This document shows positions 1-64,000 of a stretch of DNA of 64,000 bases, piece by piece. The stretch is from Chryseobacterium mulctrae (GTDB lineage Bacteria > Bacteroidota > Bacteroidia > Flavobacteriales > Weeksellaceae), in assembly GCF_006175945.1 (NCBI RefSeq), contig NZ_VAJL01000001.1, forward strand, positions 3,171,001-3,235,000, in the 5' to 3' direction. How positions within the stretch are numbered: position 1 is the stretch's first letter; each line of letters starts with the position of its first letter. Below the pieces are notes generated by a model that saw only the letters and a list, made by a program, of their open reading frames with translations, was not told the DNA's origin and did no database searches. The position numbers were made by a program, and so were the translations under genes.

Positions 1-1
1 T

Positions 2-2062
2 CACGGAAGTCACAAAACAAAAGGTTCTGTGATTATGAGAACGCTTAATAAAACGGAAATCGAAAGAAATTCTACAGAAAATCTGGGGAATTTATTATCG
101 AAAATCTCTGGTGTTACCGCGTTGAAAACCGGTAATAATATTACAAAACCTGTAATACGTGGGTTATATGGAAGCCGAATTTCTATCCTGAATAACGGTG
201 TGAAAATGGCGGAACAGGAATGGGGAGTTGAGCACGCTCCAAATATCGATGTCAATGATTTTGAACACATTGATGTCATCAAAGGTGCATCTGCTTTAAA
301 GTACGGAAATGAAGGAGTAGGCGGAGTTGTCGTTTTGGAACCGGCTATTTTACCGAAAAAAGATACCATTATGGGAAGCCTGAAACTTTCAGGAATTTCA
401 AGTGGAAGAGGAGGTGAAATTGCTGCTAATGTTGCTAAATCTTGGGAAAACCAATGGTTTGTAAAAACCGGAGGAAGTTACAGAAAAACTGGCGATCAGT
501 ATGTTCCGCATCATACATTGCAAAATACAGGGATGGAATTTAATTCTTTTAATTTCTCATTTGGGAAACATTCTTTTTTGCAGGGTTTTGATGTTTCTTA
601 TAGCGGAATTAACCAAGAATTTGGGATTTACAGAGGTGCACATTTGTCGAGTCCCGAAGATTTTTATAATGCGGTAAATTTTGGGCAGCCTTTCTATCTT
701 GATCAGTTTACACACAATATCGACAATCCGAAACAGAAAGTAGAGCATCATATTGCAAAACTTTCCGCTTACAAACGTTTTGCAGATTTTGGTAAGCTGA
801 CTTTTCAATACAGTTTTCAGTTAAACAGAAGACAGGAATATGATATCAGAAGGGGAGAACTGAGCGAATTGCCTTCAATGGATTTACGATTAATCACCAA
901 TTCTGCAAGTTTGGTTCATTTAATTGAGCGTACAAACTGGAGTTTAGAAAGCGGAATTTCTGCTGCTTTTCAGGATAATTTTCCTGATCCTGCAACCAAA
1001 GCAAGACGTTTGATTCCGGATTATTACAGGTATGATGGCGGAGCTTTTTCTGTTTTTAAATACCGTTTTAATTCAAAAATTAATATTGAAGCTGCGGCAA
1101 GATATGATTTCAGCAGATATGATGCTTACAAATATTATGATTCTGATAAATGGAATGCGAATTATGCAGATGTTTTTCCACAGTTTTTTGTGAGTGAATC
1201 AGGAAGCAGAACTTTAACCAGACCAATTTTAGATTATCATAATTTTTCGGCGAATGTAGGTTTAGATTATAAGCCGATTCAGAATCTTGAGTTTAAGCTG
1301 AATGTATCCAGAGCAGATCGAAGTCCGAATGCTGCAGAACTATTTTCAGATGGTTTACATCATTCAGCAGCGGTGATGGAAGAAGGGAATTTAAACATTC
1401 AAAAAGAAACAGTTTATAATATTAATCTTTCATTGGCGGGTCATTTTGATGTATTGAAAGGTCTTCACATCGAAGCCAATCCTTATCTGATGATGTCTGA
1501 TAATTTTGTGAACCAAATTCCAACGAGTGTTTTAAATACCAACCGAGGGGTTTTTCCGGTTTGGTCTTATCAGCAGATTAAAGCGAGAATTTACGGAGTT
1601 GATGCCGATGCAGAATTGTCAATTTTAGATAATTTAAAATGGAAATCAGGATTCAGTATTTTAAGAGGTGACGATCTTTCGAATAATGAACCACTGATTT
1701 TGATGATGCCTGCAAAACTGAGAAATTCTATTGAGCTGAATCTGAATAAACCTAAGAATTTCTATGTTACTTTAGAAAACGGAAATACATTTAAGCAAAA
1801 TCGTTTTCCGATAAGAAATTTACCGGTAACTTTTATTAAAGACGGAGTGGAAAGAAATGAAGTCGTTGATTTTAGTTCTACACCTGCTGCGTTTACCTTA
1901 TTTAATGCTTCTGTGGGAGCAGACTTATTTAAAAATCTGAATTTAAATTTCAGAATTAATAACGTATTTAATGTAGAGTATCGCGAATATCTGAACAGAC
2001 TCAGATATTATATGTACGAACCCGGAAGGAACTTCGTCGTGACTCTTAAATACAATTTCTAA
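2..2062 (+). CDS. TonB-dependent outer-membrane receptor (5' truncated by window edge)
   Basis: Outer-membrane active transporter that takes up a ligand using TonB energy. The frame is open from base 2, so the start (signal peptide, probably a carboxypeptidase-like N-domain and TonB box) lies outside the window; the GTG at 29 and ATG at 35 are internal. The visible part begins in the plug domain (NLGNLLSKISGV, KPVIRGLYGSRI, then VIKGASALKYGNEGVGG) and continues from about residue 125 as a long beta-barrel rich in alternating aromatic residues, ending in FVVTLKYNF with the terminal Phe typical of outer-membrane proteins. A His-rich lipoprotein gene follows after 30 bp, which hints at a metal such as zinc as ligand, but the substrate cannot be read from sequence. 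Confidence 0.93.
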   Translation, partial: HGSHKTKGSVIMRTLNKTEIERNSTENLGNLLSKISGVTALKTGNNITKPVIRGLYGSRISILNNGVKMAEQEWGVEHAPNIDVNDFEHIDVIKGASALKYGNEGVGGVVVLEPAILPKKDTIMGSLKLSGISSGRGGEIAANVAKSWENQWFVKTGGSYRKTGDQYVPHHTLQNTGMEFNSFNFSFGKHSFLQGFDVSYSGINQEFGIYRGAHLSSPEDFYNAVNFGQPFYLDQFTHNIDNPKQKVEHHIAKLSAYKRFADFGKLTFQYSFQLNRRQEYDIRRGELSELPSMDLRLITNSASLVHLIERTNWSLESGISAAFQDNFPDPATKARRLIPDYYRYDGGAFSVFKYRFNSKINIEAAARYDFSRYDAYKYYDSDKWNANYADVFPQFFVSESGSRTLTRPILDYHNFSANVGLDYKPIQNLEFKLNVSRADRSPNAAELFSDGLHHSAAVMEEGNLNIQKETVYNINLSLAGHFDVLKGLHIEANPYLMMSDNFVNQIPTSVLNTNRGVFPVWSYQQIKARIYGVDADAELSILDNLKWKSGFSILRGDDLSNNEPLILMMPAKLRNSIELNLNKPKNFYVTLENGNTFKQNRFPIRNLPVTFIKDGVERNEVVDFSSTPAAFTLFNASVGADLFKNLNLNFRINNVFNVEYREYLNRLRYYMYEPGRNFVVTLKYNF

Positions 2063-2092
2063 TTTATTTACAACTTAAAATTTAAAATTAAA

Positions 2093-2653
2093 ATGAAAAA
2101 ATTTATCAATATTACACTAGTCCTTTTTGCAGCACTTTTAGTATTTTCATGTAGGTCAGATGATGATACAATTCCAGAAGATGTTCATGAGCATGACGAA
2201 ATTGGAAAAGTGGTTTTAAAATTGACTAATAAAGCTGATGCTGCAGACGTACAAACGGTTAGTGTTATCTCTGGTGAAGCAGTGGGGCATTTACATCTAA
2301 CCGTAGGAAGTACTTATTTAACTGAACTTGATTTCCAAATTAAGCACGATGATCATTATCATTCATCTGATGAAATTGAGGAAGAAAAAGATCATCATTT
2401 TATTACATATGCTCCTGCAAACGCAGATATTACAGTCTTGAGAGCAGCGAATGATATTGTAAGAACAGACGGACAAAAATTAGGTTTAAGAACTGAATGG
2501 AAAATTAATTCTACGCAACCGACAGGAAAGATGAACATCAAATTGATTCACGGTCCTGCAACAGTTAATCAAAATTATCCTTCAGCAACCAATCAGTTAG
2601 GTCAGACTACAGGTGGTGAAACTGATGTAGATATTACCGTTGACGCACACTAA
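2093..2653 (+). CDS. His/Asp-rich lipoprotein linked to the TonB receptor
   Basis: Predicted periplasm-facing lipoprotein of 186 aa. The signal peptide is followed by a lipobox ending in Cys20 (LLVFSC) and then by an acidic stretch (RSDDD), which in Bacteroidota is compatible with surface export. Two His/acid clusters are visible: VHEHDE near residue 31 and HDDHYHSSDEIEEEKDHH in the middle. No named family is recognised. It sits 30 bp after the TonB-dependent receptor and before a terminator, so the two are probably one transcript. The histidine clusters suggest binding of a divalent metal; that is inference from composition and neighbour only. Confidence 0.8.
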   Translation: MKKFINITLVLFAALLVFSCRSDDDTIPEDVHEHDEIGKVVLKLTNKADAADVQTVSVISGEAVGHLHLTVGSTYLTELDFQIKHDDHYHSSDEIEEEKDHHFITYAPANADITVLRAANDIVRTDGQKLGLRTEWKINSTQPTGKMNIKLIHGPATVNQNYPSATNQLGQTTGGETDVDITVDAH

Positions 2654-2684
2654 AAGTTAGCTCAGACAAATTTTTAATATTATA

Positions 2685-2717
2685 AAAAGACATTATTTCG
2701 GTAATGTCTTTTTATTT
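2685..2717 (+). terminator. Intrinsic terminator after receptor/lipoprotein genes
   Basis: Hairpin AAAGACATTA / TAATGTCTTT with a short loop followed by T-rich sequence; ends the receptor-lipoprotein transcript. Confidence 0.8.
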
Positions 2718-2743
2718 TAACGTATTATAACAAAAGGAATGTC

Positions 2744-2771
2744 TTGTTTTAATAAAAAATTCATATTTTTG
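2744..2771 (+). promoter_or_regulatory. Promoter of tig
   Basis: TTG (2744-2746) and the Bacteroidota -7 box TATTTTTG (2764-2771) are 17 bp apart; the start codon follows 22 bp downstream. Confidence 0.7.
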
Positions 2772-2793
2772 CAACCTAAAATTTTAATCAATA

Positions 2794-4128
2794 ATGAAGG
2801 TTACCGCAAAAAACCATGATGATGTAAGTGCATTGCTTACAGTAACATTGGAGAAATCTGACTACAAAGAAAAAGTAGAAAAGCAATTGATTAATTATGC
2901 TAAAAACGCACAGGTTCCTGGTTTCAGAAAAGGAAAAGTGCCTTTGAGTATGGTTAGAAAGCAATATGAAGCAGGGATTGCATTCGAAGAAATCAACAAA
3001 CAAGTTTCTGATGCTTTAAATAACTATATCAACGAAAACAAACTAAGATTAGTTGGTCAGCCGGTTCCACAGCCTGTAAATGATTTCAATCATAATGCAG
3101 AGAAGTTGGAAGTAGCTTTCGAAGTAGGTTACGAGCCTGAGTTTACTATTGACTTGGCTAAATATGAAGCTCCTCACTACAAAGTTTCGGCTTCTGAAAA
3201 AGAAATCAACAAGAGCATCGAAAATATGCAGAAGCGCTTTGCTGAGCAGGTTCCTCAAGATAAGATCACTAAAGATTCTTATATCAACTTCGAGATTACT
3301 CAGGTTGTAGAAGAAGATGCAGAAGGAGAGCACAATCACGCACCAAAAATCGCTACCATTACCGCTGAAAACAAAGCAGCTTTCAAATTGCTTAAAGGTT
3401 TGAAGATGAATGAGTCTGTAAAAGTTTCTAAAGAAACTCTTGCTGCTGACGAAGATTTGGCTAAAGAATTAGGTTTCTCTAAAGAAGAAGTTGAGCATTT
3501 ACACCACGCTGAAGTTGAAGTTAAAGTAAAAGATTTCTATAGCTTAAACTTGGCAGAACTTAATCAGGAATTATTTGATAAAGTTTATGGTGAAGGAAAC
3601 ATCAAAACTGAAGAAGAGCTTAAAGAAAAAGTAAAAGCTGAATTAGACGAGTACTTCCAGCAGAATGCAGACGTACACTTTGTAAACAAAGTGTTGGAGC
3701 AGGTTTCTGAAAAAGAAGAAGTAAAACTTCCTGAGTCTTTCTTGACTAAGTGGTTGATCTTCTCTAACCAGAACATCCAGTCTGAAGAGCAGGCGCAAGC
3801 AATTCTTGAAGCTGAGAAAACTCAATTGAAATATCAGATTATCGAAGGTAAATTGATGTCTGATAACGATATTCAATTAGATTATGCTGATGTTTTGGCT
3901 CAGGCTGAACAATTAGTGAAAAATCAATTGGCAATCTACGGAATTCACCACTTAGGTGACGAAGAAATTCAAAAATATGCTGCTGAAATGTTGAAAGACC
4001 AAGAGCAGGTAAGACAAATTTCTTCTGAAGTAGCAATGGCTAAATTGAAAGACGTTATTCTTGAAAAAGCAACAAAAAAGGAAACTGAAATCTCTCACGA
4101 CGAGTTTTTAGAAGAACTTAAAAAATAA
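2794..4128 (+). CDS. tig: Trigger factor, ribosome-associated chaperone
   Basis: Chaperone that binds the ribosome exit tunnel and shields nascent chains. At 444 aa it has the family's usual length. The N-terminal ribosome-binding domain carries the signature GFRKGKVP at residues 43-50. The middle region (about 155-245), where the FKBP-type prolyl isomerase domain sits in proteobacterial proteins, is poorly conserved and contains an EGEHNHAP insertion, as is usual for Bacteroidota. The C-terminal helical domain is rich in Lys and Glu. It is monocistronic, with its own promoter and terminator. It is not followed by clpP, unlike the common proteobacterial order. Confidence 0.95.
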   Translation: MKVTAKNHDDVSALLTVTLEKSDYKEKVEKQLINYAKNAQVPGFRKGKVPLSMVRKQYEAGIAFEEINKQVSDALNNYINENKLRLVGQPVPQPVNDFNHNAEKLEVAFEVGYEPEFTIDLAKYEAPHYKVSASEKEINKSIENMQKRFAEQVPQDKITKDSYINFEITQVVEEDAEGEHNHAPKIATITAENKAAFKLLKGLKMNESVKVSKETLAADEDLAKELGFSKEEVEHLHHAEVEVKVKDFYSLNLAELNQELFDKVYGEGNIKTEEELKEKVKAELDEYFQQNADVHFVNKVLEQVSEKEEVKLPESFLTKWLIFSNQNIQSEEQAQAILEAEKTQLKYQIIEGKLMSDNDIQLDYADVLAQAEQLVKNQLAIYGIHHLGDEEIQKYAAEMLKDQEQVRQISSEVAMAKLKDVILEKATKKETEISHDEFLEELKK

Positions 4129-4150
4129 TTTATTTTGATATAAATATTTG

Positions 4151-4177
4151 AAAACCTCCAAGAAATTGGAGGTTTTT
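4151..4177 (+). terminator. Intrinsic terminator of tig
   Basis: Hairpin AAAACCTCCA / TGGAGGTTTT with loop AGAAAT followed by T-rich sequence, 23 bp after the stop codon. Confidence 0.85.
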
Positions 4178-4214
4178 CAGTTTATGCCAATTGATTATAA
4201 TTGCTAAGGTTTTC

Positions 4215-4222
4215 TATTTTTG
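4215..4222 (+). promoter_or_regulatory. -7 box upstream of the T9SS cargo gene
   Basis: TATTTTTG with a possible TTG -33 element at 4191-4193. It lies inside the longest possible ORF (from 4201), which argues that translation starts at 4291 instead. Confidence 0.6.
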
Positions 4223-4290
4223 CACACTGTAAAACCTTAGTTTTGATTTTATTAATAAACTGTATCTTTAGAATCACAAAAAATATACAT

Positions 4291-5256
4291 ATGAAAAAAG
4301 GTCTACTCCTTATTAGTTATCCGTTCTCAGATTCATTTGTTATTTTTAACGGAAAAAGAAGCAGAAACCTGAGTTTCTATGCATTGTTGTTCTTATTAAT
4401 GTTGTCTTCAAACGTTAAAGCGCAGGGCAGTTTTATCACTTTGCCCGGTCTTAGTGGTGAAGATGGGGCTTTTCTGGGACCATATTCAAATGTTCCAAGA
4501 AGATTTCAGATGCTTATTGCTCATGCTCCAATTTCTTTAATGACCAACAAATACATTAGCTCGATTTCGTTCAGGCTTCAGGATTCTCATACGAATTCTT
4601 GGCCGATTTCTGATACTACATTCGGCAGCTATGAGATTTATCTCAGCAAAGGAGTGGCTCCTCCCAATATGCAAATGAACTTTGCAACCAATATTACCGG
4701 GAATCAGACTATGGTGAAATCGGGCAGCCTTACGATCCCTGCAGGCTCTGTTCCTGGCGGAAACAGCAGCAATCCTTACGCTTATACCTTCGTATTCGAT
4801 ACGCCTTATCTTTATACGGGCGGAAATCTTGTTATAGAAATACGCCATACAGGGAGTAATAGTTCTACTTCGGTTCCTTCAAAGGCTATTTATACCAATT
4901 CCACAGCTTATGGAACCTACTTGTCTGCATGTTGGGAGCTGAATACTGGCATCACAGTGGCTAATTTTTCTTATATCAAAATAAATGCGGTCGAAAGCCT
5001 GGGTGTAAAATCTGTGACGATTGATAATGGTGCGTCAGTTTATCCCAACCCTGTAAAAGATATTCTTTATGTAAAATCTCCTGAAGAAATTGATGAATTT
5101 CATGTATTCGATCTTGTAGGCCGTAGAGTTTTTTCACAGAAAAACAGCTCAAAGCTATCGCAACTTAAGGTGTCATCGCTGTCAAAGGGAAATTATATTT
5201 TACAACTAATCCATAAAGACGGAAACTCAACCTCTACAAAATTTATTAAAGATTAA
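4291..5256 (+). CDS. Secreted protein with type IX secretion (Por) C-terminal sorting domain
   Basis: About 321 aa, exported by Sec and then by the type IX system. The start at 4291 is preferred to 4201 because a promoter box lies between them. The N-terminus is unusual: MKKGLLLISYP is followed by about 20 polar residues before the hydrophobic segment FYALLFLLMLSSNVKAQ, so the signal peptide is long. A beta-rich body (about 45-240) has no recognised enzymatic motif. The last 75 residues form a type A sorting domain: VYPNPVKDILYV, then FDLVGRRVF, then LSKGNYILQL and a terminal KFIKD. Function beyond secretion is unknown. Confidence 0.85.
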   Translation: MKKGLLLISYPFSDSFVIFNGKRSRNLSFYALLFLLMLSSNVKAQGSFITLPGLSGEDGAFLGPYSNVPRRFQMLIAHAPISLMTNKYISSISFRLQDSHTNSWPISDTTFGSYEIYLSKGVAPPNMQMNFATNITGNQTMVKSGSLTIPAGSVPGGNSSNPYAYTFVFDTPYLYTGGNLVIEIRHTGSNSSTSVPSKAIYTNSTAYGTYLSACWELNTGITVANFSYIKINAVESLGVKSVTIDNGASVYPNPVKDILYVKSPEEIDEFHVFDLVGRRVFSQKNSSKLSQLKVSSLSKGNYILQLIHKDGNSTSTKFIKD

Positions 5257-5444
5257 AAGTAAGGTTGGCTCTTGCAATAATTGCTGGTTTCATTTCTCAA
5301 AAGAATTTTTTCCGAAATATTAAAGGTGTTTCGGAGGTTTAATGTATATCCTATAATATGATTATCTTTACCACTCCTAATTTAACAATGAAACCGAAAG
5401 AAATAATAGGTTTCACAAGCTTTTAAAACAATAAATATTTCAAT

Positions 5445-6125
5445 ATGAAAAAGATCATCATTCCGTTTTTCTGTGCAGCATTGTTTACCACTACTGTAAA
5501 TGCGCAGACAAAAACGACTATTACTGCACCAGTAGTAAAATCTCAACTTTCTCCTCAGTTGGTTATCGATAGCTACCTGAATGCATTGGGTGGAAAAAGT
5601 AAACTGGAGGCTGTAAAAACAACAATTACAGAAAACACAATGTCTCTTCAGGGAATGGAAATTACCATGAATACCAAAAAAATGGGCAACAAATTCAGAT
5701 CTGTACAGTCGGTAATGGGACAGGAAGTTACCCAGATGTTTGATGGCGAGAAAGGATACGTAAACCAGATGGGGACCAAAACAGACTTACCTGCAACGAC
5801 AGTTTCGGAGCTGAAAAAGGGAAAAACCATCGATGCTTTAGGATATGATGCTGCTAATTTCAGCGGAGTGACTGTAGAAAAGCTGGATGGTAAGGATTAT
5901 AATGTACTGACTTCAGATAAAGGTAAATTTTACTTTGATGTGGTTACGGGGCTTTTATATAAATCAAACACAGAAATGGGTGATGCAGTAATAAAATCTT
6001 ACCTTACTGTAGACGGAATCAAATTTCCGGGAGATATCGACGCTGAAGGTAGCGGGCAGAAAGTAGTTATTAAAACAACAAAAGTTACCGTTAATTCTGG
6101 TGTTTCTGATGCAGATTTTAAGTAG
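5445..6125 (+). CDS. LolA-like periplasmic protein (outer-membrane lipoprotein-sorting family)
   Basis: A 226-aa protein with a signal peptide cut after VNAQ near residue 21. The mature part begins VIDSYLNALGGKSKLEAVKT, a segment typical of Bacteroidota proteins annotated as outer-membrane lipoprotein-sorting (LolA/LppX fold). It continues with beta strands including FRSVQSVMGQEVTQMFDGEKGY. Roles in lipoprotein carriage are known for LolA itself; for this paralogous group they are only assumed. It is followed by its own terminator and then by the M16 protease gene in the same orientation, an adjacency that may be functional. Confidence 0.65.
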   Translation: MKKIIIPFFCAALFTTTVNAQTKTTITAPVVKSQLSPQLVIDSYLNALGGKSKLEAVKTTITENTMSLQGMEITMNTKKMGNKFRSVQSVMGQEVTQMFDGEKGYVNQMGTKTDLPATTVSELKKGKTIDALGYDAANFSGVTVEKLDGKDYNVLTSDKGKFYFDVVTGLLYKSNTEMGDAVIKSYLTVDGIKFPGDIDAEGSGQKVVIKTTKVTVNSGVSDADFK

Positions 6126-6146
6126 TTGTTACTGATTATATATTTT

Positions 6147-6175
6147 AAACCGGCTTTTGCCGGTTTTTTTGTTTT
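6147..6175 (+). terminator. Intrinsic terminator
   Basis: AAACCGGC / GCCGGTTT stem with TTTT loop and a run of T, 22 bp after the LolA-like gene. Confidence 0.9.
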
Positions 6176-6277
6176 TAAAACTTTAACGCAAGTTTAACTA
6201 AATAATCTGGGATTAAATTTCTTCGGGCTGGGATTAATCTTTAATTTTAGCTCAGATAAAAAAATAAATCAAACTAT

Positions 6278-9130
6278 ATGAAAAAAACTCTATCGTCCAT
6301 AGCTGCGGTTATTCTAATGTCATCTATGGCTTTTGCACAGAATATCCCGATGGATCCTTCTGTAAGGACTGGTACTCTTCCTAACGGAATGAAATACTAT
6401 ATCAAAAAGAACACATTGCCGGAAAAGAAAGTAGATTTCAGGCTGGCAATCAACGCAGGATCTATCCTTGAAGACGAAAACCAAAGAGGTCTTGCCCACT
6501 TTATGGAGCATATGAACTTCAACGGAACCAAAAATTTCCCAGACAACAAATTGGTAGACTTTCTACAGTCGATAGGAGTGAAATTTGGTCAGCACCTTAA
6601 TGCATACACAAGCTTTGACGAAACCGTTTATATGCTTCCCGTTCCTTTAGATAAACCTGGAAATCTGGATTCAGGATTGAAGGTAATGGAAGACTGGGCT
6701 TTTAATGCAACATTGACTGATGAGCAGATCAATAAAGAAAGGGGAGTTGTTTTAGAAGAATTAAGATTAGGTTTAGGAGCAGACAAAAGAATGTCTGATA
6801 AATATTTACCTAAATTATTATACAAATCTCAGTACGCCAACAGATTACCTATCGGTACCAAAGAAGTGCTTCAGAATTTTAAACCGGATGTCATCAGACA
6901 GTTTCACAAAGACTGGTACAGACCAGATCTGATGGCATTGGTAGTTGTAGGAGACATTAATGTAGATGAGGTAGAAAAGAAGATTAAAAATAACTTCAGC
7001 AAATACAAGAATCCTTCTAAGCCAAGAGAAAGAAAAACTTTTGATCTTCCGAATCATAAAGAAACTTTAGTAGCGATAGAAACTGATCCGGATGCGACTA
7101 ATTCTATGGTTCAGTTTATTATGAAGGATGCAGATTCTTATACACCGGATGTTACCGTTGAACAATACAACCAAAGCCTGATCGAAAACCTTGCAACGCA
7201 AATGCTGAACAACAGATTAAGAGAATTGGTGAATTCTAATAATCCTCCATTCACTTTCGGATCTGTTTATCACGGCGGAACTTATGCGAGAACGAAGGAA
7301 GCTTTCCAAGGGTATGCCATGGTGAAAGAAGGAAATCAGATAAGCGCTTTGAAAGTACTTTTAGAAGAAACTGAAAGAGCTAAAAGATTTGGTTTCACAC
7401 AAAGTGAGCTAGACAGAGCAAAATCTCAGATAATGTCTAATATGGAAAGATCTTACAACAACCGCGACAAAACAGAAAGCGATATGTTGGTAGACGAATA
7501 TGTAAGAAACTTCCTTGAGCAGGAACCAATGCCGGGAATTGCTTGGGAATATGAAGATGTAAAAGGCTTCTTACCATCTGTAACGTTGGCACAAACCAAT
7601 GAGGTGATCAAAAAAATGGTGAAAGAAGACAGCAGGGTGATCGTAATTACAGGTCCTAAAAAAGACAATGTAACGATGCCTACAGAAGCTTTGGTTTTAA
7701 AAACTTTTGACGATGTAAAAATGGCTGATCTTAAACCTTACGAAGAAAAAGCTACCCTTAAAAACTTAGTGAAACCATTCAAATCTGAAGGTAAAATTGC
7801 TAAAACTGAAACCGATGCAAAATTAGGCACCACAACATGGACGCTAAGCAACGGTGCAAAAGTAACCTTCAAAAAAACCGACTTTAAAGATGATGAGATT
7901 GTTTTCTCAGCAAGAAGTTTAGGCGGAAATTCATTATTGAATGATGCAGATTTCAATAAAACTCAGTTTGCCTATCAAGCTTTAACTGAAGCTGGGGTAA
8001 ACGGTGCTTCTAAAGCAGATCTTACCAATTATTTGGCAGGAAAACAAGTGAATGTAAATCCTTACATCAGCAGCACTTTAGAAGGAATAATGGGTAGAAC
8101 CAACCAAAAAGATCTTGGCACTGCAATGGAGCTTGTTTATGCTTATTTTACAGGTTTAAATTACAGCCCGGAAGCATTCAATGCTTACAAAGTAAAACAG
8201 TCTGCAATGCTGGATAACATTTTGTCTAATCCTCAGACTTATTTCGCAAGTGAGCATGCTAAGTTTACTAATCAGAAAAACCCGAGATTCATCGGAATTC
8301 TTCCATTAGAAAAAGATTGGGCGGCGACAGATTACAAAAAGGCATACGATGTTTACAAAGAGAAATTTGCCAATGCAGGAAACTTCCATTTCTATTTTGT
8401 AGGAAATATTGATGAGGCTAAATTTAAAAATGAAGTTTTACAATATATCGCAAGTTTACCAACTACAGGAAAAACTACAAATTTTAAAGATACAGGATAT
8501 AGAGGAATCACTGGAGATCATACCAAAGTGTACAAAAAAGGTAAAGATCCGAAGAGTATGGTACAGATTGTTTATTCGGGTGAAGCTCCTTATAACGAGA
8601 AAGAAGCTTTAGCACTTTCAGCTTTAGGTGAAGTGGCAACCATCAAAGTTATTGAAAAACTAAGAGAAGACGAAAGCGGAATTTACGGTGGTGGAGCTAG
8701 AGGTTATATGGGAAAAGTTCCTTACAGCAGCTATAGCTTCAGCTTAAGTTTCCCTTGTGGACCTGAAAATGCAGATAAATTGACGAAAAGTGCAATTACA
8801 GAGCTTCAAAAACTGATCGATAAAGGTCCTGAACAAAAAGATCTTGATAAGTATAAAGAAGGGGAGATGAATGATTATAAAACAGACATCAAAGACAATA
8901 ATTATTGGATGAATGCTATTTCTAAAAATCAATTAGACGGAAGCAATAAGTATGAAATCTTAAATTATCAGGAAAAAGTAAAAGCATTGACTGTAAAAGA
9001 TTTGCAAGATGTTGCTAAGAAATATCTTACAAAGAACAGAGTTATTGCTACTTTAATGCCTGAAGACGGTTGGGAAAATGCACCTAAAAAAGAAGCTGCT
9101 GCAACAGTAAAAGCTACTGCAGTAAAATAA
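6278..9130 (+). CDS. M16 (pitrilysin/insulinase) family zinc metalloprotease
   Basis: A 950-aa exported peptidase with a signal peptide ending MAFAQ near residue 21. The inverted zinc motif HXXEH is seen as HFMEH at residues 74-78, and the distal zinc ligand segment is ERGVVLEEL with Glu154 and Glu161. The length fits the fused two-half form with an active N-terminal M16 half and an inactive C-terminal half; the second half begins with a similar fold at LGTTTWTLSNGAKVTFKKT and lacks HXXEH. The arginine/tyrosine-containing ESGIYGGGARGYMGKVPYSS is the usual C-half substrate-binding segment. Probably periplasmic degradation of peptides. The gene is monocistronic. Confidence 0.93.
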   Translation: MKKTLSSIAAVILMSSMAFAQNIPMDPSVRTGTLPNGMKYYIKKNTLPEKKVDFRLAINAGSILEDENQRGLAHFMEHMNFNGTKNFPDNKLVDFLQSIGVKFGQHLNAYTSFDETVYMLPVPLDKPGNLDSGLKVMEDWAFNATLTDEQINKERGVVLEELRLGLGADKRMSDKYLPKLLYKSQYANRLPIGTKEVLQNFKPDVIRQFHKDWYRPDLMALVVVGDINVDEVEKKIKNNFSKYKNPSKPRERKTFDLPNHKETLVAIETDPDATNSMVQFIMKDADSYTPDVTVEQYNQSLIENLATQMLNNRLRELVNSNNPPFTFGSVYHGGTYARTKEAFQGYAMVKEGNQISALKVLLEETERAKRFGFTQSELDRAKSQIMSNMERSYNNRDKTESDMLVDEYVRNFLEQEPMPGIAWEYEDVKGFLPSVTLAQTNEVIKKMVKEDSRVIVITGPKKDNVTMPTEALVLKTFDDVKMADLKPYEEKATLKNLVKPFKSEGKIAKTETDAKLGTTTWTLSNGAKVTFKKTDFKDDEIVFSARSLGGNSLLNDADFNKTQFAYQALTEAGVNGASKADLTNYLAGKQVNVNPYISSTLEGIMGRTNQKDLGTAMELVYAYFTGLNYSPEAFNAYKVKQSAMLDNILSNPQTYFASEHAKFTNQKNPRFIGILPLEKDWAATDYKKAYDVYKEKFANAGNFHFYFVGNIDEAKFKNEVLQYIASLPTTGKTTNFKDTGYRGITGDHTKVYKKGKDPKSMVQIVYSGEAPYNEKEALALSALGEVATIKVIEKLREDESGIYGGGARGYMGKVPYSSYSFSLSFPCGPENADKLTKSAITELQKLIDKGPEQKDLDKYKEGEMNDYKTDIKDNNYWMNAISKNQLDGSNKYEILNYQEKVKALTVKDLQDVAKKYLTKNRVIATLMPEDGWENAPKKEAAATVKATAVK

Positions 9131-9152
9131 TCTTAGTAGATTACATATAATG

Positions 9153-9194
9153 AAAACCACCGCAGAAATTTTTCTGCGGTGGTTTGTTTTTTTT
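9153..9194 (+). terminator. Strong intrinsic terminator of the M16 gene
   Basis: AAACCACCGCAGAAA / TTTCTGCGGTGGTTT stem followed by a long T tract. Confidence 0.92.
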
Positions 9195-9251
9195 GAGGAA
9201 TCTGTGATGTTTTTTTAACTAATAGGATTTCATCCTATTCTTTATTAAGTC

Positions 9252-9264
9252 GTCCCTTCGGGAC
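9252..9264. repeat. Short palindrome GTCCCTTCGGGAC
   Basis: Five-base arms GTCCC/GGGAC around TTC in the 214-bp gap between convergent genes. Text of this kind (CCCTTCGGGAC) occurs as a dispersed intergenic repeat in Bacteroidota; nothing else is recognised in the gap apart from the terminator and the heptamer repeat. Confidence 0.4.
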
Positions 9265-9313
9265 TTTCAATGCACTGATAAAAAGAATAATGATAACAAA
9301 ATCATTTATTTTT

Positions 9314-9348
9314 CAACTATCAACTATCAACTATCAACTATCAACTAT
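9314..9348. repeat. Tandem heptamer (CAACTAT)x5
   Basis: Five perfect copies of CAACTAT. The last copy contributes the stop codon of the minus-strand DUF3109 gene (CTA at 9345-9347 reads TAG), so copy-number change would alter sequence right at the gene end. Confidence 0.85.
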
Positions 9349-9929
9349 TTCCCATACTCTTTCTTCCACTCTTCAGCAACATCGCTTAGTGTAGCATAAA
9401 AATCTTCACCATATTTTCTGGTAAGCGGAGTTTTAAGAAATTTATAAACTGGAACCTGAAGTTCTTTTCCTAAAGTACAGGCGTCGCTGCAAACACTCCA
9501 CTCATGATAATTTAAAGCTGAGAATGTAGAATAGTCGGTAACTCTGATCGGGTAGAGGTGACAAGAAATCGGTTTCTGCCAATCTACAGCCCCATCTTCG
9601 TAAGCTTTTTCGATGCCACATTTTGTAACGCCTCTTTCATCAAAAGTTACATAAGCACATTCTGCATCTTCAATCATCGGAGTCACATACATTCCGTCTG
9701 TAGGATCGGTTGTCCATGTTCCTTGCTCGTCGAGTGCTTTAATTCCGGCTTCTGTAAGATAAGGCTTTATTTTATCATAAATATTATCTAAAATCACAAG
9801 CTCGTCTTTATCTAAAGGAGCGCCTACATCACCTTCTACACAACATGCACCTTTACATTTGGTAAGGTTACAAACAAATTCTTCAGAAAAAATATCTTCA
9901 GAAATTAATTTATCGTCTATTTGAATCAT
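9345..9929 (-). CDS. DUF3109 family cysteine-rich protein
   Basis: A 194-aa soluble protein, function unknown, belonging to the widespread Bacteroidota family DUF3109. Nine cysteines are arranged as in YkgJ-like metal/iron-sulfur cluster proteins: CNLTKCKGACC near residue 20, a central CAYV and KCGIEKAYEDG, then SCHLYPIRV and VCSDAC. The start at 9929 (MIQIDDKL) is chosen over a longer ORF from 9977, because the longer form would overlap the upstream membrane-protein gene and lacks conservation. It lies 10 bp downstream of that gene, so the two are probably co-transcribed. The stop codon falls within a heptamer repeat. Confidence 0.85.
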   Translation of the reverse strand: MIQIDDKLISEDIFSEEFVCNLTKCKGACCVEGDVGAPLDKDELVILDNIYDKIKPYLTEAGIKALDEQGTWTTDPTDGMYVTPMIEDAECAYVTFDERGVTKCGIEKAYEDGAVDWQKPISCHLYPIRVTDYSTFSALNYHEWSVCSDACTLGKELQVPVYKFLKTPLTRKYGEDFYATLSDVAEEWKKEYGK

Positions 9930-9939
9930 AATCTTTTTT

Positions 9940-10845
9940 TTAAAATAAATTAAAGTGAGTTCCTGCTTTAAAAGCAATTAAACTTACAATGGTTAACCAA
10001 ACACTTGTTTCCTGCATCCAGTATTTAGGTAAGAATTTCATCATACGGCTTAAAATAATCGTTGATGGAAAAGCCAGAAGTAATAAATATTCGTAGTTCT
10101 TATTCATATAAAGAACGATGCTTATAAGCTGAGCTAAAGAAAAAACAAGTAAAAAAGTATATTTATATCTACTTACAGGGCTTTTCTTATTGTAATGGGT
10201 AAAGTGGTCATATATTGCATAGATTAGCAGTAAAGCAATTGGAATCAGTGAAAATAAGTCTGTGTAATCCGTCATCATTTCCATTTTCCCGAAAGGAATG
10301 TAATCGGTATTCCAGGAATTGAACTGAAAGAAAAACATTACTGAAAAATAACTCAGTCCAATCATGATAATTCCCAACAGAAATCTGAAAATATTTAAAC
10401 CGACTCTTTCGGAAGTAACTATCAAATGAATCAATACAAAGATCATCATCGGCCATGTTGTTGGCAAAAATATAAAGTTGAGCGCAACAATAGAACCTAC
10501 CAAAACGTACGATTTCTTTCTTACATCTTCATTGGTACTCGTTAAAAGAAGCAAAAGAAAAGAATTGGTAAGAATGGCAACTGCAATTCCGAGGTCGATA
10601 TTGCCATCGTACAGTCCGAAAATAAAAAATGTGTAGAGGAATAATGGCAAATGAGTGTGATAATTAAGATCTATTGCGTTGAAACAGAAATATCCCAATG
10701 CAATTCCTACAAAAGTAATTCCTGCAATAATCCCTTCGTAAGTATTGAAATTCAGTATGTTAAATAGTATTACTATTAAAAGCAGAAAACCAATGTACAC
10801 AGGAATTGAAAAAATATTGCTTTCTTTTGAAAGTAATCTAAACAT
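9940..10845 (-). CDS. Polytopic inner-membrane protein (DUF6427-like)
   Basis: A 301-aa protein that is almost entirely hydrophobic, with about 8-9 predicted membrane helices and short polar loops (STNEDVRKKSY, YDHFTHYNKKSPVSRYK). No catalytic motif is visible. Size, topology and its place beside a DUF3109 gene and a small divergent single-helix gene fit the flavobacterial DUF6427 family; that name is from memory of gene order and should be checked by a profile search. Function is unknown. Confidence 0.65.
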   Translation of the reverse strand: MFRLLSKESNIFSIPVYIGFLLLIVILFNILNFNTYEGIIAGITFVGIALGYFCFNAIDLNYHTHLPLFLYTFFIFGLYDGNIDLGIAVAILTNSFLLLLLTSTNEDVRKKSYVLVGSIVALNFIFLPTTWPMMIFVLIHLIVTSERVGLNIFRFLLGIIMIGLSYFSVMFFFQFNSWNTDYIPFGKMEMMTDYTDLFSLIPIALLLIYAIYDHFTHYNKKSPVSRYKYTFLLVFSLAQLISIVLYMNKNYEYLLLLAFPSTIILSRMMKFLPKYWMQETSVWLTIVSLIAFKAGTHFNLF

Positions 10846-10859
10846 TTTTTATAAATTTG
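10827..10859 (+). promoter_or_regulatory. Promoter of the small membrane protein gene
   Basis: TAAATTTG (10852-10859) with TTG at 10827-10829. The -33 region overlaps the first codons of the divergent membrane-protein gene. Confidence 0.6.
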
Positions 10860-10887
10860 TACAAAGTTAATTTAAAAAAGGAAAATA

Positions 10888-11121
10888 ATGACGTCTTTCT
10901 TTCTATTCTTAAGTGATGCATTCAAATGGGCATTTGGTTTCTACGATATTTTCGGAAACGTTTTAAACTGGATTTTGTTCGCAGTATGTTGCGTACTATT
11001 CACGTATTGGTGCTACGTTTTGGTGGTAACTCTTGGTGGAGACAAAGACAAAGAATATTATTCTCCTACAGAAGGTAAGAATCCTTACTACGATCCTGCG
11101 ATCTATAAAAAAGAAGGTTAA
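10888..11121 (+). CDS. Small single-helix membrane protein (DUF6341-like)
   Basis: A 77-aa protein with one membrane segment (about 26-50, WILFAVCCVLFTYWCYVLVV) and a charged, Tyr/Pro-rich cytoplasmic tail (KEYYSPTEGKNPYYDPAIY). It resembles the short proteins named DUF6341 in flavobacteria, some of which were once mislabelled uracil phosphoribosyltransferase. It is divergent from the polytopic membrane-protein gene with only 42 bp between starts, and has its own promoter and terminator. Function unknown. Confidence 0.7.
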   Translation: MTSFFLFLSDAFKWAFGFYDIFGNVLNWILFAVCCVLFTYWCYVLVVTLGGDKDKEYYSPTEGKNPYYDPAIYKKEG

Positions 11122-11137
11122 TTAATTGGTTATATAG

Positions 11138-11177
11138 AAAAAGACCGGTCAAAATTTTTGATCGGTCTTTTTTATTT
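11138..11177 (+). terminator. Intrinsic terminator between convergent genes
   Basis: AAAGACCG..TCAAAA / TTTTGA..CGGTCTTT stem followed by T-rich DNA; can serve the plus-strand small gene and possibly the convergent stress-protein gene. Confidence 0.85.
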
Positions 11178-11189
11178 TTTTAGTTGAAA

Positions 11190-11627
11190 CTATTCATGAA
11201 TTGGAAGAACCAGTACTGGAATTTTCGAGCTTTTCGTCAATCCTTTGGTTAAACTTCCTACAAACACATCGTAAATGCCGCTTCTTCCGTGAGAACCCAT
11301 TACAATGTAACTCGCATTTTTAAGATCAGAATATTCCAGAATAATATCTTTTGCGATACCTTGTTTCAGAATATGTTCGCAATCTACATCCTGAGCGAGA
11401 ATTCTTTGGTTAATTTTATTTAAAAGAACCAATTCTTCTCTGATTTCATTTTCTTCCACTTCCGGAAAATATTGGTATCCCATATCTCCGATTGCAAAAC
11501 CAATATCTGTTGGCGCAACATGAATAAGGCAAATCTTTCCGTTTACTTCTTTGGCAAATTTTACGGCGCCATCAACAAGCTGATCTGTTTTCTCTCCAAA
11601 ATCTACAGGTAAAATAATATTAATCAT
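11190..11627 (-). CDS. Universal stress protein (UspA family)
   Basis: A 145-aa cytoplasmic protein with a single Usp domain. It begins INIILPVDFGEK, the usual first strand and phosphate loop, and ends with the ATP-binding signature G-2X-G-9X-G-S/T in perfect form (GSHGRSGIYDVFVGS), followed by LVLPIHE. It is therefore expected to bind ATP. The insert YQYFPEVEENEIREEL is typical of Bacteroidota members. It is a single gene with no visible regulatory site. Confidence 0.93.
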   Translation of the reverse strand: MINIILPVDFGEKTDQLVDGAVKFAKEVNGKICLIHVAPTDIGFAIGDMGYQYFPEVEENEIREELVLLNKINQRILAQDVDCEHILKQGIAKDIILEYSDLKNASYIVMGSHGRSGIYDVFVGSLTKGLTKSSKIPVLVLPIHE

Positions 11628-11695
11628 AAGTTCGAATTTGTAATTTAAGTCTTCTTAAAGATATGAAAAAAACAGACCAATCTCAAATGATATTG

Positions 11696-12301
11696 TTACA
11701 TAATTCTTATATCCAAGATTTTTTCGTCTTCGAGATAAGCTTCCAAAACGTCATTTTCAGATACTTTTCCTACACCTTCCGGAGTTCCTGTGAAGATCAG
11801 ATCACCAACTCTCAATGTAAAATACTGCGAAACGAAAGCAATAATATCATCGATGCTGAAGATCATATCTTTTGAATTTCCGTTTTGTACTTTCTCTTTA
11901 TTTTTGAGAAGCGAAAAATTCAAAGATTCAAGATTATAATTTTCTTTTTTAAAGAAACTGCTCACCACTGCAGAACCATCAAAACCTTTTGCCAGTTCCC
12001 ATGGAAGACCTTTAGATTTCAGATCGCTTTGCAAATCTCTTGCAGTAAAATCGATTCCCAAACCAATCTCTTCATAATGTTTGTTAGCAGATTCTTTTTG
12101 GATGTATTTTCCTCCTTTTGAGATTTTTACCACCACTTCCAGTTCATAATGTACATCATTTGAAAATTCGGGGATGTAAAAATCGTTTCCTTTTAAAACC
12201 GCGGTGTCGGGTTTCATAAAAATCACAGGTTGATCGGGAATAGCATTTCCCAGTTCTTTTGCGTGTTCGCTGTAATTTCTTCCTATGCAGATTATCTTCA
12301 T
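11696..12301 (-). CDS. Fumarylacetoacetate hydrolase (FAH) family protein
   Basis: A 201-aa, single-domain enzyme of the FAHD1/acylpyruvase type acting on beta-diketo acids or decarboxylating oxaloacetate-like substrates. The family signatures are visible: CIGRNYSEHAKELGN at the N-terminus, the metal ligands in YELEVVVKI (Glu-x-Glu), GIDFTARDLQ, the following WELAKGFDGSA and the C-terminal GDLIFTGTPEGVG. The exact substrate cannot be told from the sequence. Isolated gene. Confidence 0.92.
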   Translation of the reverse strand: MKIICIGRNYSEHAKELGNAIPDQPVIFMKPDTAVLKGNDFYIPEFSNDVHYELEVVVKISKGGKYIQKESANKHYEEIGLGIDFTARDLQSDLKSKGLPWELAKGFDGSAVVSSFFKKENYNLESLNFSLLKNKEKVQNGNSKDMIFSIDDIIAFVSQYFTLRVGDLIFTGTPEGVGKVSENDVLEAYLEDEKILDIRIM

Positions 12302-12561
12302 AATTTATTTGTCATTGTGATGAGCGAAAAAACAATCTCAGAATCACTCATTGTTATTTATTAGTAGTATTTTTTAAGAAGCTTTTTCCCGCTTTCCGCT
12401 TTATCTTTTGTTCCGCTGCGCTGCACAAAAGGATGTCACTGCAATCGGGGCTAATAAAATTGTAGTGTTTAAAACCAAACGAGGAGTGAAACGACGTAGC
12501 GATTTCAAATATATTCTCAATCATGTCAACCTCCATCACCCAGCTTCAAACCTCCATCTTC
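12302..12561. repeat. Gene-free stretch built of dispersed intergenic repeat sequence
   Basis: A 260-bp gap holding text that does not look coding: TTGTCATTGTGATGAGCG near 12307, then CCGCTTTCCGCTTTATC (about 12390), the imperfect hairpin TTTTGTTCCGCTGCGCTGC/ACAAAA and GGGGCTAATAAAATTGTAG. The minus-strand ORF across it (12354-12539) is rejected because it has no homologue I recognise and consists of this repeat. Similar decayed blocks are, as far as I recall, scattered between genes of Chryseobacterium. Confidence 0.45.
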
Positions 12562-12960
12562 TCAATGCGTAAACTCATTCTCACAATAGTAACACACATA
12601 TCTATCACTCGAAAGCAAAGAAATTCCAAAGAAACTTGTTGATCTGTCGTCTTTGTAGATGTGATTTGAGCCACATTTAGGGCAGACAAAATCAAACTTC
12701 GGATGTTCAATCATATGTTCTACTTCAAGGGCAAACTTTTCGTTTTCTTTATAATCAGCTAAGATTTTTTCGGCGTTTTCAAAATCATCTTCAAAAACCT
12801 GTAGCTGAATTCCGCCAACAGCTTGTGAAAGCAACCAATCCGACTGAATCAGCTGTTCGTTTGCAATGAAACTGTTGATGTTGCTTTCGGCAAGAATCTG
12901 CTTGTCACGATTGGCTTCAAGTGCAGTTTCGTAAAATTTAAACTTAACTAAGTTGCTCAT
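12562..12960 (-). CDS. DUF2007-type protein with C-terminal zinc ribbon
   Basis: A 132-aa protein. Residues 1-75 match the small alpha/beta fold of DUF2007, called putative signal-transducing protein (KFYETALEANRDKQILAESNI, then GGIQLQVFEDDFENAEKIL); both the pattern and the name come from family knowledge. Residues 92-130 form a zinc ribbon with two cysteine knuckles, CPKCGSN and CYYCENEF. The role is unknown. It follows a short repeat-rich gap and is transcribed toward the FAH gene. Confidence 0.8.
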   Translation of the reverse strand: MSNLVKFKFYETALEANRDKQILAESNINSFIANEQLIQSDWLLSQAVGGIQLQVFEDDFENAEKILADYKENEKFALEVEHMIEHPKFDFVCPKCGSNHIYKDDRSTSFFGISLLSSDRYVCYYCENEFTH

Positions 12961-13021
12961 CCTTTTTTAATTTTTATAACTCAATTTTCATACTTTATAG
13001 AAAATTAAAAGATTATTAAAC

Positions 13022-13786
13022 TTAAAATTTACTTGAAAGCTGAATTTTAGTAAAAATTTTCTTGGTGTACAAAGGGAAATCAGCGTTTTGCAACCATCCG
13101 AAATATCCCAGATCTTTCTGGAAAACTTCTTTTACAACCTGACCTTTGTATTTTCCGAAAGCAAAAATTTCCTGATTTTTTGCATTGTAATGAATCATTC
13201 CGGCTAAATCAGCAAATTTATTCTGAGTAGAAAATTCACTTAACTCGGCAACTTCATTAGGAAGATCGTCGTATTTTCCAACTTGTGCATCCAAAACTTC
13301 GAACGTTGCCAATACATCAGCTTCCGCAGAATGGGCATTTTCTAAAGTTTTTCCACAGTAGAATTGGTAAGCAGCACCCAAATTTCTTGGTTCTTTTTTA
13401 TGGAAAATTGTTTGTGCATCGACTAATTTGAATTTGTTTAAATCAAAATCAAATTCTGCACGAAGTAATTCTTCAGCCAACAAAGGAACATCGAAACGGT
13501 TTGAATTAAAACCTCCCAAATCAGATCCGGAAATCATCTCAACAATTTTTGGAGCAATTTCTTTGAAAGTTGGAGCGTCTTTGATGTCTTCATCATAAAT
13601 TCCGTGGATTTCACTTGACGAAACAGGAATCGGCATTTCGGGATTTACTCTCCATGTTTTGCTTTCTCTTGAAGAATCGGGATTTACTTTTAAAATACAG
13701 ATTTCAACAATTCGGTCTTTTCCAACGTTGGTTCCTGTTGTTTCAAGATCAAATACACAAAGAGGTTTATGCAGTTTTAAGTTCAT
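13022..13786 (-). CDS. DnaQ-like 3'-5' exonuclease (DEDDh)
   Basis: A 254-aa exonuclease of the RNase T/DNA polymerase III epsilon superfamily. ExoI is VFDLETTG with Asp13 and Glu15, ExoII is FNSNRFDVPLL with its Asp, and ExoIII is HSAEADVLA with the DEDDh His and Asp. After the catalytic domain (1-175) a C-terminal module contains FAFGKYKGQVVKEV and DLGYFGWLQNADFP, the pattern of the DUF3820/ExoX C-terminal region. It probably acts in DNA repair or nucleic-acid trimming rather than as the replicative epsilon subunit. No partner gene is adjacent. Confidence 0.9.
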   Translation of the reverse strand: MNLKLHKPLCVFDLETTGTNVGKDRIVEICILKVNPDSSRESKTWRVNPEMPIPVSSSEIHGIYDEDIKDAPTFKEIAPKIVEMISGSDLGGFNSNRFDVPLLAEELLRAEFDFDLNKFKLVDAQTIFHKKEPRNLGAAYQFYCGKTLENAHSAEADVLATFEVLDAQVGKYDDLPNEVAELSEFSTQNKFADLAGMIHYNAKNQEIFAFGKYKGQVVKEVFQKDLGYFGWLQNADFPLYTKKIFTKIQLSSKF

Positions 13787-13861
13787 TTTTTATAATTTTG
13801 AGAATGTATTAATTTGAAAATAGAATCAGGATAAAACTTCCAGCTTCTATCATCCAGCTTC

Positions 13862-14575
13862 TTAATTCAGCTGTTTTTGAAATATAATTGAAATAAAAAT
13901 ATAATAAAGAATAACCATCGGGATTCCGACAATTTTAAATATCGCTAAAATAAGAATTGAGCCAATTAATAAAGTTAATTTCGGATAATTATCTTGTAGT
14001 TTCATCGATTTGAATTTCATGGCAATCATTTTAATCGGACTGATAAGGATCCAAGAAGAAATTACAGTGAAGATCAATAAAAACAATACATTTTCAAGAA
14101 GGAAACTAAAGCTTTGGATTTCTTTGAAAGCATAAAATAATCCAAAAACTAAAATTGTATTTGAAGGAGTATTTAAACCTTTAAAATAATATTTCTGTTC
14201 TTCGTCAAGGTTAAAAATTGCTAATCTCAAACAAGAGAAAAGCGTAATTAAAAACCCGAAGTATTTAATTTCAAAAGGAAGCTGTAATCCAAAAAGTTCA
14301 TTTCCGAAAGGTTCCAGCATTTTAAACATCGTCAATCCCGGGATAAAACCGAAACTTACCATATCTGCCAAAGAATCTAGCTGGGTTCCCAAATTCGAAT
14401 TGGCTTTTAATGCTCTTGCCACAAAACCATCGAAAAAATCTAAAACCAAAGACAAAATAATGCAGATTGCTGTCGTTTGGTAATCACCTAAAATCAAATG
14501 TACAGCACCAACGCAACCCGAAAAAAGATTGCCCAGTGTAATGGCGTTTGCCAGATTGTTCTTAATGAAATTCAT
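13862..14575 (-). CDS. pssA: CDP-diacylglycerol--serine O-phosphatidyltransferase
   Basis: Integral-membrane enzyme (237 aa) that makes phosphatidylserine, the precursor of phosphatidylethanolamine. The CDP-alcohol phosphotransferase signature is complete: DG-x2-AR-x8-G-x3-D-x3-D, read in DGFVARAL then LGTQLDSLAD. About 6-7 membrane segments follow the usual topology. The start MNFIKNNLANAITLGN (14575) is preferred to 14623, since the -7 promoter box lies between them at 14581-14588. If that box is used the mRNA has almost no leader. Confidence 0.93.
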   Translation of the reverse strand: MNFIKNNLANAITLGNLFSGCVGAVHLILGDYQTTAICIILSLVLDFFDGFVARALKANSNLGTQLDSLADMVSFGFIPGLTMFKMLEPFGNELFGLQLPFEIKYFGFLITLFSCLRLAIFNLDEEQKYYFKGLNTPSNTILVFGLFYAFKEIQSFSFLLENVLFLLIFTVISSWILISPIKMIAMKFKSMKLQDNYPKLTLLIGSILILAIFKIVGIPMVILYYIFISIIFQKQLN

Positions 14576-14580
14576 AGAAG

Positions 14581-14588
14581 CAAAATTA
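14581..14588 (-). promoter_or_regulatory. -7 box of pssA abutting the start codon
   Basis: Reads TAATTTTG on the minus strand, 5 bp from the pssA ATG. Confidence 0.55.
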
Positions 14589-14738
14589 CATTTTTTAAAA
14601 ATTTTAACCTTAATTAATGTCAACTAAAAATTACAATTCTATGAAATCGCTATAACTAACAGTGATAGATAAGTCAGTATATATTAGCGATTGCATATGA
14701 CCTTTAAAAAAAATAAATATCTACATATGAATTTAATG

Positions 14739-14746
14739 TAATTTTG
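14739..14746 (+). promoter_or_regulatory. -7 box of the LTA-synthase-like gene
   Basis: TAATTTTG, 43 bp before the start codon at 14790. No convincing -33 element. Confidence 0.55.
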
Positions 14747-14789
14747 CAACCGATAAATAATCGACTTTTAAAAACAATACTATTTAAAA

Positions 14790-16718
14790 ATGAAATTTTT
14801 CAAAGAATTCAGAAAAGAAGAAATCCTCGTTCTATGTTACAGGATTTTCTTGGCTTTTGTTTTTTATCAGATTGCGAGACTTTTGTTTTGGTTTTTCAAT
14901 AAAGATTTAATAAAAGTAGACAGCATTGTAGATTATCTGAGCTTGGCTTATCACGGGATTGCTTTTGATCTTACAGCGATTTTGTATGTGAATGCTTTGT
15001 TTATTTTTTTAAGTTTAATTCCTATTGTCATCAATACAAAAAGCGGATATCAAAAATTTATGATCTGGCTTTATTTTATCACCAACGGAATTGCGTATGC
15101 AATGAATTTCGGGGATTTTATTTACTATAAATTTTCTCAGGCAAGGCTTACTTCTGCAGCTTTTCAGGTAGCAAAACATGAGACGAATATTTTAAAAGTA
15201 TTCACTGCTTCTATTATAGAGCATCCATTTGTTATTATTTGGTTTGTGTTTTTAATGGCTGCATGGGTTTTTCTGTATAAAAGATTTAAAATCAATTATA
15301 AAAAACCTGTAAAGCTCATTCCTTACTTTATTTGGTCTGTGGTGACTTTGTGTATTTCTGCGGTATTAATTGTTGGCGGAATCAGAGGAGATTTCAAACA
15401 CAGCACAAGACCAATTAATTTGGTTGATGCGAATAAATTTGTAAAAACTCCGCTTCAGGGAAATTTGGTTTTGAACTCTACTTTTTCGTTTTTCAGAACC
15501 ATGGGAACCAATAATTTTAAGGAAGTTCATTTTGTCGATCAGAAATTTATTGATGAAAATATCAATACCTATAAAACATACGACAGACAGGTTCAGGATA
15601 AACCAAACATTGTGATTTTTATTGTGGAATCTTTCGGTAGAGAATATTCCGGAGCTTTTAATAAAGATAAAAACATTAAAGATTATGTTTCTTACACACC
15701 ATTTATAGACAGTTTGGCAAATGAAAGTCTTATTTTCCCTAATACTTTTGCCAACGGAAGGCAATCAATTCATGGGATGAGCAGTATTTTGGCGGGAATT
15801 CCGAGCTTGATGGATGCTTTTACGAGCTCGCCTTATTCTAATCAGAAAATTCAGTCGATTGTTTCGGTTTGTAATGATATGGGGTACGATACATCATTTT
15901 ACCACGGTGCTCCGAATGGTTCAATGGGATTTTTAGGTTTTGGAAATATTCTTGGTTTTAAACATTATTTCGGAAAAGACGAATACAATCACAATGAAGA
16001 TTTTGATGGAATGTGGGCAATCTGGGATGAACCGTTTTTACAGTATTTTGCTAAAAATGTAGGGAAGTCGACCCCTTTTATGGCAACCGTTTTTACAGCA
16101 TCTTCACACCATCCGTTTAAAATTCCTGCAAAATATAACGGGAAATTTAAAAAAGGGAACATTGAAATGCATGAACCGATGCAATACACCGATTATGCGA
16201 TTAAAGAATATTTTGAAACTGCTAAAAAACAGCCTTGGTTTAAAAATACCATTTTTGTCTTTACAGGAGATCACACCAATCAGGTGTATTATTCTGAATA
16301 CGAAAAAGCGATGAACCGTTTTGCGGTGCCGTTGATTTTTTATTCTCCAAATCCTGAATATCAATTAAAAGGAGTGAATGATGAATTGGCACAGCAAATT
16401 GATATTTATCCTACTTTGGCAGATTTAATCGGATACAATAAAAAAATAAGAAGTTGGGGTAGAAGTTTGGTAAGTGAAAAAAAATACCAGCCTTTGATTG
16501 TAAACTCAGACGGAACTTCGGAGCAGTTTATCTATGGAAATTATATTTACAGATTCGATGGTAAAAATATTATCGGAATTTATGATAAAAGCGATTTAGG
16601 TTTTCAAAACAATCTGAATGATAAAATAAAATCTCCGGAAACCGAAAAAGGAAAACAAATGGCAAAAGCATGGTATCAGGATTATATGAGCCGCGTAATC
16701 AATAGAAAATTGAATTAA
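14790..16718 (+). CDS. LTA synthase family sulfatase-like membrane protein
   Basis: A 642-aa inner-membrane protein with about five N-terminal helices (within 1-195) and a large periplasmic alkaline-phosphatase-superfamily domain. Motifs seen: NIVIFIVESFGREYSG (metal Glu), FANGRQSIHGMSSILAGIPS where Ser or Thr would serve as nucleophile, HHPFKIPAKY, and FTGDHTN with metal ligands. Gram-negative members modify membrane lipids or glycans with phosphoglycerol or phosphoethanolamine; no lipoteichoic acid is expected here, so the substrate is open. Starts behind a clear promoter box; no downstream operon partner. Confidence 0.9.
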   Translation: MKFFKEFRKEEILVLCYRIFLAFVFYQIARLLFWFFNKDLIKVDSIVDYLSLAYHGIAFDLTAILYVNALFIFLSLIPIVINTKSGYQKFMIWLYFITNGIAYAMNFGDFIYYKFSQARLTSAAFQVAKHETNILKVFTASIIEHPFVIIWFVFLMAAWVFLYKRFKINYKKPVKLIPYFIWSVVTLCISAVLIVGGIRGDFKHSTRPINLVDANKFVKTPLQGNLVLNSTFSFFRTMGTNNFKEVHFVDQKFIDENINTYKTYDRQVQDKPNIVIFIVESFGREYSGAFNKDKNIKDYVSYTPFIDSLANESLIFPNTFANGRQSIHGMSSILAGIPSLMDAFTSSPYSNQKIQSIVSVCNDMGYDTSFYHGAPNGSMGFLGFGNILGFKHYFGKDEYNHNEDFDGMWAIWDEPFLQYFAKNVGKSTPFMATVFTASSHHPFKIPAKYNGKFKKGNIEMHEPMQYTDYAIKEYFETAKKQPWFKNTIFVFTGDHTNQVYYSEYEKAMNRFAVPLIFYSPNPEYQLKGVNDELAQQIDIYPTLADLIGYNKKIRSWGRSLVSEKKYQPLIVNSDGTSEQFIYGNYIYRFDGKNIIGIYDKSDLGFQNNLNDKIKSPETEKGKQMAKAWYQDYMSRVINRKLN

Positions 16719-16863
16719 TTTTTTATTTGTTTAATTTTAAAAAATGCTCTTTCTGTTGTTATATATGCAAAGGATAATAAAAATGTTTGTGCGTTTAAAA
16801 TTTATGTCTATTTTTAACTAATTAAGAATTTAAGAATCTATAATTTAAATTAAACTCTATAAT

Positions 16864-17283
16864 ATGAAAAAATTATTAGCAACATTTGTACTTTCACTGT
16901 TCAGTGTGATGTCTTTTGCACAAATCGAAGGAAAATGGAAAACCATAGATGATGAAACAAAACAGGCAAAATCTATCGTAGAAATCTACAAAAAATCTGA
17001 CGGTAAATATTACGGAAAAGTATCTCAGTTATTGATTAAACCAGCAGATCCTAACTGTACAAGCTGTAAAGATGACAGAAAAGGGAAGCCAATTTTAGGA
17101 TTGGAAATCATCAGAGGTTTGGCAAAAGATGGCGATGAGTTTACAGGAGGTACCATTACAGATCCTAAAACAGGTAAAACTTACAAATGTACCATCACCA
17201 AAAGCGGAGATAAGCTAAATGTAAGAGGATATATGGGCGTTTCTATTTTAGGAAGAACACAGGTTTGGCAGAAAGTAAACTAA
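16864..17283 (+). CDS. DUF2147 secreted protein
   Basis: A 139-aa exported protein with a signal peptide cut after MSFAQ (residue 20). The DUF2147 pattern is clear: EGKWKTIDDETKQAKSIVEI, then GKYYGKVSQLL, a CTSC pair in DPNCTSCKDD, PILGLEIIRGL, and RGYMGVSILGRTQVW at the end. The fold is a small lipocalin-like barrel; function is unknown. It is monocistronic with a terminator. Confidence 0.9.
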   Translation: MKKLLATFVLSLFSVMSFAQIEGKWKTIDDETKQAKSIVEIYKKSDGKYYGKVSQLLIKPADPNCTSCKDDRKGKPILGLEIIRGLAKDGDEFTGGTITDPKTGKTYKCTITKSGDKLNVRGYMGVSILGRTQVWQKVN

Positions 17284-17310
17284 TCAGTTTAAAATAATAT
17301 TAAATATTAA

Positions 17311-17339
17311 GGCAACTCAGCAATGAGTTGTCTTTTTTG
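17311..17339 (+). terminator. Intrinsic terminator of the DUF2147 gene
   Basis: GGCAACTC / GAGTTGTC stem with loop AGCAAT and a T run. Confidence 0.85.
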
Positions 17340-17370
17340 TTATGTAAATAATAAAAAAACACTATTTTTG
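17337..17370 (+). promoter_or_regulatory. Promoter of pdhB
   Basis: TATTTTTG at 17363-17370, 23 bp before the ATG. The nearest TTG (17337-17339) is 23 bp upstream and overlaps the preceding terminator tail. Confidence 0.6.
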
Positions 17371-17393
17371 TACTCTAAATTTTTCAAATAAAT

Positions 17394-18374
17394 ATGGCAG
17401 AACATACTTTTCGTGAAGTGATTGCGCAGGCAATGAGTGAGGAAATGCGTAAAGACGAATCCATTTTTCTAATGGGAGAAGAGGTTGCAGAATATAATGG
17501 TGCATACAAAGCTTCTAAAGGAATGTTGGATGAGTTTGGTGCTAAGCGCGTAATCGATACACCTATCGCAGAACTTGGTTTTACAGGAATTGCTGTAGGC
17601 GCTGCAATGAATGGTAACAGACCAATTGTAGAATATATGACATTCAACTTTGCTCTTGTTGGGATCGATCAGATTATCAACAACGCAGCAAAAATCCGTC
17701 AGATGAGTGGTGGTCAGTGGAACTGCCCGATTGTTTTCCGTGGTCCTACAGCTTCTGCAGGTCAGTTGGGAGCAACACACTCTCAGGCTTTTGAAAACTG
17801 GTTCGCAAACGTTCCGGGTCTTAAAGTAGTAGTTCCTTCAAACCCTTATGATGCGAAAGGATTATTAAAAACTGCAATTCAGGATAACGATCCGGTAATT
17901 TTCATGGAATCTGAACAGATGTACGGAGACAAAATGGAAATTCCTGAAGAAGAATATTACTTACCAATAGGAAAAGCTGATATTAAAAGAGAAGGTACTG
18001 ATGTTACTTTAGTTTCTTTCGGAAAAATCATGAAATTGGCTCTTCAGGCGGCTGAAGATATGGCTAAAGAAGGTATTTCTGTAGAAGTTATCGATTTAAG
18101 AACAGTTCGTCCTTTAGATTTCGATACGGTATTAACTTCAGTAAAGAAAACAAACAGATTGGTAATTTTAGAAGAAGCTTGGCCATTTGGTTCTGTATCT
18201 TCAGAGATTACTTATATGGTACAGCAAAAAGCATTTGATTATTTGGATGCGCCAATCAAGAGAATTACTACTCCTGATGCGCCTGCTCCTTATTCATCTG
18301 CGTTATTTGCAGAATGGTTCCCTAAACTTGAAAAAGTGAAAGAGGAAATCAAAAAAGCAATGTACGTGAAATAA
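17394..18374 (+). CDS. pdhB: Pyruvate dehydrogenase E1 component, beta subunit
   Basis: A 326-aa subunit of the alpha2beta2 E1 enzyme that decarboxylates pyruvate with thiamine diphosphate. Family landmarks are MGEEVAEYNGAYKASKGM, TPIAELGFTGIAVGAAM with the Glu that activates thiamine diphosphate, GATHSQAFENWF, VVPSNPYDAKGLL and VIDLRTVRPLDFDT. Length is normal. The alpha subunit and E2/E3 genes are not adjacent, so the complex is assembled from unlinked loci in this genome. It has its own promoter and terminator. Confidence 0.95.
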   Translation: MAEHTFREVIAQAMSEEMRKDESIFLMGEEVAEYNGAYKASKGMLDEFGAKRVIDTPIAELGFTGIAVGAAMNGNRPIVEYMTFNFALVGIDQIINNAAKIRQMSGGQWNCPIVFRGPTASAGQLGATHSQAFENWFANVPGLKVVVPSNPYDAKGLLKTAIQDNDPVIFMESEQMYGDKMEIPEEEYYLPIGKADIKREGTDVTLVSFGKIMKLALQAAEDMAKEGISVEVIDLRTVRPLDFDTVLTSVKKTNRLVILEEAWPFGSVSSEITYMVQQKAFDYLDAPIKRITTPDAPAPYSSALFAEWFPKLEKVKEEIKKAMYVK

Positions 18375-18390
18375 TTATTGTGCGATTATA

Positions 18391-18421
18391 GAAAAAAACT
18401 TCCGAAAGGAAGTTTTTTCAT
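18391..18421 (+). terminator. Intrinsic terminator of pdhB
   Basis: AAAAAACTTCC / GGAAGTTTTTT stem with GAAA loop. Confidence 0.85.
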
Positions 18422-18466
18422 TTATACAATGCATGACTAATGTGACGGTGGCTGATAAATTTAATA

Positions 18467-18474
18467 TAAATTTG
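18467..18474 (+). promoter_or_regulatory. -7 box of kup
   Basis: TAAATTTG, 24 bp before the ATG at 18499. Confidence 0.6.
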
Positions 18475-18498
18475 CGCTTTTAAAAATAATAAGCTGAC

Positions 18499-20490
18499 AT
18501 GGCAGAAGTTACAGAAGGAGGTCATCATATAGACCTTAAAAAGCTTTCATTTGTGGGAGTTATCGTTTCTCTAGGGATTGTTTTCGGAGACATTGGTACA
18601 TCACCGCTTTACGTAATGAAGGCAATTGTCAATGCAAGGAAAGATGGCTCAACGATGCCTTTCGACACTTATATTGAAGGTGCGCTTTCTTGTATTATCT
18701 GGACTTTAACACTTCAGACAACTCTTAAATATGTGATTATCGCTCTTAAAGCAGATAACCGCGGTGAAGGTGGAATTTTAGCTTTATATTCTTTAGTTAA
18801 AAAACTAAAAAAGAAATGGCTCTACGTCGTCGCCATCATTGGTGCATCAACCTTGGTTGCCGATAGTGTGATTACGCCTTCTCTTACGGTAATGTCTGCA
18901 ATTGAGGGACTTAAAATCTACAATCCAGAAACACCGGTTGTTTTTATTACCCTATTTATTCTCTTTATCGTTTTCGTTGTACAGCAATTCGGAACGGCTT
19001 CTATCGGAAAATTCTTCGGACCTATCATGGTGACGTGGTTTTTGGTTTTGGGAGGTTTCGGATCAATGCATATTTTTGATCATATCGAAATTTTAAAAGC
19101 ATTCAACCCAATGTATGCGTATAACCTGATTACCCATTCGCCAAGTGCAATTGTAATCATGGGTGCAGTGTTTTTATGTACAACCGGAGCGGAAGCATTA
19201 TATTCAGATCTAGGACATTGCGGAGCGAAAAATATCCGTGTAAGCTGGATCTTTGTTAAATTGATGTTGATCCTTAATTATTTAGGACAAGGAGCTTGGT
19301 TGTTAGATAACTATGAAAAAGTTTTCTCAGGAGTCAATCCTTTCTTCGGAATTATGCCGGAATGGGCCGTTTTACCGGGAGTAATTTTGGCAACTTTAGC
19401 AGCAATTATTGCAAGTCAGGCAGTAATTACAGGTTCATTTACAATGTTTTCTGAGGCGATGTCAATTTCATTCTGGCCTAATCAGCATATCGAATATCCT
19501 TCAGGAGTAAAAGGACAAATGTATATCCCAAGAATCAATTGGGGATTGATGTTTTTCTGTTTTATCGTCGTTATTTTCTTCCAGAAATCAGAGCACATGG
19601 AAGCAGCCTATGGTTTAACAATTACCATAACGATGTTGATGACCACAATCTTATTAACATATTGGTTAAGCCGTACAAGATTAAATAAATTCTTCCTTTT
19701 TGGTTTTGTAGCCATTTATCTTTTCCTTGAATCTGGATTCTTCTATGCGAATGTAATTAAGTTTTTCGACGGCGGTTGGTTAACAATGGTTCTTGGAGGT
19801 TTCATTGCAGTTTGTATGTACGCTTGGTACAACGGAAGATTATTAAAAGCCAATTTCACGAGCTATGTGAAGATCGATAAATATGTTTCTATCATCAAAG
19901 ACATGAAATTGGATGAAACAATACCAAAATATTGTACCAATCTTGCGTATCTGAGCCGCGCGAAGCGAAATGATGAAATAGAATCGAAAATTATTTATTC
20001 CATTATTAAAAAACAGCCTAAAAGAGCAGATCATTATTTTATTCTGAGTATTGTCAACCAAGAAGATCCTTACACATTTAAATACAGCATAGATGAAATT
20101 TTGCCGGGAACGATTTATAAAGTAAATTTCCTTTTAGGATTTAAGGTAGACCGTAGAATCAATGATTATTTCAATATGGTTTTAAAGGATTTAATGGCAG
20201 ACGGAACAATTCCATCACGAAGCAGCCATCCCTCTTTGAGAGCGCATAATGTTCCGCCAGATTTAAAGTATGTAATCATAGATAACACCTATATCAACGA
20301 TATTCTTTTAACGGTAAAACAAAAAATAACGTTAAATATTTATAATTTTGTTAAATATATCGGTAGCGATGACTTCAAATCTTGGGGTGTTACTTCGCAC
20401 AATGTTGTCGTAGAATCGGCGCCATTAACGGAAGAAACGATCTCAAGCAGTAAAATTCAACAGGCAGAATTTAGAAGATCTAATTTTTAA
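18499..20490 (+). CDS. kup: Kup/HAK/KT family potassium transporter
   Basis: A 663-aa K+ uptake protein of the inner membrane, driven by proton symport in characterised relatives. The signature GIVFGDIGTSPLYV is at residues 25-38. About 12 membrane helices occupy 20-450, including TTGAEALYSDLGHCG and SQAVITGSFTMFSEA. The soluble C-terminal domain (about 455-663) is typical. The length is normal for the family. No riboswitch-like leader is seen: the promoter box lies just 24 bp from the start. Confidence 0.95.
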   Translation: MAEVTEGGHHIDLKKLSFVGVIVSLGIVFGDIGTSPLYVMKAIVNARKDGSTMPFDTYIEGALSCIIWTLTLQTTLKYVIIALKADNRGEGGILALYSLVKKLKKKWLYVVAIIGASTLVADSVITPSLTVMSAIEGLKIYNPETPVVFITLFILFIVFVVQQFGTASIGKFFGPIMVTWFLVLGGFGSMHIFDHIEILKAFNPMYAYNLITHSPSAIVIMGAVFLCTTGAEALYSDLGHCGAKNIRVSWIFVKLMLILNYLGQGAWLLDNYEKVFSGVNPFFGIMPEWAVLPGVILATLAAIIASQAVITGSFTMFSEAMSISFWPNQHIEYPSGVKGQMYIPRINWGLMFFCFIVVIFFQKSEHMEAAYGLTITITMLMTTILLTYWLSRTRLNKFFLFGFVAIYLFLESGFFYANVIKFFDGGWLTMVLGGFIAVCMYAWYNGRLLKANFTSYVKIDKYVSIIKDMKLDETIPKYCTNLAYLSRAKRNDEIESKIIYSIIKKQPKRADHYFILSIVNQEDPYTFKYSIDEILPGTIYKVNFLLGFKVDRRINDYFNMVLKDLMADGTIPSRSSHPSLRAHNVPPDLKYVIIDNTYINDILLTVKQKITLNIYNFVKYIGSDDFKSWGVTSHNVVVESAPLTEETISSSKIQQAEFRRSNF

Positions 20491-20521
20491 TACTTGCATT
20501 ACAGAGCTTAAATGCATGATA

Positions 20522-20549
20522 TTGATTTAAATAAAAATCAATAAATTTG
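20522..20549 (+). promoter_or_regulatory. Promoter of the Fur-like gene operon
   Basis: TTG (20522-20524), 17 bp spacer, TAAATTTG (20542-20549); start codon 16 bp downstream. Confidence 0.65.
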
Positions 20550-20565
20550 TAAGATAAATTTTTTA

Positions 20566-21039
20566 ATGGATACTTTACAAAAAGAAAAAAATATAGCTTT
20601 AATAAAAGACGTTTTACGAAATTATTTACTTGAAAAAGGTTTTCGTAACACGCCTGAACGATATACCATCTTAGAAGAGATCTATAATATGGATCATCAC
20701 TTTAATGTAGATGATTTGTATCTTCTGATGATGCAGAAAAAATATCATGTTTCTAAAGCTACGATTTACAATACCATCGAGATTTTCCTTGATGCAGGCT
20801 TAATTCGTAAGCACCAGTTTGGTGAAAAAACATTGACTTCATCTTCTTACGAGAAATCTTATTTTGATAAGCAGCACGATCATTTGGTGATTTACAAAAA
20901 AGATTCAGACAAAGAAATTGAAGAAATCATCGAGTTCTGTGATCCTAGAATTCAAGGGATTAAAGAAGCAATAGAAGGAGCTTTTGGCGTAAAAATTGAT
21001 TCTCATTCGCTGTATTTTTATGGCACTAAGAATGATTAA
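20566..21039 (+). CDS. Fur family transcriptional regulator
   Basis: A 157-aa metal-responsive repressor-type protein. The winged helix spans about 15-95 (FRNTPERYTILEEIY, then HVSKATIYNTIEIFLDAGLIRKHQFG). In the dimerisation domain HDHLVIYKK retains the HDH metal ligands, and IEFCDPRI and DSHSLYFYG keep the Glu and His positions, but the CxxC pair of the structural zinc site found in many Fur proteins is replaced by IYKK. Whether it senses iron, zinc or something else is open. The OstA-like gene begins 3 bp after its stop, so the two are one operon. Confidence 0.88.
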   Translation: MDTLQKEKNIALIKDVLRNYLLEKGFRNTPERYTILEEIYNMDHHFNVDDLYLLMMQKKYHVSKATIYNTIEIFLDAGLIRKHQFGEKTLTSSSYEKSYFDKQHDHLVIYKKDSDKEIEEIIEFCDPRIQGIKEAIEGAFGVKIDSHSLYFYGTKND

Positions 21040-21042
21040 TCA

Positions 21043-22788
21043 ATGAGACTGGTTCTTTTTCTATTCCTATTTATTTCCTCGTTTACTTTGGCTCAGGTTA
21101 CACCGAAACCTGCGCAACGAGACCCTTATTTACAAAGTCCTGTAAAAAATCAGCCACAGAAAAGTAAGCCCGGACAAAAGGTGAAGATTATTCATGCTGA
21201 TGAAATTATTAAAGATCCTGCCAAATATGATGGTAATCAATATTTAAAGGGAAATGTTGTCATCGATCATCAAGGCTCTATTTTAAGCGCCGATGAAGTG
21301 GTGATGTATGAAGCCGAAAACTTTGTAAAAGCAATCGGAAATACAAGACTTCAAAACTCTGATGGCTCAATCATTACATCATCAGAAATGGAGTACGACG
21401 GAAATACTCAAAAAGGTGTTGCCCGAAAAAATGTGGTCTTAACCGATCCTAAAGGAACGATTATTAAAACTGAAACCATGTATTACGACAGGGTTTCTAA
21501 TCAGGCTTATTTTAATACAGGTGGAACTATCAATGACGGTAAAAGCACAACCTACGCAAAAACTGCCACTTATTTTCTGACGACACGTACGATTGATCTT
21601 ACAGGAAGAGTTAAAATTGTAGATAAAGATTATACTTTGGAAGGCGATAATGTGGTTCAGAATCAGAATACCAATATTGTTACCATTAACGGTTATACCG
21701 TAATTACTAATAATAAAAATCCGAAGAACAGAATTATTACCGATAAAGGAACTCATAATATGAATACCAAAGAGTCTTTTCTTACAAAAAACTCGAGGAT
21801 TTATTATAATGACAAGATTCTTACCGGAGATGAGATGTATTATAATCAACTCACTGGTTTCGGTAAAGCTACGGGAAATGTTACGCTTGATGATCCTTTA
21901 GAGAAAAGATACATTAAAGGTGGTTATGGTGAGATTTATGAAAAGAAAGACTCGTCAATGATGACTAAAGAGCCTTATGCGGTGAAGATTTTTGAAAAAG
22001 ATTCGCTTTATTTTTCGTCTGAAAAAATTCTGTCTTATCAAAAACCGGATACTGCAGATATTACCAAAAAGAAAAGTTATTTGAGGGCTTTCAAAAAAGC
22101 AAGAATTTATAAATCAAATGCACAGGGAAGAGCAGATTCTATTGCTTTCAACGAAACAGATGGAATTATGCACATGTACACTAATCCTATTTTATGGAGC
22201 GGCGAAAAACAGGTGACCGGTGATAAAGTAGAAGCTTATTTTAATACTGAAACTGAAAATATCGACTCTTTAAAAGTAATAGGAAACGGTTTTGCGATTG
22301 CTAAAGTAGATTCATTAAATCTGTTAGATGAATTTCATCAGGTGAAAGGAAAATTAATGACGGTGTATTACGAAGGTCCGGATATCAAAGAAATTAAAGT
22401 AATCGGAAATGCTGAAGCAATAACGTATGCCGATGAATTTAATAAGAAAACAAAGGTTAACGAAAGAATCGGGGTTAATGTATCAATATGCGGAATTATC
22501 AGTGCATTGTTTGATCAGCGTCAGGTTCAGATTATTTCATGCAGTATCGGAGCGGCAGCAAAAACGTATCCGATGAGTCAGATTTCTCCGGAGCAGAAAA
22601 AATTTGAAGATTTCAACTGGAATACCAAAGACCGAATACGGAAATGGCAGGATATTCTCGTTGACTCACCAAATTATGAAGAGATAAAATACGAACCCAA
22701 CGATGCTCTTTACAATAAAGTACAGGAAGCAGCGGAAAAAGAAAGAGCTAAAGAAGAAGCTAAAAAACCTAAAAGGGTAAGAAAATAA
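21043..22788 (+). CDS. OstA/LptA-like protein (LPS transport related)
   Basis: A 581-aa periplasmic protein with a signal peptide ending FTLAQ near residue 18. The organic-solvent-tolerance/LptA-type beta-jellyroll repeats are visible as recurring strands: YLKGNVVIDHQGSILSADEV, MEYDGNTQKGVARKNVVL, GRVKIVDKDYTLEGD, GFGKATGNVTLDDP. It is much longer than proteobacterial LptA (about 185 aa) and fits the multi-repeat OstA-like proteins of Bacteroidota, thought to help carry lipopolysaccharide across the periplasm. The basic C-terminal tail (KERAKEEAKKPKRVRK) is low-complexity. Operon with the Fur-like gene. Confidence 0.85.
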   Translation: MRLVLFLFLFISSFTLAQVTPKPAQRDPYLQSPVKNQPQKSKPGQKVKIIHADEIIKDPAKYDGNQYLKGNVVIDHQGSILSADEVVMYEAENFVKAIGNTRLQNSDGSIITSSEMEYDGNTQKGVARKNVVLTDPKGTIIKTETMYYDRVSNQAYFNTGGTINDGKSTTYAKTATYFLTTRTIDLTGRVKIVDKDYTLEGDNVVQNQNTNIVTINGYTVITNNKNPKNRIITDKGTHNMNTKESFLTKNSRIYYNDKILTGDEMYYNQLTGFGKATGNVTLDDPLEKRYIKGGYGEIYEKKDSSMMTKEPYAVKIFEKDSLYFSSEKILSYQKPDTADITKKKSYLRAFKKARIYKSNAQGRADSIAFNETDGIMHMYTNPILWSGEKQVTGDKVEAYFNTETENIDSLKVIGNGFAIAKVDSLNLLDEFHQVKGKLMTVYYEGPDIKEIKVIGNAEAITYADEFNKKTKVNERIGVNVSICGIISALFDQRQVQIISCSIGAAAKTYPMSQISPEQKKFEDFNWNTKDRIRKWQDILVDSPNYEEIKYEPNDALYNKVQEAAEKERAKEEAKKPKRVRK

Positions 22789-22793
22789 TAAAT

Positions 22794-22827
22794 GAAAGAC
22801 CAGTTGTAAAGCTGGTCTTTTTTCTTT
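22794..22827 (+). terminator. Intrinsic terminator of the Fur/OstA operon
   Basis: AAAGACCAG / CTGGTCTTT stem with loop TTGTAAAG and a T run. Confidence 0.88.
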
Positions 22828-22850
22828 GTAAATATTTGTTTTATTTGGAG

Positions 22851-22883
22851 AGCCTTGTCAAGGTTCTAAACCTTGACAAGGCT
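22851..22883. repeat. Perfect 15-bp palindrome, REP-like
   Basis: Arms AGCCTTGTCAAGGTT and AACCTTGACAAGGCT separated by 3 bp (CTA). It follows the operon terminator and does not carry a T tract. Looks like a repetitive extragenic palindrome; each arm itself contains the palindrome CCTTGTCAAGG. Confidence 0.8.
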
Positions 22884-22911
22884 TAATCTTAATTAGACGC
22901 ACAACATAATT

Positions 22912-22951
22912 AAATTACACGTCTTAATCGAAGAAGTTAGACGTGTAATTT
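22912..22951. repeat. Perfect inverted repeat with 13-bp arms
   Basis: AAATTACACGTCT and AGACGTGTAATTT flank a 14-bp loop. It lies about 85 bp upstream of the aminotransferase promoter box; could be an operator or a second extragenic palindrome. Confidence 0.75.
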
Positions 22952-23035
22952 TAGTAACTTAGACCCCTAAGTTGAAATTTGTACAAATACGGGTAATAAT
23001 CATGTATGAAATTTCTACATCTGATGAATGTTTTT

Positions 23036-23043
23036 TAGCTTTG
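23036..23043 (+). promoter_or_regulatory. -7 box of the aminotransferase gene
   Basis: TAGCTTTG, 18 bp before the ATG at 23062 and inside the longer ORF that starts at 22972, so it decides the start. Confidence 0.55.
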
Positions 23044-23061
23044 CCTAAAATTTTTCATACA

Positions 23062-24252
23062 ATGGAAATGCAAAACGATTTTTTTAAATATCAGGCTCAA
23101 ACGACACAATTTGCAGCAGGTTTTGAAGTGGAAAAAGCAGAAGGAAGCTATATTTTTGGAAAAGACGGAAGAAAATATCTCGATTTCGTAGCGGGAGTTT
23201 CTGCCAATACTTTGGGGCATTCGCATCCGAAAGTAGTAAATGCGATTAAAGAGCAGGCTGATAGATATCTTCATGTGATGGTTTATGGCGAATATGCTCA
23301 GGAAAAACCTGTTGAATTGTGTAGATTATTAGCTGAAGCAACTCCGGATCCTTTAGAAATTACTTACTTGGTCAACAGCGGTGCGGAAGCAATTGACGGA
23401 AGTTTAAAACTGGCAAAAAGATATACGGGTAGAGAAGAAATTGTTTCTTTCAAAAACTCTTATCATGGTAATACGCACGGAGCATTAAGCGTTTCAGGAC
23501 ATGAAGGTCACAAAAGAGAATTTCGTCCTTTGTTACCAATGGTTTCTTTTATTGAGTTTAATAATGAAAATGATTTCGATAAAATCACAGAAAAAACAGC
23601 TTGCGTAATTCTTGAAACTATTCAGGGAGCAGCAGGATTTTTAGTTCCAAATAATGATTATTTAATTAAACTAAAAAAGAGATGTGAAGAAGTTGGAGCT
23701 TTATTGATTCTTGATGAAATCCAGCCAGGTTTTGGTAGAACAGGGAAACTTTTTTCTTTTGAGCATTTCGGTATCGTTCCTGATATTTTGGTGATGGGAA
23801 AAGGAATGGGAGGTGGAGTTCCGGTCGGAGCCTTTATGAGTTCGAAAAAGATTATGGAAACGCTTTCTCACTCTCCGAAATTAGGGCACATCACAACTTT
23901 TGGAGGAAATCCTTTGATTGCTGCAGCTTCTCATGCAACTTTAAAAGAAGTTTTAGAAAGTGGTTTGATGAATGAAGTGGATGAAAAAGAAAAACTGTAC
24001 AGAGAACTTTTGGTTCATCCTAAAATTAAAAATATCAACGGGAAAGGTTTGATGCTTGCGGTAAATCTTGGAACTCCGGAATTTACACTCAATGTTGCTA
24101 AAAAATGTATGGAAAAAGGTCTTATTGTTTTCTGGCAGTTATACCGAAATGAATACCTGAGAATTTCTCCACCGCTAACAATTTCTAAAGAAGAAATTAC
24201 AGAAGGATGTAAGATTATTCTTGACGTTTTAAACGAGGAAAACCCTATATAA
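23062..24252 (+). CDS. Class III aminotransferase (acetylornithine/4-aminobutyrate-like)
   Basis: A 396-aa PLP-dependent enzyme that transfers an amino group between an omega-amino donor and an oxo-acid. Visible landmarks: YLDFVAGVSANTLGHSHPKV, VNSGAEAIDGSLKLAKRYTG, ILDEIQPGFGRTGKLFSFEH with the cofactor Asp, and the PLP lysine in VMGKGMGGGVPVGAF. The start MEMQNDFF (23062) is chosen because of the promoter box just upstream; the 30 extra residues from 22972 do not resemble the family. Substrate cannot be fixed; databases often label such Flavobacteriia proteins aspartate aminotransferase family. Confidence 0.9.
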   Translation: MEMQNDFFKYQAQTTQFAAGFEVEKAEGSYIFGKDGRKYLDFVAGVSANTLGHSHPKVVNAIKEQADRYLHVMVYGEYAQEKPVELCRLLAEATPDPLEITYLVNSGAEAIDGSLKLAKRYTGREEIVSFKNSYHGNTHGALSVSGHEGHKREFRPLLPMVSFIEFNNENDFDKITEKTACVILETIQGAAGFLVPNNDYLIKLKKRCEEVGALLILDEIQPGFGRTGKLFSFEHFGIVPDILVMGKGMGGGVPVGAFMSSKKIMETLSHSPKLGHITTFGGNPLIAAASHATLKEVLESGLMNEVDEKEKLYRELLVHPKIKNINGKGLMLAVNLGTPEFTLNVAKKCMEKGLIVFWQLYRNEYLRISPPLTISKEEITEGCKIILDVLNEENPI

Positions 24253-24376
24253 AGCTGTGCGCAGAAGGTTGCTTTTGCATAAGATTTTTTGATGCAGTTT
24301 TATTTCGGAATTGGCTGTTAAACTTCGTTTTGAAGCAATAAGAATATTTCTGACAAAAATCATAAAAATTTAAATA

Positions 24377-24384
24377 TAATTTTG
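24377..24384 (+). promoter_or_regulatory. -7 box of the START-like gene
   Basis: TAATTTTG, 50 bp before the start at 24435. Confidence 0.5.
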
Positions 24385-24434
24385 CGTAATGAAAAAATTA
24401 ATTTATATATTGCGTGACGTTAAAAATAAGTTAT

Positions 24435-24821
24435 ATGGCGAAACATAAAGTCCATTACGAATTCCCAATGCACTGTCTTTCAGAGATTTTGTACGAATAT
24501 TTGGCAACTGCTGAGGGATTGTCTGAATGGTTTGCGGATGAGGTAGTAGAGAAAGGTGATGATTTCTTTTTCAGTTGGGGTGGAGGTCCTGCTGAAAAGG
24601 CGACTTTAATCAGATATAAGCCTGAAGGTTTCGTACGTTACAGATGGGAAGAAGACGAAGGGACGAAAAATTTCTTCGAAATGACCATCACAATTGATGA
24701 TATTACAGAAGATCTAGCTTTAAATATTACAGATTTTTGTGAAGAAGGTGATGAAGAGGAAAATGCAATGTACTGGGAAAATCTTATCGAAAACCTTAGA
24801 ATAAAATTAGGTGCTGCTTAA
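24435..24821 (+). CDS. START-like (SRPBCC/AHSA1-type) domain protein
   Basis: A 128-aa soluble protein forming one START-like/Bet v1 domain. It begins MAKHKVHYEFPMHCLSEIL, the usual first strand, contains the AHSA1-like segment ATAEGLSEWFADEV and GFVRYRWEEDEG, and ends with a C-terminal helix. The start at 24435 is chosen over 24414 because it matches the family N-terminus. It probably binds a hydrophobic ligand or a chaperone; nothing more specific can be said. Confidence 0.85.
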   Translation: MAKHKVHYEFPMHCLSEILYEYLATAEGLSEWFADEVVEKGDDFFFSWGGGPAEKATLIRYKPEGFVRYRWEEDEGTKNFFEMTITIDDITEDLALNITDFCEEGDEEENAMYWENLIENLRIKLGAA

Positions 24822-24856
24822 TTCTTAAGTAGGACTGTTTTAAATGAACAAAACTG

Positions 24857-24886
24857 ATGAACGATTTATCGTTCATTATTTTTTTA
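24857..24886 (+). terminator. Intrinsic terminator after the START-like gene
   Basis: ATGAACGA / TCGTTCAT stem, loop TTTA, followed by T-rich DNA. Confidence 0.8.
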
Positions 24887-24901
24887 TAAAAGAATTAAAT
24901 T

Positions 24902-25711
24902 TTGAAAAATACCTATTTTACATCTGAAGAACTTGAATTGAAAAACCGTGCGTTTCTTTCGGGAGATGCTGTGAAAGTTTCTTTTTTTATTAGAAATTCA
25001 AAATTAATCATGGATGAAGAATGCTATTTCTTTTTAATGGCTTCCATGAGAAAAATGAGAATGAATATTCCTCTTACTTATACGCTGGAGTTTTTTCAGA
25101 ATCTTTTTAATACAAAAGTGATCGAAGGAGAAGGTGTTCAAAACGGAATTATCAATTTCTTGGTATTCAGAAATTCAGACGGAGTTATTTTATCTAAATC
25201 GACGGTTTCTTATTATTTTGAAGTAGATGAAATGGATGATGTACTTTCTATTCATCAAAGACCTTTAGAATTAGATTTAATTAAAGAAATCAATGTAAAT
25301 AATAACCTTTTGAGTAACATCAGAGTTCATTGCCCTGAAAACATTTATGGAGGAATTTACGCCCAGGAAAATGACTTGGATGATGTGATCTTATTAAATC
25401 CAAACAAACGTATTGCCCGTTCTACAACTGGAAATCTTCTTTTCTTGGAAGGAAATGTTATCAAGATACCAAAACAGTCAGAAGGAGCATATATTTCGCC
25501 TTTATTGGAGAACTTTGTGACCTTTTTGCATAAAAATAATCTTTCCGATACGCAGGAACATGAAATTATTGCTTTTGAATCTCAAAAAGCGGAAGAAATT
25601 CTATTAATTTCAGATGAAAAAGGGATCTTTTCTGTAAAGAAAATTAGAAATAAAACTTTTGAAAGCGCTCGTTTTACCGAATTGGTAGAAAGCTGGAGAA
25701 ATAGTTTCTAA
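24902..25711 (+). CDS. Aminotransferase class IV-like protein lacking catalytic residues
   Basis: A 269-aa protein of the branched-chain aminotransferase/aminodeoxychorismate lyase fold. The fold shows as FLSGDAVKVSFFIRN, MASMRKMRMNIP, DDVILLNPNK and TTGNLLFLEGN. Compared with active relatives (..LKT.NYL..YAKENG, then V.EA..GN) the PLP lysine position is inside NIRVHCPEN with no Lys, and the conserved Glu is Arg in IARSTTGN. It is therefore probably not a normal PLP transaminase. The start codon is TTG at 24902, as no ATG occurs before residue 37. It begins 16 bp after a terminator hairpin. Confidence 0.75.
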   Translation: MKNTYFTSEELELKNRAFLSGDAVKVSFFIRNSKLIMDEECYFFLMASMRKMRMNIPLTYTLEFFQNLFNTKVIEGEGVQNGIINFLVFRNSDGVILSKSTVSYYFEVDEMDDVLSIHQRPLELDLIKEINVNNNLLSNIRVHCPENIYGGIYAQENDLDDVILLNPNKRIARSTTGNLLFLEGNVIKIPKQSEGAYISPLLENFVTFLHKNNLSDTQEHEIIAFESQKAEEILLISDEKGIFSVKKIRNKTFESARFTELVESWRNSF

Positions 25712-25718
25712 AATTGAC

Positions 25719-25759
25719 AAACCCGGTAAACAACATTAAAGTCCTTTACCGGGTTTTAT
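25719..25759. terminator. Bidirectional terminator between convergent genes
   Basis: AAACCCGGTAAA / TTTACCGGGTTT perfect 12-bp stem with 14-bp loop; T-rich on the plus side and serving both neighbours. Confidence 0.85.
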
Positions 25760-25789
25760 TCTGATTGAGATCAGAAACTGTATTCTTTA

Positions 25790-26371
25790 TTATTTTTCGT
25801 TGATGAAATCAGCAAATTTCTGAGCAATTTCTCTTTGCCCGTGGCTGCTGTTCATGTATTCTCTTTCTTTAGTATTGTTGATATAGCCTAATTCTACCAA
25901 AACTGCAGGTGATTTTGAATTTCTCAGGATATGCAGATTTTGTTCTTTAATGTTGCATTCTCCTAATTTTTTCGATAATTTTTCAGCTAAATTTTTAGAT
26001 TCTTGATTATTCTGAATGAAAATTTCGTGACCGCTTTTGTTGGTGTTTGCTTCAGGAGTTCTGTTAATATGAAGCGAAATAACCATTTCGGGATTCAGTT
26101 TATTGATTTGCTCGGTACGTTCTGCAAGAGTTGCATAAGTATCATCACTTCTTGTTAAGATAACATCATATTTTCCGTCTTTATCGCTTGCTTTTTTAAT
26201 TTGTTGAGCGATACTCAAAACCATATCTTTTTCTGACACACCATTGATGTTGGCTCCGAAATCATTTCCGCCGTGTCCTGCATCTATTACAATAATCTTT
26301 TTGGTTTCGGTTGAGAAAGAAAGCATTGCGGCAGATGCGAATGATACAACCAGTAATTTTAATGCTTTCAT
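25790..26371 (-). CDS. N-acetylmuramoyl-L-alanine amidase (Amidase_3)
   Basis: A 193-aa zinc amidase cleaving the amide bond between MurNAc and L-Ala in peptidoglycan. A signal peptide (1-20, ending MLSFS) sends it to the periplasm. Catalytic motifs are complete: IDAGHGGNDFGA with the first zinc His, the Glu in VSEKDMVL, SLHIN with the second His and VELGYINN with the catalytic Glu. No accessory binding domain is present. Single gene. Confidence 0.93.
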   Translation of the reverse strand: MKALKLLVVSFASAAMLSFSTETKKIIVIDAGHGGNDFGANINGVSEKDMVLSIAQQIKKASDKDGKYDVILTRSDDTYATLAERTEQINKLNPEMVISLHINRTPEANTNKSGHEIFIQNNQESKNLAEKLSKKLGECNIKEQNLHILRNSKSPAVLVELGYINNTKEREYMNSSHGQREIAQKFADFINEK

Positions 26372-26478
26372 AGTTCATTGTTTTAGGTTATCAAATAACG
26401 TGAAAAGTATCTTAAAAATTATGTAAAGAAAGCTTAAAAATTTGTTAAATTTTAAATCGCTTCAATGTGAAGTAATGA

Positions 26479-27027
26479 CTAGTTTAACGAAATATCTTCC
26501 GGAGCATTTGCCCACAAAAGATATTCACCGCCAAGATTCTGCATAATAGATTTCCACAAAGTATGATCATTGGGAAGGGTATAATCCAGATTATAAACAT
26601 CTACAACCGTCCAGACTTTCTGTAGAACTTCATTTTCCAGCTGTGATGGAGACCATCCCGAATATCCTGAAAATATTTTTACATCCTGAATACTGATTTC
26701 ATTCTGTAAAACAGCATTGATGATAAGTTCAATATCTTCTGTAAGATAATAGTCATCATTAATTTCGGTAAAATTCTCAGTTACTTTTTTTCCTTTAATG
26801 ATAAAGAAGACTTTATCATTTTCTACCGGACCGCCGTCGTAAACTTCAATTTCAAAATCAAAGAAGTTTTTGAAACGATTACTCATTTTGCTATTTTTCT
26901 TATTCAGTATCAAACCGAATGCTCCACTTTCGGAATGATCTATAATCAGCACGACCGATCTTGAAAAAATATCGCCGGAAATATCGGGTGTGGAAATTAA
27001 TATTTTACCTTTGTATGAGTAATTCAT
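26479..27027 (-). CDS. YqgE/AlgH family protein
   Basis: A 182-aa protein of family UPF0301/DUF179, function unresolved. Recognised by KGKILISTPDISGDIFSRSV, then VVLIIDHSESGAFGLILNK, YDGGPVENDKVF and SGYSGWSPSQLENEV. ATG at 27027 is preferred to TTG at 27033. The promoter box at 27031-27038 ends 3 bp from this ATG, so the mRNA may be leaderless. Divergent from pdxH with only 24 bp between the start codons. Confidence 0.92.
   Translation of the reverse strand: MNYSYKGKILISTPDISGDIFSRSVVLIIDHSESGAFGLILNKKNSKMSNRFKNFFDFEIEVYDGGPVENDKVFFIIKGKKVTENFTEINDDYYLTEDIELIINAVLQNEISIQDVKIFSGYSGWSPSQLENEVLQKVWTVVDVYNLDYTLPNDHTLWKSIMQNLGGEYLLWANAPEDISLN
27006..27013 (+). promoter_or_regulatory. -7 box of pdxH, inside the yqgE coding start
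   Basis: TACCTTTG on the plus strand, 38 bp before the pdxH ATG and overlapping the first codons of the divergent yqgE-like gene. Confidence 0.5.
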
Positions 27028-27030
27028 ACT

Positions 27031-27038
27031 CAAATTTA
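27031..27038 (-). promoter_or_regulatory. -7 box of the YqgE gene
   Basis: Reads TAAATTTG on the minus strand, 3 bp from the ATG at 27027. Confidence 0.55.
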
Positions 27039-27051
27039 ATAAAAATTATTT

Positions 27052-27693
27052 ATGGAAAACCTCCACGATAAAAGAAAAATCTACGAAAAATCTCAACTTA
27101 TTGAAACTGAGATTAAAGAGAATCCTATTGAGCAATTCAGAGATTGGTTCTTAAATGCTTCTGAAAATCCTTCCGTTTCTGAGGCTAATGCAATGGCTGT
27201 TTCTACGTTGGAAGAAGATGGTTGTCCGCGCACGAGAATGGTTTTACTGAAAGAATATACTTACGAAGGTTTTATTTTTTATACCAACTACGACAGCAGA
27301 AAAGGAAAAGCTATCGAAAAAACACATAAAGCCTGTCTTCACTTCTTTTGGCCGGGTTTAGAAAGACAGATAATTATCAAAGCAAATCTTGAAAAAATTG
27401 CAACGAATTTAAGTGATGGTTATTTTCATTCAAGACCGAAAGGAAGTCAGCTCGGTGCAGCAGTTTCACCTCAAAGTCAGGAAATTCCCAACAGAATGTT
27501 TTTAGAAGAAAAATTAAAAGTCTTAGAGCAGGAATATGAAAATAAAGAAGTTCCCAGACCAGAAAACTGGGGCGGTTATATCGCAAAGCCTTACGAAATA
27601 GAATTTTGGCAGGGAAGACCCAATAGATTGCATGATAGAATTATCTATACATTAGAAGATCTTGATTGGAAGATTTCTAGATTGGCGCCTTAG
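27052..27693 (+). CDS. pdxH: Pyridoxamine 5'-phosphate oxidase
   Basis: A 213-aa FMN enzyme making pyridoxal 5'-phosphate from pyridoxine or pyridoxamine phosphate. Family landmarks: DWFLNASENPSVSEANAMAV, PRTRMVLLKEY, FYTNYDSRKGKAI for FMN phosphate, HFFWPGLERQI, SRPKGSQLGAAVSPQSQEI and the C-terminal EFWQGRPNRLHDRI with substrate-binding Arg and His. Normal length. Divergent from the YqgE gene. Confidence 0.96.
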   Translation: MENLHDKRKIYEKSQLIETEIKENPIEQFRDWFLNASENPSVSEANAMAVSTLEEDGCPRTRMVLLKEYTYEGFIFYTNYDSRKGKAIEKTHKACLHFFWPGLERQIIIKANLEKIATNLSDGYFHSRPKGSQLGAAVSPQSQEIPNRMFLEEKLKVLEQEYENKEVPRPENWGGYIAKPYEIEFWQGRPNRLHDRIIYTLEDLDWKISRLAP

Positions 27694-27724
27694 TTTTTAA
27701 AATAACAACTTTATTTAGCAATAA

Positions 27725-27757
27725 AAAAACCCCATCAGATGATGAGGTTTTCTTTTT
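27725..27757. terminator. Terminator between convergent pdxH and HU genes
   Basis: AAACCCCATC / GATGAGGTTT stem (one G-T pair) with flanking A and T runs on both sides. Confidence 0.8.
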
Positions 27758-27770
27758 TATAATCAGAAGA

Positions 27771-28079
27771 TTATTTTTTCTTTTTACCAGCAGGAACATT
27801 TGCTGTAGCAACAGCAGCAGATAAATCTGCACCAGCCTTAAATTTAGCAACTGTTTTTGCTTCGATGTTAATAGGTTTTTTAGTTGCAGGGTTAATACCT
27901 TGTCTTGCTGCTCTTTCAGATACTGAGAAAGTACCGAAACCTACCAAAGAAACTTTTCCTTCTTTTGTCTTTAGTGTAGTAGTTACATTAGAAATAAATG
28001 ATTCTAATGCAGCTTTTGCAGCAACTTTAGTGATACCTGCGTCTTTTGCGATTGCGTCGATTAATTCAGACTTGTTCAT
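27771..28079 (-). CDS. HU family DNA-binding protein
   Basis: A 102-aa nucleoid protein that bends DNA as a dimer. It begins MNKSELIDAIAKDAGITKVAA; the DNA-binding arm is GFGTFSVSERAARQGINPATKKPI, shown here in its two halves GFGTFSVSERAARQG and INPATKKPI. The C-terminal extension past the usual 90 residues (TANVPAGKKKK) is Ala/Lys-rich, as in several Bacteroidota HU proteins. A good promoter lies 36 bp upstream. Confidence 0.95.
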   Translation of the reverse strand: MNKSELIDAIAKDAGITKVAAKAALESFISNVTTTLKTKEGKVSLVGFGTFSVSERAARQGINPATKKPINIEAKTVAKFKAGADLSAAVATANVPAGKKKK

Positions 28080-28114
28080 AATTTTTAATATTAAAAGTTA
28101 GTTAGTTATAAAAG

Positions 28115-28145
28115 CAAATTTAAAACAATTTTCAAATTGTGCAAA
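28115..28145 (-). promoter_or_regulatory. Promoter of the HU gene
   Basis: On the minus strand TTTG (28145-28142), 19 bp spacer, TAAATTTG (28122-28115): the best full match to the Bacteroidota consensus in the window. Confidence 0.75.
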
Positions 28146-28466
28146 TTTTTTGTAAAAACTTATTGATTTTTTTTACAATTTCTTAAAATCAATCAAAATT
28201 TGACAATTTGGGTTTTTGCGAAAAATCTACGTTTCGAGGTACTAAAATCGTGCCAACTACTTATGTACATTGACTTTGCTATATTTATATTATTTATTTT
28301 TTAATTTATTAAATTCCTAATTTAATATCAAGTATTGATTTTTTTGCTGATATGATTGTTAAGTTTATAAAATAACTGTTGATATTTTAGTTGGAATAAA
28401 AATAATTGCCTCAATTTATGATAGTTGTAATTTTCATTTTAAAATGATTTTATTAAATATTATTAA
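28146..28466. other. Gene-free AT-rich stretch between HU and panD
   Basis: About 320 bp without a plausible ORF or hairpin. Very A+T-rich, with a run of short poly-T/poly-A tracts at its left side, a composition that may bind HU or bend. Nothing specific is recognised. Confidence 0.4.
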
Positions 28467-28474
28467 TAAATTTG
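28467..28474 (+). promoter_or_regulatory. -7 box of panD abutting the start codon
   Basis: TAAATTTG, 4 bp before the ATG at 28479; the PanD N-terminus is so conserved that the start is not in doubt. Confidence 0.6.
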
Positions 28475-28478
28475 CAAC

Positions 28479-28829
28479 ATGTTAATAGAAGTATTCAAAT
28501 CTAAAATTCACAGGGTAAGAGTTACGGCTTCAGACCTTAATTATATTGGAAGTATTACCATTGACGAAGATCTTATCGAAGCTGCAGGTTTGGTAGTGGG
28601 AGAAAGAGTTTATATCGTCAATGTCAACAACGGAGAACGTTTTGATACGTACGTAATCAAAGGAAAAAGAAAATCTGGCGAAGTATGTCTGAACGGTCCT
28701 GCTGCAAGAAAAGTACAACGTGATGACATCATCATCATTATTGCTTATGCACAGATGACACCAGAAGAAGCTCAGGAGTTTCAGCCGAAAATCGTTTTCC
28801 CGGACGAAAAAACCAATCTTCTTACCTAA
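28479..28829 (+). CDS. panD: Aspartate 1-decarboxylase (pyruvoyl-dependent)
   Basis: A 116-aa proenzyme that makes beta-alanine for pantothenate and CoA. The self-cleavage site Gly24-Ser25 is intact in NYIGSITID, giving the pyruvoyl group on the alpha chain. Lys9 and Arg residues of the active site ([11 protein letters not shown]) and the segment [19 protein letters not shown] are present. The next gene starts 3 bp after the stop, forming an operon. A promoter box ends 4 bp before the ATG, which suggests a leaderless transcript. Confidence 0.96.
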
Positions 28830-28832
28830 AAT

Positions 28833-29846
28833 ATGGAGAAAAAATCTAATAAAACTTTAAAATCTTTTTTAACCATAGTAATTTCGCTTGCTTTTGCAGG
28901 CTTTTTTTTGTGGTTAGCGTTGAGAGGATTAGACTTTAAAGTCATTCAGAAATCTTTAGCGAAAGCCAATTACCTTTGGGTTGCTTTTGCCGCTGTGTTT
29001 GCACTTTTAGCTTATTGGTTCAGAGCAATTCGATGGAATTTATTGTTGGAACCGATGGGACATAAAATCTCAAGCTCAAATGCGCTTTGGTCTCTGTCTT
29101 TTGGTTATTTGATGAATTTGACCATTCCGAGAAGTGGTGAAGTGGCAAGAGCAACTGCTTTATATGGTGTTGAAAAAGTTCCTGTTGATAAATCTTTTGG
29201 AACAATTATTCTGGAAAGAGTAGTCGATTTGATTTGTATGTTTGGATTTTTAGGATTGACCCTAATCTTTAAATATGAAGCAATACTGGCTTTTTATAAA
29301 AATTCAGGGATAAATGTTAATCCAAATAAAATACTTTTAGTTGTTGCAGGATTGGCTGTTGCAGGCGTTTTATTTTTTGTTTTTAAAAATAAATTTGTTA
29401 ACGTTCCTGTTCTGGGCAAAATTATTGGTTTTATTGATGGTATTATTCAAGGTCTTACCTCGATTTTCAAACTGAAAGAAAAAGGAAAGTTCATTATATA
29501 TACATTAGGAATCTGGATCTCTTATTACTTTGTAGCGTATTTGGTATGTTTTGCATTACCTGAAACTTCAGATTTTACTTTTGCTGACGGATTTTTCATC
29601 ATTGTTGTAGGAACTTTAGGAATGATAATTCCTGCAAGTGGCGGAATTGGAGCCTTTAATTTGGCAATGAAGTACGGTTTTATGGCATTATTCCTTGCGA
29701 TGGGCAAAAGTGCTGAGTTTGGTGGCGAAATGGGATTGACGTATTCATTTATCTCGCTTCCGTTACAGATTGTCGTTATGTTGGTGATGGGATTAATTTC
29801 TATTCCGATGTTGGCAAAAGCACGTAATAATATAATAGAAAAATAA
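28833..29846 (+). CDS. Flippase-like (UPF0104/LPG synthase TM region) membrane protein
   Basis: A 337-aa inner-membrane protein with about eight helices. It matches the lysylphosphatidylglycerol-synthase transmembrane-region/DUF2333-like flippase family: WFRAIRWNLLLEPMG, then SFGYLMNLTIPRSGEVARA, FGTIILERVVDLICM and the glycine-rich IIPASGGIGAFNLAM. No aminoacyl-transfer domain is attached, so it probably moves a lipid or glycolipid rather than making lysyl-lipid. Co-transcribed with panD (3 bp gap); a metabolic link is not apparent. Confidence 0.88.
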   Translation: MEKKSNKTLKSFLTIVISLAFAGFFLWLALRGLDFKVIQKSLAKANYLWVAFAAVFALLAYWFRAIRWNLLLEPMGHKISSSNALWSLSFGYLMNLTIPRSGEVARATALYGVEKVPVDKSFGTIILERVVDLICMFGFLGLTLIFKYEAILAFYKNSGINVNPNKILLVVAGLAVAGVLFFVFKNKFVNVPVLGKIIGFIDGIIQGLTSIFKLKEKGKFIIYTLGIWISYYFVAYLVCFALPETSDFTFADGFFIIVVGTLGMIIPASGGIGAFNLAMKYGFMALFLAMGKSAEFGGEMGLTYSFISLPLQIVVMLVMGLISIPMLAKARNNIIEK

Positions 29847-29868
29847 TCTTATTCATTTTAAAATATAG

Positions 29869-29903
29869 AAATCCTGTTTCAGTTGAAGCAGGATTTTTTT
29901 TTG
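29869..29903 (+). terminator. Terminator of the panD operon
   Basis: AAATCCTGTTTC / GAAGCAGGATTT stem with loop AGTT and a long T run. Confidence 0.9.
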
Positions 29904-30017
29904 CTTAATTTTTTTTTCAAATATTAAAAAAACTTTAAAACTGTATGACTTTTTATCATTAATTTGGTTAATTCAAAAATCAAATCTATCTTAAGGGAAA
30001 AATTATATTTATAGATT

Positions 30018-30593
30018 ATGGCAATTAATTTACAGAAAGGTCAAAAAATAGAATTAGGACTTACAAAAATGACAATCGGATTGGGATGGGATCCAAATGA
30101 AGGTACCGGTCATGCATTCGATTTAGATGCTTCAGCAATTATGATTGATTCAGACAGAAAGCTTGTTGGTGACGAGTATTTTGTTTTTTATAATAACTTA
30201 AATTCTCCAGACGGAGCTTTACAACATACAGGAGATGATCCCGATGGAAAAAGCAGCGATGGAGACGATGATGAAGCAATTGTTATTGATCTTGAAAAAG
30301 TAGATCCAAGAGTGGAAGAAATTCTGTTTGTGGTAACAATTGAAGACTTTGAAAGAAGAAAGCAAAACTTTGGAATGGTAAGAAATTCTTACATCAGAGT
30401 TGTGGATAATAACAATCATCAGGAAATTGCAAAATATGAGCTTGATGAAGATTTTTCTATTGAAACAGGTGTAGAATTCGGACGTCTTTACAAAAGAAAC
30501 GGAAGCTGGAAATTTGAAGCTTCAGGTATCGGTTACAGAGCAGATCTTGGTTTCTTTTTAGAGAAATATTATAAAGGTCAAATCATCAAATAA
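30018..30593 (+). CDS. TerD family calcium-binding stress protein
   Basis: A 191-aa TerD-domain protein, soluble and acidic. The fold starts INLQKGQKIELG and continues ITIG-like LGWDPNEG; calcium-ligand loops are FDLDASAIM, then NNLNSPDGALQHTGDD and the Asp-rich DGKSSDGDDDEAIVIDL. TerD proteins are known from tellurite resistance, phage inhibition and stress clusters. It is the first gene of a Ter-type locus reaching to 37911 that also holds VWA proteins, a PP2C phosphatase and a kinase. Confidence 0.93.
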   Translation: MAINLQKGQKIELGLTKMTIGLGWDPNEGTGHAFDLDASAIMIDSDRKLVGDEYFVFYNNLNSPDGALQHTGDDPDGKSSDGDDDEAIVIDLEKVDPRVEEILFVVTIEDFERRKQNFGMVRNSYIRVVDNNNHQEIAKYELDEDFSIETGVEFGRLYKRNGSWKFEASGIGYRADLGFFLEKYYKGQIIK

Positions 30594-30771
30594 AAAAACA
30601 TAATTAAATAGCGTAAATCCAAGACTTTTAATCTTTGCTGAGTAGAACGCTTTTGCGTCCTTAAAAACATTTAGTAGAGAAAAAATCTTTGCACCTTTTG
30701 CGTTAAAATAAATACTACAAAAAAAAAGAAACCAAAATAAAATTTAAAACAACACAAAAAAGATATTAAAA
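30594..30771. other. Gap between terD paralogues
   Basis: Contains AATCTTTGC.. and TTTGCACCTTTTGCGTT phrases at about 30637 and 30688-30710 that look like a decayed intergenic repeat. No ORF, terminator or clear promoter was seen, so the Ter genes may be read as one unit across it. Confidence 0.35.
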
Positions 30772-31437
30772 ATGGCAATTAATTTACAAAAAGGTCAAAC
30801 TATTGATTTAAGAAAAAACGACCGTGGAGAAAGTGTTTATGATCTGTCTAAGGTAACAATTGGTTTAGGATGGGATGTTCGTAAACAGGGAGGTTTTTTC
30901 GGAAAAATGTTCAGCAAAGAAGCGGAGTATGATTTAGATGCAGTTGCATTTCTTCTTGATGGAAACGGAAAAGTTGCCAATTTAGGAAGAACCGTTCAGA
31001 CCAATGACGGAAGGCAAATGGGACTTTATCAGGGAGACGTTATTTACTTCAACTCAATGCAACATCCAAGCGGACATATTTGGTTAACAGGAGATAACAG
31101 AACCGGAGCCGGAGATGGTGATGATGAACAAATTATTGTAAAATTAGAACAGCTTGATGAGCGTTATCAGAAAATTATTTTTGTGGTAACGATTTACATG
31201 GGTAGAAAGAATAACCAGCATTTCGGGATGATCGATAATGCATTTATCCGTGCGGTTGATGCAAGAGGAAAAGAAATTACAAAATACAGTCTTTCGGGCG
31301 ACGCAAGTATGAACGGAATGTGTTCTATGGTTTTTGCGGAAGCTTACAGACACAATGGTGACTGGAAATTCCGTGCTTTAGGAGAACCCAACCATACCGA
31401 TAGTTTTGTAGATATTCTTAAAAACTATTCTTACTAA
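30772..31437 (+). CDS. TerD/TerZ-like protein
   Basis: A 221-aa paralogue of the preceding gene, starting with the same 8 residues MAINLQKG. It carries an insert WDVRKQGGFFGKMFSKEAEY near residue 40 that is typical of the TerZ-like group, then YDLDAVAFLLDGNGKV, HPSGHIWLTGDNRTGAGDGDDE with calcium-binding acids, and FGMIDNAFIRAVD. Expected to bind Ca2+ and work with its neighbour in a Ter complex at the membrane. Confidence 0.92.
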   Translation: MAINLQKGQTIDLRKNDRGESVYDLSKVTIGLGWDVRKQGGFFGKMFSKEAEYDLDAVAFLLDGNGKVANLGRTVQTNDGRQMGLYQGDVIYFNSMQHPSGHIWLTGDNRTGAGDGDDEQIIVKLEQLDERYQKIIFVVTIYMGRKNNQHFGMIDNAFIRAVDARGKEITKYSLSGDASMNGMCSMVFAEAYRHNGDWKFRALGEPNHTDSFVDILKNYSY

Positions 31438-31558
31438 TTAATCAAAGTTTTTATAAAAAATATTCCATCAAAATTGATTTTCTTTAATATTTAAGAGAAC
31501 TTAATTTTGATGGATTTTAAAATTTTTAATTAAATCTTTCAAATAATACTGTCGCAAA

Positions 31559-32197
31559 ATGAACAGAAGATTATTAGCGTATTTTCTGCTGGATACTTCC
31601 GGCTCGATGAATGGTGAACCCATTCAGGCGCTGAACAATGGTTTCAACGGATTAATAAGTGCGCTTCGTTCAGATCCGCAAGCGATGGATACATTGTATT
31701 TAAGTGTCACAACTTTCGATCGTGAAGTAAAAAATATTATTCCGATGGTTGATCTGGCAAGTTTTCATCCGATGGAAATTACGTGTCCCGATAGTGGTCC
31801 TACTCATACAGGAGCTGCTTTGGAACTGGTTTCTGCACTGCTTCAGGTGGATTTAATAAAAGGTTCAACAGAAGTAAAAGGTGACTGGAAACCGCTTCTT
31901 TTTATTTTTACCGACGGAAAACCTTCAGATATTCAAAAATACAGACAGATGATTCCTATAATCAAAAATATGGATTTTGGGGTGATTGTAGGATGTGCTG
32001 CAGGTCCAAAAGCTGATGAAAGTTTCCTGAAAGAATTGACCGATAATGTCGTAAAACTCGATACAACCGATGCTGCAACCTTATCTTCATTTTTCAAATG
32101 GGTAAGTTCATCCATCACAATGGGTGGGAAATCTCAGGGAACAGGTGAAAGCATCAGTCTTCCGCCACCACCATCAGAATTAAATATTATTATTTAA
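31559..32197 (+). CDS. TerY-like VWA domain protein
   Basis: A 212-aa von Willebrand A domain protein. The metal-ion-dependent adhesion site is complete: DTSGSM at residues 12-17, a conserved Thr in GPTHTGAAL, and Asp in FTDGKPSD. The tail SLPPPPSELNIII is Pro-rich and could be a docking peptide. TerY proteins are scaffold/recognition subunits of Ter systems. A second TerY-like gene follows after about 180 bp. Confidence 0.9.
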   Translation: MNRRLLAYFLLDTSGSMNGEPIQALNNGFNGLISALRSDPQAMDTLYLSVTTFDREVKNIIPMVDLASFHPMEITCPDSGPTHTGAALELVSALLQVDLIKGSTEVKGDWKPLLFIFTDGKPSDIQKYRQMIPIIKNMDFGVIVGCAAGPKADESFLKELTDNVVKLDTTDAATLSSFFKWVSSSITMGGKSQGTGESISLPPPPSELNIII

Positions 32198-32378
32198 AAT
32201 CTGTCACTAAAAATTATAAAAAATCAAACCATTAAGATGATTTAAGAAGTTAAGTTTCATTAAGAAAAATCAAATAGCTTTTTTTAAAGCAAGTTGCTAA
32301 GAGCGAAGCTAAAACTTAATATTCTTAAATCCTTAATAGAACCTTAATGGTTAAATTTTAAATCTTCTAAAATTAAAA

Positions 32379-33425
32379 ATGATGAGAAGACTTCCCATTT
32401 ATTTTTTGGTAGATATTTCCGAATCGATGATTGGTGAACCGATTGATCAGGTTCAGGAAGGTATTTCAACCATTGTAAGAGAACTGAAAAAAGATCCGTA
32501 TTCATTAGAAACAGTCTGGATTTCTGTTGTTGGTTTTGCAGGTGAAGCAGAAGTGATTACGCCGTTGCAGGATATTATTTCTTTTTATCCGCCTAAAATC
32601 CCTGTAGGAAGTGGAACTTCTTTGGCAAAAGGTCTCTTTAAAGTAATGGATTGTATCGATAAAGATATTGTAAAAACCACTTACGATAGAAAAGGTGACT
32701 GGAAACCTCTTGTTTTTCTTTTTACAGACGGAGTTCCTACTGATGACGCTCAAATCGCTATCGAAAAATGGAATAAAAACTATCACGGAAAATCAAACAC
32801 GATTGCAATATCTATTGGTGATAATACCAATCATAAATTATTGGGCTCACTTTCAGATAACGTTTTATTATTTAATAACAATTCTGAAAATTCATACAAA
32901 GAATTTTTCAAATGGGTGACAGACTCTATTAAAACGACAAGCCAGAGTGTGACGGAAGCCAATAAAGAAGGAATTAATTTATCTAAAATCGATCACAGTA
33001 TTTTAGAAAAAGTTGATCCCGAAGCTCAACAAAGATTTCCCGATAATAATTTTGTAGTGCTGAACGGAAAATGTTCAGAGTCAAAAAAATCGTACTTAAT
33101 TAAATATAAAAAATCGTTTACCGATTCAGGTATTGCAGGAATGCAAACCCGATATTACCGACTGGAAGGAACGTACAGAATAGACGATGCTTCGTATTAC
33201 CGACTTTCTTCGGCGCAGAAAAGCAGTCAGAAAATTTCGGTGGAAGAACTTCACGGTGCTCCTTCTTGTCCGCATTGTGCTAATCCGATTGCTTTGGCAA
33301 CCTGTTCGTGTGGCGGAATTCATTGTTTAAAAGGCGAAGGTTACAATGAATGTCCATGGTGTGGAACCGGAGATTATTACGGATTCAGCAATGAAGGTTT
33401 TGACATCAACCGAACTTTAGGCTAA
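32379..33425 (+). CDS. TerY-like VWA protein with C-terminal zinc ribbon
   Basis: A 348-aa protein. Residues 1-205 form a VWA domain with DISES (12-16) in place of DxSGS and FTDGVPTDDA. After a linker, about 220-290 is a beta-rich region and the C-terminus (about 295-335) holds a zinc-binding TerY-C module: CPHC, CSC, HC and CPWCG. This is the TerY partner of the TerY-P triad (TerY, PP2C phosphatase, kinase) described for Ter stress systems by Anantharaman and co-workers. Its stop is directly followed by the phosphatase start codon. Confidence 0.9.
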   Translation: MMRRLPIYFLVDISESMIGEPIDQVQEGISTIVRELKKDPYSLETVWISVVGFAGEAEVITPLQDIISFYPPKIPVGSGTSLAKGLFKVMDCIDKDIVKTTYDRKGDWKPLVFLFTDGVPTDDAQIAIEKWNKNYHGKSNTIAISIGDNTNHKLLGSLSDNVLLFNNNSENSYKEFFKWVTDSIKTTSQSVTEANKEGINLSKIDHSILEKVDPEAQQRFPDNNFVVLNGKCSESKKSYLIKYKKSFTDSGIAGMQTRYYRLEGTYRIDDASYYRLSSAQKSSQKISVEELHGAPSCPHCANPIALATCSCGGIHCLKGEGYNECPWCGTGDYYGFSNEGFDINRTLG

Positions 33426-34784
33426 ATGGAAAATATAATCAGGCAGATTTTGAAAAATCATGATATTCATGATCGTAAAATATTGGATAAAGTAGTTTCA
33501 AAGCTGTTGACTCAAACGGAAATTCAGACTCATGTACAGCTGATTATTGAAGCTCAGAACAAAATTATGCAGGAAGCAATGATTTATAAAGAAAGAGAAG
33601 AATTTGCCGACGCATTTTTTCCGATTACCAATGCACATTCCAAGAAGAAATATGAATTTATTTTTCCGATGGAACAGTTTCCGAATATCAGAATTAAAGA
33701 CATTTCCGGTCTGGAATTGGCGGGTTTAAGCTTTGAAGAAAACAAGATTAAAGGAATACCTTTTGAAAGCGATACTTACGATTTAAAGATCGAATTTTTT
33801 CATATTCAAGACGAGCAAAACTCTGAATTTAAAAAAGCGCAGCTTTTCGTCAACGCAGATCCAAAAGATTTGTGGAAAAACATTCCTTCCGATAAAGAAG
33901 CGCCTTTTCACAAATCAGATGAAGCAAAGTTTAAAGGAAATTTTTCAGATAAAAAAATTGTGGTGTCTTCGCAAAGAGGTCGTTCTCATGCGCATGAAGG
34001 AAAATTCAGAGATGATGATTTTGCGGTAAATGATTTACCTAATTCCTGGAGTATTATTTCGGTTTCTGATGGAGCTGGTTCGGCACAATTAGCAAGATAT
34101 GGCTCTGAACTGGCATCGCAATCAATCAACGATTATTTTAAAAATACAGAAGTTTTAACCAAGCTAGATATTCATCTCAATGAAATTTTCAATTTAGAGA
34201 ATGAGAATTCTGAAGCGAAACAAAACATTATAAAAATTCTTTACGAAGGAGTTTCTGATACTTTTAAAACATTAAAAGATAAAGCAGAAGAACATTTTGT
34301 CATGCTAAAGGATTTACATTCTACTTTGATTTTTGCTTTGGTTAAAAAGTTTGATTATGGGTATATTATTTTAAGTTTTGGAGTAGGTGACTGTCCGATC
34401 AATCTGATTAATGAAGATTTTTCTGAGGTAAAATTGCTGAACACAATGGACGTCGGCGAATTTGGGGGCGGAACTCGTTTTATCACAATGAATGAAATTT
34501 TTGATGACACTATTTCTTCACGTTTCAAAATTACGCATGCTAAAGACTTTTCTAAATTGGTTTTAATGACGGATGGAATTTACGACCCGAAATTTATCAC
34601 CGAAAATAAACTGGAAGACATAGAAAGCTGGAAAGTTTTTTTTGAAGATTTAAATGGTAAAAATGATGATGAAGCGAAAGTAGATTTTCAAAACGATGAA
34701 AACATTGATGAACAATTGCTTTCCTGGATGGATTTCTGGAGCAAAGGAAATCATGATGATCGTACTTTGGCGGTGATTTATTAG
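33426..34784 (+). CDS. PP2C-type serine/threonine phosphatase of the TerY-P triad
   Basis: A 452-aa protein. The N-terminal 165 residues are helical/beta of unknown fold; the PP2C domain follows, with SSQRGRSHAHEGKFRDDDF, metal-binding Asp in VSVSDG-type ISVSDGAGSA (near 214), FGVGDCPI, LMTDGIYDP (near 382) and the final DDRTLAVIY. All metal-binding aspartates are present, so it should be active. Zero-gap junction with the upstream TerY gene implies translational coupling. It would reverse the kinase encoded two genes downstream. Confidence 0.9.
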   Translation: MENIIRQILKNHDIHDRKILDKVVSKLLTQTEIQTHVQLIIEAQNKIMQEAMIYKEREEFADAFFPITNAHSKKKYEFIFPMEQFPNIRIKDISGLELAGLSFEENKIKGIPFESDTYDLKIEFFHIQDEQNSEFKKAQLFVNADPKDLWKNIPSDKEAPFHKSDEAKFKGNFSDKKIVVSSQRGRSHAHEGKFRDDDFAVNDLPNSWSIISVSDGAGSAQLARYGSELASQSINDYFKNTEVLTKLDIHLNEIFNLENENSEAKQNIIKILYEGVSDTFKTLKDKAEEHFVMLKDLHSTLIFALVKKFDYGYIILSFGVGDCPINLINEDFSEVKLLNTMDVGEFGGGTRFITMNEIFDDTISSRFKITHAKDFSKLVLMTDGIYDPKFITENKLEDIESWKVFFEDLNGKNDDEAKVDFQNDENIDEQLLSWMDFWSKGNHDDRTLAVIY

Positions 34785-34835
34785 TCTCTTTAAATCTTTT
34801 TATTACTTTTTAACTAATTACTACAATTATTGTAA

Positions 34836-36389
34836 ATGAATAAAAATATTTGGAACTTATATAAGAATTCCGAAAAAGGAAAAGAAGCCATTGATTTATT
34901 TACATTCGATACTGGAAAAGATGATTTAGAAATAAAGACAAAAAATATTTTTCAAAAGCTTAATCAGTACTTAGGAGGAGTTGATAGTGAAGATTATTTT
35001 ATAGATAATTGTTTCTTAATAATTAATAGTATTGAATTTGATAATTTGCTTTTTACTGATAATAATGATACATCAGAATACTTCAAAAATCTTATTGATA
35101 ATCTTGAAATTTTTTATGTTGAAGAGAATGATGCAGGAAAATTTGTAAGAGTAGAAAATCAAAAACCTATTATTCTTCAAAAAGATTATAAATCCTTTTG
35201 TTCAGTATTACCAGAAATATCACTTATATTATATTTTTACAGTGAGTTATTTTTTGTTCCAATATTATTTAGTGAAGAGTTTGATGTTTTTATAAAAATT
35301 CTTGATGTATTAAATATTCAAATGCCCGAGTTGCCTATAAAATCAGATAAAAAAGGAAGGCTTTTATTGTATAATGAGTTAAATAATAATATTAAACAAT
35401 TTTCTAAAGAAAATGATTTGACAATTGAAGAAACCTGTGCTTGTATTTATGATTTTGCATTTTTGCTATTAGAAGCTAAACAAACTCAAAATGAATTACC
35501 AGAACCTACGAATATTTGGTTGACTGGTGGGAGTAAAGAGGATTATAAAATATTTCTAGAGAACCCAATTCAAGGAGAGAAATCTGTCTGGACTTGTAAT
35601 GAAAATACCAAGCGAGGTGATATTATTGTAATGTATGTACTTTCACCACATAGTTGTATACAATCAATTTGGAGAGCAGATATTGACGGAGTTTATACAC
35701 CTTTTAATTATTATAATAGCAGAACTAGAGCTACAAACGGTATACTCATTCCAAAGATAACTTTGGCTGAACTAAAAGCGGACTCATATTTTTCTTTATT
35801 ACCAATTACTCGTAAAAATTTTCAAGGAGTAAATGGTGTTCATTTTTCGCCACAAGATTATAAAGAACTACAAAGATTATTAATTGAGAAAGGATTTGAT
35901 ATTTCTATTCTTCCACAATTATATAAACCCGATGTAGAATTTGATGTTAACATAAGAAATGAAAAAGATGTAGAGGATAAGCTTTTAATACCATTATTGG
36001 AAAAGTTAGGATATTCTGAGAATGATTGGGTAAGACAACTATCACAAAAGGCTGGAAGAAAAGAAAAAGTAATTCCAGATTTTGTATTTTTCCCAAAAGG
36101 AGAAACGTATTTTCAAAATTCTCCATTGGTTATTGAAGCTAAATTTAATATGAGTTCCAATATTGAAAAAACTAAATCTTATAATCAAGCATTGTCATAT
36201 GCAAGAATTATGAAATCTTCTATTTTTGGTATTTGTGATAAAGACAGATTAATAATTTATAAAGAGAAGAACGGGCAGTTTGATAGGTTTACACCAATTT
36301 TTGAAAAGCATTGGTTGAACATTAATGAGGCAGAAGTATTTAGAATTCTTAAATTACTAATAGGGAGAGCAATAATAAATAAATTTTAA
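34836..36389 (+). CDS. EVE-like domain plus PD-(D/E)XK nuclease, putative restriction factor
   Basis: A 517-aa protein of no named family that I recognise. Residues about 1-220 are helical and unassigned. About 225-360 resemble an EVE/PUA-type domain (NIWLTGG, EKSVWTCNENTKRGDIIVMY, FQGVNGVHFSPQ), a fold that reads modified bases. About 378-480 fit a type I restriction HsdR-N-like PD-(D/E)XK nuclease: Glu in VEDKLLIPLLEKLGY, VIPDFVF (near 414) and LVIEAKF (near 434), then YNQALSYARIM. Together this suggests modification-dependent DNA cleavage. It sits 51 bp after the phosphatase and 13 bp before the kinase and is visibly richer in A+T than both, which suggests later acquisition. Confidence 0.65.
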   Translation: MNKNIWNLYKNSEKGKEAIDLFTFDTGKDDLEIKTKNIFQKLNQYLGGVDSEDYFIDNCFLIINSIEFDNLLFTDNNDTSEYFKNLIDNLEIFYVEENDAGKFVRVENQKPIILQKDYKSFCSVLPEISLILYFYSELFFVPILFSEEFDVFIKILDVLNIQMPELPIKSDKKGRLLLYNELNNNIKQFSKENDLTIEETCACIYDFAFLLLEAKQTQNELPEPTNIWLTGGSKEDYKIFLENPIQGEKSVWTCNENTKRGDIIVMYVLSPHSCIQSIWRADIDGVYTPFNYYNSRTRATNGILIPKITLAELKADSYFSLLPITRKNFQGVNGVHFSPQDYKELQRLLIEKGFDISILPQLYKPDVEFDVNIRNEKDVEDKLLIPLLEKLGYSENDWVRQLSQKAGRKEKVIPDFVFFPKGETYFQNSPLVIEAKFNMSSNIEKTKSYNQALSYARIMKSSIFGICDKDRLIIYKEKNGQFDRFTPIFEKHWLNINEAEVFRILKLLIGRAIINKF

Positions 36390-36402
36390 GTTACTGAATT
36401 TC

Positions 36403-37911
36403 ATGAAAACGACCACTGTTTCCTCAATTTTAGACACTACAAAATCATATGAATACGTAGATGAAAACCCTGTAAAAGGAGGTGTGAAAGATGTTTATTT
36501 TTCACCTGACAGAAAATATGTGGTGGCTTTTTACAGAACACCTTTAGAAAACGAACAAAAGGAAAGAATTAAAAGAATCGTCTCTACGTATTTGGTGAAT
36601 ATTCAAAACGGAAACGCTTCAGATTATTATTTAGATGAGGTTTTCAGATGGCCTTACGATATTGTTCAGAAAAATAATTTAACGGGAATTGTTGTTCCTG
36701 TTTACAGTCAGAAATTTTTTTTTGCGAAAGGATATTTTGGTTCAGATAACATTGCAGGAAGTGATAAAGTGGGGAAGTGGTTCACCGCTCCGATGTTCAG
36801 AAACCAGCATTATCCGCTTCGTCTGGATAAATCTGAATTGGGAGACTGGTTAAGTTATTTCCAGATTGCGATCAACATCACACGTGGAATTAAAAAATTG
36901 CACCAGATGGGTTTGGCGCATTCAGATCTTTCTTATAATAATATTTTGGTTGATCCGGTGACGAAATCTGCCTGTATTATTGATATTGACGGATTGGTTG
37001 TTCCGAAATTGTTTCCGCCTGAAGTGATTGGAACAGCAGATTTTATCGCTCCCGAGGTTTTAAAAACGAAACATTTGCATCTGCATGATCCGGGAAGACA
37101 GCTTCCGAATCAGAAAACTGATCTTCATGCTCTGGCGGTGCTTATTTATATGTATCTTCTTCGTCGCCATCCTTTGAGAGGCGGAAAAATCTGGGATCTG
37201 GATTCTGAAAAAGATGAGATATTATCAATGGGAGAAAAAGCTCTTTTCGTAGAGCATCCAACCGATTTGACCAATAAAGTGCGAACTGAATATCTTAAAA
37301 AATGGGATGCTTTCTGGGGCGATCCGAATAAAATTCCTTACACCGTTACCGGACCTTATTTGTCTGAATTGTTTAGAAAAGCTTTTATTGACGGGCTTCA
37401 TGATCCAATAAAAAGACCTTTGGCAAATGAATGGGAAACGGCTTTACTGAAAACAGTAGATTTAATTCAGCCTTGTCATAATCCTGAATGTAACGAGAAA
37501 TGGTATGTTTTTGATAATACCCAAACTCCGAGATGTCCGTTCTGTGGAACTTCACACAAAGGAAGCTTGCCTGTTCTCGATTTGTATTTTAAATATGATG
37601 ATGAGGTTTGGAAGCCTGAAAATCATCGATTAATGGTCTATCATAATCAATATTTATTCAAATGGCACGTTTCAAGAAAAATAATCCGCAATGAAAGTCT
37701 GACTTTCGAAGATAAAAAACCAGTCGGATACTTTACTTTTTATCAAGATAAATGGGTTTTGGTGAATCAGACTTTGACTTCTATGAAAGATTTAACCGAA
37801 CAAAAAGAGATTCCGCCCAATTCAATGGTTGAATTGTCAGAAGGCAAAAAAATATTGCTTTCTAATGAAGAAGGCGGAAGAATTATTTATGTGACGATGG
37901 CGAATCAATAA
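36403..37911 (+). CDS. Protein kinase-like component of the TerY-P triad with zinc ribbon
   Basis: A 502-aa kinase. The catalytic loop is HSDLSYNNIL (HSD at 173-175 for HRD) and the metal loop is IDIDG (near 193) for DFG; GTADFIAPEV supplies the activation-segment APE-like motif. The ATP-lysine strand reads KYVVAFYRT, where the usual VAIK lysine is not evident. Downstream are a zinc ribbon (CHNPEC...CPFCG, about 357-385) and a beta-rich C-terminal region (390-502) that could be a forkhead-associated-like or other recognition module. It belongs with TerY and PP2C as a signalling triad. Confidence 0.85.
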   Translation: MKTTTVSSILDTTKSYEYVDENPVKGGVKDVYFSPDRKYVVAFYRTPLENEQKERIKRIVSTYLVNIQNGNASDYYLDEVFRWPYDIVQKNNLTGIVVPVYSQKFFFAKGYFGSDNIAGSDKVGKWFTAPMFRNQHYPLRLDKSELGDWLSYFQIAINITRGIKKLHQMGLAHSDLSYNNILVDPVTKSACIIDIDGLVVPKLFPPEVIGTADFIAPEVLKTKHLHLHDPGRQLPNQKTDLHALAVLIYMYLLRRHPLRGGKIWDLDSEKDEILSMGEKALFVEHPTDLTNKVRTEYLKKWDAFWGDPNKIPYTVTGPYLSELFRKAFIDGLHDPIKRPLANEWETALLKTVDLIQPCHNPECNEKWYVFDNTQTPRCPFCGTSHKGSLPVLDLYFKYDDEVWKPENHRLMVYHNQYLFKWHVSRKIIRNESLTFEDKKPVGYFTFYQDKWVLVNQTLTSMKDLTEQKEIPPNSMVELSEGKKILLSNEEGGRIIYVTMANQ

Positions 37912-37923
37912 ATTTTTATTTCA

Positions 37924-38577
37924 CTAAAAGAGATCTTTTAACTTTAAGAAATATCTTATCTTTTTTCCAATATATGATTTCTTGTAAACAATTTTAGATT
38001 CTCCACGAGGAAGTATTCCTATCATGTTTTTTTTATCCATTGAATCATAAAATTCTTGGGTTATTAAACCTGTGTTAATATAATATTCATATTCTTCTTT
38101 TAGTAAATTTGTTATAGAACCATTGATAAAATTATTTAAATCAATGATATTAGTTTTATTGATCGAATGTGATAATCTTATAAAATCATTATAATTCAAA
38201 TTTTGATTGATAAACTCTTTGAACAAGATCCCAACATATTTTGCTTTTTCGCAATCGTCATTTTCATTAATTATAAATAATAATTTTTCGCCAACCTTTG
38301 TTTTATAGTTTGGATTATTATCTATTTTTTCAGTTTCTTTTTCTCTATCCGTTGAAGAAGTGTTTTCTAGTTCTTTTAAAAAAGTGAATATCTTTTTATA
38401 AAAAAGTTTTTCCTGAATTGTTGATACTAAGTTCTTTCCTTTAAAAAATAAACCAAAAATTGGAAGGTCTTTCACAAAACCATCTTCTAAAAATGAATCT
38501 AAAATAATTTCGTTTACATCAGATATTAAATCTGTGAAATTTTGAGTTTTAATTACTTCTATTATTTGAGTTTTCAT
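37924..38577 (-). CDS. Unknown soluble protein, convergent with the Ter kinase
   Basis: A 217-aa protein of unknown function (M at 38577, MKTQIIEVIK; an alternative ATG lies at 38586). It has a short Phe/Leu-rich segment (LPIFGLFFKGKNL) and is otherwise helical and Lys/Glu/Asn-rich, with EKLLFIINENDDCEKAKYVG in the centre. No family recognised. Its stop is 12 bp from the stop of the kinase gene. Like the nuclease gene it is A+T-rich, which hints at cargo acquired with it, but there is no direct evidence of a defence role. Confidence 0.6.
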   Translation of the reverse strand: MKTQIIEVIKTQNFTDLISDVNEIILDSFLEDGFVKDLPIFGLFFKGKNLVSTIQEKLFYKKIFTFLKELENTSSTDREKETEKIDNNPNYKTKVGEKLLFIINENDDCEKAKYVGILFKEFINQNLNYNDFIRLSHSINKTNIIDLNNFINGSITNLLKEEYEYYINTGLITQEFYDSMDKKNMIGILPRGESKIVYKKSYIGKKIRYFLKLKDLF

Positions 38578-38616
38578 TAATATCATTTAAATATAATATT
38601 GAAAGATATAAATCTT

Positions 38617-39816
38617 TTACACCAATTCAAAAAAATCTCTTTTCCCAATCTTAATTTTTGTCTCTTTTAAAAGCTTAATTTCTGCATTTGGATCATTGAT
38701 TTTCATATTGTTAATCTGAATTCCGCCGCTTTCAATTAATCTTCTTATGAAAGATTTACTTTCGTTATTTTTCAAATGATGACAAAGCTCAATCAAGCTG
38801 ATTTTTGATTGATTCGAAAATAAAGATTCAATAGAAATTGGTTCAAATACTTTCTCTTCAAAATTTTTGTTTTGAAACTGATTAATGAAAAACTGTTCAG
38901 CAATTTCAGCCGATTCTTCATTGTGGTATTGAGAAATAATATTTTTCGCAATGATTTTTTTAATGTTCATTGGGTTTTCACCATCAGAAATTCTCAATTT
39001 CAAATTTTGCTTTTCTGCATCTGAAAAATCTGTGGTCAAATCAATAAATTCATTGATCAGAGAATCAGGAATCGACATTGTTTTTCCAAACATTTCGTTC
39101 GGTTCGTCTGTTAATCCGATAATATTATTCAAAGATTTACTCATTTTTTCTTTTCCATCAAGTCCTTTTAATAAAGGCATGCACATCACAATTTGTGGTG
39201 ATATGTGATGAGCTTCCTGCAATTGTCTTCCCATTGTACAATTAAAAAGCTGATCGGTTCCGCCCATTTCAATATCACATTCTATTTTTACGGAATCAAA
39301 TCCCTGTAAAATTGGGTAAACCAATTCATGCATTGCAATTGGAGAGTTTTCGGTGAATCTTTTGTTGAAGTCATTTCTATGCATCAGTTGAGCTACTGTA
39401 ACTTTTGACATCAACTGAATAACTTCTGAAAAATTCAGAGAATCTAACCAATCAGAATTAAAAACAATTTTCGTTTTTTCTACATCAATTACTTTTGAAA
39501 GCTGATTAATGTATGTTTCTGCATTATGCTGAACTTCTTCTTTGCTTAATGGTTTTCTAGCTTTGTTTTTCCCGGTCGGATCACCGATTCTTGCCGTAAA
39601 ACTTCCGACAATGATGATGATTTGATGTCCCTGATCTTGAAACTGTTTCAGTTTTTTCAAAACAACAACATGTCCCAAATGTAAATCCGGAGCAGTGGGA
39701 TCAAAACCGAGTTTGATGATGAGTTTTCTGTTTTCTTCTTTGGCTTGTTTTAATTTCTGTTCCAAACCGTTTTCTGGTAGAATAATTTCTACATTTTCTT
39801 TTAATGTGTGTATCAT
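38617..39816 (-). CDS. tyrS: Tyrosyl-tRNA synthetase
   Basis: A 399-aa class I synthetase charging tRNA-Tyr. The HIGH motif reads PDLHLGH, and KMSKS is present in KEKMSKSLNN. The C-terminal about 65 residues form an S4 RNA-binding domain (SFIRRLIESGGIQINN). The start at 39816 (MIHTLKENVEII) is chosen over 39870, because the 54 bases between are part of the leader and the terminator lies just upstream at 39836-39864. The gene is preceded by a Tyr-rich leader ORF and alternative hairpins, so its expression is probably set by tRNA-Tyr charging. Confidence 0.95.
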   Translation of the reverse strand: MIHTLKENVEIILPENGLEQKLKQAKEENRKLIIKLGFDPTAPDLHLGHVVVLKKLKQFQDQGHQIIIIVGSFTARIGDPTGKNKARKPLSKEEVQHNAETYINQLSKVIDVEKTKIVFNSDWLDSLNFSEVIQLMSKVTVAQLMHRNDFNKRFTENSPIAMHELVYPILQGFDSVKIECDIEMGGTDQLFNCTMGRQLQEAHHISPQIVMCMPLLKGLDGKEKMSKSLNNIIGLTDEPNEMFGKTMSIPDSLINEFIDLTTDFSDAEKQNLKLRISDGENPMNIKKIIAKNIISQYHNEESAEIAEQFFINQFQNKNFEEKVFEPISIESLFSNQSKISLIELCHHLKNNESKSFIRRLIESGGIQINNMKINDPNAEIKLLKETKIKIGKRDFFELV

Positions 39817-39835
39817 TTTGTTGTATTTTAAGCAT

Positions 39836-39864
39836 AAAAAAGCCCTAACAAATCTGTTCGGGCT
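39836..39864 (-). terminator. Attenuator terminator upstream of tyrS
   Basis: On the minus strand AGCCCGAAC (39864-39856) pairs with GTTAGGGCT (39849-39841), with one mismatch, then five T (39840-39836). It lies in the leader, between the leader-peptide stop (39888) and the tyrS start. Confidence 0.75.
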
Positions 39865-39887
39865 CATCAATATTTTTAATTTAAATT

Positions 39888-39986
39888 TTATTGAATTTTA
39901 GGTATAGAAATACTTCCCGAACGATAGAACGGGTAATAATAAGTACTGAAAAACGGTAAGCGTAAAATGCTGTTTAAGTGTTTCAT
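39888..39986 (-). CDS. Tyrosine-rich leader peptide for tyrS attenuation
   Basis: A 32-codon ORF, ATG at 39986 and TAA at 39890-39888, with the core FFSTYYYPFY. Codons 16-18 are TAT TAT TAC and codon 21 is TAT; codons 12-13 are Phe. Overlapping RNA segments can pair in exclusive ways: CCCGTTC (39933-39927) with GTTCGGG (39922-39916), GTTCGGG with CCCGAAC of the terminator (39862-39856), and the terminator itself. A ribosome stalled at the Tyr codons would cover the first segment and free GTTCGGG to block the terminator. The function is inferred; the ORF and pairings are seen. Confidence 0.7.
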   Translation of the reverse strand: MKHLNSILRLPFFSTYYYPFYRSGSISIPKIQ

Positions 39987-39993
39987 TGTTTTG

Positions 39994-40001
39994 CAAAGAT
40001 A
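39994..40001 (-). promoter_or_regulatory. -7 box for the tyrS leader transcript
   Basis: Reads TATCTTTG on the minus strand, 7 bp from the leader ATG. No clear -33 element. Confidence 0.5.
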
Positions 40002-40032
40002 AGAAGTTTAGATTTAATTGTATCTATTTTTA

Positions 40033-40896
40033 TTACAGACAATCATTTTTCAGCTCGATCGGATTTTCAACACTTTTTAAAAACTCCTTGGTCTTTTTAT
40101 CATAATTTTCACGGTATTTTTTATCATTCGTGTCTCCACCGCCAATGGTGTAGCTTGCCATCCAAGCATCATTATCTGAAGATGTTTGATAGTTGAAAAT
40201 AGAGGATGGTAGCTTTTTGTATTCTTCCCAAATTTTATGAAATTTTCCAGAATTAAGCTTAATGGTATTGAAAACTCCGAAATTTCGTTCTGAAATGTCA
40301 TTGGCTTCTTTGGTGATTGATCTCATTTCATATATAAATTCATTTTCCGAATCATTCATCTTTAAAATTAAACCAGCTAAACCAGAAAATTTATAAGGTC
40401 CATCCTGAATGGGAATGTCTGTAGAAAACCATGCAGTCCATTTTCTGCCACCAAATTCTGTGGTTGCTTTTTGAACAGAATATCCTAAGAATTTATCTTT
40501 CTCAGCATCTATTTTCCAGGCTATTTTACAATTGTTTTTTACAACGAAAAGTTTGTCTTGAAGCTGTTTTTCAAATTGAATTTCTCTGGTGGTGTAATTT
40601 TTAGAAATAACCTCATTAAATTTAGATTCACCATATTTAAAATCAAAAGACATACTTCCTTGTCCTGCTTTTTTAAAATTATTTACAACTGTGGTTTTGG
40701 CAGAATCACTTTTAAATTTAATGTAAGATAAGAATTCTGATGTTTTGTTTTCATTGATCAACAATGCAAAATCTTCATGCAAATATTCAGTTGCGTTTTT
40801 CTGAGGTTTCCATTTGAAATCATAAACTGCTTTGTAAGATTGAGCAGAGAAAATTCCAAATAAAAATAGTGCAGGAAAGCTTGATGTTATTTTCAT
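40033..40896 (-). CDS. GLPGLI family secreted protein
   Basis: A 287-aa exported protein (signal peptide ending FGIFSAQ near residue 19) of the Bacteroidota GLPGLI family, function unknown. The naming motif is GPYKFSGLAGLILKM near residue 170, preceded by the usual KWTAWFSTDIPIQDG. The C-terminus ends in NPIELKNDCL. A second GLPGLI-type domain occurs in this window, fused to a PNGase F-like enzyme at 43930-45594. Confidence 0.9.
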   Translation of the reverse strand: MKITSSFPALFLFGIFSAQSYKAVYDFKWKPQKNATEYLHEDFALLINENKTSEFLSYIKFKSDSAKTTVVNNFKKAGQGSMSFDFKYGESKFNEVISKNYTTREIQFEKQLQDKLFVVKNNCKIAWKIDAEKDKFLGYSVQKATTEFGGRKWTAWFSTDIPIQDGPYKFSGLAGLILKMNDSENEFIYEMRSITKEANDISERNFGVFNTIKLNSGKFHKIWEEYKKLPSSIFNYQTSSDNDAWMASYTIGGGDTNDKKYRENYDKKTKEFLKSVENPIELKNDCL

Positions 40897-40930
40897 AGTT
40901 AAGTGAATTTTATTGTCGCTAATATAAATT

Positions 40931-40964
40931 AAAAGCCCCGAAAATATTATTTTTCAGGGCTTTT
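40931..40964 (-). terminator. Terminator of the 41 kb secreted-protein gene
   Basis: AAAAGCCC.GAAAA / TTTTCAGGGCTTTT stem with T-rich flank on the minus side. Confidence 0.8.
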
Positions 40965-40983
40965 TATTAAAAGATTAACTTTT

Positions 40984-41799
40984 TTATTTTCTCGGTTTTT
41001 CTACTCCAATCCATGCTTCACCTTCTCTTTTTACCTGGCTTAGGATGAATGTTTCAAAATCTTCTGTTTTGTATTCGATATTATCTTTATTTTGCTCAAA
41101 AGGCATAATGTAAAAGAAATCTTTATCTGTTTTATCAGCTTTAGTACCCTTTTTTACTGTAGGCATATATTTTCTTTCAAACTTATACTTCGGAAGATAT
41201 TGCTTTACAGAAGCGTAAAATTTAGCATTGTCTTTTTCATTTGGAATGATGTCAACGATTTTAAATTTATCATTTTTCTTGTCAACCCAAAGATAATAGT
41301 TGGTCTCTTCTTTAGTTTTTTTGTTTAAAGAAGCGAACCCGAAAAATTCTTTAGGAACTAGTTGCTTGATTTTTTCAGCATCTACTTTTGTAAAATATTC
41401 TCCCTGAGAAGGATCTACATAGGTTTCCAAATTATAAAGCAAAACTGCATTATTCTGGAAATTTTTGTTTTTGAAGTATTGATCTAAAGATAATTCTGCT
41501 GTTTTTCTCAGTTCTTTTCCTCTGTCATCTAATTTTTTTGTAGGGTTTTGAGGGTTTACTTTCTTTACAAAGTTGTACAAAACAACAGGTTTTACATCAG
41601 CAAGATGAGGATATGTTTTAAGCTGCTCAGCTTTTACCAACCAATAATATTGTTGATAATAATCGTCTTTATCAACAGGTTTCACAGTTTTATAAGAAAG
41701 AGCTAGTTTTTTAGAATTGAGAACTTTTCCGTATTTACCTTGTCCGAAAGCTAAGCTTGTACACAGTAAAGCAAAAAAAATAGTAATGTTTCTTTTCAT
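40984..41799 (-). CDS. Secreted protein of unknown function
   Basis: A 271-aa protein starting MKRNITIFFALLCTSLAFGQ, a clear signal peptide (start 41799 preferred to 41829). The mature protein is Lys/Tyr-rich (QQYYWLVKAEQLKTYPHL, KTEDFETFILSQVKREGEAWIG) with no motif or family recognised. It has its own promoter and terminator. The neighbours (GLPGLI protein, asparagine synthase) give no functional clue. Confidence 0.75.
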   Translation of the reverse strand: MKRNITIFFALLCTSLAFGQGKYGKVLNSKKLALSYKTVKPVDKDDYYQQYYWLVKAEQLKTYPHLADVKPVVLYNFVKKVNPQNPTKKLDDRGKELRKTAELSLDQYFKNKNFQNNAVLLYNLETYVDPSQGEYFTKVDAEKIKQLVPKEFFGFASLNKKTKEETNYYLWVDKKNDKFKIVDIIPNEKDNAKFYASVKQYLPKYKFERKYMPTVKKGTKADKTDKDFFYIMPFEQNKDNIEYKTEDFETFILSQVKREGEAWIGVEKPRK

Positions 41800-41826
41800 T
41801 TTACAACAGAGATTATTTTTATTTTC

Positions 41827-41834
41827 CAAATATA
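41827..41834 (-). promoter_or_regulatory. -7 box of the secreted-protein gene
   Basis: Reads TATATTTG on the minus strand, 27 bp from the ATG at 41799. Confidence 0.55.
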
Positions 41835-41900
41835 ATTATTTATTAGATAATAAGTTTAATACTTAGTTAAATTATGCAAATATTATTGATTTTATTGAAT

Positions 41901-41929
41901 AAAAAATCCTGTACGAATACAGGATTGAT
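41901..41929 (-). terminator. Terminator of asnB
   Basis: On the minus strand AATCCTGTA / TACAGGATT with loop TTCG and a T run; 14 bp after the stop codon. Confidence 0.88.
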
Positions 41930-41943
41930 AAATTTCATAGATT

Positions 41944-43611
41944 TTAATAAGAAGTTTCGTGCACTTTTACGGCTCTTCCACTTGGGTCGTTCATCTTTTT
42001 AAATGCTTCATCCCATTCTAATGCGATAGGAGTGGAGCATGCAACTGAAGGAACCGAAGGAACTGTTGCAGCCGCAGTTTCACTTGGGAAATGCTCTTCA
42101 AAAATTGTTCTGTAGCGATATTCTTCTTTGTTTTGTGGTGTGTTTAATGGAAATTTGAATTTTGCATTCGCCATCATTTCATCAGACACATATTTCTCAG
42201 CAATATCTTTTAAAGTGTCAATCCATGAATAACCAACGCCGTCAGAAAACTGTTCTTTCTGTCTCCAAGCAATAGATTCCGGTAAAAGATCTTCAAATGC
42301 TTTTCTTAAAACCCATTTTTCAATTTTTCCTTCTTCTTTGCGAATCATTTTATCTTCCGGATTTACATTCATCGCAATATCCATAAATTCTTTATCCAAA
42401 AACGGAACTCTGCCTTCAATTCCCCAACTCATCAATGCTTTGTTGGCTCTTAAACAATCATATAAGTGAAGTTTGCTAAGTTTTCTTACGGTTTCATCGT
42501 GAAATTCTTTTGCATTCGGAGCTTTGTGAAAATACAAATATCCGCCAAATAATTCATCTGCACCTTCACCGGAAAGTACCATTTTGATTCCCATAGATTT
42601 TATGACTCTTGCCAAAAGGTACATCGGAGTGGAAGCTCGAATTGTTGTCACATCATAAGTTTCCAAATGATAAATCACGTCACGAATCGCATCTAAGCCT
42701 TCCTGAACGGTAAAGTTAACTTCATGATGAATGGAGCCAATATGTTCTGCAGCCTTTTTCGCTGCTGCCAAATCGGGAGAACCGACCAATCCAACTGCAA
42801 AACTGTGCAATCTTGGATACCACGCTTCCTGAGTGTCACCACTTTCTATTCTCTGTCTTGCAAATTTTGCGGTAATGGCAGAAATAATAGATGAGTCTAA
42901 ACCTCCTGAAAGCAGAACTCCATAAGGAACATCACTCATCAATTGTCTGTGAACGGCATCTTCCAGTCCTTTTCTGATAGCCTGAATATCTATAACATTA
43001 TCTTTTACAGCATCGAAGTTTTCCCAGTCCCTTTTGTACCATTGCTGAAGTTTGTGTCCTTCAATATTATATAAATAGTGTCCAGGTAAAAATGTTTCAA
43101 TTTTTTTGCAGATTCCTTCTAAAGCTTTCAATTCAGAAGCAACGTAATAATTTCCTTCTCTGTCCCAACCTTGATAAAGCGGGCAAATTCCCATATGATC
43201 TCTTGCAATGAGGTAAGTGTTATTTTCAATGTCGTATAATGCAAAAGCAAAAATACCGTTAAGTTTTTCAATAAAATCTTTTCCGTATTTCTGGTAAAGA
43301 GCAATAATGACTTCGCAATCAGACTCGGTTTGAAATTCATAATCAGGGAATTCTTTTTTTAATTCTCTGTGGTTATAAATTTCACCGTTTACGGCAAGTA
43401 CAATTTTTCCATCTTTTGAAAATAGAGGTTGTTTTCCAGAAGCGGGATCTACGATAGCGAGTCTTTCATGAGAAAAAACAACTTTTTCACTTTGAAAAAC
43501 TCCACTCCAATCGGGACCACGGTGACGGATTTTTTTAGACATTTCAAGAACCTGAGGTCTTAGTATTTCGGTTGACTGTTTTGCGTCAAATAAGCAAACG
43601 ATTCCACACAT
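41944..43611 (-). CDS. asnB: Asparagine synthase B (glutamine-hydrolysing)
   Basis: A 555-aa enzyme converting aspartate to asparagine with glutamine and ATP. The start must be 43611, since Cys2 of MCGIVCLFD is the N-terminal nucleophile of the class II glutaminase domain (1-190; RHRGPDWSG, VNGEIYNHREL). The synthetase domain follows with the PP-loop LSGGLDSSI and SGEGADELFGGY. The longer ORF from 43659 would put Cys internally and crosses the promoter box. The C-terminal SSETAAATVPSVPSVACS segment is low-complexity. Length is like E. coli AsnB. Confidence 0.96.
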   Translation of the reverse strand: MCGIVCLFDAKQSTEILRPQVLEMSKKIRHRGPDWSGVFQSEKVVFSHERLAIVDPASGKQPLFSKDGKIVLAVNGEIYNHRELKKEFPDYEFQTESDCEVIIALYQKYGKDFIEKLNGIFAFALYDIENNTYLIARDHMGICPLYQGWDREGNYYVASELKALEGICKKIETFLPGHYLYNIEGHKLQQWYKRDWENFDAVKDNVIDIQAIRKGLEDAVHRQLMSDVPYGVLLSGGLDSSIISAITAKFARQRIESGDTQEAWYPRLHSFAVGLVGSPDLAAAKKAAEHIGSIHHEVNFTVQEGLDAIRDVIYHLETYDVTTIRASTPMYLLARVIKSMGIKMVLSGEGADELFGGYLYFHKAPNAKEFHDETVRKLSKLHLYDCLRANKALMSWGIEGRVPFLDKEFMDIAMNVNPEDKMIRKEEGKIEKWVLRKAFEDLLPESIAWRQKEQFSDGVGYSWIDTLKDIAEKYVSDEMMANAKFKFPLNTPQNKEEYRYRTIFEEHFPSETAAATVPSVPSVACSTPIALEWDEAFKKMNDPSGRAVKVHETSY

Positions 43612-43628
43612 GTTATATTTATTTGATA

Positions 43629-43636
43629 CAAAGCTA
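43629..43636 (-). promoter_or_regulatory. -7 box of asnB
   Basis: Reads TAGCTTTG on the minus strand, 17 bp from the asnB ATG. Confidence 0.6.
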
Positions 43637-43929
43637 AGTGTGTGGTTTAAAAATTGCAATAAAAATTTGTAAATAGTTTATATTTTTAATTAATTTTTTA
43701 TTTTTAATTTAAAAAATTAATTAAAATAATTAAAATTTAGTACTTGAAAGAATTTTTTTAACAATAGAAAAACAACTATGTTTCATAAAGAAGCAATAAT
43801 TAACATAAATATTTTTTAATTTATTATTTGTAATTCAAATATTTTTCTCACCTTTGTTGCTCGAAATAATTTTTTTTCATCATTTGTGTTTTTACCTCCT
43901 TGTAATAATATTGCAAGGAGGTTTTGTTT
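43637..43929. other. Gene-free AT-rich interval upstream of asnB
   Basis: About 290 bp with no plausible protein. Left half is almost only A and T. On its right is a strong hairpin (43893-43930) whose T tract points in the plus direction although no plus-strand gene ends here, so an unannotated plus-strand RNA is possible. Confidence 0.4.
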
Positions 43930-43930
43930 T
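43893..43930 (+). terminator. Orphan plus-strand terminator-like hairpin
   Basis: ACCTCCTTG / CAAGGAGGT stem with an AT loop followed by TTTGTTTTT on the plus strand; on the minus strand it is followed by A-rich DNA, so it is an unlikely terminator for the gene ending at 43930. Confidence 0.55.
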
Positions 43931-45594
43931 TACTCATTTCCTAGTAAAACACCTGAAATATTCCATGCACTGAAGCTCGTTCCTTCTGGTTCTCCCTGCG
44001 GAATTTTCACCTGAATTGTATGTTTTCCAGCTTTTAAATTACCTAAAGAAATGAAGTTTGGATTGGTTACCGTTCCGGGACACCAATTTGATCTGCTTAT
44101 ATCTGAAGAAGAAAGTCCGTCTGCGAAATTTCCGGAAGCCGGATTAAACAATCGGTAAGACGCGCATTCTGTTCTCCAGGGTGTAAAAGAGAAGCTTAAT
44201 TTTCCGTCTACATAAATTGAATTGGCTTTCGGGATGAATTCGTCACCATTTTCCCAACCTCCATGTCCGGTTGTAATGTATCTTAACTGTGCATTTTTAA
44301 GATCTTTTTCTAAATTAAATTCTACAAAAAGTCCTTTGTCATTATTAAACATTGTTGCATAATCCTGACCCGCCATTTCCATAATATTAGTCGTGTTGAA
44401 AAGCGGAATGACCTTATTGTTTTTATTAACAATTTGTTCGCTGTTGTGGATGGTAATATCTAAACTTACTTTATGACCGCCTTTGTCATAATTTCCAATG
44501 AAAGTTCCAATCCAAAGTTCTTTTTCTGAAAGGGAAGGTTTTAATTCTGTAATATCCTGACGAAACGGACTTACCGTTTGCCAAGTTTTATCCTTTAACT
44601 CAATATGATTGAACTTGTTGATTCCGAAAGCGGTAAAAAATCTCATCAATTCAACTGTCGGTTGATAATTTTGATTGGAAACAACTCCGTGATATTGTTT
44701 TCCGTTGCCATTTTCGTATACAGGAAGTGTTTTTGCTCCTTTTTCTAAACCATCAAAAAACGTCTGAGACTTTTCTTCAGGAATAAAAAATACAGTTCCG
44801 GTTCTGTCGTAAGCGTCACCGTTGGATTGTTGCTTTAATTCTACAAAAATATTATCGCCCTGAGCAATTTTTGGAAACTTTACCTTCTTTAAAATAATCG
44901 TTCCGTTGGCAAATCTTTTTATTTTTTCATCAGATTTTGACTGATCTGAGAAATTGATAATTTCATTTTCAAAAACTTTTAACGTTGTAAATCTGCTTTT
45001 CCAAAGAAGATCTTTATAGCTCAATAAATCTGTAGTAGAGATCGTTTTATTGATAATCTTGTCAATTCCTGTTGTTTTAATTTTCTTTAAAGAAACTGCA
45101 GTTGTTGCAGAATTTCCGTTTCTTTCAACCTGCAAAACCAAGCCTAAGTTTTGTCCCAAACTTGATGGTCCGCCTTTTATTTTTAAATCATTGGTGTACC
45201 AAACTTCAATGGTATTCGAGTTGATTTTTGTAACTGCTTTTTTACAATTGTAGCCTAAGATCTTTTTAGTTTGAGTAGTTAATTCGAATTCCTGTTTAGC
45301 AATCGATTCTTTGTCTGAAGTGGAAATAGCTTCATTCGGTTTTAAAAATGCATAAGAAATAATCGTGTTTGAAGGCTTTTCAATTTTGCTGATTTCAAAA
45401 GGATAATCGCTTTTTTGTTCTTTAATTTTTGTATTTAAAATAAAGTTTTCATTTTCATTTACCCAAACAATTGTCTGGTTCTGATTAGGTTGAGCTTTTC
45501 CGTTGTACGAACTTTCATATTGAATTTCGTAAGTCTGCGAAAAACTCAAAACAGATAATAAAATAAAAAAACTTGCTAAAATAGATTTAAACAT
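43930..45594 (-). CDS. GLPGLI domain fused to PNGase F-like peptide:N-glycosidase
   Basis: A 554-aa exported protein (signal peptide ending LSFSQ, about residue 20). Residues 21-190 look like a GLPGLI domain (GYNCKKAVTKI, VWYTNDLKIKGGPSSLGQNLGLVLQV). The rest resembles the two jelly-roll domains of Elizabethkingia PNGase F: SNGDAYDRTGTVFFIPE matches the catalytic Asp segment, and the second domain has GHGGWENGDEF, RTECASYRLFNPASGNF and SRSNWCPGT. PNGase F removes N-glycans from glycoproteins. Activity here is probable, not certain. Its own promoter box is at 45614. Confidence 0.85.
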   Translation of the reverse strand: MFKSILASFFILLSVLSFSQTYEIQYESSYNGKAQPNQNQTIVWVNENENFILNTKIKEQKSDYPFEISKIEKPSNTIISYAFLKPNEAISTSDKESIAKQEFELTTQTKKILGYNCKKAVTKINSNTIEVWYTNDLKIKGGPSSLGQNLGLVLQVERNGNSATTAVSLKKIKTTGIDKIINKTISTTDLLSYKDLLWKSRFTTLKVFENEIINFSDQSKSDEKIKRFANGTIILKKVKFPKIAQGDNIFVELKQQSNGDAYDRTGTVFFIPEEKSQTFFDGLEKGAKTLPVYENGNGKQYHGVVSNQNYQPTVELMRFFTAFGINKFNHIELKDKTWQTVSPFRQDITELKPSLSEKELWIGTFIGNYDKGGHKVSLDITIHNSEQIVNKNNKVIPLFNTTNIMEMAGQDYATMFNNDKGLFVEFNLEKDLKNAQLRYITTGHGGWENGDEFIPKANSIYVDGKLSFSFTPWRTECASYRLFNPASGNFADGLSSSDISRSNWCPGTVTNPNFISLGNLKAGKHTIQVKIPQGEPEGTSFSAWNISGVLLGNE

Positions 45595-45613
45595 AATGTA
45601 TTGATGGTTTTTA

Positions 45614-45621
45614 CAAAGGTA
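45614..45621 (-). promoter_or_regulatory. -7 box of the PNGase F-like gene
   Basis: Reads TACCTTTG on the minus strand, 19 bp from the ATG at 45594. Confidence 0.6.
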
Positions 45622-45712
45622 ATTTATACTTGATGATTTGTCAAATCTCTTTGTAATGGTTTAGATGTAAAATATTAATTTTAGAATTTCGTTTACCGTT
45701 TAAACTAAAAAC

Positions 45713-46660
45713 ATGAAGTCTATTTTTTCTTTACTGATTTTTTTAATTTTTTCTAATTATTATACTGGTCATTCGACTAAAACCAAAATCAAAAATTACG
45801 GAAATGTAAAAACGCTTTACATTTCTGAATTTAATTTTGGAGAAAAAACGGTTTCAGCAGAGGAACTTAAAATGGAGATTTTAGGTAGACTTTCAAAACA
45901 AATTGCAGATAAGCTAGGTTTTAAAGATACTGTAATGCTCGAAAGAAAAACATATTTGTATCCTGATAAGACTAGTTTATTTATCCTGGAAAAGAATGAT
46001 ACCAATTATAAATTACTGAAACTTGATGAAGGATATAAGAAGATGCAAGGTGGAAGTGGAGTTGCAATAAGAATTCAAAGCCAAAAAGTAAGTGTTGAAG
46101 ATGTTTTGAAAATGGTTGAGTATGCTATTAAAAATAGAAAAAAGCTCCATGGAAAATTAATTAAAACGGATTATTGGTTAAGTGAAACAGATAAAATTCA
46201 GATTTTAGCGAATTCTCAAGAGTTTATTTCAGAAATAACCAAAGTAAAATCAAACTTGGTCGATGAAATTATAAATGAACAAATTCCGTTATCCGATAAT
46301 CCCACCATGAAGATTTTCTGGAAAAATAATGAGTTTGTTTTTGGTATGAACTTAGACAAGCTTAAGTCTGGAAATGATTATGCGGATTTAATGAAATCAC
46401 AGTTCAGATTTTGTGATTTTGAATATTATATCAATTCTCAAGATTCGTATTTTTTTCTTATTTTTCATAATGCTAAAACATTTTCATATTTTGATGGAAA
46501 TGAAGATAATACCCCACAGAAAATTACGATAGAAAAGAAAAGTTGGTATCCGTTTAGGTTAGGAAAAGAAAAAATTGGCACTAAGATTATACTTTATGAT
46601 ACTCCTGAATATTTTTATGTCTATAATATCAACAAAAAACTACTCCAAAAAATAGAGTAG
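45713..46660 (+). CDS. Secreted protein of unknown function
   Basis: A 315-aa protein with a hydrophobic N-terminus (MKSIFSLLIFLIFSNYYTG) that serves as signal peptide or anchor. The rest is Lys/Asn/Tyr-rich, e.g. MKIFWKNNEFVFGMNLDKL and SYFFLIFHNAKTFSYFDG. No family recognised. It stands alone between convergent and divergent neighbours, ends in IEST-less LLQKIE, and has no strong terminator; the next gene on the minus strand converges with it. Confidence 0.7.
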   Translation: MKSIFSLLIFLIFSNYYTGHSTKTKIKNYGNVKTLYISEFNFGEKTVSAEELKMEILGRLSKQIADKLGFKDTVMLERKTYLYPDKTSLFILEKNDTNYKLLKLDEGYKKMQGGSGVAIRIQSQKVSVEDVLKMVEYAIKNRKKLHGKLIKTDYWLSETDKIQILANSQEFISEITKVKSNLVDEIINEQIPLSDNPTMKIFWKNNEFVFGMNLDKLKSGNDYADLMKSQFRFCDFEYYINSQDSYFFLIFHNAKTFSYFDGNEDNTPQKITIEKKSWYPFRLGKEKIGTKIILYDTPEYFYVYNINKKLLQKIE

Positions 46661-46686
46661 TTCATGTATAATATGTTGAAATTATT

Positions 46687-47892
46687 TTAAGAAAGTCTTT
46701 CGATCAAAGCCATGTAGAATCCGTCGTAACCTTCGCTTGGCATTACTTTTTCGTCTTTAATCATTTTGTAATTAGGATTGTTTTTAATAAACTCTTCTAC
46801 TTGCTTGTTGTTTTCAGAAGGTAGGATAGAGCATGTTGCATACACCATTTTACCACCCACTTTCAGCATTTTAGAATAATCCTGCATGATTTGCTGCTGT
46901 TCTGTCTTAATTCTGTCGATAAAAGCTTGGTCGATTTTCCATTTACTATCAGGATTTCTTTTTAAAACTCCTAAACCAGAACAAGGAGCATCAATTAAAA
47001 GTCGGTCTACTTTATCGTGAAGACGTTTGATTACTTTCGTATCAGAAATTACTCTTGTTTCAATGTTGTGAGCTCCGGCTCTTTTTGCACGACGTTTTAG
47101 CTCAGCTAATTTCCATTCAAAAATATCTAATGCGATAATCTGACCTTTGTTTTTCATTAAAGCAGCTATGTGAAGTGTTTTTCCACCTGCACCTGCACAA
47201 GCATCAACCACTCTTTGGCCTTCTTTTACATCAAGAAAATAACCGATTTTTTGTGAAGAAGCATCCTGTACTTCAAACAAACCTTCTTTGAAAGCTGTGG
47301 TAAGAAAAACATTTTTCTTTTCCTCAAGCTGTACCGCATCAGGATAATTTTTAATAGGATAAGAAACTACATTTTCGTGTGCAAGATCAGAAATAAGTTC
47401 TTTAGGAGTCGTTCTTAAAGAATTTGCTCTTAAAACGGTTGGTGCTTTTTCATTCAAAGCATGCATTTCTTTTTCCCATTTTTCGCCTAATTCTCTTTCC
47501 AGAGTTTCAACAAGCCATTCCGGAATAGAATGCTCAATAGCTTTTGTAGGAACAGTTCCTTTTCTAAGTTTTGTAGTAATGTCGGCAATTTTGATTCCTT
47601 CAAATTCTTCAAATCTTTTATAATTAGTCTTGCTCCAAAGAAGATAAGCGATGATTAGTTTATAGATGTTATTTGGTTTTACACCTTCACCCATATAATA
47701 TTCAAGGCGTTTTTTCCAACGGATGATATTATAGAAAATTTCAGAAACAACGGCTCTATCTTGGCTTCCCCATTGTCTGTGGGATTTCAAAAGTCTTTCT
47801 ATTACTTTATCCGCGTATTTGTTTTTTTCGAAAAAAGTTTCCTGTAAAGCATCGTGAATTCCGATTGCCAGGTTTCTGTGAATTAATTCCAT
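46687..47892 (-). CDS. RsmB/NOP-family RNA (cytosine-5) methyltransferase
   Basis: A 401-aa SAM-dependent enzyme forming 5-methylcytosine in rRNA or tRNA. N-terminal NusB-like helices (1-120) precede the catalytic domain: SAM motif VVDACAGAGGKTLHIA, ALDIFEWKL, then LIDAPCSGLGVLKRNPD with the resolving Cys and VYATCSILPSENNKQV with the catalytic Cys. No PUA domain is seen. The exact target base is not known. A promoter box precedes it on the minus strand. Confidence 0.93.
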   Translation of the reverse strand: MELIHRNLAIGIHDALQETFFEKNKYADKVIERLLKSHRQWGSQDRAVVSEIFYNIIRWKKRLEYYMGEGVKPNNIYKLIIAYLLWSKTNYKRFEEFEGIKIADITTKLRKGTVPTKAIEHSIPEWLVETLERELGEKWEKEMHALNEKAPTVLRANSLRTTPKELISDLAHENVVSYPIKNYPDAVQLEEKKNVFLTTAFKEGLFEVQDASSQKIGYFLDVKEGQRVVDACAGAGGKTLHIAALMKNKGQIIALDIFEWKLAELKRRAKRAGAHNIETRVISDTKVIKRLHDKVDRLLIDAPCSGLGVLKRNPDSKWKIDQAFIDRIKTEQQQIMQDYSKMLKVGGKMVYATCSILPSENNKQVEEFIKNNPNYKMIKDEKVMPSEGYDGFYMALIERLS

Positions 47893-47918
47893 AAATTGCT
47901 GTAAGCTGTTTGAATCTG

Positions 47919-47947
47919 CAAAAATACGAAATTAGTTTAAGGTTCAA
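47919..47947 (-). promoter_or_regulatory. Promoter of the RNA methyltransferase gene
   Basis: On the minus strand TTG (47947-47945), 18 bp spacer, TATTTTTG (47926-47919); 26 bp from the ATG. Confidence 0.65.
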
Positions 47948-48040
47948 GGTTTAAAGTTTGATGTTTTGAAATTCAAAACTTAAAATCGTTGCTCCTGAGC
48001 AGTAATATCTTTGATTAGAATATTGAAACAAATTATTTTT

Positions 48041-48343
48041 CTAGATTTTTCTTGAATTAAAATATAGAAAAATCTGTAAAACAAGAATTAAAGTTATTAT
48101 ATAAAATTGGTTTTTAGCTTTCTCATCATTTATCTCATGTATTCTTTTGATTGAAAAAAGGTTTGATTTTGCAATATTCCTTAATTCTTCAACTGAATTA
48201 TTATTTTCTATTTCAGAAATCTGAGTTCTAAAATAGGATTGATTTTTAACTCTTGCTAAATCAAATTCAGGAATATGGATTACAAATAGCCATACCAAAA
48301 GTAACAGGTTTAAGATGAAAAGTATTTTTTGTAATAATCTCAT
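48041..48343 (-). CDS. Small two-helix membrane protein, unknown
   Basis: A 100-aa protein with an N-terminal helix (about 6-24, ILFILNLLLLVWLFVIH) and a C-terminal one (about 80-95, FYIITLILVLQIFLYF) bracketing a polar, helical loop (VKNQSYFRTQISEIENNN). Both ends therefore lie on one side of the membrane. No family recognised; no operon partner. Confidence 0.6.
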   Translation of the reverse strand: MRLLQKILFILNLLLLVWLFVIHIPEFDLARVKNQSYFRTQISEIENNNSVEELRNIAKSNLFSIKRIHEINDEKAKNQFYIITLILVLQIFLYFNSRKI

Positions 48344-48426
48344 AAAATTATTTTCACTAATGTATAAATTATTGTTTTTAAAGTCCCATAATTAAGGGTA
48401 GAATTCCGTCATCCAGCCTAAAATGT

Positions 48427-48434
48427 TACCTTTG
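48427..48434 (+). promoter_or_regulatory. -7 box of the PhnA/YjdM-like gene
   Basis: TACCTTTG, 14 bp before the ATG at 48449. Confidence 0.6.
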
Positions 48435-48448
48435 CAAAAAAATATAAT

Positions 48449-48781
48449 ATGAGTGATGTAGTAATTTGTCCGAAATGTAGTTCTGAATTTACGTATGAAC
48501 AAGACGGTTTAATGGTTTGTTCACAATGCTTCCACGAATGGGATCCTAAAGAAGCAGGAAATGAAGATCAGATTTTAGACATCAATGGAAATGAACTTCA
48601 AAATGGAGATTCGGTAATTGTAATGAAAGATCTTCCGGTAAAAGGCGCTCCGAAACCAGTAAAAGCAGGAACTAAAGTAAAAAATATCCGTTTAAGACCA
48701 GACAGCGATCATAATATTGATTGTAAAATTGATGGTTTTGGTGCGATGGCTTTGAAATCTGAATTTGTAAAGAAGGCTTAA
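48449..48781 (+). CDS. YjdM/PhnA-family zinc-ribbon protein
   Basis: A 110-aa protein. The zinc ribbon is [23 protein letters not shown], given here by its two knuckles CPKC and CSQC, followed by HEWDP. The PhnA domain has [14 protein letters not shown] and ends [17 protein letters not shown]. Named after phosphonate metabolism, but the family's role is not phosphonoacetate hydrolysis and remains unclear. Monocistronic. Confidence 0.92.
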
Positions 48782-49070
48782 TATATAAGCAATGTTGGTT
48801 TTTGGTAATTAGAATAGTCTTTCAACTAATTGCCAAAAATCAATAAAAAAAGGAAAGAATTGGACAGAGTAATCTTTCAAAGACGTGATTGCAGTAATGC
48901 TAATTTAGGTCTGGAAGGCAGAAAGAGAATTAACCAAAAATTTCCTTAAGCTGTTGTCTTACAAAAGTATAAAGATATTTTGTATGGAAAAGGCTAAATC
49001 GTTGAAAATTATCCACATACTAACATTAAGAGACTTAATATTTTATTAATAATAAGTTTTAAAGAAGGTA
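48782..49070. other. Gene-free interval after the PhnA-like gene
   Basis: A 289-bp gap. An inverted repeat lies at 48799-48839 (TTTTTGGTAATTAG and CTAATTGCCAAAAA, 13 of 14 paired), possibly the terminator. The rest (e.g. AGGTCTGGAAGGCAGAAAG at about 48906) matches nothing I recognise and holds no convincing ORF. Confidence 0.4.
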
Positions 49071-50006
49071 CTAATCGAAAGTAATTTTAATAAGATTTTC
49101 AAGCTGATTGTTACTAAACATCACCATTTCTTTGTTTCTGAATTTGATTTTATTCCAATAATGATTTCCTGCAAATCTGCTTTCTAAGACTTCTGCTTCA
49201 ACACCATTTTCAGAAATCTTGATTTGATGCGGATAATAGAAAAATCTTGAAATCTGCAATTCTGAAATTTCATCTTCACTAAAAATATTTACTTCTCCAA
49301 AAAGTTTTGCAACATAAGGATTGTAAGGATCTTTATAGGTTTCTTCTGCGCTATTATTTTGAATCAGTCTTCCATTTTGTAAAACGATAATTTGGTCTGT
49401 CCATGCAATAATATCCTGCAATTCGTGAGTAGAAATTACCAAAGAAATATTGTTTTCTTTTACATATCTGAACAGTTTTTCACGAAGTTCAATTTTTCTT
49501 GCAAAATCTAGATTACTGAACGGTTCATCGAGCAAAAGTAACTTTGGCAATACAGAAAGTGCTCTTGCAATGGCAACTCTTTGCTGTTGTCCGCCACTTA
49601 GATTTTTTGGTAAAACATCTGCAAATTCAACTAAGCCAACAACGTCTAAAAGTTCTAAAACCGTCTCTTTTTTCTTGGCTAAATTGATATTAGAAATAAA
49701 TTTCCCGACATTATCTGCAACCGTTGCATAGGGCATTAAATCAAAGTTTTGCGCAACAAATTTCATTTCAGCTTCACCCGGAACTAGATTTCCTTTCGGG
49801 CCCATCAGTTTTCTGCCTTCAAATACAATTTCACCCTGATTCCAGTCGTGTAATCCGTAGATAAGACTTAATAACGTAGATTTTCCACAACCGCTTTCGC
49901 CTGCCAATGCAATAATTTTACCTTCATCCAGTTTCAGATTAAAGTTTTGAAAAAGCGGTTTTTCCTGAGAATGAGAAAAATATAAGTTGTTTATCTCTAA
50001 TAGCAT
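49071..50006 (-). CDS. ABC transporter ATP-binding protein
   Basis: A 311-aa ATPase. Walker A is GESGCGKST, the signature LSGGQQQRVAIARAL, Walker B LLLLDEPFSNLD, and the H-loop ISTHELQD. The C-terminal about 90 residues form a small extra domain like those of iron/spermidine-type importers (FbpC/PotA). No permease or binding-protein gene is adjacent. The start MLLEINNLYFSHSQ (50006) is chosen since a promoter box abuts it at 50011-50018, inside the longer ORF from 50042. Partners are presumably elsewhere. Confidence 0.9.
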   Translation of the reverse strand: MLLEINNLYFSHSQEKPLFQNFNLKLDEGKIIALAGESGCGKSTLLSLIYGLHDWNQGEIVFEGRKLMGPKGNLVPGEAEMKFVAQNFDLMPYATVADNVGKFISNINLAKKKETVLELLDVVGLVEFADVLPKNLSGGQQQRVAIARALSVLPKLLLLDEPFSNLDFARKIELREKLFRYVKENNISLVISTHELQDIIAWTDQIIVLQNGRLIQNNSAEETYKDPYNPYVAKLFGEVNIFSEDEISELQISRFFYYPHQIKISENGVEAEVLESRFAGNHYWNKIKFRNKEMVMFSNNQLENLIKITFD

Positions 50007-50010
50007 ACTG

Positions 50011-50018
50011 CAAAAATA
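50011..50018 (-). promoter_or_regulatory. -7 box abutting the ABC ATPase start
   Basis: Reads TATTTTTG on the minus strand, 4 bp from the ATG at 50006. Confidence 0.6.
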
Positions 50019-50079
50019 AGGGTTTTTGGGGAAGACTGGCATATTTTTAGTAATTTAGCCATGCATAAATTATATCAAA

Positions 50080-50730
50080 ATGAAAAGAATATTATTTTCT
50101 CTCGCAATTCCTGCTTTGTTCACTATGGTTTCTTGTTCTAAAGAAAAACCGGTAACAAGTGATGCTAATGAAGTAACAACAACGAAAGACGGAAGCCGAT
50201 TTGTTTTGGATACTTTAAACAGTAATGTAGAATGGAAAGGATATAAGGTTTTTAAATCTGAAAATACAAGTCATTTCGGAACCATTAAGTTTGAGAGCGG
50301 CGATGTAACTGTAAAAGACGGAAAATTGGAAAGCGGAAAATTTGTTGCAGATATGGCTTCGTTAACTTCGGAAGATCTGAAAAATAAAAAAAATGATCTT
50401 GAAAAACTAAACGGTCATCTAAAAAGTGCTGACTTTTTTGAAGTTGGAAAATTTCCGACAGCATCTTATGAAATTACCAAAGTAAGCCCTTCTGCAGAAG
50501 GTGATTATAATACTATTTTAGATGGAAATTTAACGATAAAAGGAATTACAAAACCGACTCAGTTTAAAGCAAATGTTGCTGTAAATGGAGCAGAAGTAAG
50601 TATTGCAACAGAGCCTAAAGATGTTATGCGAGAAGAATTTGGTGTGAAATTTCAATCTCCTGCTGCAAATGGAGTGATTAAAAATGAAGTGACGCTTCAG
50701 ATTAGAGTGAAAGCTTTAGAGAAAAAATAA
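50080..50730 (+). CDS. YceI-family lipoprotein
   Basis: A 216-aa lipoprotein with lipobox ending at Cys19 (FTMVSC). The YceI lipocalin-like domain shows as LDTLNSNVEWKGYKVFKSEN, HFGTIKFESGDVTVKDGKL, LNGHLKSADFFEVGKFPTA, GNLTIKGITKPTQF and EEFGVKFQSPAANGVI. YceI proteins bind isoprenoid lipids such as polyprenyl compounds. A small membrane-protein gene follows after 15 bp and may share the transcript. Confidence 0.93.
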   Translation: MKRILFSLAIPALFTMVSCSKEKPVTSDANEVTTTKDGSRFVLDTLNSNVEWKGYKVFKSENTSHFGTIKFESGDVTVKDGKLESGKFVADMASLTSEDLKNKKNDLEKLNGHLKSADFFEVGKFPTASYEITKVSPSAEGDYNTILDGNLTIKGITKPTQFKANVAVNGAEVSIATEPKDVMREEFGVKFQSPAANGVIKNEVTLQIRVKALEKK

Positions 50731-50745
50731 TTTAAACAAAACAAG

Positions 50746-51006
50746 ATGAGTAAGGTCGTTTTAATAATTAGTATTGCTTGTCTGATGTTTTTATTGAGTC
50801 TTCAGATTCTTTATTATATTTCTTACAGCAATCAAATCATTCAGATTTTTGTAGAACTGTTTACAATTCCGGCGATGTTGTTTGTGGTTTTTGCATTTTT
50901 CTTCAGTTTAATCAATATATTGAGGAAAAAGAAAGAATATTATCTGATTTTTGGAATTAATATTTTTACAATTTTAATAAGCATCGTTGCTACTGTTTTA
51001 GATTAA
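50746..51006 (+). CDS. Small hydrophobic membrane protein, unknown
   Basis: An 86-aa protein with about three membrane segments (KVVLIISIACLMFLLSLQIL, VELFTIPAMLFVVFAFFFSL, YYLIFGINIFTILISIVAT) separated by a basic turn (RKKKEYY). No family recognised. It follows the YceI gene after 15 bp and precedes a terminator. Confidence 0.65.
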   Translation: MSKVVLIISIACLMFLLSLQILYYISYSNQIIQIFVELFTIPAMLFVVFAFFFSLINILRKKKEYYLIFGINIFTILISIVATVLD

Positions 51007-51035
51007 ATCAAATCAGCTTTAAATAACAATTATAC

Positions 51036-51067
51036 AATCTGTTTCTCGCGAAACAGATTTTTTTATG
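51036..51067 (+). terminator. Intrinsic terminator after the YceI operon
   Basis: AATCTGTTTC / GAAACAGATT stem with loop TCGC followed by a T run. Confidence 0.9.
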
Positions 51068-51100
51068 AAAAATTGAAAAGGTTTTTTAAACTGAAAATCG

Positions 51101-51108
51101 TATTTTTG
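51101..51108 (+). promoter_or_regulatory. -7 box of pheS
   Basis: TATTTTTG, 29 bp before the pheS ATG. The leader is too short for an attenuator, in contrast to tyrS. Confidence 0.6.
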
Positions 51109-51137
51109 CAAATACATTTTTTTGAAAGGGTAAAACA

Positions 51138-52148
51138 ATGATTGAAAAGATAGAAGAATTGCTTGTTGAGGTTAATGGCTTCAATACGACAAGTAAAGAG
51201 GAAATAGAAAACTTCCGAATCAAGTATAATGGGAAAAAAGGAGTTCTGAATGATTTTTTTGAAAAATTTAAAGAAGTTCCCAACGACCAGAAGAAAGAAT
51301 TCGGACAGAAAATCAATACTCTGAAGCAAGCGGTTAATGTAAAGCTGGAAGATTTGAAAAATGCTTCTGCTTCTTCTATTATTTTAGAAAAAGAAGATCT
51401 TACAAAACCTGCTTTTCCTTTAGATTTAGGATCTAGACATCCGATTAATTTAGTGAAAAACAGAATTATTGAGATTTTTAAATCTATTGGTTTTGCCGTT
51501 GCAGACGGACCGGAAATTGAAGATGACTGGCATAATTTTACCGCGCTGAATCTTCCGGAATATCACCCTGCAAGAGATATGCAAGATACTTTTTTCATCG
51601 AGCAGAATCCGGATATTTTATTGAGAACGCATACTTCTTCGGTTCAGATCCGTTATATGGAAGAAAACGAACCGCCTATCAGAATTTTATCTCCGGGAAG
51701 AGTTTTCAGAAATGAGGCAATTTCTTCACGTTCACATTGTATTTTCCATCAGATTGAAGGTTTATATATTGATGAAAATGTAAGTTTCGCCGATCTAAAG
51801 CAGACGATTCAGTTTTTTACTACTGAGCTTTTTGGAAAATCTAAAATCAGAATGAGACCTTCATTTTTCCCATTCACAGAGCCAAGTGCTGAGATTGATG
51901 TATATTGGGGATTGAATTCTGAAACCGATTATAGAATTACCAAAGGAACAGGCTGGCTAGAAATTATGGGTTGCGGAATGGTAGATCCTGCTGTTTTGAA
52001 AAATGTAAATATTGATTCTGAGAAGTATTCAGGATACGCTTTCGGGATGGGGATTGAAAGAATTACCATGCTTCTATACCAAATGAGTGACATCAGAATG
52101 TTCTTTGAGAATGATATAAGAACTTTAGAACAGTTTAAAACATTGTAA
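51138..52148 (+). CDS. pheS: Phenylalanyl-tRNA synthetase alpha subunit
   Basis: A 336-aa class II synthetase subunit. N-terminal coiled-coil (1-90) for tRNA binding, then motif 1/2/3 region: [44 protein letters not shown] shown here as two pieces [16 protein letters not shown] and [49 protein letters not shown] and [12 protein letters not shown]. pheT is not adjacent, so the subunits are encoded apart. Its own promoter and terminator. Confidence 0.96.
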
Positions 52149-52171
52149 TTAATTTAACATAAATAATTTTT

Positions 52172-52201
52172 AATCCTGTGAATTTTCACAGGATTTTTTA
52201 T
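52172..52201 (+). terminator. Intrinsic terminator of pheS
   Basis: AATCCTGTGAA / TTCACAGGATT stem with TT loop followed by T-rich DNA. Confidence 0.9.
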
Positions 52202-52349
52202 TAACTTTATAAATCACTTAAAGACGAATCTTTTTTAAGAAAAAAATACATTTTTTTATAGAATTCAGAGAATAAAGTATAAGTGTTGTGATAGGATTTT
52301 TTCCGATCTACAAAATATATCATTCTAAACAAATGATAATATACCAGAA

Positions 52350-52357
52350 TATTTTTG
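52350..52357 (+). promoter_or_regulatory. -7 box of the histidine kinase/regulator operon
   Basis: TATTTTTG, 55 bp before the ATG. Just upstream is an imperfect palindrome ATCATT..AATGAT (52319-52337), and GATCTACAAA at about 52306 resembles half of the operator found downstream. Confidence 0.55.
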
Positions 52358-52412
52358 CAGTCTGTAACTAAGAGTTCAAATCTGATACTGATCGCAAAAA
52401 AGCTTTAAATAC

Positions 52413-54158
52413 ATGTATATGAAGTCAACAGATAGCCAACCTAAAGCGTTAAATTTTAGATTCAGAAAAATCGTTCATTACTCTCTTATCTTTTGTATTT
52501 TATTGATACAGCTTATCATTGCAGGCTTTTTTTATAACGAATTTATCAATAGAAAGAATTTAGCATTCATTGAAAATCAGTTAAAAGAAGTAAATTCTCT
52601 TGAAAAATTAACAGATAACTCCAGAAAAGAGCTTTTAAACGCTCAAAATTCTCTTCAGCAATATCTTGTAAATGCTGACAAAAAGTATTTGGATTCTTAT
52701 TTTGCTTCGTTAGATAAATTAGGCGCAAATTTAGACAACATTAATAGCTATGAGGCTAAATTTCCTAAATTAAAAAATATATTATCATTTCAAAAAAAAG
52801 ACTCTTTAGGCAGTAAAAACCTGAAGCTTTTGGTTGATTCTACTTATCAATATTCTACCCAATCAAATTTTAAAGCTCCCACTCCTTTACCTTCGCTGAA
52901 AAAGTATGAGAGCAATTATAATTTGGATAAATATGATTTTCAAGTAGAAACAAAAACGATTGCTGATACGGTTAAGAAAAAAGGTCTTTTCGGACGTTTG
53001 GGAGATGCAATATCCGGGAAAGAGAACGTACGTAAAGAGAGTACAATTATTACCGTGAAGCAAGGAAAGATCCCTGAAGCAACTGCTATAAAAGCTGATG
53101 TAGACAGTGTAATGAATCTTGTTCAAAATTATTATACCGGAGAAATAAAGAAAATGCAGGTGCAGGTAATCGGAAAACAAAATAACAACAATAAATTTTA
53201 TACTATATTTAATAAACTTCTTATTTATAGTAATGGGGTGATGAATATTTATGATTTTGCGATCAAAGATTCTAAAGCCGATCTTGAAAAAGAATATGCT
53301 TTACAAAATTCTGAAAACAATAAGATTAGAACAAATCTGATTTTGGGAGCAATGGTTTTGATGTTTATTGTGTCTATATTAATAATGTATTTGACCAGAA
53401 TCGCATTTGTATATGAAAACCAACTCAATGCAGCCAACAAGCAGATTAAAGAGAACCTTAATTTTAAAAACAGAATTTTGGGAATGTTGAGTCATGAACT
53501 GCGTTCGCCGTTGAAGATTATTGGAATTTTCATCAGAAAAATCAATAAAAAAACCAATGATGACAGTATTAAAGAATATTTAAAGTCGATCAGTTTTACC
53601 AATAATACCTTATTGATGCAGGCCAATCAGATTTTAGAATATACCAAAAATCAACATGTAGAAAACCAGTTAATACCGGTGGTTTTTAATCTTAAAAATG
53701 AAGTAACCTCTATCTTAAATTCGATAGAACCTTATATTGAAACAAGAAATAATAAGTTTATTGTTGAAGAAAGTATAGACCCGAAAATTGAGGTGTATTC
53801 TGATAATACAAAGATCAATCAGGTTTTTATGAATATACTTGCCAATGCAAATAAATTTACTGAGAACGGAGAAATACGTGTGATAACAAAAGCAGAGTCT
53901 GTTGATGAAAATACGGTTGCTTTAATCACCACAATAAAAGATACCGGAGTTGGAATTTCAAAATCTGATCTTGAAAAAATATTTGAACCCTATTACCAAG
54001 GAGTTCTTTCGGAAGATGTAGAGAACTTAGGTGCGGGTTTAGGATTGAGCTTATGTAAGGAAATTGTAGAGCTGTATTCTGGGGATATCTCGGTAGACAG
54101 CGAGCAAAACGTAGGTACAACAGTGCGTTTCACAATTAATTTGAATGTCAATAAATGA
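52413..54158 (+). CDS. Membrane sensor histidine kinase
   Basis: A 581-aa sensor kinase. One helix near residues 22-44 and another at about 306-328 frame a periplasmic or 260-residue sensor region rich in coiled coil (LKEVNSLEKLTDNSRKELL). The HisKA domain carries the phospho-acceptor His361 in GMLSHELRSPLKI. The ATPase has N box NILANANKFTENG, D box DTGVGISKSDLEKIFEPYYQ and G box GAGLGLSLCKEI. It ends by overlapping the response regulator by 4 bp (ATGA), so translation is coupled. The stimulus is unknown. Confidence 0.95.
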   Translation: MYMKSTDSQPKALNFRFRKIVHYSLIFCILLIQLIIAGFFYNEFINRKNLAFIENQLKEVNSLEKLTDNSRKELLNAQNSLQQYLVNADKKYLDSYFASLDKLGANLDNINSYEAKFPKLKNILSFQKKDSLGSKNLKLLVDSTYQYSTQSNFKAPTPLPSLKKYESNYNLDKYDFQVETKTIADTVKKKGLFGRLGDAISGKENVRKESTIITVKQGKIPEATAIKADVDSVMNLVQNYYTGEIKKMQVQVIGKQNNNNKFYTIFNKLLIYSNGVMNIYDFAIKDSKADLEKEYALQNSENNKIRTNLILGAMVLMFIVSILIMYLTRIAFVYENQLNAANKQIKENLNFKNRILGMLSHELRSPLKIIGIFIRKINKKTNDDSIKEYLKSISFTNNTLLMQANQILEYTKNQHVENQLIPVVFNLKNEVTSILNSIEPYIETRNNKFIVEESIDPKIEVYSDNTKINQVFMNILANANKFTENGEIRVITKAESVDENTVALITTIKDTGVGISKSDLEKIFEPYYQGVLSEDVENLGAGLGLSLCKEIVELYSGDISVDSEQNVGTTVRFTINLNVNK

Positions 54159-54799
54159 GTAATCTAGATACTAAAACCATTAATTTTTTACTTGCTGATG
54201 ATCATAGTCTCATAAGGCAGGGCGTAGAATTTCTTATTGAGGAGATTGGTTTTGAGGGAGGCGTTTTTCATGCATCTACACTTCAGAAGGTCTTAGAAAC
54301 TGTTGAAATGCAGCAAATAGAAATTGTTGTAATAGATGCTATTTTCCCAGACGGAAATAGCCTGAATATAATTTCTGAAATCAAAAGCATCAAACCTGAA
54401 GTTAAGATTCTAGTTTTTTCAGGAGTTGATGAAAGTACACAGTCTATTAAATATATTAATGCAGGAGCAAACGGATTTCTCAGCAAGCTGAGTGAAGAAA
54501 ACGAAATAAAAGAAGCGATTCTCAAAATTCATCAAACCGGAAAATATATTTCTTCAATTACGCAGGGTTTATTAATAGATTCATTACAGAATCGTAACAT
54601 CATCAACCCTTTACAAAAACTCACGGAAAGAGAACTGGAAATTGCAGAGATGTACGCAAAAGGATATGGTAATTTAGAAATTGCAAATAATCTTAACGTA
54701 AAGCAGAACACCATAAGTACAATCAAAAAAAGAATTTTTGATAAACTGCATATCGAGAATGTAGTTGATTTGGCAGATCTAATCAAAAATTATCATTAG
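54155..54799 (+). CDS. NarL/LuxR-type response regulator
   Basis: A 214-aa partner of the kinase above. Receiver domain (1-125): acidic pair Asp15-Asp16, phospho-acceptor Asp61 in VVIDAIFPDG, and Lys111 in LSKLSEE. LuxR-type helix-turn-helix at 149-210: LTERELEIAEMYAKG and NVKQNTISTIKKRIFDKL. It is followed by 1.2 kb of non-coding DNA with two copies of a transcribed-looking unit, each with a 16-bp palindrome suited to a dimeric regulator of this kind. Confidence 0.96.
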   Translation: MSNLDTKTINFLLADDHSLIRQGVEFLIEEIGFEGGVFHASTLQKVLETVEMQQIEIVVIDAIFPDGNSLNIISEIKSIKPEVKILVFSGVDESTQSIKYINAGANGFLSKLSEENEIKEAILKIHQTGKYISSITQGLLIDSLQNRNIINPLQKLTERELEIAEMYAKGYGNLEIANNLNVKQNTISTIKKRIFDKLHIENVVDLADLIKNYH

Positions 54800-54832
54800 T
54801 CTTTCTTATTTCCCATTCAGATTAATATAGTA

Positions 54833-54870
54833 GTAGATAAATATCTACAACTATATCGAAATACATCTAC
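54833..54870 (+). promoter_or_regulatory. Candidate operator, copy A
   Basis: Perfect palindrome GTAGATAAATATCTAC at 54833-54848, then a further half-site CATCTAC at 54864-54870. Centred about 76 and 50 bp upstream of the expected transcription start; conserved in copy B. A dimeric LuxR-type regulator is the obvious candidate ligand. Confidence 0.6.
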
Positions 54871-54878
54871 AATACTTA

Positions 54879-54911
54879 TTGGGAAGATAGCTCTATATCT
54901 TTCTATTTTTG
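54879..54911 (+). promoter_or_regulatory. Promoter of non-coding unit A
   Basis: TTG (54879-54881), 22 bp spacer, TATTTTTG (54904-54911). The spacer length is identical in copy B. Confidence 0.65.
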
Positions 54912-54915
54912 CACT

Positions 54916-54969
54916 ATGAAAGATGAACAAAAAAGAAGTTCTTTTAAGGACGTTTTTTTGAGTCATTAA
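54916..54969 (+). CDS. Possible leaderless 17-aa peptide, unit A
   Basis: ATG 4 bp after the -7 box encodes MKDEQKRSSFKDVFLSH and stop. Copy B has an ORF of the same length and stop position. All seven codon changes between the copies alter the amino acid, which weakens the coding case; frame and length conservation support it. Confidence 0.3.
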   Translation: MKDEQKRSSFKDVFLSH

Positions 54970-55339
54970 TCAAAAAGTAAGTTCAGAGTTTTTTAATCTT
55001 CAATAAGATGAATTTTAAATTTTGAACTTGTTTGAAAACATAGATGATGAAAAAAGAATAAGTGTCTGATTGCGGAGCTGAAAGGCTCTGCGAAAAGATA
55101 CTAAAAAGTAAAACCAAATTTTATTATAACTATAAACACAGTTGATTAACCTAAGTGTCATCATTGCAGAGCTGAAAAGCTCTGTAAAAGATGCCTTATA
55201 ATCAATAAAGATATTGATAAAAACACAAATGATAAAGCCGTGACTAATTGCGGAATTGAAAAAAGTAATATGCACTGGGAAAGTTTTTCCATATTACTCC
55301 CTAGAAAATGATTTCAAAAGCATGTTAATTTAGGTTGGT

Positions 55340-55371
55340 AATCCTCCGGAATTTTTACGGAGGATTTTTTA
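55340..55371 (+). terminator. Terminator of unit A
   Basis: AATCCTCCG / CGGAGGATT stem followed by a T run; preceded by GTTAATTTAGGTTG, which is also present in copy B. Confidence 0.85.
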
Positions 55372-55463
55372 TTTACTCAACTTCTTACGTTATTACTATC
55401 TATTTTAAAGATTTATTCACAGAAGGCTTGTCGATTATATTCATTGTTGCTCCATGATGATTT

Positions 55464-55501
55464 GTAGATAAATATCTACAACTAGGTCGAACTACATCTA
55501 C
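55464..55501 (+). promoter_or_regulatory. Candidate operator, copy B
   Basis: The same palindrome GTAGATAAATATCTAC at 55464-55479 and half-site CATCTAC at 55495-55501, with identical spacing to copy A. Both survive while flanking bases have drifted. Confidence 0.6.
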
Positions 55502-55509
55502 AATAAATA

Positions 55510-55542
55510 TTGTGAAGATAGCCCTATGTCTTTCTATTTTTA
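55510..55542 (+). promoter_or_regulatory. Promoter of non-coding unit B
   Basis: TTG (55510-55512), 22 bp spacer, TATTTTTA (55535-55542). The last base of the -7 box is A rather than G, so B may be weaker than A. Confidence 0.55.
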
Positions 55543-55546
55543 CACT

Positions 55547-55600
55547 ATGAAAGATGGACGTAAAAGAATTTCTTTAAAGGCAATTTTTTTGAGACATTAA
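55547..55600 (+). CDS. Possible leaderless 17-aa peptide, unit B
   Basis: Encodes MKDGRKRISLKAIFLRH, the counterpart of the unit A peptide, with the same stop position. Basic and short; evidence is positional only. Confidence 0.3.
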   Translation: MKDGRKRISLKAIFLRH

Positions 55601-55977
55601 TCTAAAGTAAGTTCAGGATTTTAAAATATGTCAATAATAGAAATTTTAAATTTTGAAGTTGGTTTGAAAACATACATGATGAGAAAAGAAAAAGTGTCTG
55701 ATTGCAGAGCTGAAAAGCTCTGCAAAACGATACTAAAAAGTAAAACCAAAACTTATTTAGTCTGTAAACACAATTGATTAACCTAAGTGTCATCATTGCA
55801 GAGCTGAAAAGCTCTGTAAAAGATGCCTTAAAAATCAATCAAAATAGTTATAAAAACACAAATGATAAAACCCTAAGTGATATTTACAAAGTTAAAAGGT
55901 TTGTATAATACGCAAAGGGAAAGTTTTTCATAAATACCTGGGAAAGTAATTTCGCAAGTATGTTAATTTAGGTTGAT

Positions 55978-56010
55978 AAGCCTCTGGAAACTCCGGAGGC
56001 TTTTTTTATT
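55978..56010. terminator. Terminator of unit B, shared with the convergent gene
   Basis: AGCCTCTGG / CCGGAGGCT stem (one G-U) followed by seven T on the plus strand; it abuts the stop codon of the minus-strand DUF3108 gene. Confidence 0.85.
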
Positions 56011-56776
56011 TTGTAAACTTTAACGGAAATTTTACATTCTTGTAATCATCAATACTTGCTTTTAAAGAGCCAACGGCCAATTCAGCTTTCAGTAACAAAG
56101 GAATGTGATTGTAGTCATTACTTACCCACATTGTTACTCCTTCTTTTTCTTTAAAAACCCTACCACTTTTTACCGAAGGAATAATTTTTAAAGCATTAAT
56201 AGTTCCGAACTTTGTCTTTAAATTCTCAGTTCCGGTTACTTTAAGCTGAAAAGGAAACATTTCATCATCAATCCAGACATTCATATTAATAATGGTTCCT
56301 ACTTTCAGCTCTGCGGGTGTTTTACTTCTCAGATAATAAAAACATGAGAGCATGTCTTGTACGCCTTTTACAGATTTTATAAGCTTTGAACCATTTGCAG
56401 GAGTTTTTTTATCTGTTAAAATCAATGTTTGATTATCGTGATTAAAAACAGTTTGCAAATGCTGTCTGTAACTACCTTCTTTCACATTTCTTACATAAAA
56501 ACTTGGTAATTCTGTATTGATATTAATATAACTTTCATATAAATCTTCAACTTTAAAAAAAGCTTTCACAGCTCCAGTCGTTTGTCCGGTTCCTTTTACA
56601 TATAAATGTGGAGTTCCTCTGTAATTGACTTTTTGGGTGGTGAGATTTGCTGTTCCGGCATTTAGAAATCCGTAATGTATTCTTAAGGAGATCGATTCGC
56701 CATCGGCTACGTTGGTCAATTGGGAATAACCTAAAAAGAAAGCGAATATGGTAATAATGTGGAGTATCTTCTTCAT
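56006..56776 (-). CDS. DUF3108 periplasmic protein
   Basis: A 256-aa exported protein (signal peptide ending LGYSQ near residue 19). The DUF3108 pattern is visible: SISLRIHYGFLNAGTANL, LYVKGTGQTTGAVKAFFKV, ELPSFYVRNVKEGSYRQ, and VTMWVSNDYNHIPLLLKAEL near the end. It is thought to have a lipoprotein-carrier-like beta fold; function unknown. Converges with unit B of the non-coding region. Confidence 0.9.
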   Translation of the reverse strand: MKKILHIITIFAFFLGYSQLTNVADGESISLRIHYGFLNAGTANLTTQKVNYRGTPHLYVKGTGQTTGAVKAFFKVEDLYESYININTELPSFYVRNVKEGSYRQHLQTVFNHDNQTLILTDKKTPANGSKLIKSVKGVQDMLSCFYYLRSKTPAELKVGTIINMNVWIDDEMFPFQLKVTGTENLKTKFGTINALKIIPSVKSGRVFKEKEGVTMWVSNDYNHIPLLLKAELAVGSLKASIDDYKNVKFPLKFTK

Positions 56777-56891
56777 AATATAAATTTTGCAAAAACACTG
56801 CCAATTTTTTCATTATCAGCTTTTTGTGTCTTTTTGATAAATCTCAGTTTTTTATTTGAGTATAATTAAATATGCTTCGCATTAAAATTAG

Positions 56892-56899
56892 TAAATTTG
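56892..56899 (+). promoter_or_regulatory. -7 box of the ferredoxin reductase gene
   Basis: TAAATTTG, 31 bp before the ATG at 56931. Confidence 0.6.
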
Positions 56900-56930
56900 C
56901 TGCTATTAATTATTAAATTATCATCATATT

Positions 56931-57986
56931 ATGATCACTACAGATATATTGATTATCGGAGCAGGACCTACGGGACTTTTTGCCGTGTTTGAAGCAGGTC
57001 TTTTAAAAATGAAATGTCACATTATCGATGCACTTCCTCAACCGGGAGGTCAGTTGGCAGAATTGTATCCTAAAAAACCGATTTTCGATATTCCGGGTTA
57101 TCCGTCTGTAAATGCTGGTGAATTGGTAGATAATTTAATGGAGCAGATCAAACAGTTTCAGCCAGGATTCACTTTAGGAGAAACTGCAGTTTCTTACACA
57201 AAAGTAGATGACGAGTGGTTTGAAGTGGTTACCAACAAAGGTACAGTTCACAGATGTAAAGCTATTGCTATTGCAGGAGGTTTAGGAACTTTTGAGCCTA
57301 GAAAACCTACAATGGATAATGTTGCAGATTATGAAGAAAAAGGTCTTGAATATTTCGTTAAAGAACCGGAACATTTCAGAAATAAAAAAGTAGTTATTGC
57401 CGGAGGTGGAGATTCTGCCTTAGACTGGAGTGTTTTCTTATCAAATGTTGCAAGTGAAGTGACATTAATACATAGAAGAAATGAGTTTAGAGGAGCTTTA
57501 GATTCTGTAGAAAAAGTTCAGGATTTAAAGAATCAAGGTAAAATTAAATTGATTACTCCTGCTGAAGTTACCGCAATTAAAGGTGACGGAAAAGTAGAAG
57601 CAATTACTGTAGCAGTTGACGGACAAGATCCTTACGATATTGAAACTGATTATTTTATTCCATTATTCGGATTGACACCAAAATTGGGTGAAATCGGAAA
57701 CTGGGGATTAAATATCGAGAAAAATGCAATCGTAGTAAACAATGCTTTAGACTATCAAACCAATATTGACGGTATTTATGCAATTGGTGATATCAACACC
57801 TATCCTGGAAAATTAAAATTAATTCTTTGTGGTTTCCACGAGGCGACTTTGATGTGTCAGAGTGTTTACAATAGATTAAATCCGGGTAAAAAATTCGTTT
57901 TAAAATATACAACCGTAAGTGGAGTAGATGGTTTCGACGGAAGCCGTAAAGAAGCTGAAAAAGCAGTTGTAAAGAAAATAGACTAA
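56931..57986 (+). CDS. Ferredoxin--NADP+ reductase (thioredoxin reductase-like type)
   Basis: A 351-aa FAD enzyme of the YumC-type ferredoxin/flavodoxin NADP reductase group. FAD motif IIGAGPTGLFAVFEAG, then PQPGGQLAELYPKKPIFD; NADP motif VVIAGGGDSALDW; the second FAD motif GIYAIGDINTYPGKLKLI. The redox CxxC of thioredoxin reductase is absent, as expected for this group. A [2Fe-2S] ferredoxin gene follows after about 100 bp and is the likely partner. Confidence 0.94.
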   Translation: MITTDILIIGAGPTGLFAVFEAGLLKMKCHIIDALPQPGGQLAELYPKKPIFDIPGYPSVNAGELVDNLMEQIKQFQPGFTLGETAVSYTKVDDEWFEVVTNKGTVHRCKAIAIAGGLGTFEPRKPTMDNVADYEEKGLEYFVKEPEHFRNKKVVIAGGGDSALDWSVFLSNVASEVTLIHRRNEFRGALDSVEKVQDLKNQGKIKLITPAEVTAIKGDGKVEAITVAVDGQDPYDIETDYFIPLFGLTPKLGEIGNWGLNIEKNAIVVNNALDYQTNIDGIYAIGDINTYPGKLKLILCGFHEATLMCQSVYNRLNPGKKFVLKYTTVSGVDGFDGSRKEAEKAVVKKID

Positions 57987-57990
57987 TTTG

Positions 57991-58080
57991 GTTTTTAGTT
58001 TTTAGTTTTTAGTTTCTGGTTGTCGGTTGTTAGCTAATACATTTCTGAAAACCATCAACTATCAACCATCAACTAACAAC
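57991..58080. repeat. Degenerate repeat block between reductase and ferredoxin genes
   Basis: TTTTTAG repeated at 57991-58012, then GGTTGTCGGTTGTTAG, an AT spacer and ACCATCAACTATCAACC (58051 on) and ATCAACTAACAAC. The right part is an imperfect inverted complement of the left, and shares CAACTAT units with the heptamer array at 9314-9348. Confidence 0.65.
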
Positions 58081-58090
58081 ATTTATTAAA

Positions 58091-58420
58091 ATGAGCGATA
58101 TAAATATAAAAATCACCGATAGAGAAGGTGTTACTCACGAAGTGGTTGCTCCAACGGATATGTCCATGAATTTAATGGAAATTATCCGTTCATATGAATT
58201 GGCAGAAGAAGGCACCATCGGAGTTTGTGGCGGAATGGCAATGTGCGCTTCATGTCAGGTTTATGTATTGGAAGATCCGGGACTAGATCCAATGGGCGAT
58301 GAAGAAGATGCAATGTTGGGCGAAGCTTTTCATGTTGAAAGCAATAGCCGATTGGGTTGCCAATTACATATGGTTCCTTCGATGGAAGGTCTGGCTGTAG
58401 CAATTGCTCCTTATCCTTAG
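58091..58420 (+). CDS. [2Fe-2S] ferredoxin (adrenodoxin type)
   Basis: A 109-aa electron carrier. Cluster ligands are Cys46, Cys52, Cys55 (GVCGGMAMCASCQVYV) and Cys90 (LGCQLHM), the C-x5-C-x2-C-x34-C spacing of vertebrate-type/adrenodoxin ferredoxins. It is acidic (DPMGDEEDAML), suited to docking the reductase encoded upstream. Confidence 0.95.
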   Translation: MSDINIKITDREGVTHEVVAPTDMSMNLMEIIRSYELAEEGTIGVCGGMAMCASCQVYVLEDPGLDPMGDEEDAMLGEAFHVESNSRLGCQLHMVPSMEGLAVAIAPYP

Positions 58421-58440
58421 AGAAATTTCAAACAACATAA

Positions 58441-58477
58441 AAAAACTCCTGAAGATTTTCGTTAGGAGTTTTTTGGT
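58441..58477. terminator. Terminator between ferredoxin and convergent gene
   Basis: AAAAACTCCT / AGGAGTTTTT stem with 13-bp loop and flanking T/A runs. Confidence 0.85.
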
Positions 58478-58487
58478 TTTTAACGTT

Positions 58488-59480
58488 TTATATCTTGTTT
58501 TTAAGATAATCAATTAACCAAACTATTGGAGCGCCTTGTACTAAAGATATTTTTATTTTACTATTTGTAACATTTTCATTTAAAGATTTTAAATAATCTA
58601 TTTGTCGGATACTAATTTGCTCTTTGTAATTAATAAGATTTTCTTCAAGCTGTGTTAAATCAAATATTTTTAAATCTTTAAGCTGTGATGAGAAATTATT
58701 TGATGATATGTAAGTAGAATCGAACTTAGGGTTTTCATTAAGTTTTAATGCTTTCTTGATTTCATTTTCAATTTCTCGCAAAAGTTGATTTTTTTTTACA
58801 AACGCAATGATTGTCGATTCATTGATTTCAATGGATTTTTCTTTACTTTTTAAATTTTTAGTAATAGTATTTTCAAAGTCCTTAATTTCCTTTTTTAGCT
58901 TTGTAAATTCAATATCTGCCTGCTCAAGTAATGCCGCTACTCTGTAAAATGTTCGTTTTGCTTTTTGAGGAATCTCAGTAAAAGATTTATACCCAAGGTC
59001 GTGTTCTATTTCTGCCCACGAATGTTGAAGTATGCTTCTAATTTGAATTTCGAATTTAATATCTTTATATTCTGCATACTCTGTAGTTTGTGCTCTGTGA
59101 TCATTAAGTTGTAAAATGTAATGAACACTTCTGTAACCGAATTTATCAATTTCAATATTTCTTTTATCAATAGAATTTTCCCAGTCAATTTTAAATTCTT
59201 TGTTAAGGATTTCCTCTATTTTTGATATGTCGTCTTCGAAATAAGTAATAATCCGCAGCGCTAAAATATCGGTAATATCATCAAGCTTCTCGTATTTATT
59301 CTTCTTAATGACTTTCTGTGCAAGACTTTCTTTTGTTTTTATCCGACTTATGATCTGATGTATCGAAAAATTTTTACATAACTTCCTTAATATCTTCTCT
59401 GCTTTAAAGCTAAAAGAAGAGTACAAAGGAGATTTTTCCTCATATTGAGTTAGTATTTTATTTAGATTATCATTTATCAT
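58488..59480 (-). CDS. RelA/SpoT-domain protein, small alarmone synthetase-like
   Basis: A 330-aa protein with a (p)ppGpp synthetase domain (about 30-200) and no hydrolase or TGS domain. Motifs: RIKTKESLAQKVIKK, LDDITDILALRIITYF, FGYRSVHYIL, and FEIQIRSILQHSWAEIEHDLGYK given as FEIQIRSILQHSW and EIEHDLGYK. The C-terminal about 130 residues are coiled-coil-like and unlike canonical RelQ/RelP. It is A+T-rich and lies beside a mobile element. It may be a housekeeping small alarmone synthetase or a toxSAS-type toxin; no antitoxin ORF is adjacent. Confidence 0.85.
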   Translation of the reverse strand: MINDNLNKILTQYEEKSPLYSSFSFKAEKILRKLCKNFSIHQIISRIKTKESLAQKVIKKNKYEKLDDITDILALRIITYFEDDISKIEEILNKEFKIDWENSIDKRNIEIDKFGYRSVHYILQLNDHRAQTTEYAEYKDIKFEIQIRSILQHSWAEIEHDLGYKSFTEIPQKAKRTFYRVAALLEQADIEFTKLKKEIKDFENTITKNLKSKEKSIEINESTIIAFVKKNQLLREIENEIKKALKLNENPKFDSTYISSNNFSSQLKDLKIFDLTQLEENLINYKEQISIRQIDYLKSLNENVTNSKIKISLVQGAPIVWLIDYLKNKI

Positions 59481-59552
59481 AATAATTAGTCAATATTTAA
59501 ATCTACAAACTTTAATAATTATTTCCTAATTATTAATTAAGCTTAAAATTTT

Positions 59553-59768
59553 TTAAACTTCCTCTTTTGAAATCCATTTTCCAACAGTCGGAGCCTGATA
59601 ATTTCTCATTTTTTCTAAAAGCGCATCAATAGAATCACTTACCAAAAGCATTTCCTGATTGATTTGTTTTAAAAAACCTTTATCAACCATTGTCTGAACC
59701 AGTTTAATTAAAGCATCATAAAATCCGTCGATATTCAGAATAGCAATTGGTTTTTTATGAAGCCCAAG
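59553..59768 (-). pseudogene. LOG family protein, C-terminal half (interrupted by IS91-like element)
   Basis: Codons for LGLHKKPIAILNIDGFYDAL and on to VGKWISKEEV, stop at 59555-59553. This is the missing C-terminal 71 residues of the cytokinin riboside 5'-monophosphate phosphoribohydrolase (LOG, TIGR00730) whose N-terminal half is at 62292-62657. Joining the two across 59768|62292 restores ITWAQ-LGLHKKP in frame and a full-length protein of 193 aa. Confidence 0.93.
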
Positions 59769-59911
59769 TTGAACTAAACCTTCGGTAGCTTTCCCAATCG
59801 CATAAATCAGTTACTTTGTAAAGTTAATTAAAAAATCAATAGAATGGCTACAAAAAAAAGAGTTTAGACGAGCTCAGAGAAAACAAAATCATCAATCAGG
59901 CAAAGCGCGAA

Positions 59912-60793
59912 GTGCCTGGTTTTACAGAACTTTTAAGCCGTTTTGAACGTACGGTTTCGGTGTTGGGACGCAGTCAGAGCACGTTCAATAATTACTCCAG
60001 ACACGTCGCGGCGGTGTCGCTGCATTTCGGGAAAATCCCGACAGAATTGGATCCTGAGCAGATCCACGATTACCTTTTTTACCTTCAGAAAAAATCAAGA
60101 TCACCCTCGCAATCGTATTTTAAACACACGGTTTACGGACTTCGGTTTCTGTTGAAATCGGAAGGTTTGAGCTACGATTATCTAAGTCTTCCGGAAATTA
60201 AAAAAGAGAAAAAACTGCCTGTTGTGCTCAGTAAACAGGAGGTTTGGCAGATGTTGTCATGCTGTAAACTTTTAAAACATAAAATCTTAATCGGGTTGCT
60301 TTACGGTTGCGGATTGCGCTGTCTGGAGGTCAGAAATCTCCGTTTATGCGATTTGGATTTTTACCGAAAACAGCTGAAAGTGGTTCAGGGAAAAGGCAAA
60401 AAAGACCGCTATTTGCCTTTGTCGGAACATTTGATTCGGGGTTTGAAAAAATATATTGAAGCGGAAAAACCGGAAGATTTTCTCTTTGGAGAACCTCGAG
60501 CAAATCGTGCAGGTGGAGAATTCGATTCAAGATATTCGCAACGTGGCGTACAATGGGCGGTGAAACAGGCTTCAAAAACGGCAAAAATATTGAAAGAAGT
60601 GAGTGTTCATACGCTTCGGCACAGTTTTGCGACGCATCTTTTGGAGGATGGGATGAACATTGTGAGCATCAAAAATCTCCTCGGCCACGAAAACATCGAA
60701 ACGACCCTCGTTTACCTTCAAATCGCCCAACTTTCTACCCAAAAACTCTTCTCTCCACTGGATACTTTGTTTGAGGAATGCAGAGCGAAGTAG
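59912..60793 (+). CDS. Tyrosine recombinase/integrase of the IS91-like element
   Basis: A XerC/XerD-like recombinase of 293 aa from GTG 59912. Core-binding domain 1-95, catalytic domain after. Catalytic residues are seen in GCGLRCLEVRNL (Arg), VSVHTLRHSFATHLL (His-x-x-Arg), LLGHENIETTLVYL (His and nucleophile Tyr). The true start is probably ATG 59844: with one extra A in the A8 run at 59852-59859 the frame becomes MATKKKSLDELRENKII and joins the ORF. So the gene is either mis-called by one A or frameshifted/slippage-controlled. Confidence 0.9.
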   Translation: MPGFTELLSRFERTVSVLGRSQSTFNNYSRHVAAVSLHFGKIPTELDPEQIHDYLFYLQKKSRSPSQSYFKHTVYGLRFLLKSEGLSYDYLSLPEIKKEKKLPVVLSKQEVWQMLSCCKLLKHKILIGLLYGCGLRCLEVRNLRLCDLDFYRKQLKVVQGKGKKDRYLPLSEHLIRGLKKYIEAEKPEDFLFGEPRANRAGGEFDSRYSQRGVQWAVKQASKTAKILKEVSVHTLRHSFATHLLEDGMNIVSIKNLLGHENIETTLVYLQIAQLSTQKLFSPLDTLFEECRAK

Positions 60794-62070
60794 TTGGTTT
60801 TGAATTTGTTAAAAGCCAAAATTCAAGCTTTAAATTTAATGAAAATCAACGTTTAGAAATCTCAAAAATACAGTCTGCTCAACCTGAATCTCAACCTCGA
60901 TACGAAGTCGCAGATGTGTTGAATATTTTAGGTTCAAAACTAGAAAATTTAGGATTAAATTCCTGGCAATTAAGAACTTTATTTGCGTTAAAAAAGTGCC
61001 GTACATCGGCTTTGGGCGGTCATATTGACGCTTGTGACGAATGCGGAAATATCAGCATCAGCTACAACTCCTGCCGAAACCGGCACTGCCCGAAATGTCA
61101 GGGCAAAAACCGCGAAAAATGGATTGAAAACCGGGAAACCGAACTGCTTCCAGTGCCTTATTTTCACGTGGTTTTTACCGTTCCGGAAGTGCTGAACAAA
61201 ACCGCACTTCATGCTCCGAAAATGTTGTATGATATTTTATTTGAATCGGCTTGGGAAACGCTGCAAACCTTTGGTGAAAATCGAGGTTTAAAAATGGGAA
61301 TGATCGCTATTTTGCATACTTGGGGACAGAATCTGAGTCTGCATCCGCATTTGCACTGCATCGTTCCGGGTGGCGGCGTGGATGAAAACGGAGTTTGGAA
61401 AAACATCAGAAGCGACGGTAATTTTTTGTTTCCTGTAAAGGCTTTGAGCAAAGTTTTCAGGGCTAAATTTTGTGAGAAGCTGAAGGTTCGGTTATCATTA
61501 AAATGTAATAAAAATCAGACGGAAAATGATGAAAATCAATTTGAAAACCGAAAAAATGAAGCAGAAACTTATGAAAAACTCAGACAAAAACTTTGGGAAA
61601 AACCTTGGGTAGTTTTCGCTAAAAAACCCTTTGGCAGCCCGAAATCTGTGGTGGAATATTTGGGAAGATATACGCACAAAATCGCGATCAGCAACCAGAG
61701 AATCAGGAAAGTTGATGCGGAAAATGTAACGTTGGAGTACAAAGATTACCGCCAAAAAGGCATCAAAAAGCAGATGGTTTTGAGCCATGAGGAGTTTATC
61801 CGCCGTTTTGCGATGCATATTTTGCCGAAAAGATTTGTGAAAATCCGCCATTACGGTTTTCTCAGCAGCACATGGAAACGAATGAAGCTAAAAAATCTGC
61901 AACAGAATTTAGGCATTCAGCCCAAAGGAAAATTTCCACCCAAAACTTTTCAGCCGAAATGTAGTTGCTGCAAAGTTGGGAATTTGGTAACGATTGCAAC
62001 GTTCGATTTGCGCGGTCCGCCCCTTTGGTTTTTGGAGATGAGCCAAAACTTTGAAAAGCCAAAAATCTAG
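60778..62070 (+). CDS. IS91 family transposase (HUH endonuclease)
   Basis: A 430-aa rolling-circle transposase. N-terminal zinc-binding region: CDECGN and CRNRHCPKCQG. The HUH motif is HPHLHCIVPGGG, and the tyrosine region includes EYLGRYTHKIAISNQRI. C-terminal cysteines (CSCC) are present. It starts 16 bp inside the recombinase ORF, so the two are translationally coupled. Full length with no frameshift, so the element may still be mobile. Confidence 0.93.
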   Translation: MQSEVVGFEFVKSQNSSFKFNENQRLEISKIQSAQPESQPRYEVADVLNILGSKLENLGLNSWQLRTLFALKKCRTSALGGHIDACDECGNISISYNSCRNRHCPKCQGKNREKWIENRETELLPVPYFHVVFTVPEVLNKTALHAPKMLYDILFESAWETLQTFGENRGLKMGMIAILHTWGQNLSLHPHLHCIVPGGGVDENGVWKNIRSDGNFLFPVKALSKVFRAKFCEKLKVRLSLKCNKNQTENDENQFENRKNEAETYEKLRQKLWEKPWVVFAKKPFGSPKSVVEYLGRYTHKIAISNQRIRKVDAENVTLEYKDYRQKGIKKQMVLSHEEFIRRFAMHILPKRFVKIRHYGFLSSTWKRMKLKNLQQNLGIQPKGKFPPKTFQPKCSCCKVGNLVTIATFDLRGPPLWFLEMSQNFEKPKI

Positions 62071-62151
62071 CATTTTGGGTAAGGGTATTTATGCCTAAAA
62101 GTGAAGGAAAACACGATAAAACCAAGAAAAACCATCAAATTCACCCACAAA

Positions 62152-62177
62152 AAAAGAGACCTTTCTGAAAGTCTCCT
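62152..62177 (-). terminator. Minus-strand terminator-like hairpin in the right end of the element
   Basis: Minus-strand GAGACTTT / AAAGGTCTC (one bulge) followed by seven T. Preceded on the minus strand by a short Phe-rich ORF (62257-62186). Confidence 0.5.
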
Positions 62178-62291
62178 GTATATCTTTAAAATCCTTCGTC
62201 GGTAAACCCATAATGCTGAAAAAAGCTCCCGAAGCTTCCGTTCAACAGGGTTTTCATTGTTCGTGCTTCGCACGCAACGAAAACTTAGCTA

Positions 62292-62657
62292 TTGCGCCCA
62301 GGTAATCATTTCGAAAAACTCTTCTAGAGTTCCGTAACCTCCGGGAAGAACGATCACACCGTCGCAAAGGTCATTCATTTTGGTTTTTCTTTCGTGCATG
62401 GTTTCTACCAAAATAAGTTCGGTCAGATTTTGATGTGCAATTTCTTTTGACTGCAAAAAATGGGGAAGAATTCCTATCGCTTTTCCGCCTTCCTTTAAAA
62501 CTCCGTCTGCGACAGCTCCCATCAATCCTACATTGGCGCCGCCATAAATAAGTTGGATATTTTGTTTCGCTAAAGTTTGTCCCAGTAAAGTTGCCTGTTC
62601 TTTATATATTTCGTCCGAACCAAAACTTGATCCGCAAAATAAAGTAATACTTTTCAT
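62292..62657 (-). pseudogene. LOG family protein, N-terminal half (interrupted)
   Basis: Encodes 122 residues of a TIGR00730/LOG-type phosphoribohydrolase: CGSSFGSDEIYKEQA, IYGGANVGLMGAVADGVL, the catalytic PGGYGTLEEFF and ITWAQ, where it meets the element and reads into a TAG stop. The second half is at 59553-59768. LOG enzymes hydrolyse nucleoside 5'-monophosphates (cytokinin riboside type) to the free base. Without the C-terminal helices the protein is unlikely to fold. Confidence 0.93.
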
Positions 62658-62670
62658 TGTTATATGTTAA

Positions 62671-63135
62671 TTATTTTTTCCATTTGATTTTTACGGCAGA
62701 CATGATCTCTAGTTCAAGCCTTACATCAGATAAAACTTTAAATTCATTTTTTAGATAAAATTCTAATGGCGATCTGTAAAAATTGCCATTAAGTTTTTGG
62801 TCATTGCTATTATCAATAACCCAACCGTTCAGTTCATTTTTATATCGTTTCAGTTCATTCAAAACTTTCGTTCCCCAACCTTTACCATGAAGGTTTTCAG
62901 AAAGAATGATCGCAAACCATGTTTCACTTTCTCTTTCAAATGTTATGGCCCAACCGTGAATTTTTTCATCATCATTCAATAAAAGAAAATGATCGACCTC
63001 ATTGAGTTTTTCAAGATAGTTTTCAAATCCATCTATGTTTTTATAAGCTAATTTTTCAGGATATTCATTATTCCACAATTGCAGGATCTGTTCTTTTTGT
63101 TCTTGATTAAGTTGATGGGGGCTTGTGATTTTCAT
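62671..63135 (-). CDS. GNAT family N-acetyltransferase
   Basis: A 154-aa acetyl-CoA-dependent acyltransferase (start 63135, MKITSPHQLNQEQK). The core fold shows as HFLLLNDDEKIHGWAITF, then ETWFAIILSENLHGKGWGTKVL with the acetyl-CoA pyrophosphate loop GKGWGT, and FYLKNEFKV near the end. Substrate unknown. It lies 13 bp upstream of the LOG gene on the same strand, so the two may have been co-transcribed before the insertion. Confidence 0.88.
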   Translation of the reverse strand: MKITSPHQLNQEQKEQILQLWNNEYPEKLAYKNIDGFENYLEKLNEVDHFLLLNDDEKIHGWAITFERESETWFAIILSENLHGKGWGTKVLNELKRYKNELNGWVIDNSNDQKLNGNFYRSPLEFYLKNEFKVLSDVRLELEIMSAVKIKWKK

Positions 63136-63150
63136 TTGAATGAGTTTAAA

Positions 63151-63158
63151 CAAAAATA
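63151..63158 (-). promoter_or_regulatory. -7 box of the GNAT gene
   Basis: Reads TATTTTTG on the minus strand, 15 bp from the ATG at 63135. Confidence 0.6.
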
Positions 63159-63228
63159 AACAAAATTGAATACGGAAATCCTGAGATGTTCGATTTTCTT
63201 TTATATTATGCTTTTAGAATTCAATAGA

Positions 63229-63278
63229 GGCGGGCTTTAGCCCGTCTATAAAAATAAATTCATATTGGCTTTAGCCAA
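63229..63278. repeat. Two related REP-like palindromes
   Basis: GGCGGGCTTTAGCCCGTC (63229-63246) and TTGGCTTTAGCCAA (63265-63278), sharing GGCTTTAGCC. Such pairs look like dispersed extragenic palindromes. They lie in a 215-bp gap with no other feature. Confidence 0.65.
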
Positions 63279-63350
63279 AATCTAGATTATTAATCAAAAA
63301 ATATCCAAAATCAAAAGACTTTGGATATTTTCAATATAAAAATTACATTC

Positions 63351-64000
63351 TTATTTCAACGGAATATTCGCTAAAATATCTTTCGTGAAACTCCAGAATT
63401 TCTGTGTTGAAGAAATATTTGCTTTTTCATCAGGAGAGTGAGCTCCTCTGATGGTTGGTCCGTAACTTACCATTTCCATTTCTGGGTAATTAGCACCGAT
63501 AATTCCACACTCTAAACCTGCATGACAAGCGACAACGTGTGGTTTTTCTGCAAATTTTTCGGTGTAAATTTTTTCTAAAACTTGTACAATCTCAGAACCT
63601 GGTTTTGGTTTCCATCCTGGATAAGATCCGCTGAATTCTACATTCATTCCGGCTAATTCTGATACAGACTTCAATTGTTCAGCAACCGAATCTTTAGAAG
63701 AATCAACAGATGATCTTGAAAGATTTAAAATTTTCAGACCACCTTCTTTTAATTCTACTCTTGCTACGTTGTTTGATGATTCTACCAAATCCTGTACATC
63801 CGGGCTCATTCTGTAAACACCATTATGAAGAGATTTTAAAACCAAAATAATTTTCTTTGAATTTTCTACAGAAAGCGCTTTTTCTGAGCTTGTAGAGTTT
63901 TCAATATTAATTTGAAGATGAGCTTCAACAGAAGCAAACTCTTCTAAGATTTCTTTTTTAATTCCGTTGGTTACATTTTCAATAAGTTCACCGGCATTTC
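63351..64000 (-). CDS. Aminoacyl-histidine dipeptidase (M20, PepD), C-terminal part
   Basis: The last 216 codons of a PepD/beta-Ala-His dipeptidase; the frame is open to the window edge, so the N-terminal part with most metal ligands is outside. Visible: GVYRMSPDVQDLVESSNNVA, SRSSVDSSKDSVAEQL of the lid domain, HVVACHAGLECGI with a metal-binding Glu/His region, and SYGPTIRGAHSPDEKANI near the C-terminus. Cleaves dipeptides such as carnosine-like Xaa-His in the cytoplasm. Minus strand. Confidence 0.9.
   Translation of the reverse strand, partial: NAGELIENVTNGIKKEILEEFASVEAHLQINIENSTSSEKALSVENSKKIILVLKSLHNGVYRMSPDVQDLVESSNNVARVELKEGGLKILNLSRSSVDSSKDSVAEQLKSVSELAGMNVEFSGSYPGWKPKPGSEIVQVLEKIYTEKFAEKPHVVACHAGLECGIIGANYPEMEMVSYGPTIRGAHSPDEKANISSTQKFWSFTKDILANIPLK

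Follow-up and report, generated by a model that had tools for sequence, protein, structure and literature searches.

A two-component system in Chryseobacterium that probably drives multi-site sponge RNAs against a paralogous sRNA family

Post-transcriptional control is thinly studied in the Flavobacteriia. In the Gac/Rsm system, RsmY and RsmZ share an upstream palindrome and act as decoys; we know of no CsrA/RsmA in the Bacteroidota. SroC, ChbBC and 3'ETS-leuZ are sponges that titrate an sRNA by base pairing, and they are derived from mRNAs or tRNA spacers. Published abstracts describe the activation of RsmY and RsmZ by GacS/GacA. The multicopy LhrC sRNAs of Listeria are tied to the two-component system LisRK (PMC4132741), and for GlmY/GlmZ the QseEF two-component system is reported to activate GlmY, an RNA that decoys the protein RapZ (PMC7073468, PMC6075780). 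An account of Bacteroides thetaiotaomicron describes FopS/GibS as multicopy sRNAs with a single-stranded seed followed by a terminator, the seed pairing near start codons, and describes Bacteroides RbpB as binding FopS sRNAs and antagonising their repression of SusC translation (PMC11697453).

The window analyzed here is a stretch of 64,000 nucleotides from the 4.87 Mb genome of Chryseobacterium mulctrae (G000); features lie on its plus strand unless stated otherwise. The order is a sensor histidine kinase, a LuxR-type regulator, two tandem non-coding units and a convergent DUF3108 gene. The kinase (581 aa, 52413..54158) has the Pfam domain HATPase_c, its HisKA match of 25.5 bits is slightly below the cut-off of 26.9, and no sensor domain was recognized in the Pfam search. 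The response regulator (54155..54799) combines REC with a LuxR/GerE HTH (Pfam Response_reg and GerE). The domains agree with the first-pass annotation, which had placed a histidine kinase/LuxR-type operon directly before the units. A kinase match at E ≤ 1e-60 was found in 112 of 118 genus genomes, and the kinases of C. balustinum and Chryseobacterium sp. BGARF1 share 97% identity with that of the window and the same gene order. The Riemerella pair RAYM_RS09735/40 was ruled out as the same system, the regulator there being described as OmpR-type.

The two units are 82% identical over query positions 9-550 (~540 nt, blastn, E 3.9e-151). The repeat scan returned direct copies of 143 nt at 87% identity with a spacing of 631 and of 189 nt at 88% with a spacing of 632, followed by spacings of 633-640 further downstream, as expected from the two diverged copies at a period of 631-632 bp that had been described. 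Each unit opens with the palindrome GTAGATAAATATCTAC, with a related half, CGANNTANATCTA, 22 bp further. Operator 1 (54832..54869) consists of GTAGATAAATATCTAC and the second site CGAAATACATCTA, 22 bp apart, and is followed by a promoter box of the TAnnTTTG type, TATTTTTG (54904..54911), whose end is 80 nt from the operator start. Operator 2 lies at 55463..55500 and promoter box 2, TATTTTTA, at 55535..55542. The shared palindrome, the promoter with an identical 22-bp spacer (TTG-N22-TATTTTT(G/A)) and the hairpins 94 nt apart, all reported earlier, were present in both copies, as was an intrinsic terminator: terminator 2 (55978..56010) was the one terminator found by the scan, against 0.3 expected, and terminator 1 (55340..55373, stem 55340-55366 plus T run) was read directly, by eye and from inverted repeat I20. 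The putative sponge RNA 1 would extend from 54917, a start predicted from the promoter box, to 55375 at the terminator, and sponge RNA 2 from a predicted start at 55548 to 56012. A sigma-70 scan gave no excess and was set aside, the sigma-70 model being ill-suited to the phylum.

The first-pass annotation had proposed an Rfam/Infernal search; neither unit matched a family at the gathering score, and six unit and sRNA loci gave nothing relevant at E ≤ 2. The covariance model of Flavo-1 RNA (RF01705) had no match in the units. Its sole match in the window, at 12381-12456 on the minus strand (64.5 bits), has an aligned sequence without a AAACACAAATGATGAAA-type motif. Antisense open reading frames showed no clear coding signal, with 7/4/9 differences at codon positions 1/2/3 and only 20 in all, and the protein-coding reading was dropped on this weak test. 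Features beyond the earlier description are the second binding half, repeated AAACACAAATGATGAAA sites, a unit beside guaB and a complementary sRNA-like gene in the window.

Of 131 loci, mostly from Chryseobacterium and Epilithonimonas, 129 had the double operator site 3' of the regulator gene when at least 21 of 31 letters were required; at this threshold the backward reading of the same stretches gave 9 hits. These loci are the window, 60 loci of one set (L056-L115) and 70 of another (L116-L185), with some genomes in both; the operator count covers both sets, and the site counts, spacings and GGA counts given below cover the window and L116-L185. In the two misses, L093 and L135, the operator overlaps the region start or has altered spacing. 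The loci of the set L116-L185 carry 1 to 5 units each, L147 apart, where the sole operator site is 3.5 kb off. In 80 of 83 distinct units, 79-80 nt separate the operator start from the end of the box, a raw count with a loosely defined box (TAnnTTT(G/A/C)), and this constancy was not built into the search. In several species, variants of a second palindromic element, TTTTTAATTACTGACCTAAGAAACAAAACGTAATTAAAAAC, recur 3' of the units, past the unit terminator (L063, L064, L066, L068, L070, L093 and L203). At six loci from Epilithonimonas and near loci (L138, L141, L146, L148, L130 and L155), the unit extends to a gene for a small protein and inspection by eye showed no terminator; the RNA there may therefore double as a leader.

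Operators were also found away from the kinase. The G000 genome matched the operator pattern (≤3 mismatches) at three places, the two units and a site beside guaB (C1:2704763); the guaB unit (L003) has its box at 79 nt and shares the repeated motif with the other two, its hairpins resemble theirs, and the 3.1 kb read there contain no kinase-regulator pair. G008 and G073 have operator-driven units beside a pheS-like gene (identified by eye), again with the box at 79 nt, and the kinase elsewhere. The 79-nt spacing thus holds at four units distant from the kinase in these three genomes, and in G071 operator and kinase are on different contigs. This pattern with ≤3 mismatches is a stricter one and matched in only 28 of 60 genus genomes (reversed control, 0/60), as some of the genus has a different operator. 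A broader pattern, tuned on kinase-positive loci, matched in 11/11 kinase-positive and 0/23 kinase-negative chosen genomes (reversed control, 0; Fisher p = 3.5e-9, with genomes treated as independent of phylogeny). Judged by sequence and co-occurrence, the LuxR-type regulator appears to act at the upstream palindrome of the paralogous RNAs.

The units carry repeats of AAACACAAATGATGAAA. The two window units have six such sites at 13-16 of 17 letters: 55036..55052 (15/17), a weak one at 55134..55150 (13/17) and 55221..55237 (15/17) in unit 1, and 55668..55684 (14/17), 55766..55782 (14/17) and 55854..55870 (16/17) in unit 2. At 14 or more of 17 letters, 161 sites were counted in 89 units, compared with 1.9 after dinucleotide shuffling of the units and 8.5 when the motif was shuffled; where the operator of a locus scored below 23/31, the whole downstream region was used from its first position. 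The 14 of 89 units without such a site were mostly from Chryseobacterium with 56-59% kinase identity, plus Epilithonimonas mollis. The predicted unpaired probability averaged 0.64 at the sites, compared with 0.41 in the rest of the unit and 0.49 in A-rich windows other than the sites, and the sites were more unpaired than the rest of the unit in 66 of the 69 units that have them. The sequence AACACAAATGATGAAA was present in all 60 genus genomes examined, and its reversed control in none.

Read as its reverse complement, AAACACAAATGATGAAA forms the constant segment of another family of genes, short and sRNA-like, each arranged as promoter, UUUUCAUCAUUUGUGUUUUU and terminator. At 12 of 19 motif places examined, the opposite strand shows a promoter-like box, often a 5' hairpin, then UUUUUUUUCAUCAUUUGUGUUUUUA and a terminator; the constant segment is read on the strand opposite the motif and thus complements the motif of the units. 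An initial reading of the motif as a sense-strand 3'-UTR element was dropped given this arrangement. One such gene, sB (43857..43931, boundaries predicted; constant segment 43870-43894, then a terminator), sits in the window between two minus-strand genes, 11 kb upstream of the units. The G000 genome has four, at C1:2961159, C1:3214874 (sB), C1:4110235 and C1:4431839 (sD). Predicted duplexes with the 32-nt segment of sB reached -27.1 and -23.4 kcal/mol for the window units and -27.8 kcal/mol for the guaB unit, and 0 of 200 shuffles were as low for each of the three. Duplexes with whole sRNAs were mostly inside the shuffle range for the window units and thus uninformative; with the guaB unit, 4 of 4 sRNAs beat shuffles. 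On sequence grounds, the units have the extended complementarity to putative sRNA seeds expected of an sRNA sponge.

Two side observations concern the motif in other settings. Relaxase-like genes carry it in frame, encoding (K/R)NT(N/S)DE, twice and ~210 residues apart in a G000 gene (L259/L267; C1:3351831 and 3352464, a mismatch being present at one of the two) and in L245 and L249, and once in L271 and L280. The L249 gene is MobA/VirD2-like (Pfam; the sole one tested). A random NTNDE would have these codons with a probability of ~0.05, and from their sequence these mobile-element mRNAs may be candidate sRNA targets or decoys. At L253 (G073 C1:1055779-1061951), four exact motif copies lie within ~4.2 kb where no operator was found, and these are possibly operator-free sponge-like RNAs.

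We propose that the two-component system has multi-site sponge RNAs as its main visible output and that these titrate a paralogous sRNA family encoded elsewhere in the genome, a reading to which we give a probability of roughly 0.66. The kinase would phosphorylate the LuxR-type regulator, which would bind a pair of sites separated by 22 bp and lying at a constant 79-80 nt from a TAnnTTTG-type box, and drive RNAs of ~455 nt with conserved hairpins and repeats of AAACACAAAUGAUGAAA. These repeats would pair in the cell with the constant U-rich segment UUUUUUUUCAUCAUUUGUGUUUUUA of expressed sRNAs of ~65-90 nt, as their complementarity suggests. With the system on, several units with several sites each would titrate the sRNA family and lift its repression. 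Because the complement of the segment resembles an A-rich start-codon region, the sRNAs may act like FopS of Bacteroides and block the start of translation, and an RRM protein could serve as chaperone in place of Hfq.

The opposite direction, with the long RNAs as effectors that work by means of their hairpins or of pairing to other targets and the short sRNAs binding and silencing them, is unlikely in our judgment. It draws on the symmetry of complementarity taken alone, on the conservation of the hairpin modules, which makes the long RNA more than a string of sites, and on the search for sRNA mRNA targets. When the segment was compared with the start regions of 749 predicted genes (864 kb of G000), pooled with susC-like genes included unsorted, no clear excess of pairing over shuffled seeds was seen: 29 regions reached -14 kcal/mol versus 18.9 ± 7.0 (7/60 shuffles as high), and 3 reached -18 kcal/mol versus 0.9 (3/60 shuffles as high). 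Against it stand the multiple sites per RNA and the multiple RNAs in some genomes, which fit titration better, and the wider spread of the sRNA-like genes; the direction of our proposal is drawn from these features.

That spread was followed in the family of Chryseobacterium, which we take to be the Weeksellaceae. The segment (≤1 mismatch) was found in 98 of 148 family genomes and 23 of 33 genera, with controls at zero, and the kinase in 60 genomes and 14 genera. Among sampled genomes of the order, 28 of 29 from the family and 0 of 167 others had the exact 19-mer (its reversed control was hit once, in one other genome). The seed pattern was present/absent in 54/6 genomes with the kinase and 44/44 without, an association that is in part circular, since the seed pattern, counted on both strands, also matches the sites in the units. 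In seven other genera inspected, most segment occurrences were again the segment followed by a terminator. Half of the kinase-negative family genomes (44/88) thus retain the pattern; sRNA-like genes persist in many genomes without kinase or operator, so they must have other partners, and being silencers of the long RNAs cannot be their sole task.

The conserved hairpins bear on a further alternative, in which the repeats or hairpins of a Csr/Rsm-type decoy titrate an RNA-binding protein. Each window unit has two hairpin modules, at 55062..55101 (outer stem GTGTC/GATAC, inner stem GCGGAGC/GCTCTGC) and 55156..55195 in unit 1, and at 55694..55733 and 55788..55827 in unit 2. Selection by a pattern with five outer pairs returned 25 modules, 22 distinct; the 22 aligned rows comprise 19 of these (3 left out) and 3 window modules added by hand. 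Across 21 distinct modules, 97.8% of cells were paired, compared with 28.5-47.3% when the structure was slid and 93.2% expected from letter shuffles (above all 500), a count that leans towards structure, since pairing was part of the basis on which modules were picked. The covariation score and the number of cells with both sides changed (18 versus 5.6) were also above all 500 shuffles; the number of pairs with both sides changed (4 versus 2.5, 66/500 shuffles as high) and that of pair types (12 versus 11.3, 214/500 as high) were not. Thus, of five measures in the suggested covariation check of homologues, three exceeded shuffles and two did not. The hairpin structure is well kept, with moderate covariation support.

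A protein decoy is improbable in our view. A regulator with paralogous RNAs bearing repeated motifs fits it, as do repeated hairpins with invariant stem letters and the presence in 39 of 60 family genomes of an RRM_1 protein that is associated with the seed pattern (31/8 versus 6/15, p = 2e-4, genomes treated as independent of phylogeny). GGA was not enriched, however (3.32 per unit versus 4.26 shuffled, 84 units), and a CsrA-type decoy was rejected on these counts. Moreover, most occurrences of the motif outside the units are of its reverse complement, in sRNA-like genes, and this would not be expected if a protein read the sequence. The likeness to GacS/GacA-RsmY/RsmZ noted in the first-pass annotation therefore holds for the shape of the circuit and fails for its chemistry, since GGA is not enriched and the partner looks like RNA. 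The RRM protein may instead, by analogy, be a chaperone standing in for Hfq, which was found in 0 of 60 family genomes by a search positive in 5 of 14 control genomes. An RRM-domain gene of G000 (C1:4422236), an RbpB-like candidate, is ~9.5 kb from sD. A Gac/Rsm-shaped RNA-RNA cascade without detectable Hfq, in which sponge arrays titrate the whole sRNA family, perhaps with an RRM chaperone, is a tentative extension of our proposal, to which we give slightly less than even odds.

The sRNA-like genes were collected by the exact core TTTTCATCATTTGTGTTT plus a terminator, so the invariance of the constant segment is by construction; 30 of 76 members were aligned. The core had 118 distinct occurrences in the fetched DNA, 76 with a terminator next. 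The other 42 fall into 33 loci: 21 operator-driven units, 6 long open reading frames and 6 unexplained (L253, L292, L318, L326, L327 and L330). That the short elements are 3'-end or terminator elements rather than sRNA genes, with complementarity of another cause, is very improbable: the terminator was itself a selection criterion for the 76, and only 45 of them (raw count) have a TAnnTTTN box within 70 nt upstream, but sB, lying between two opposite-strand genes, is the 3' end of neither, and the 5' parts and terminator stems that accompany the segment are unrelated from one occurrence to the next. For Chryseobacterium sp. HGX-24, a table gives sRNA-mapped reads of ~9% in three samples and ~40% in three others, and the text calls them very low (PMC13209784).

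More distant relatives of the kinase point to a related circuit. Of 20 such loci, 7 have an operator and a unit-like RNA (degenerate in L297), and 11 have an operator-like site directly 5' of a family-2 glycosyltransferase-like gene (L289-L291, L298-L300 and L302-L306), some with only the second operator half; the likeness was judged by eye, and Pfam was searched with 1 of the 11. Neither arrangement occurs at L301 or L307, and G196 has both kinds. This suggests that the sponge module and surface-polysaccharide control are alternatives of one circuit. Because related pairs have an operator-like site before a family-2 glycosyltransferase gene, the sponge cascade may have been inserted into a surface-polysaccharide circuit. 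The related circuit, with its apparent direct control of a polysaccharide enzyme, offers a contrast for asking why there is a sponge layer at all. Together, the results identify the two members of a likely regulatory RNA pair, a signal system that seems to control one of the two and a candidate chaperone, and provide a directly testable case of a two-component system with sRNA titration as its output.

The first-pass annotation knew of no described Bacteroidota system of this form, and none was recognized in the open-licence PubMed Central literature. As in Gac/Rsm of Pseudomonas, a two-component system would drive paralogous non-coding RNAs through a shared upstream palindrome; unlike it, the partner here is an RNA family by complementarity, the kinase and regulator adjoin most of the RNAs, and the phylum is different. 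GlmY decoys the protein RapZ, whereas the decoyed partner here looks like an RNA family. The difference from LhrC/LisRK is that the system here appears to control RNAs complementary to sRNAs and not the sRNAs themselves. SroC, ChbBC and 3'ETS-leuZ differ in origin, the units here being dedicated genes, often in tandem, with several sites each and apparently under one response regulator. The sRNA-like genes resemble FopS/GibS in having a single-stranded seed followed by a terminator and several paralogs (four in G000), and the RRM-type partner RbpB has a counterpart in the candidate RRM protein. They differ from FopS in that the exact segment is confined to the Chryseobacterium family in the order sample, and the sRNA loci were unmatched in Rfam at E ≤ 2, whether or not a FopS model is in that Rfam copy. 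The word 'sponge' is not used in the FopS paper (PMC11697453).
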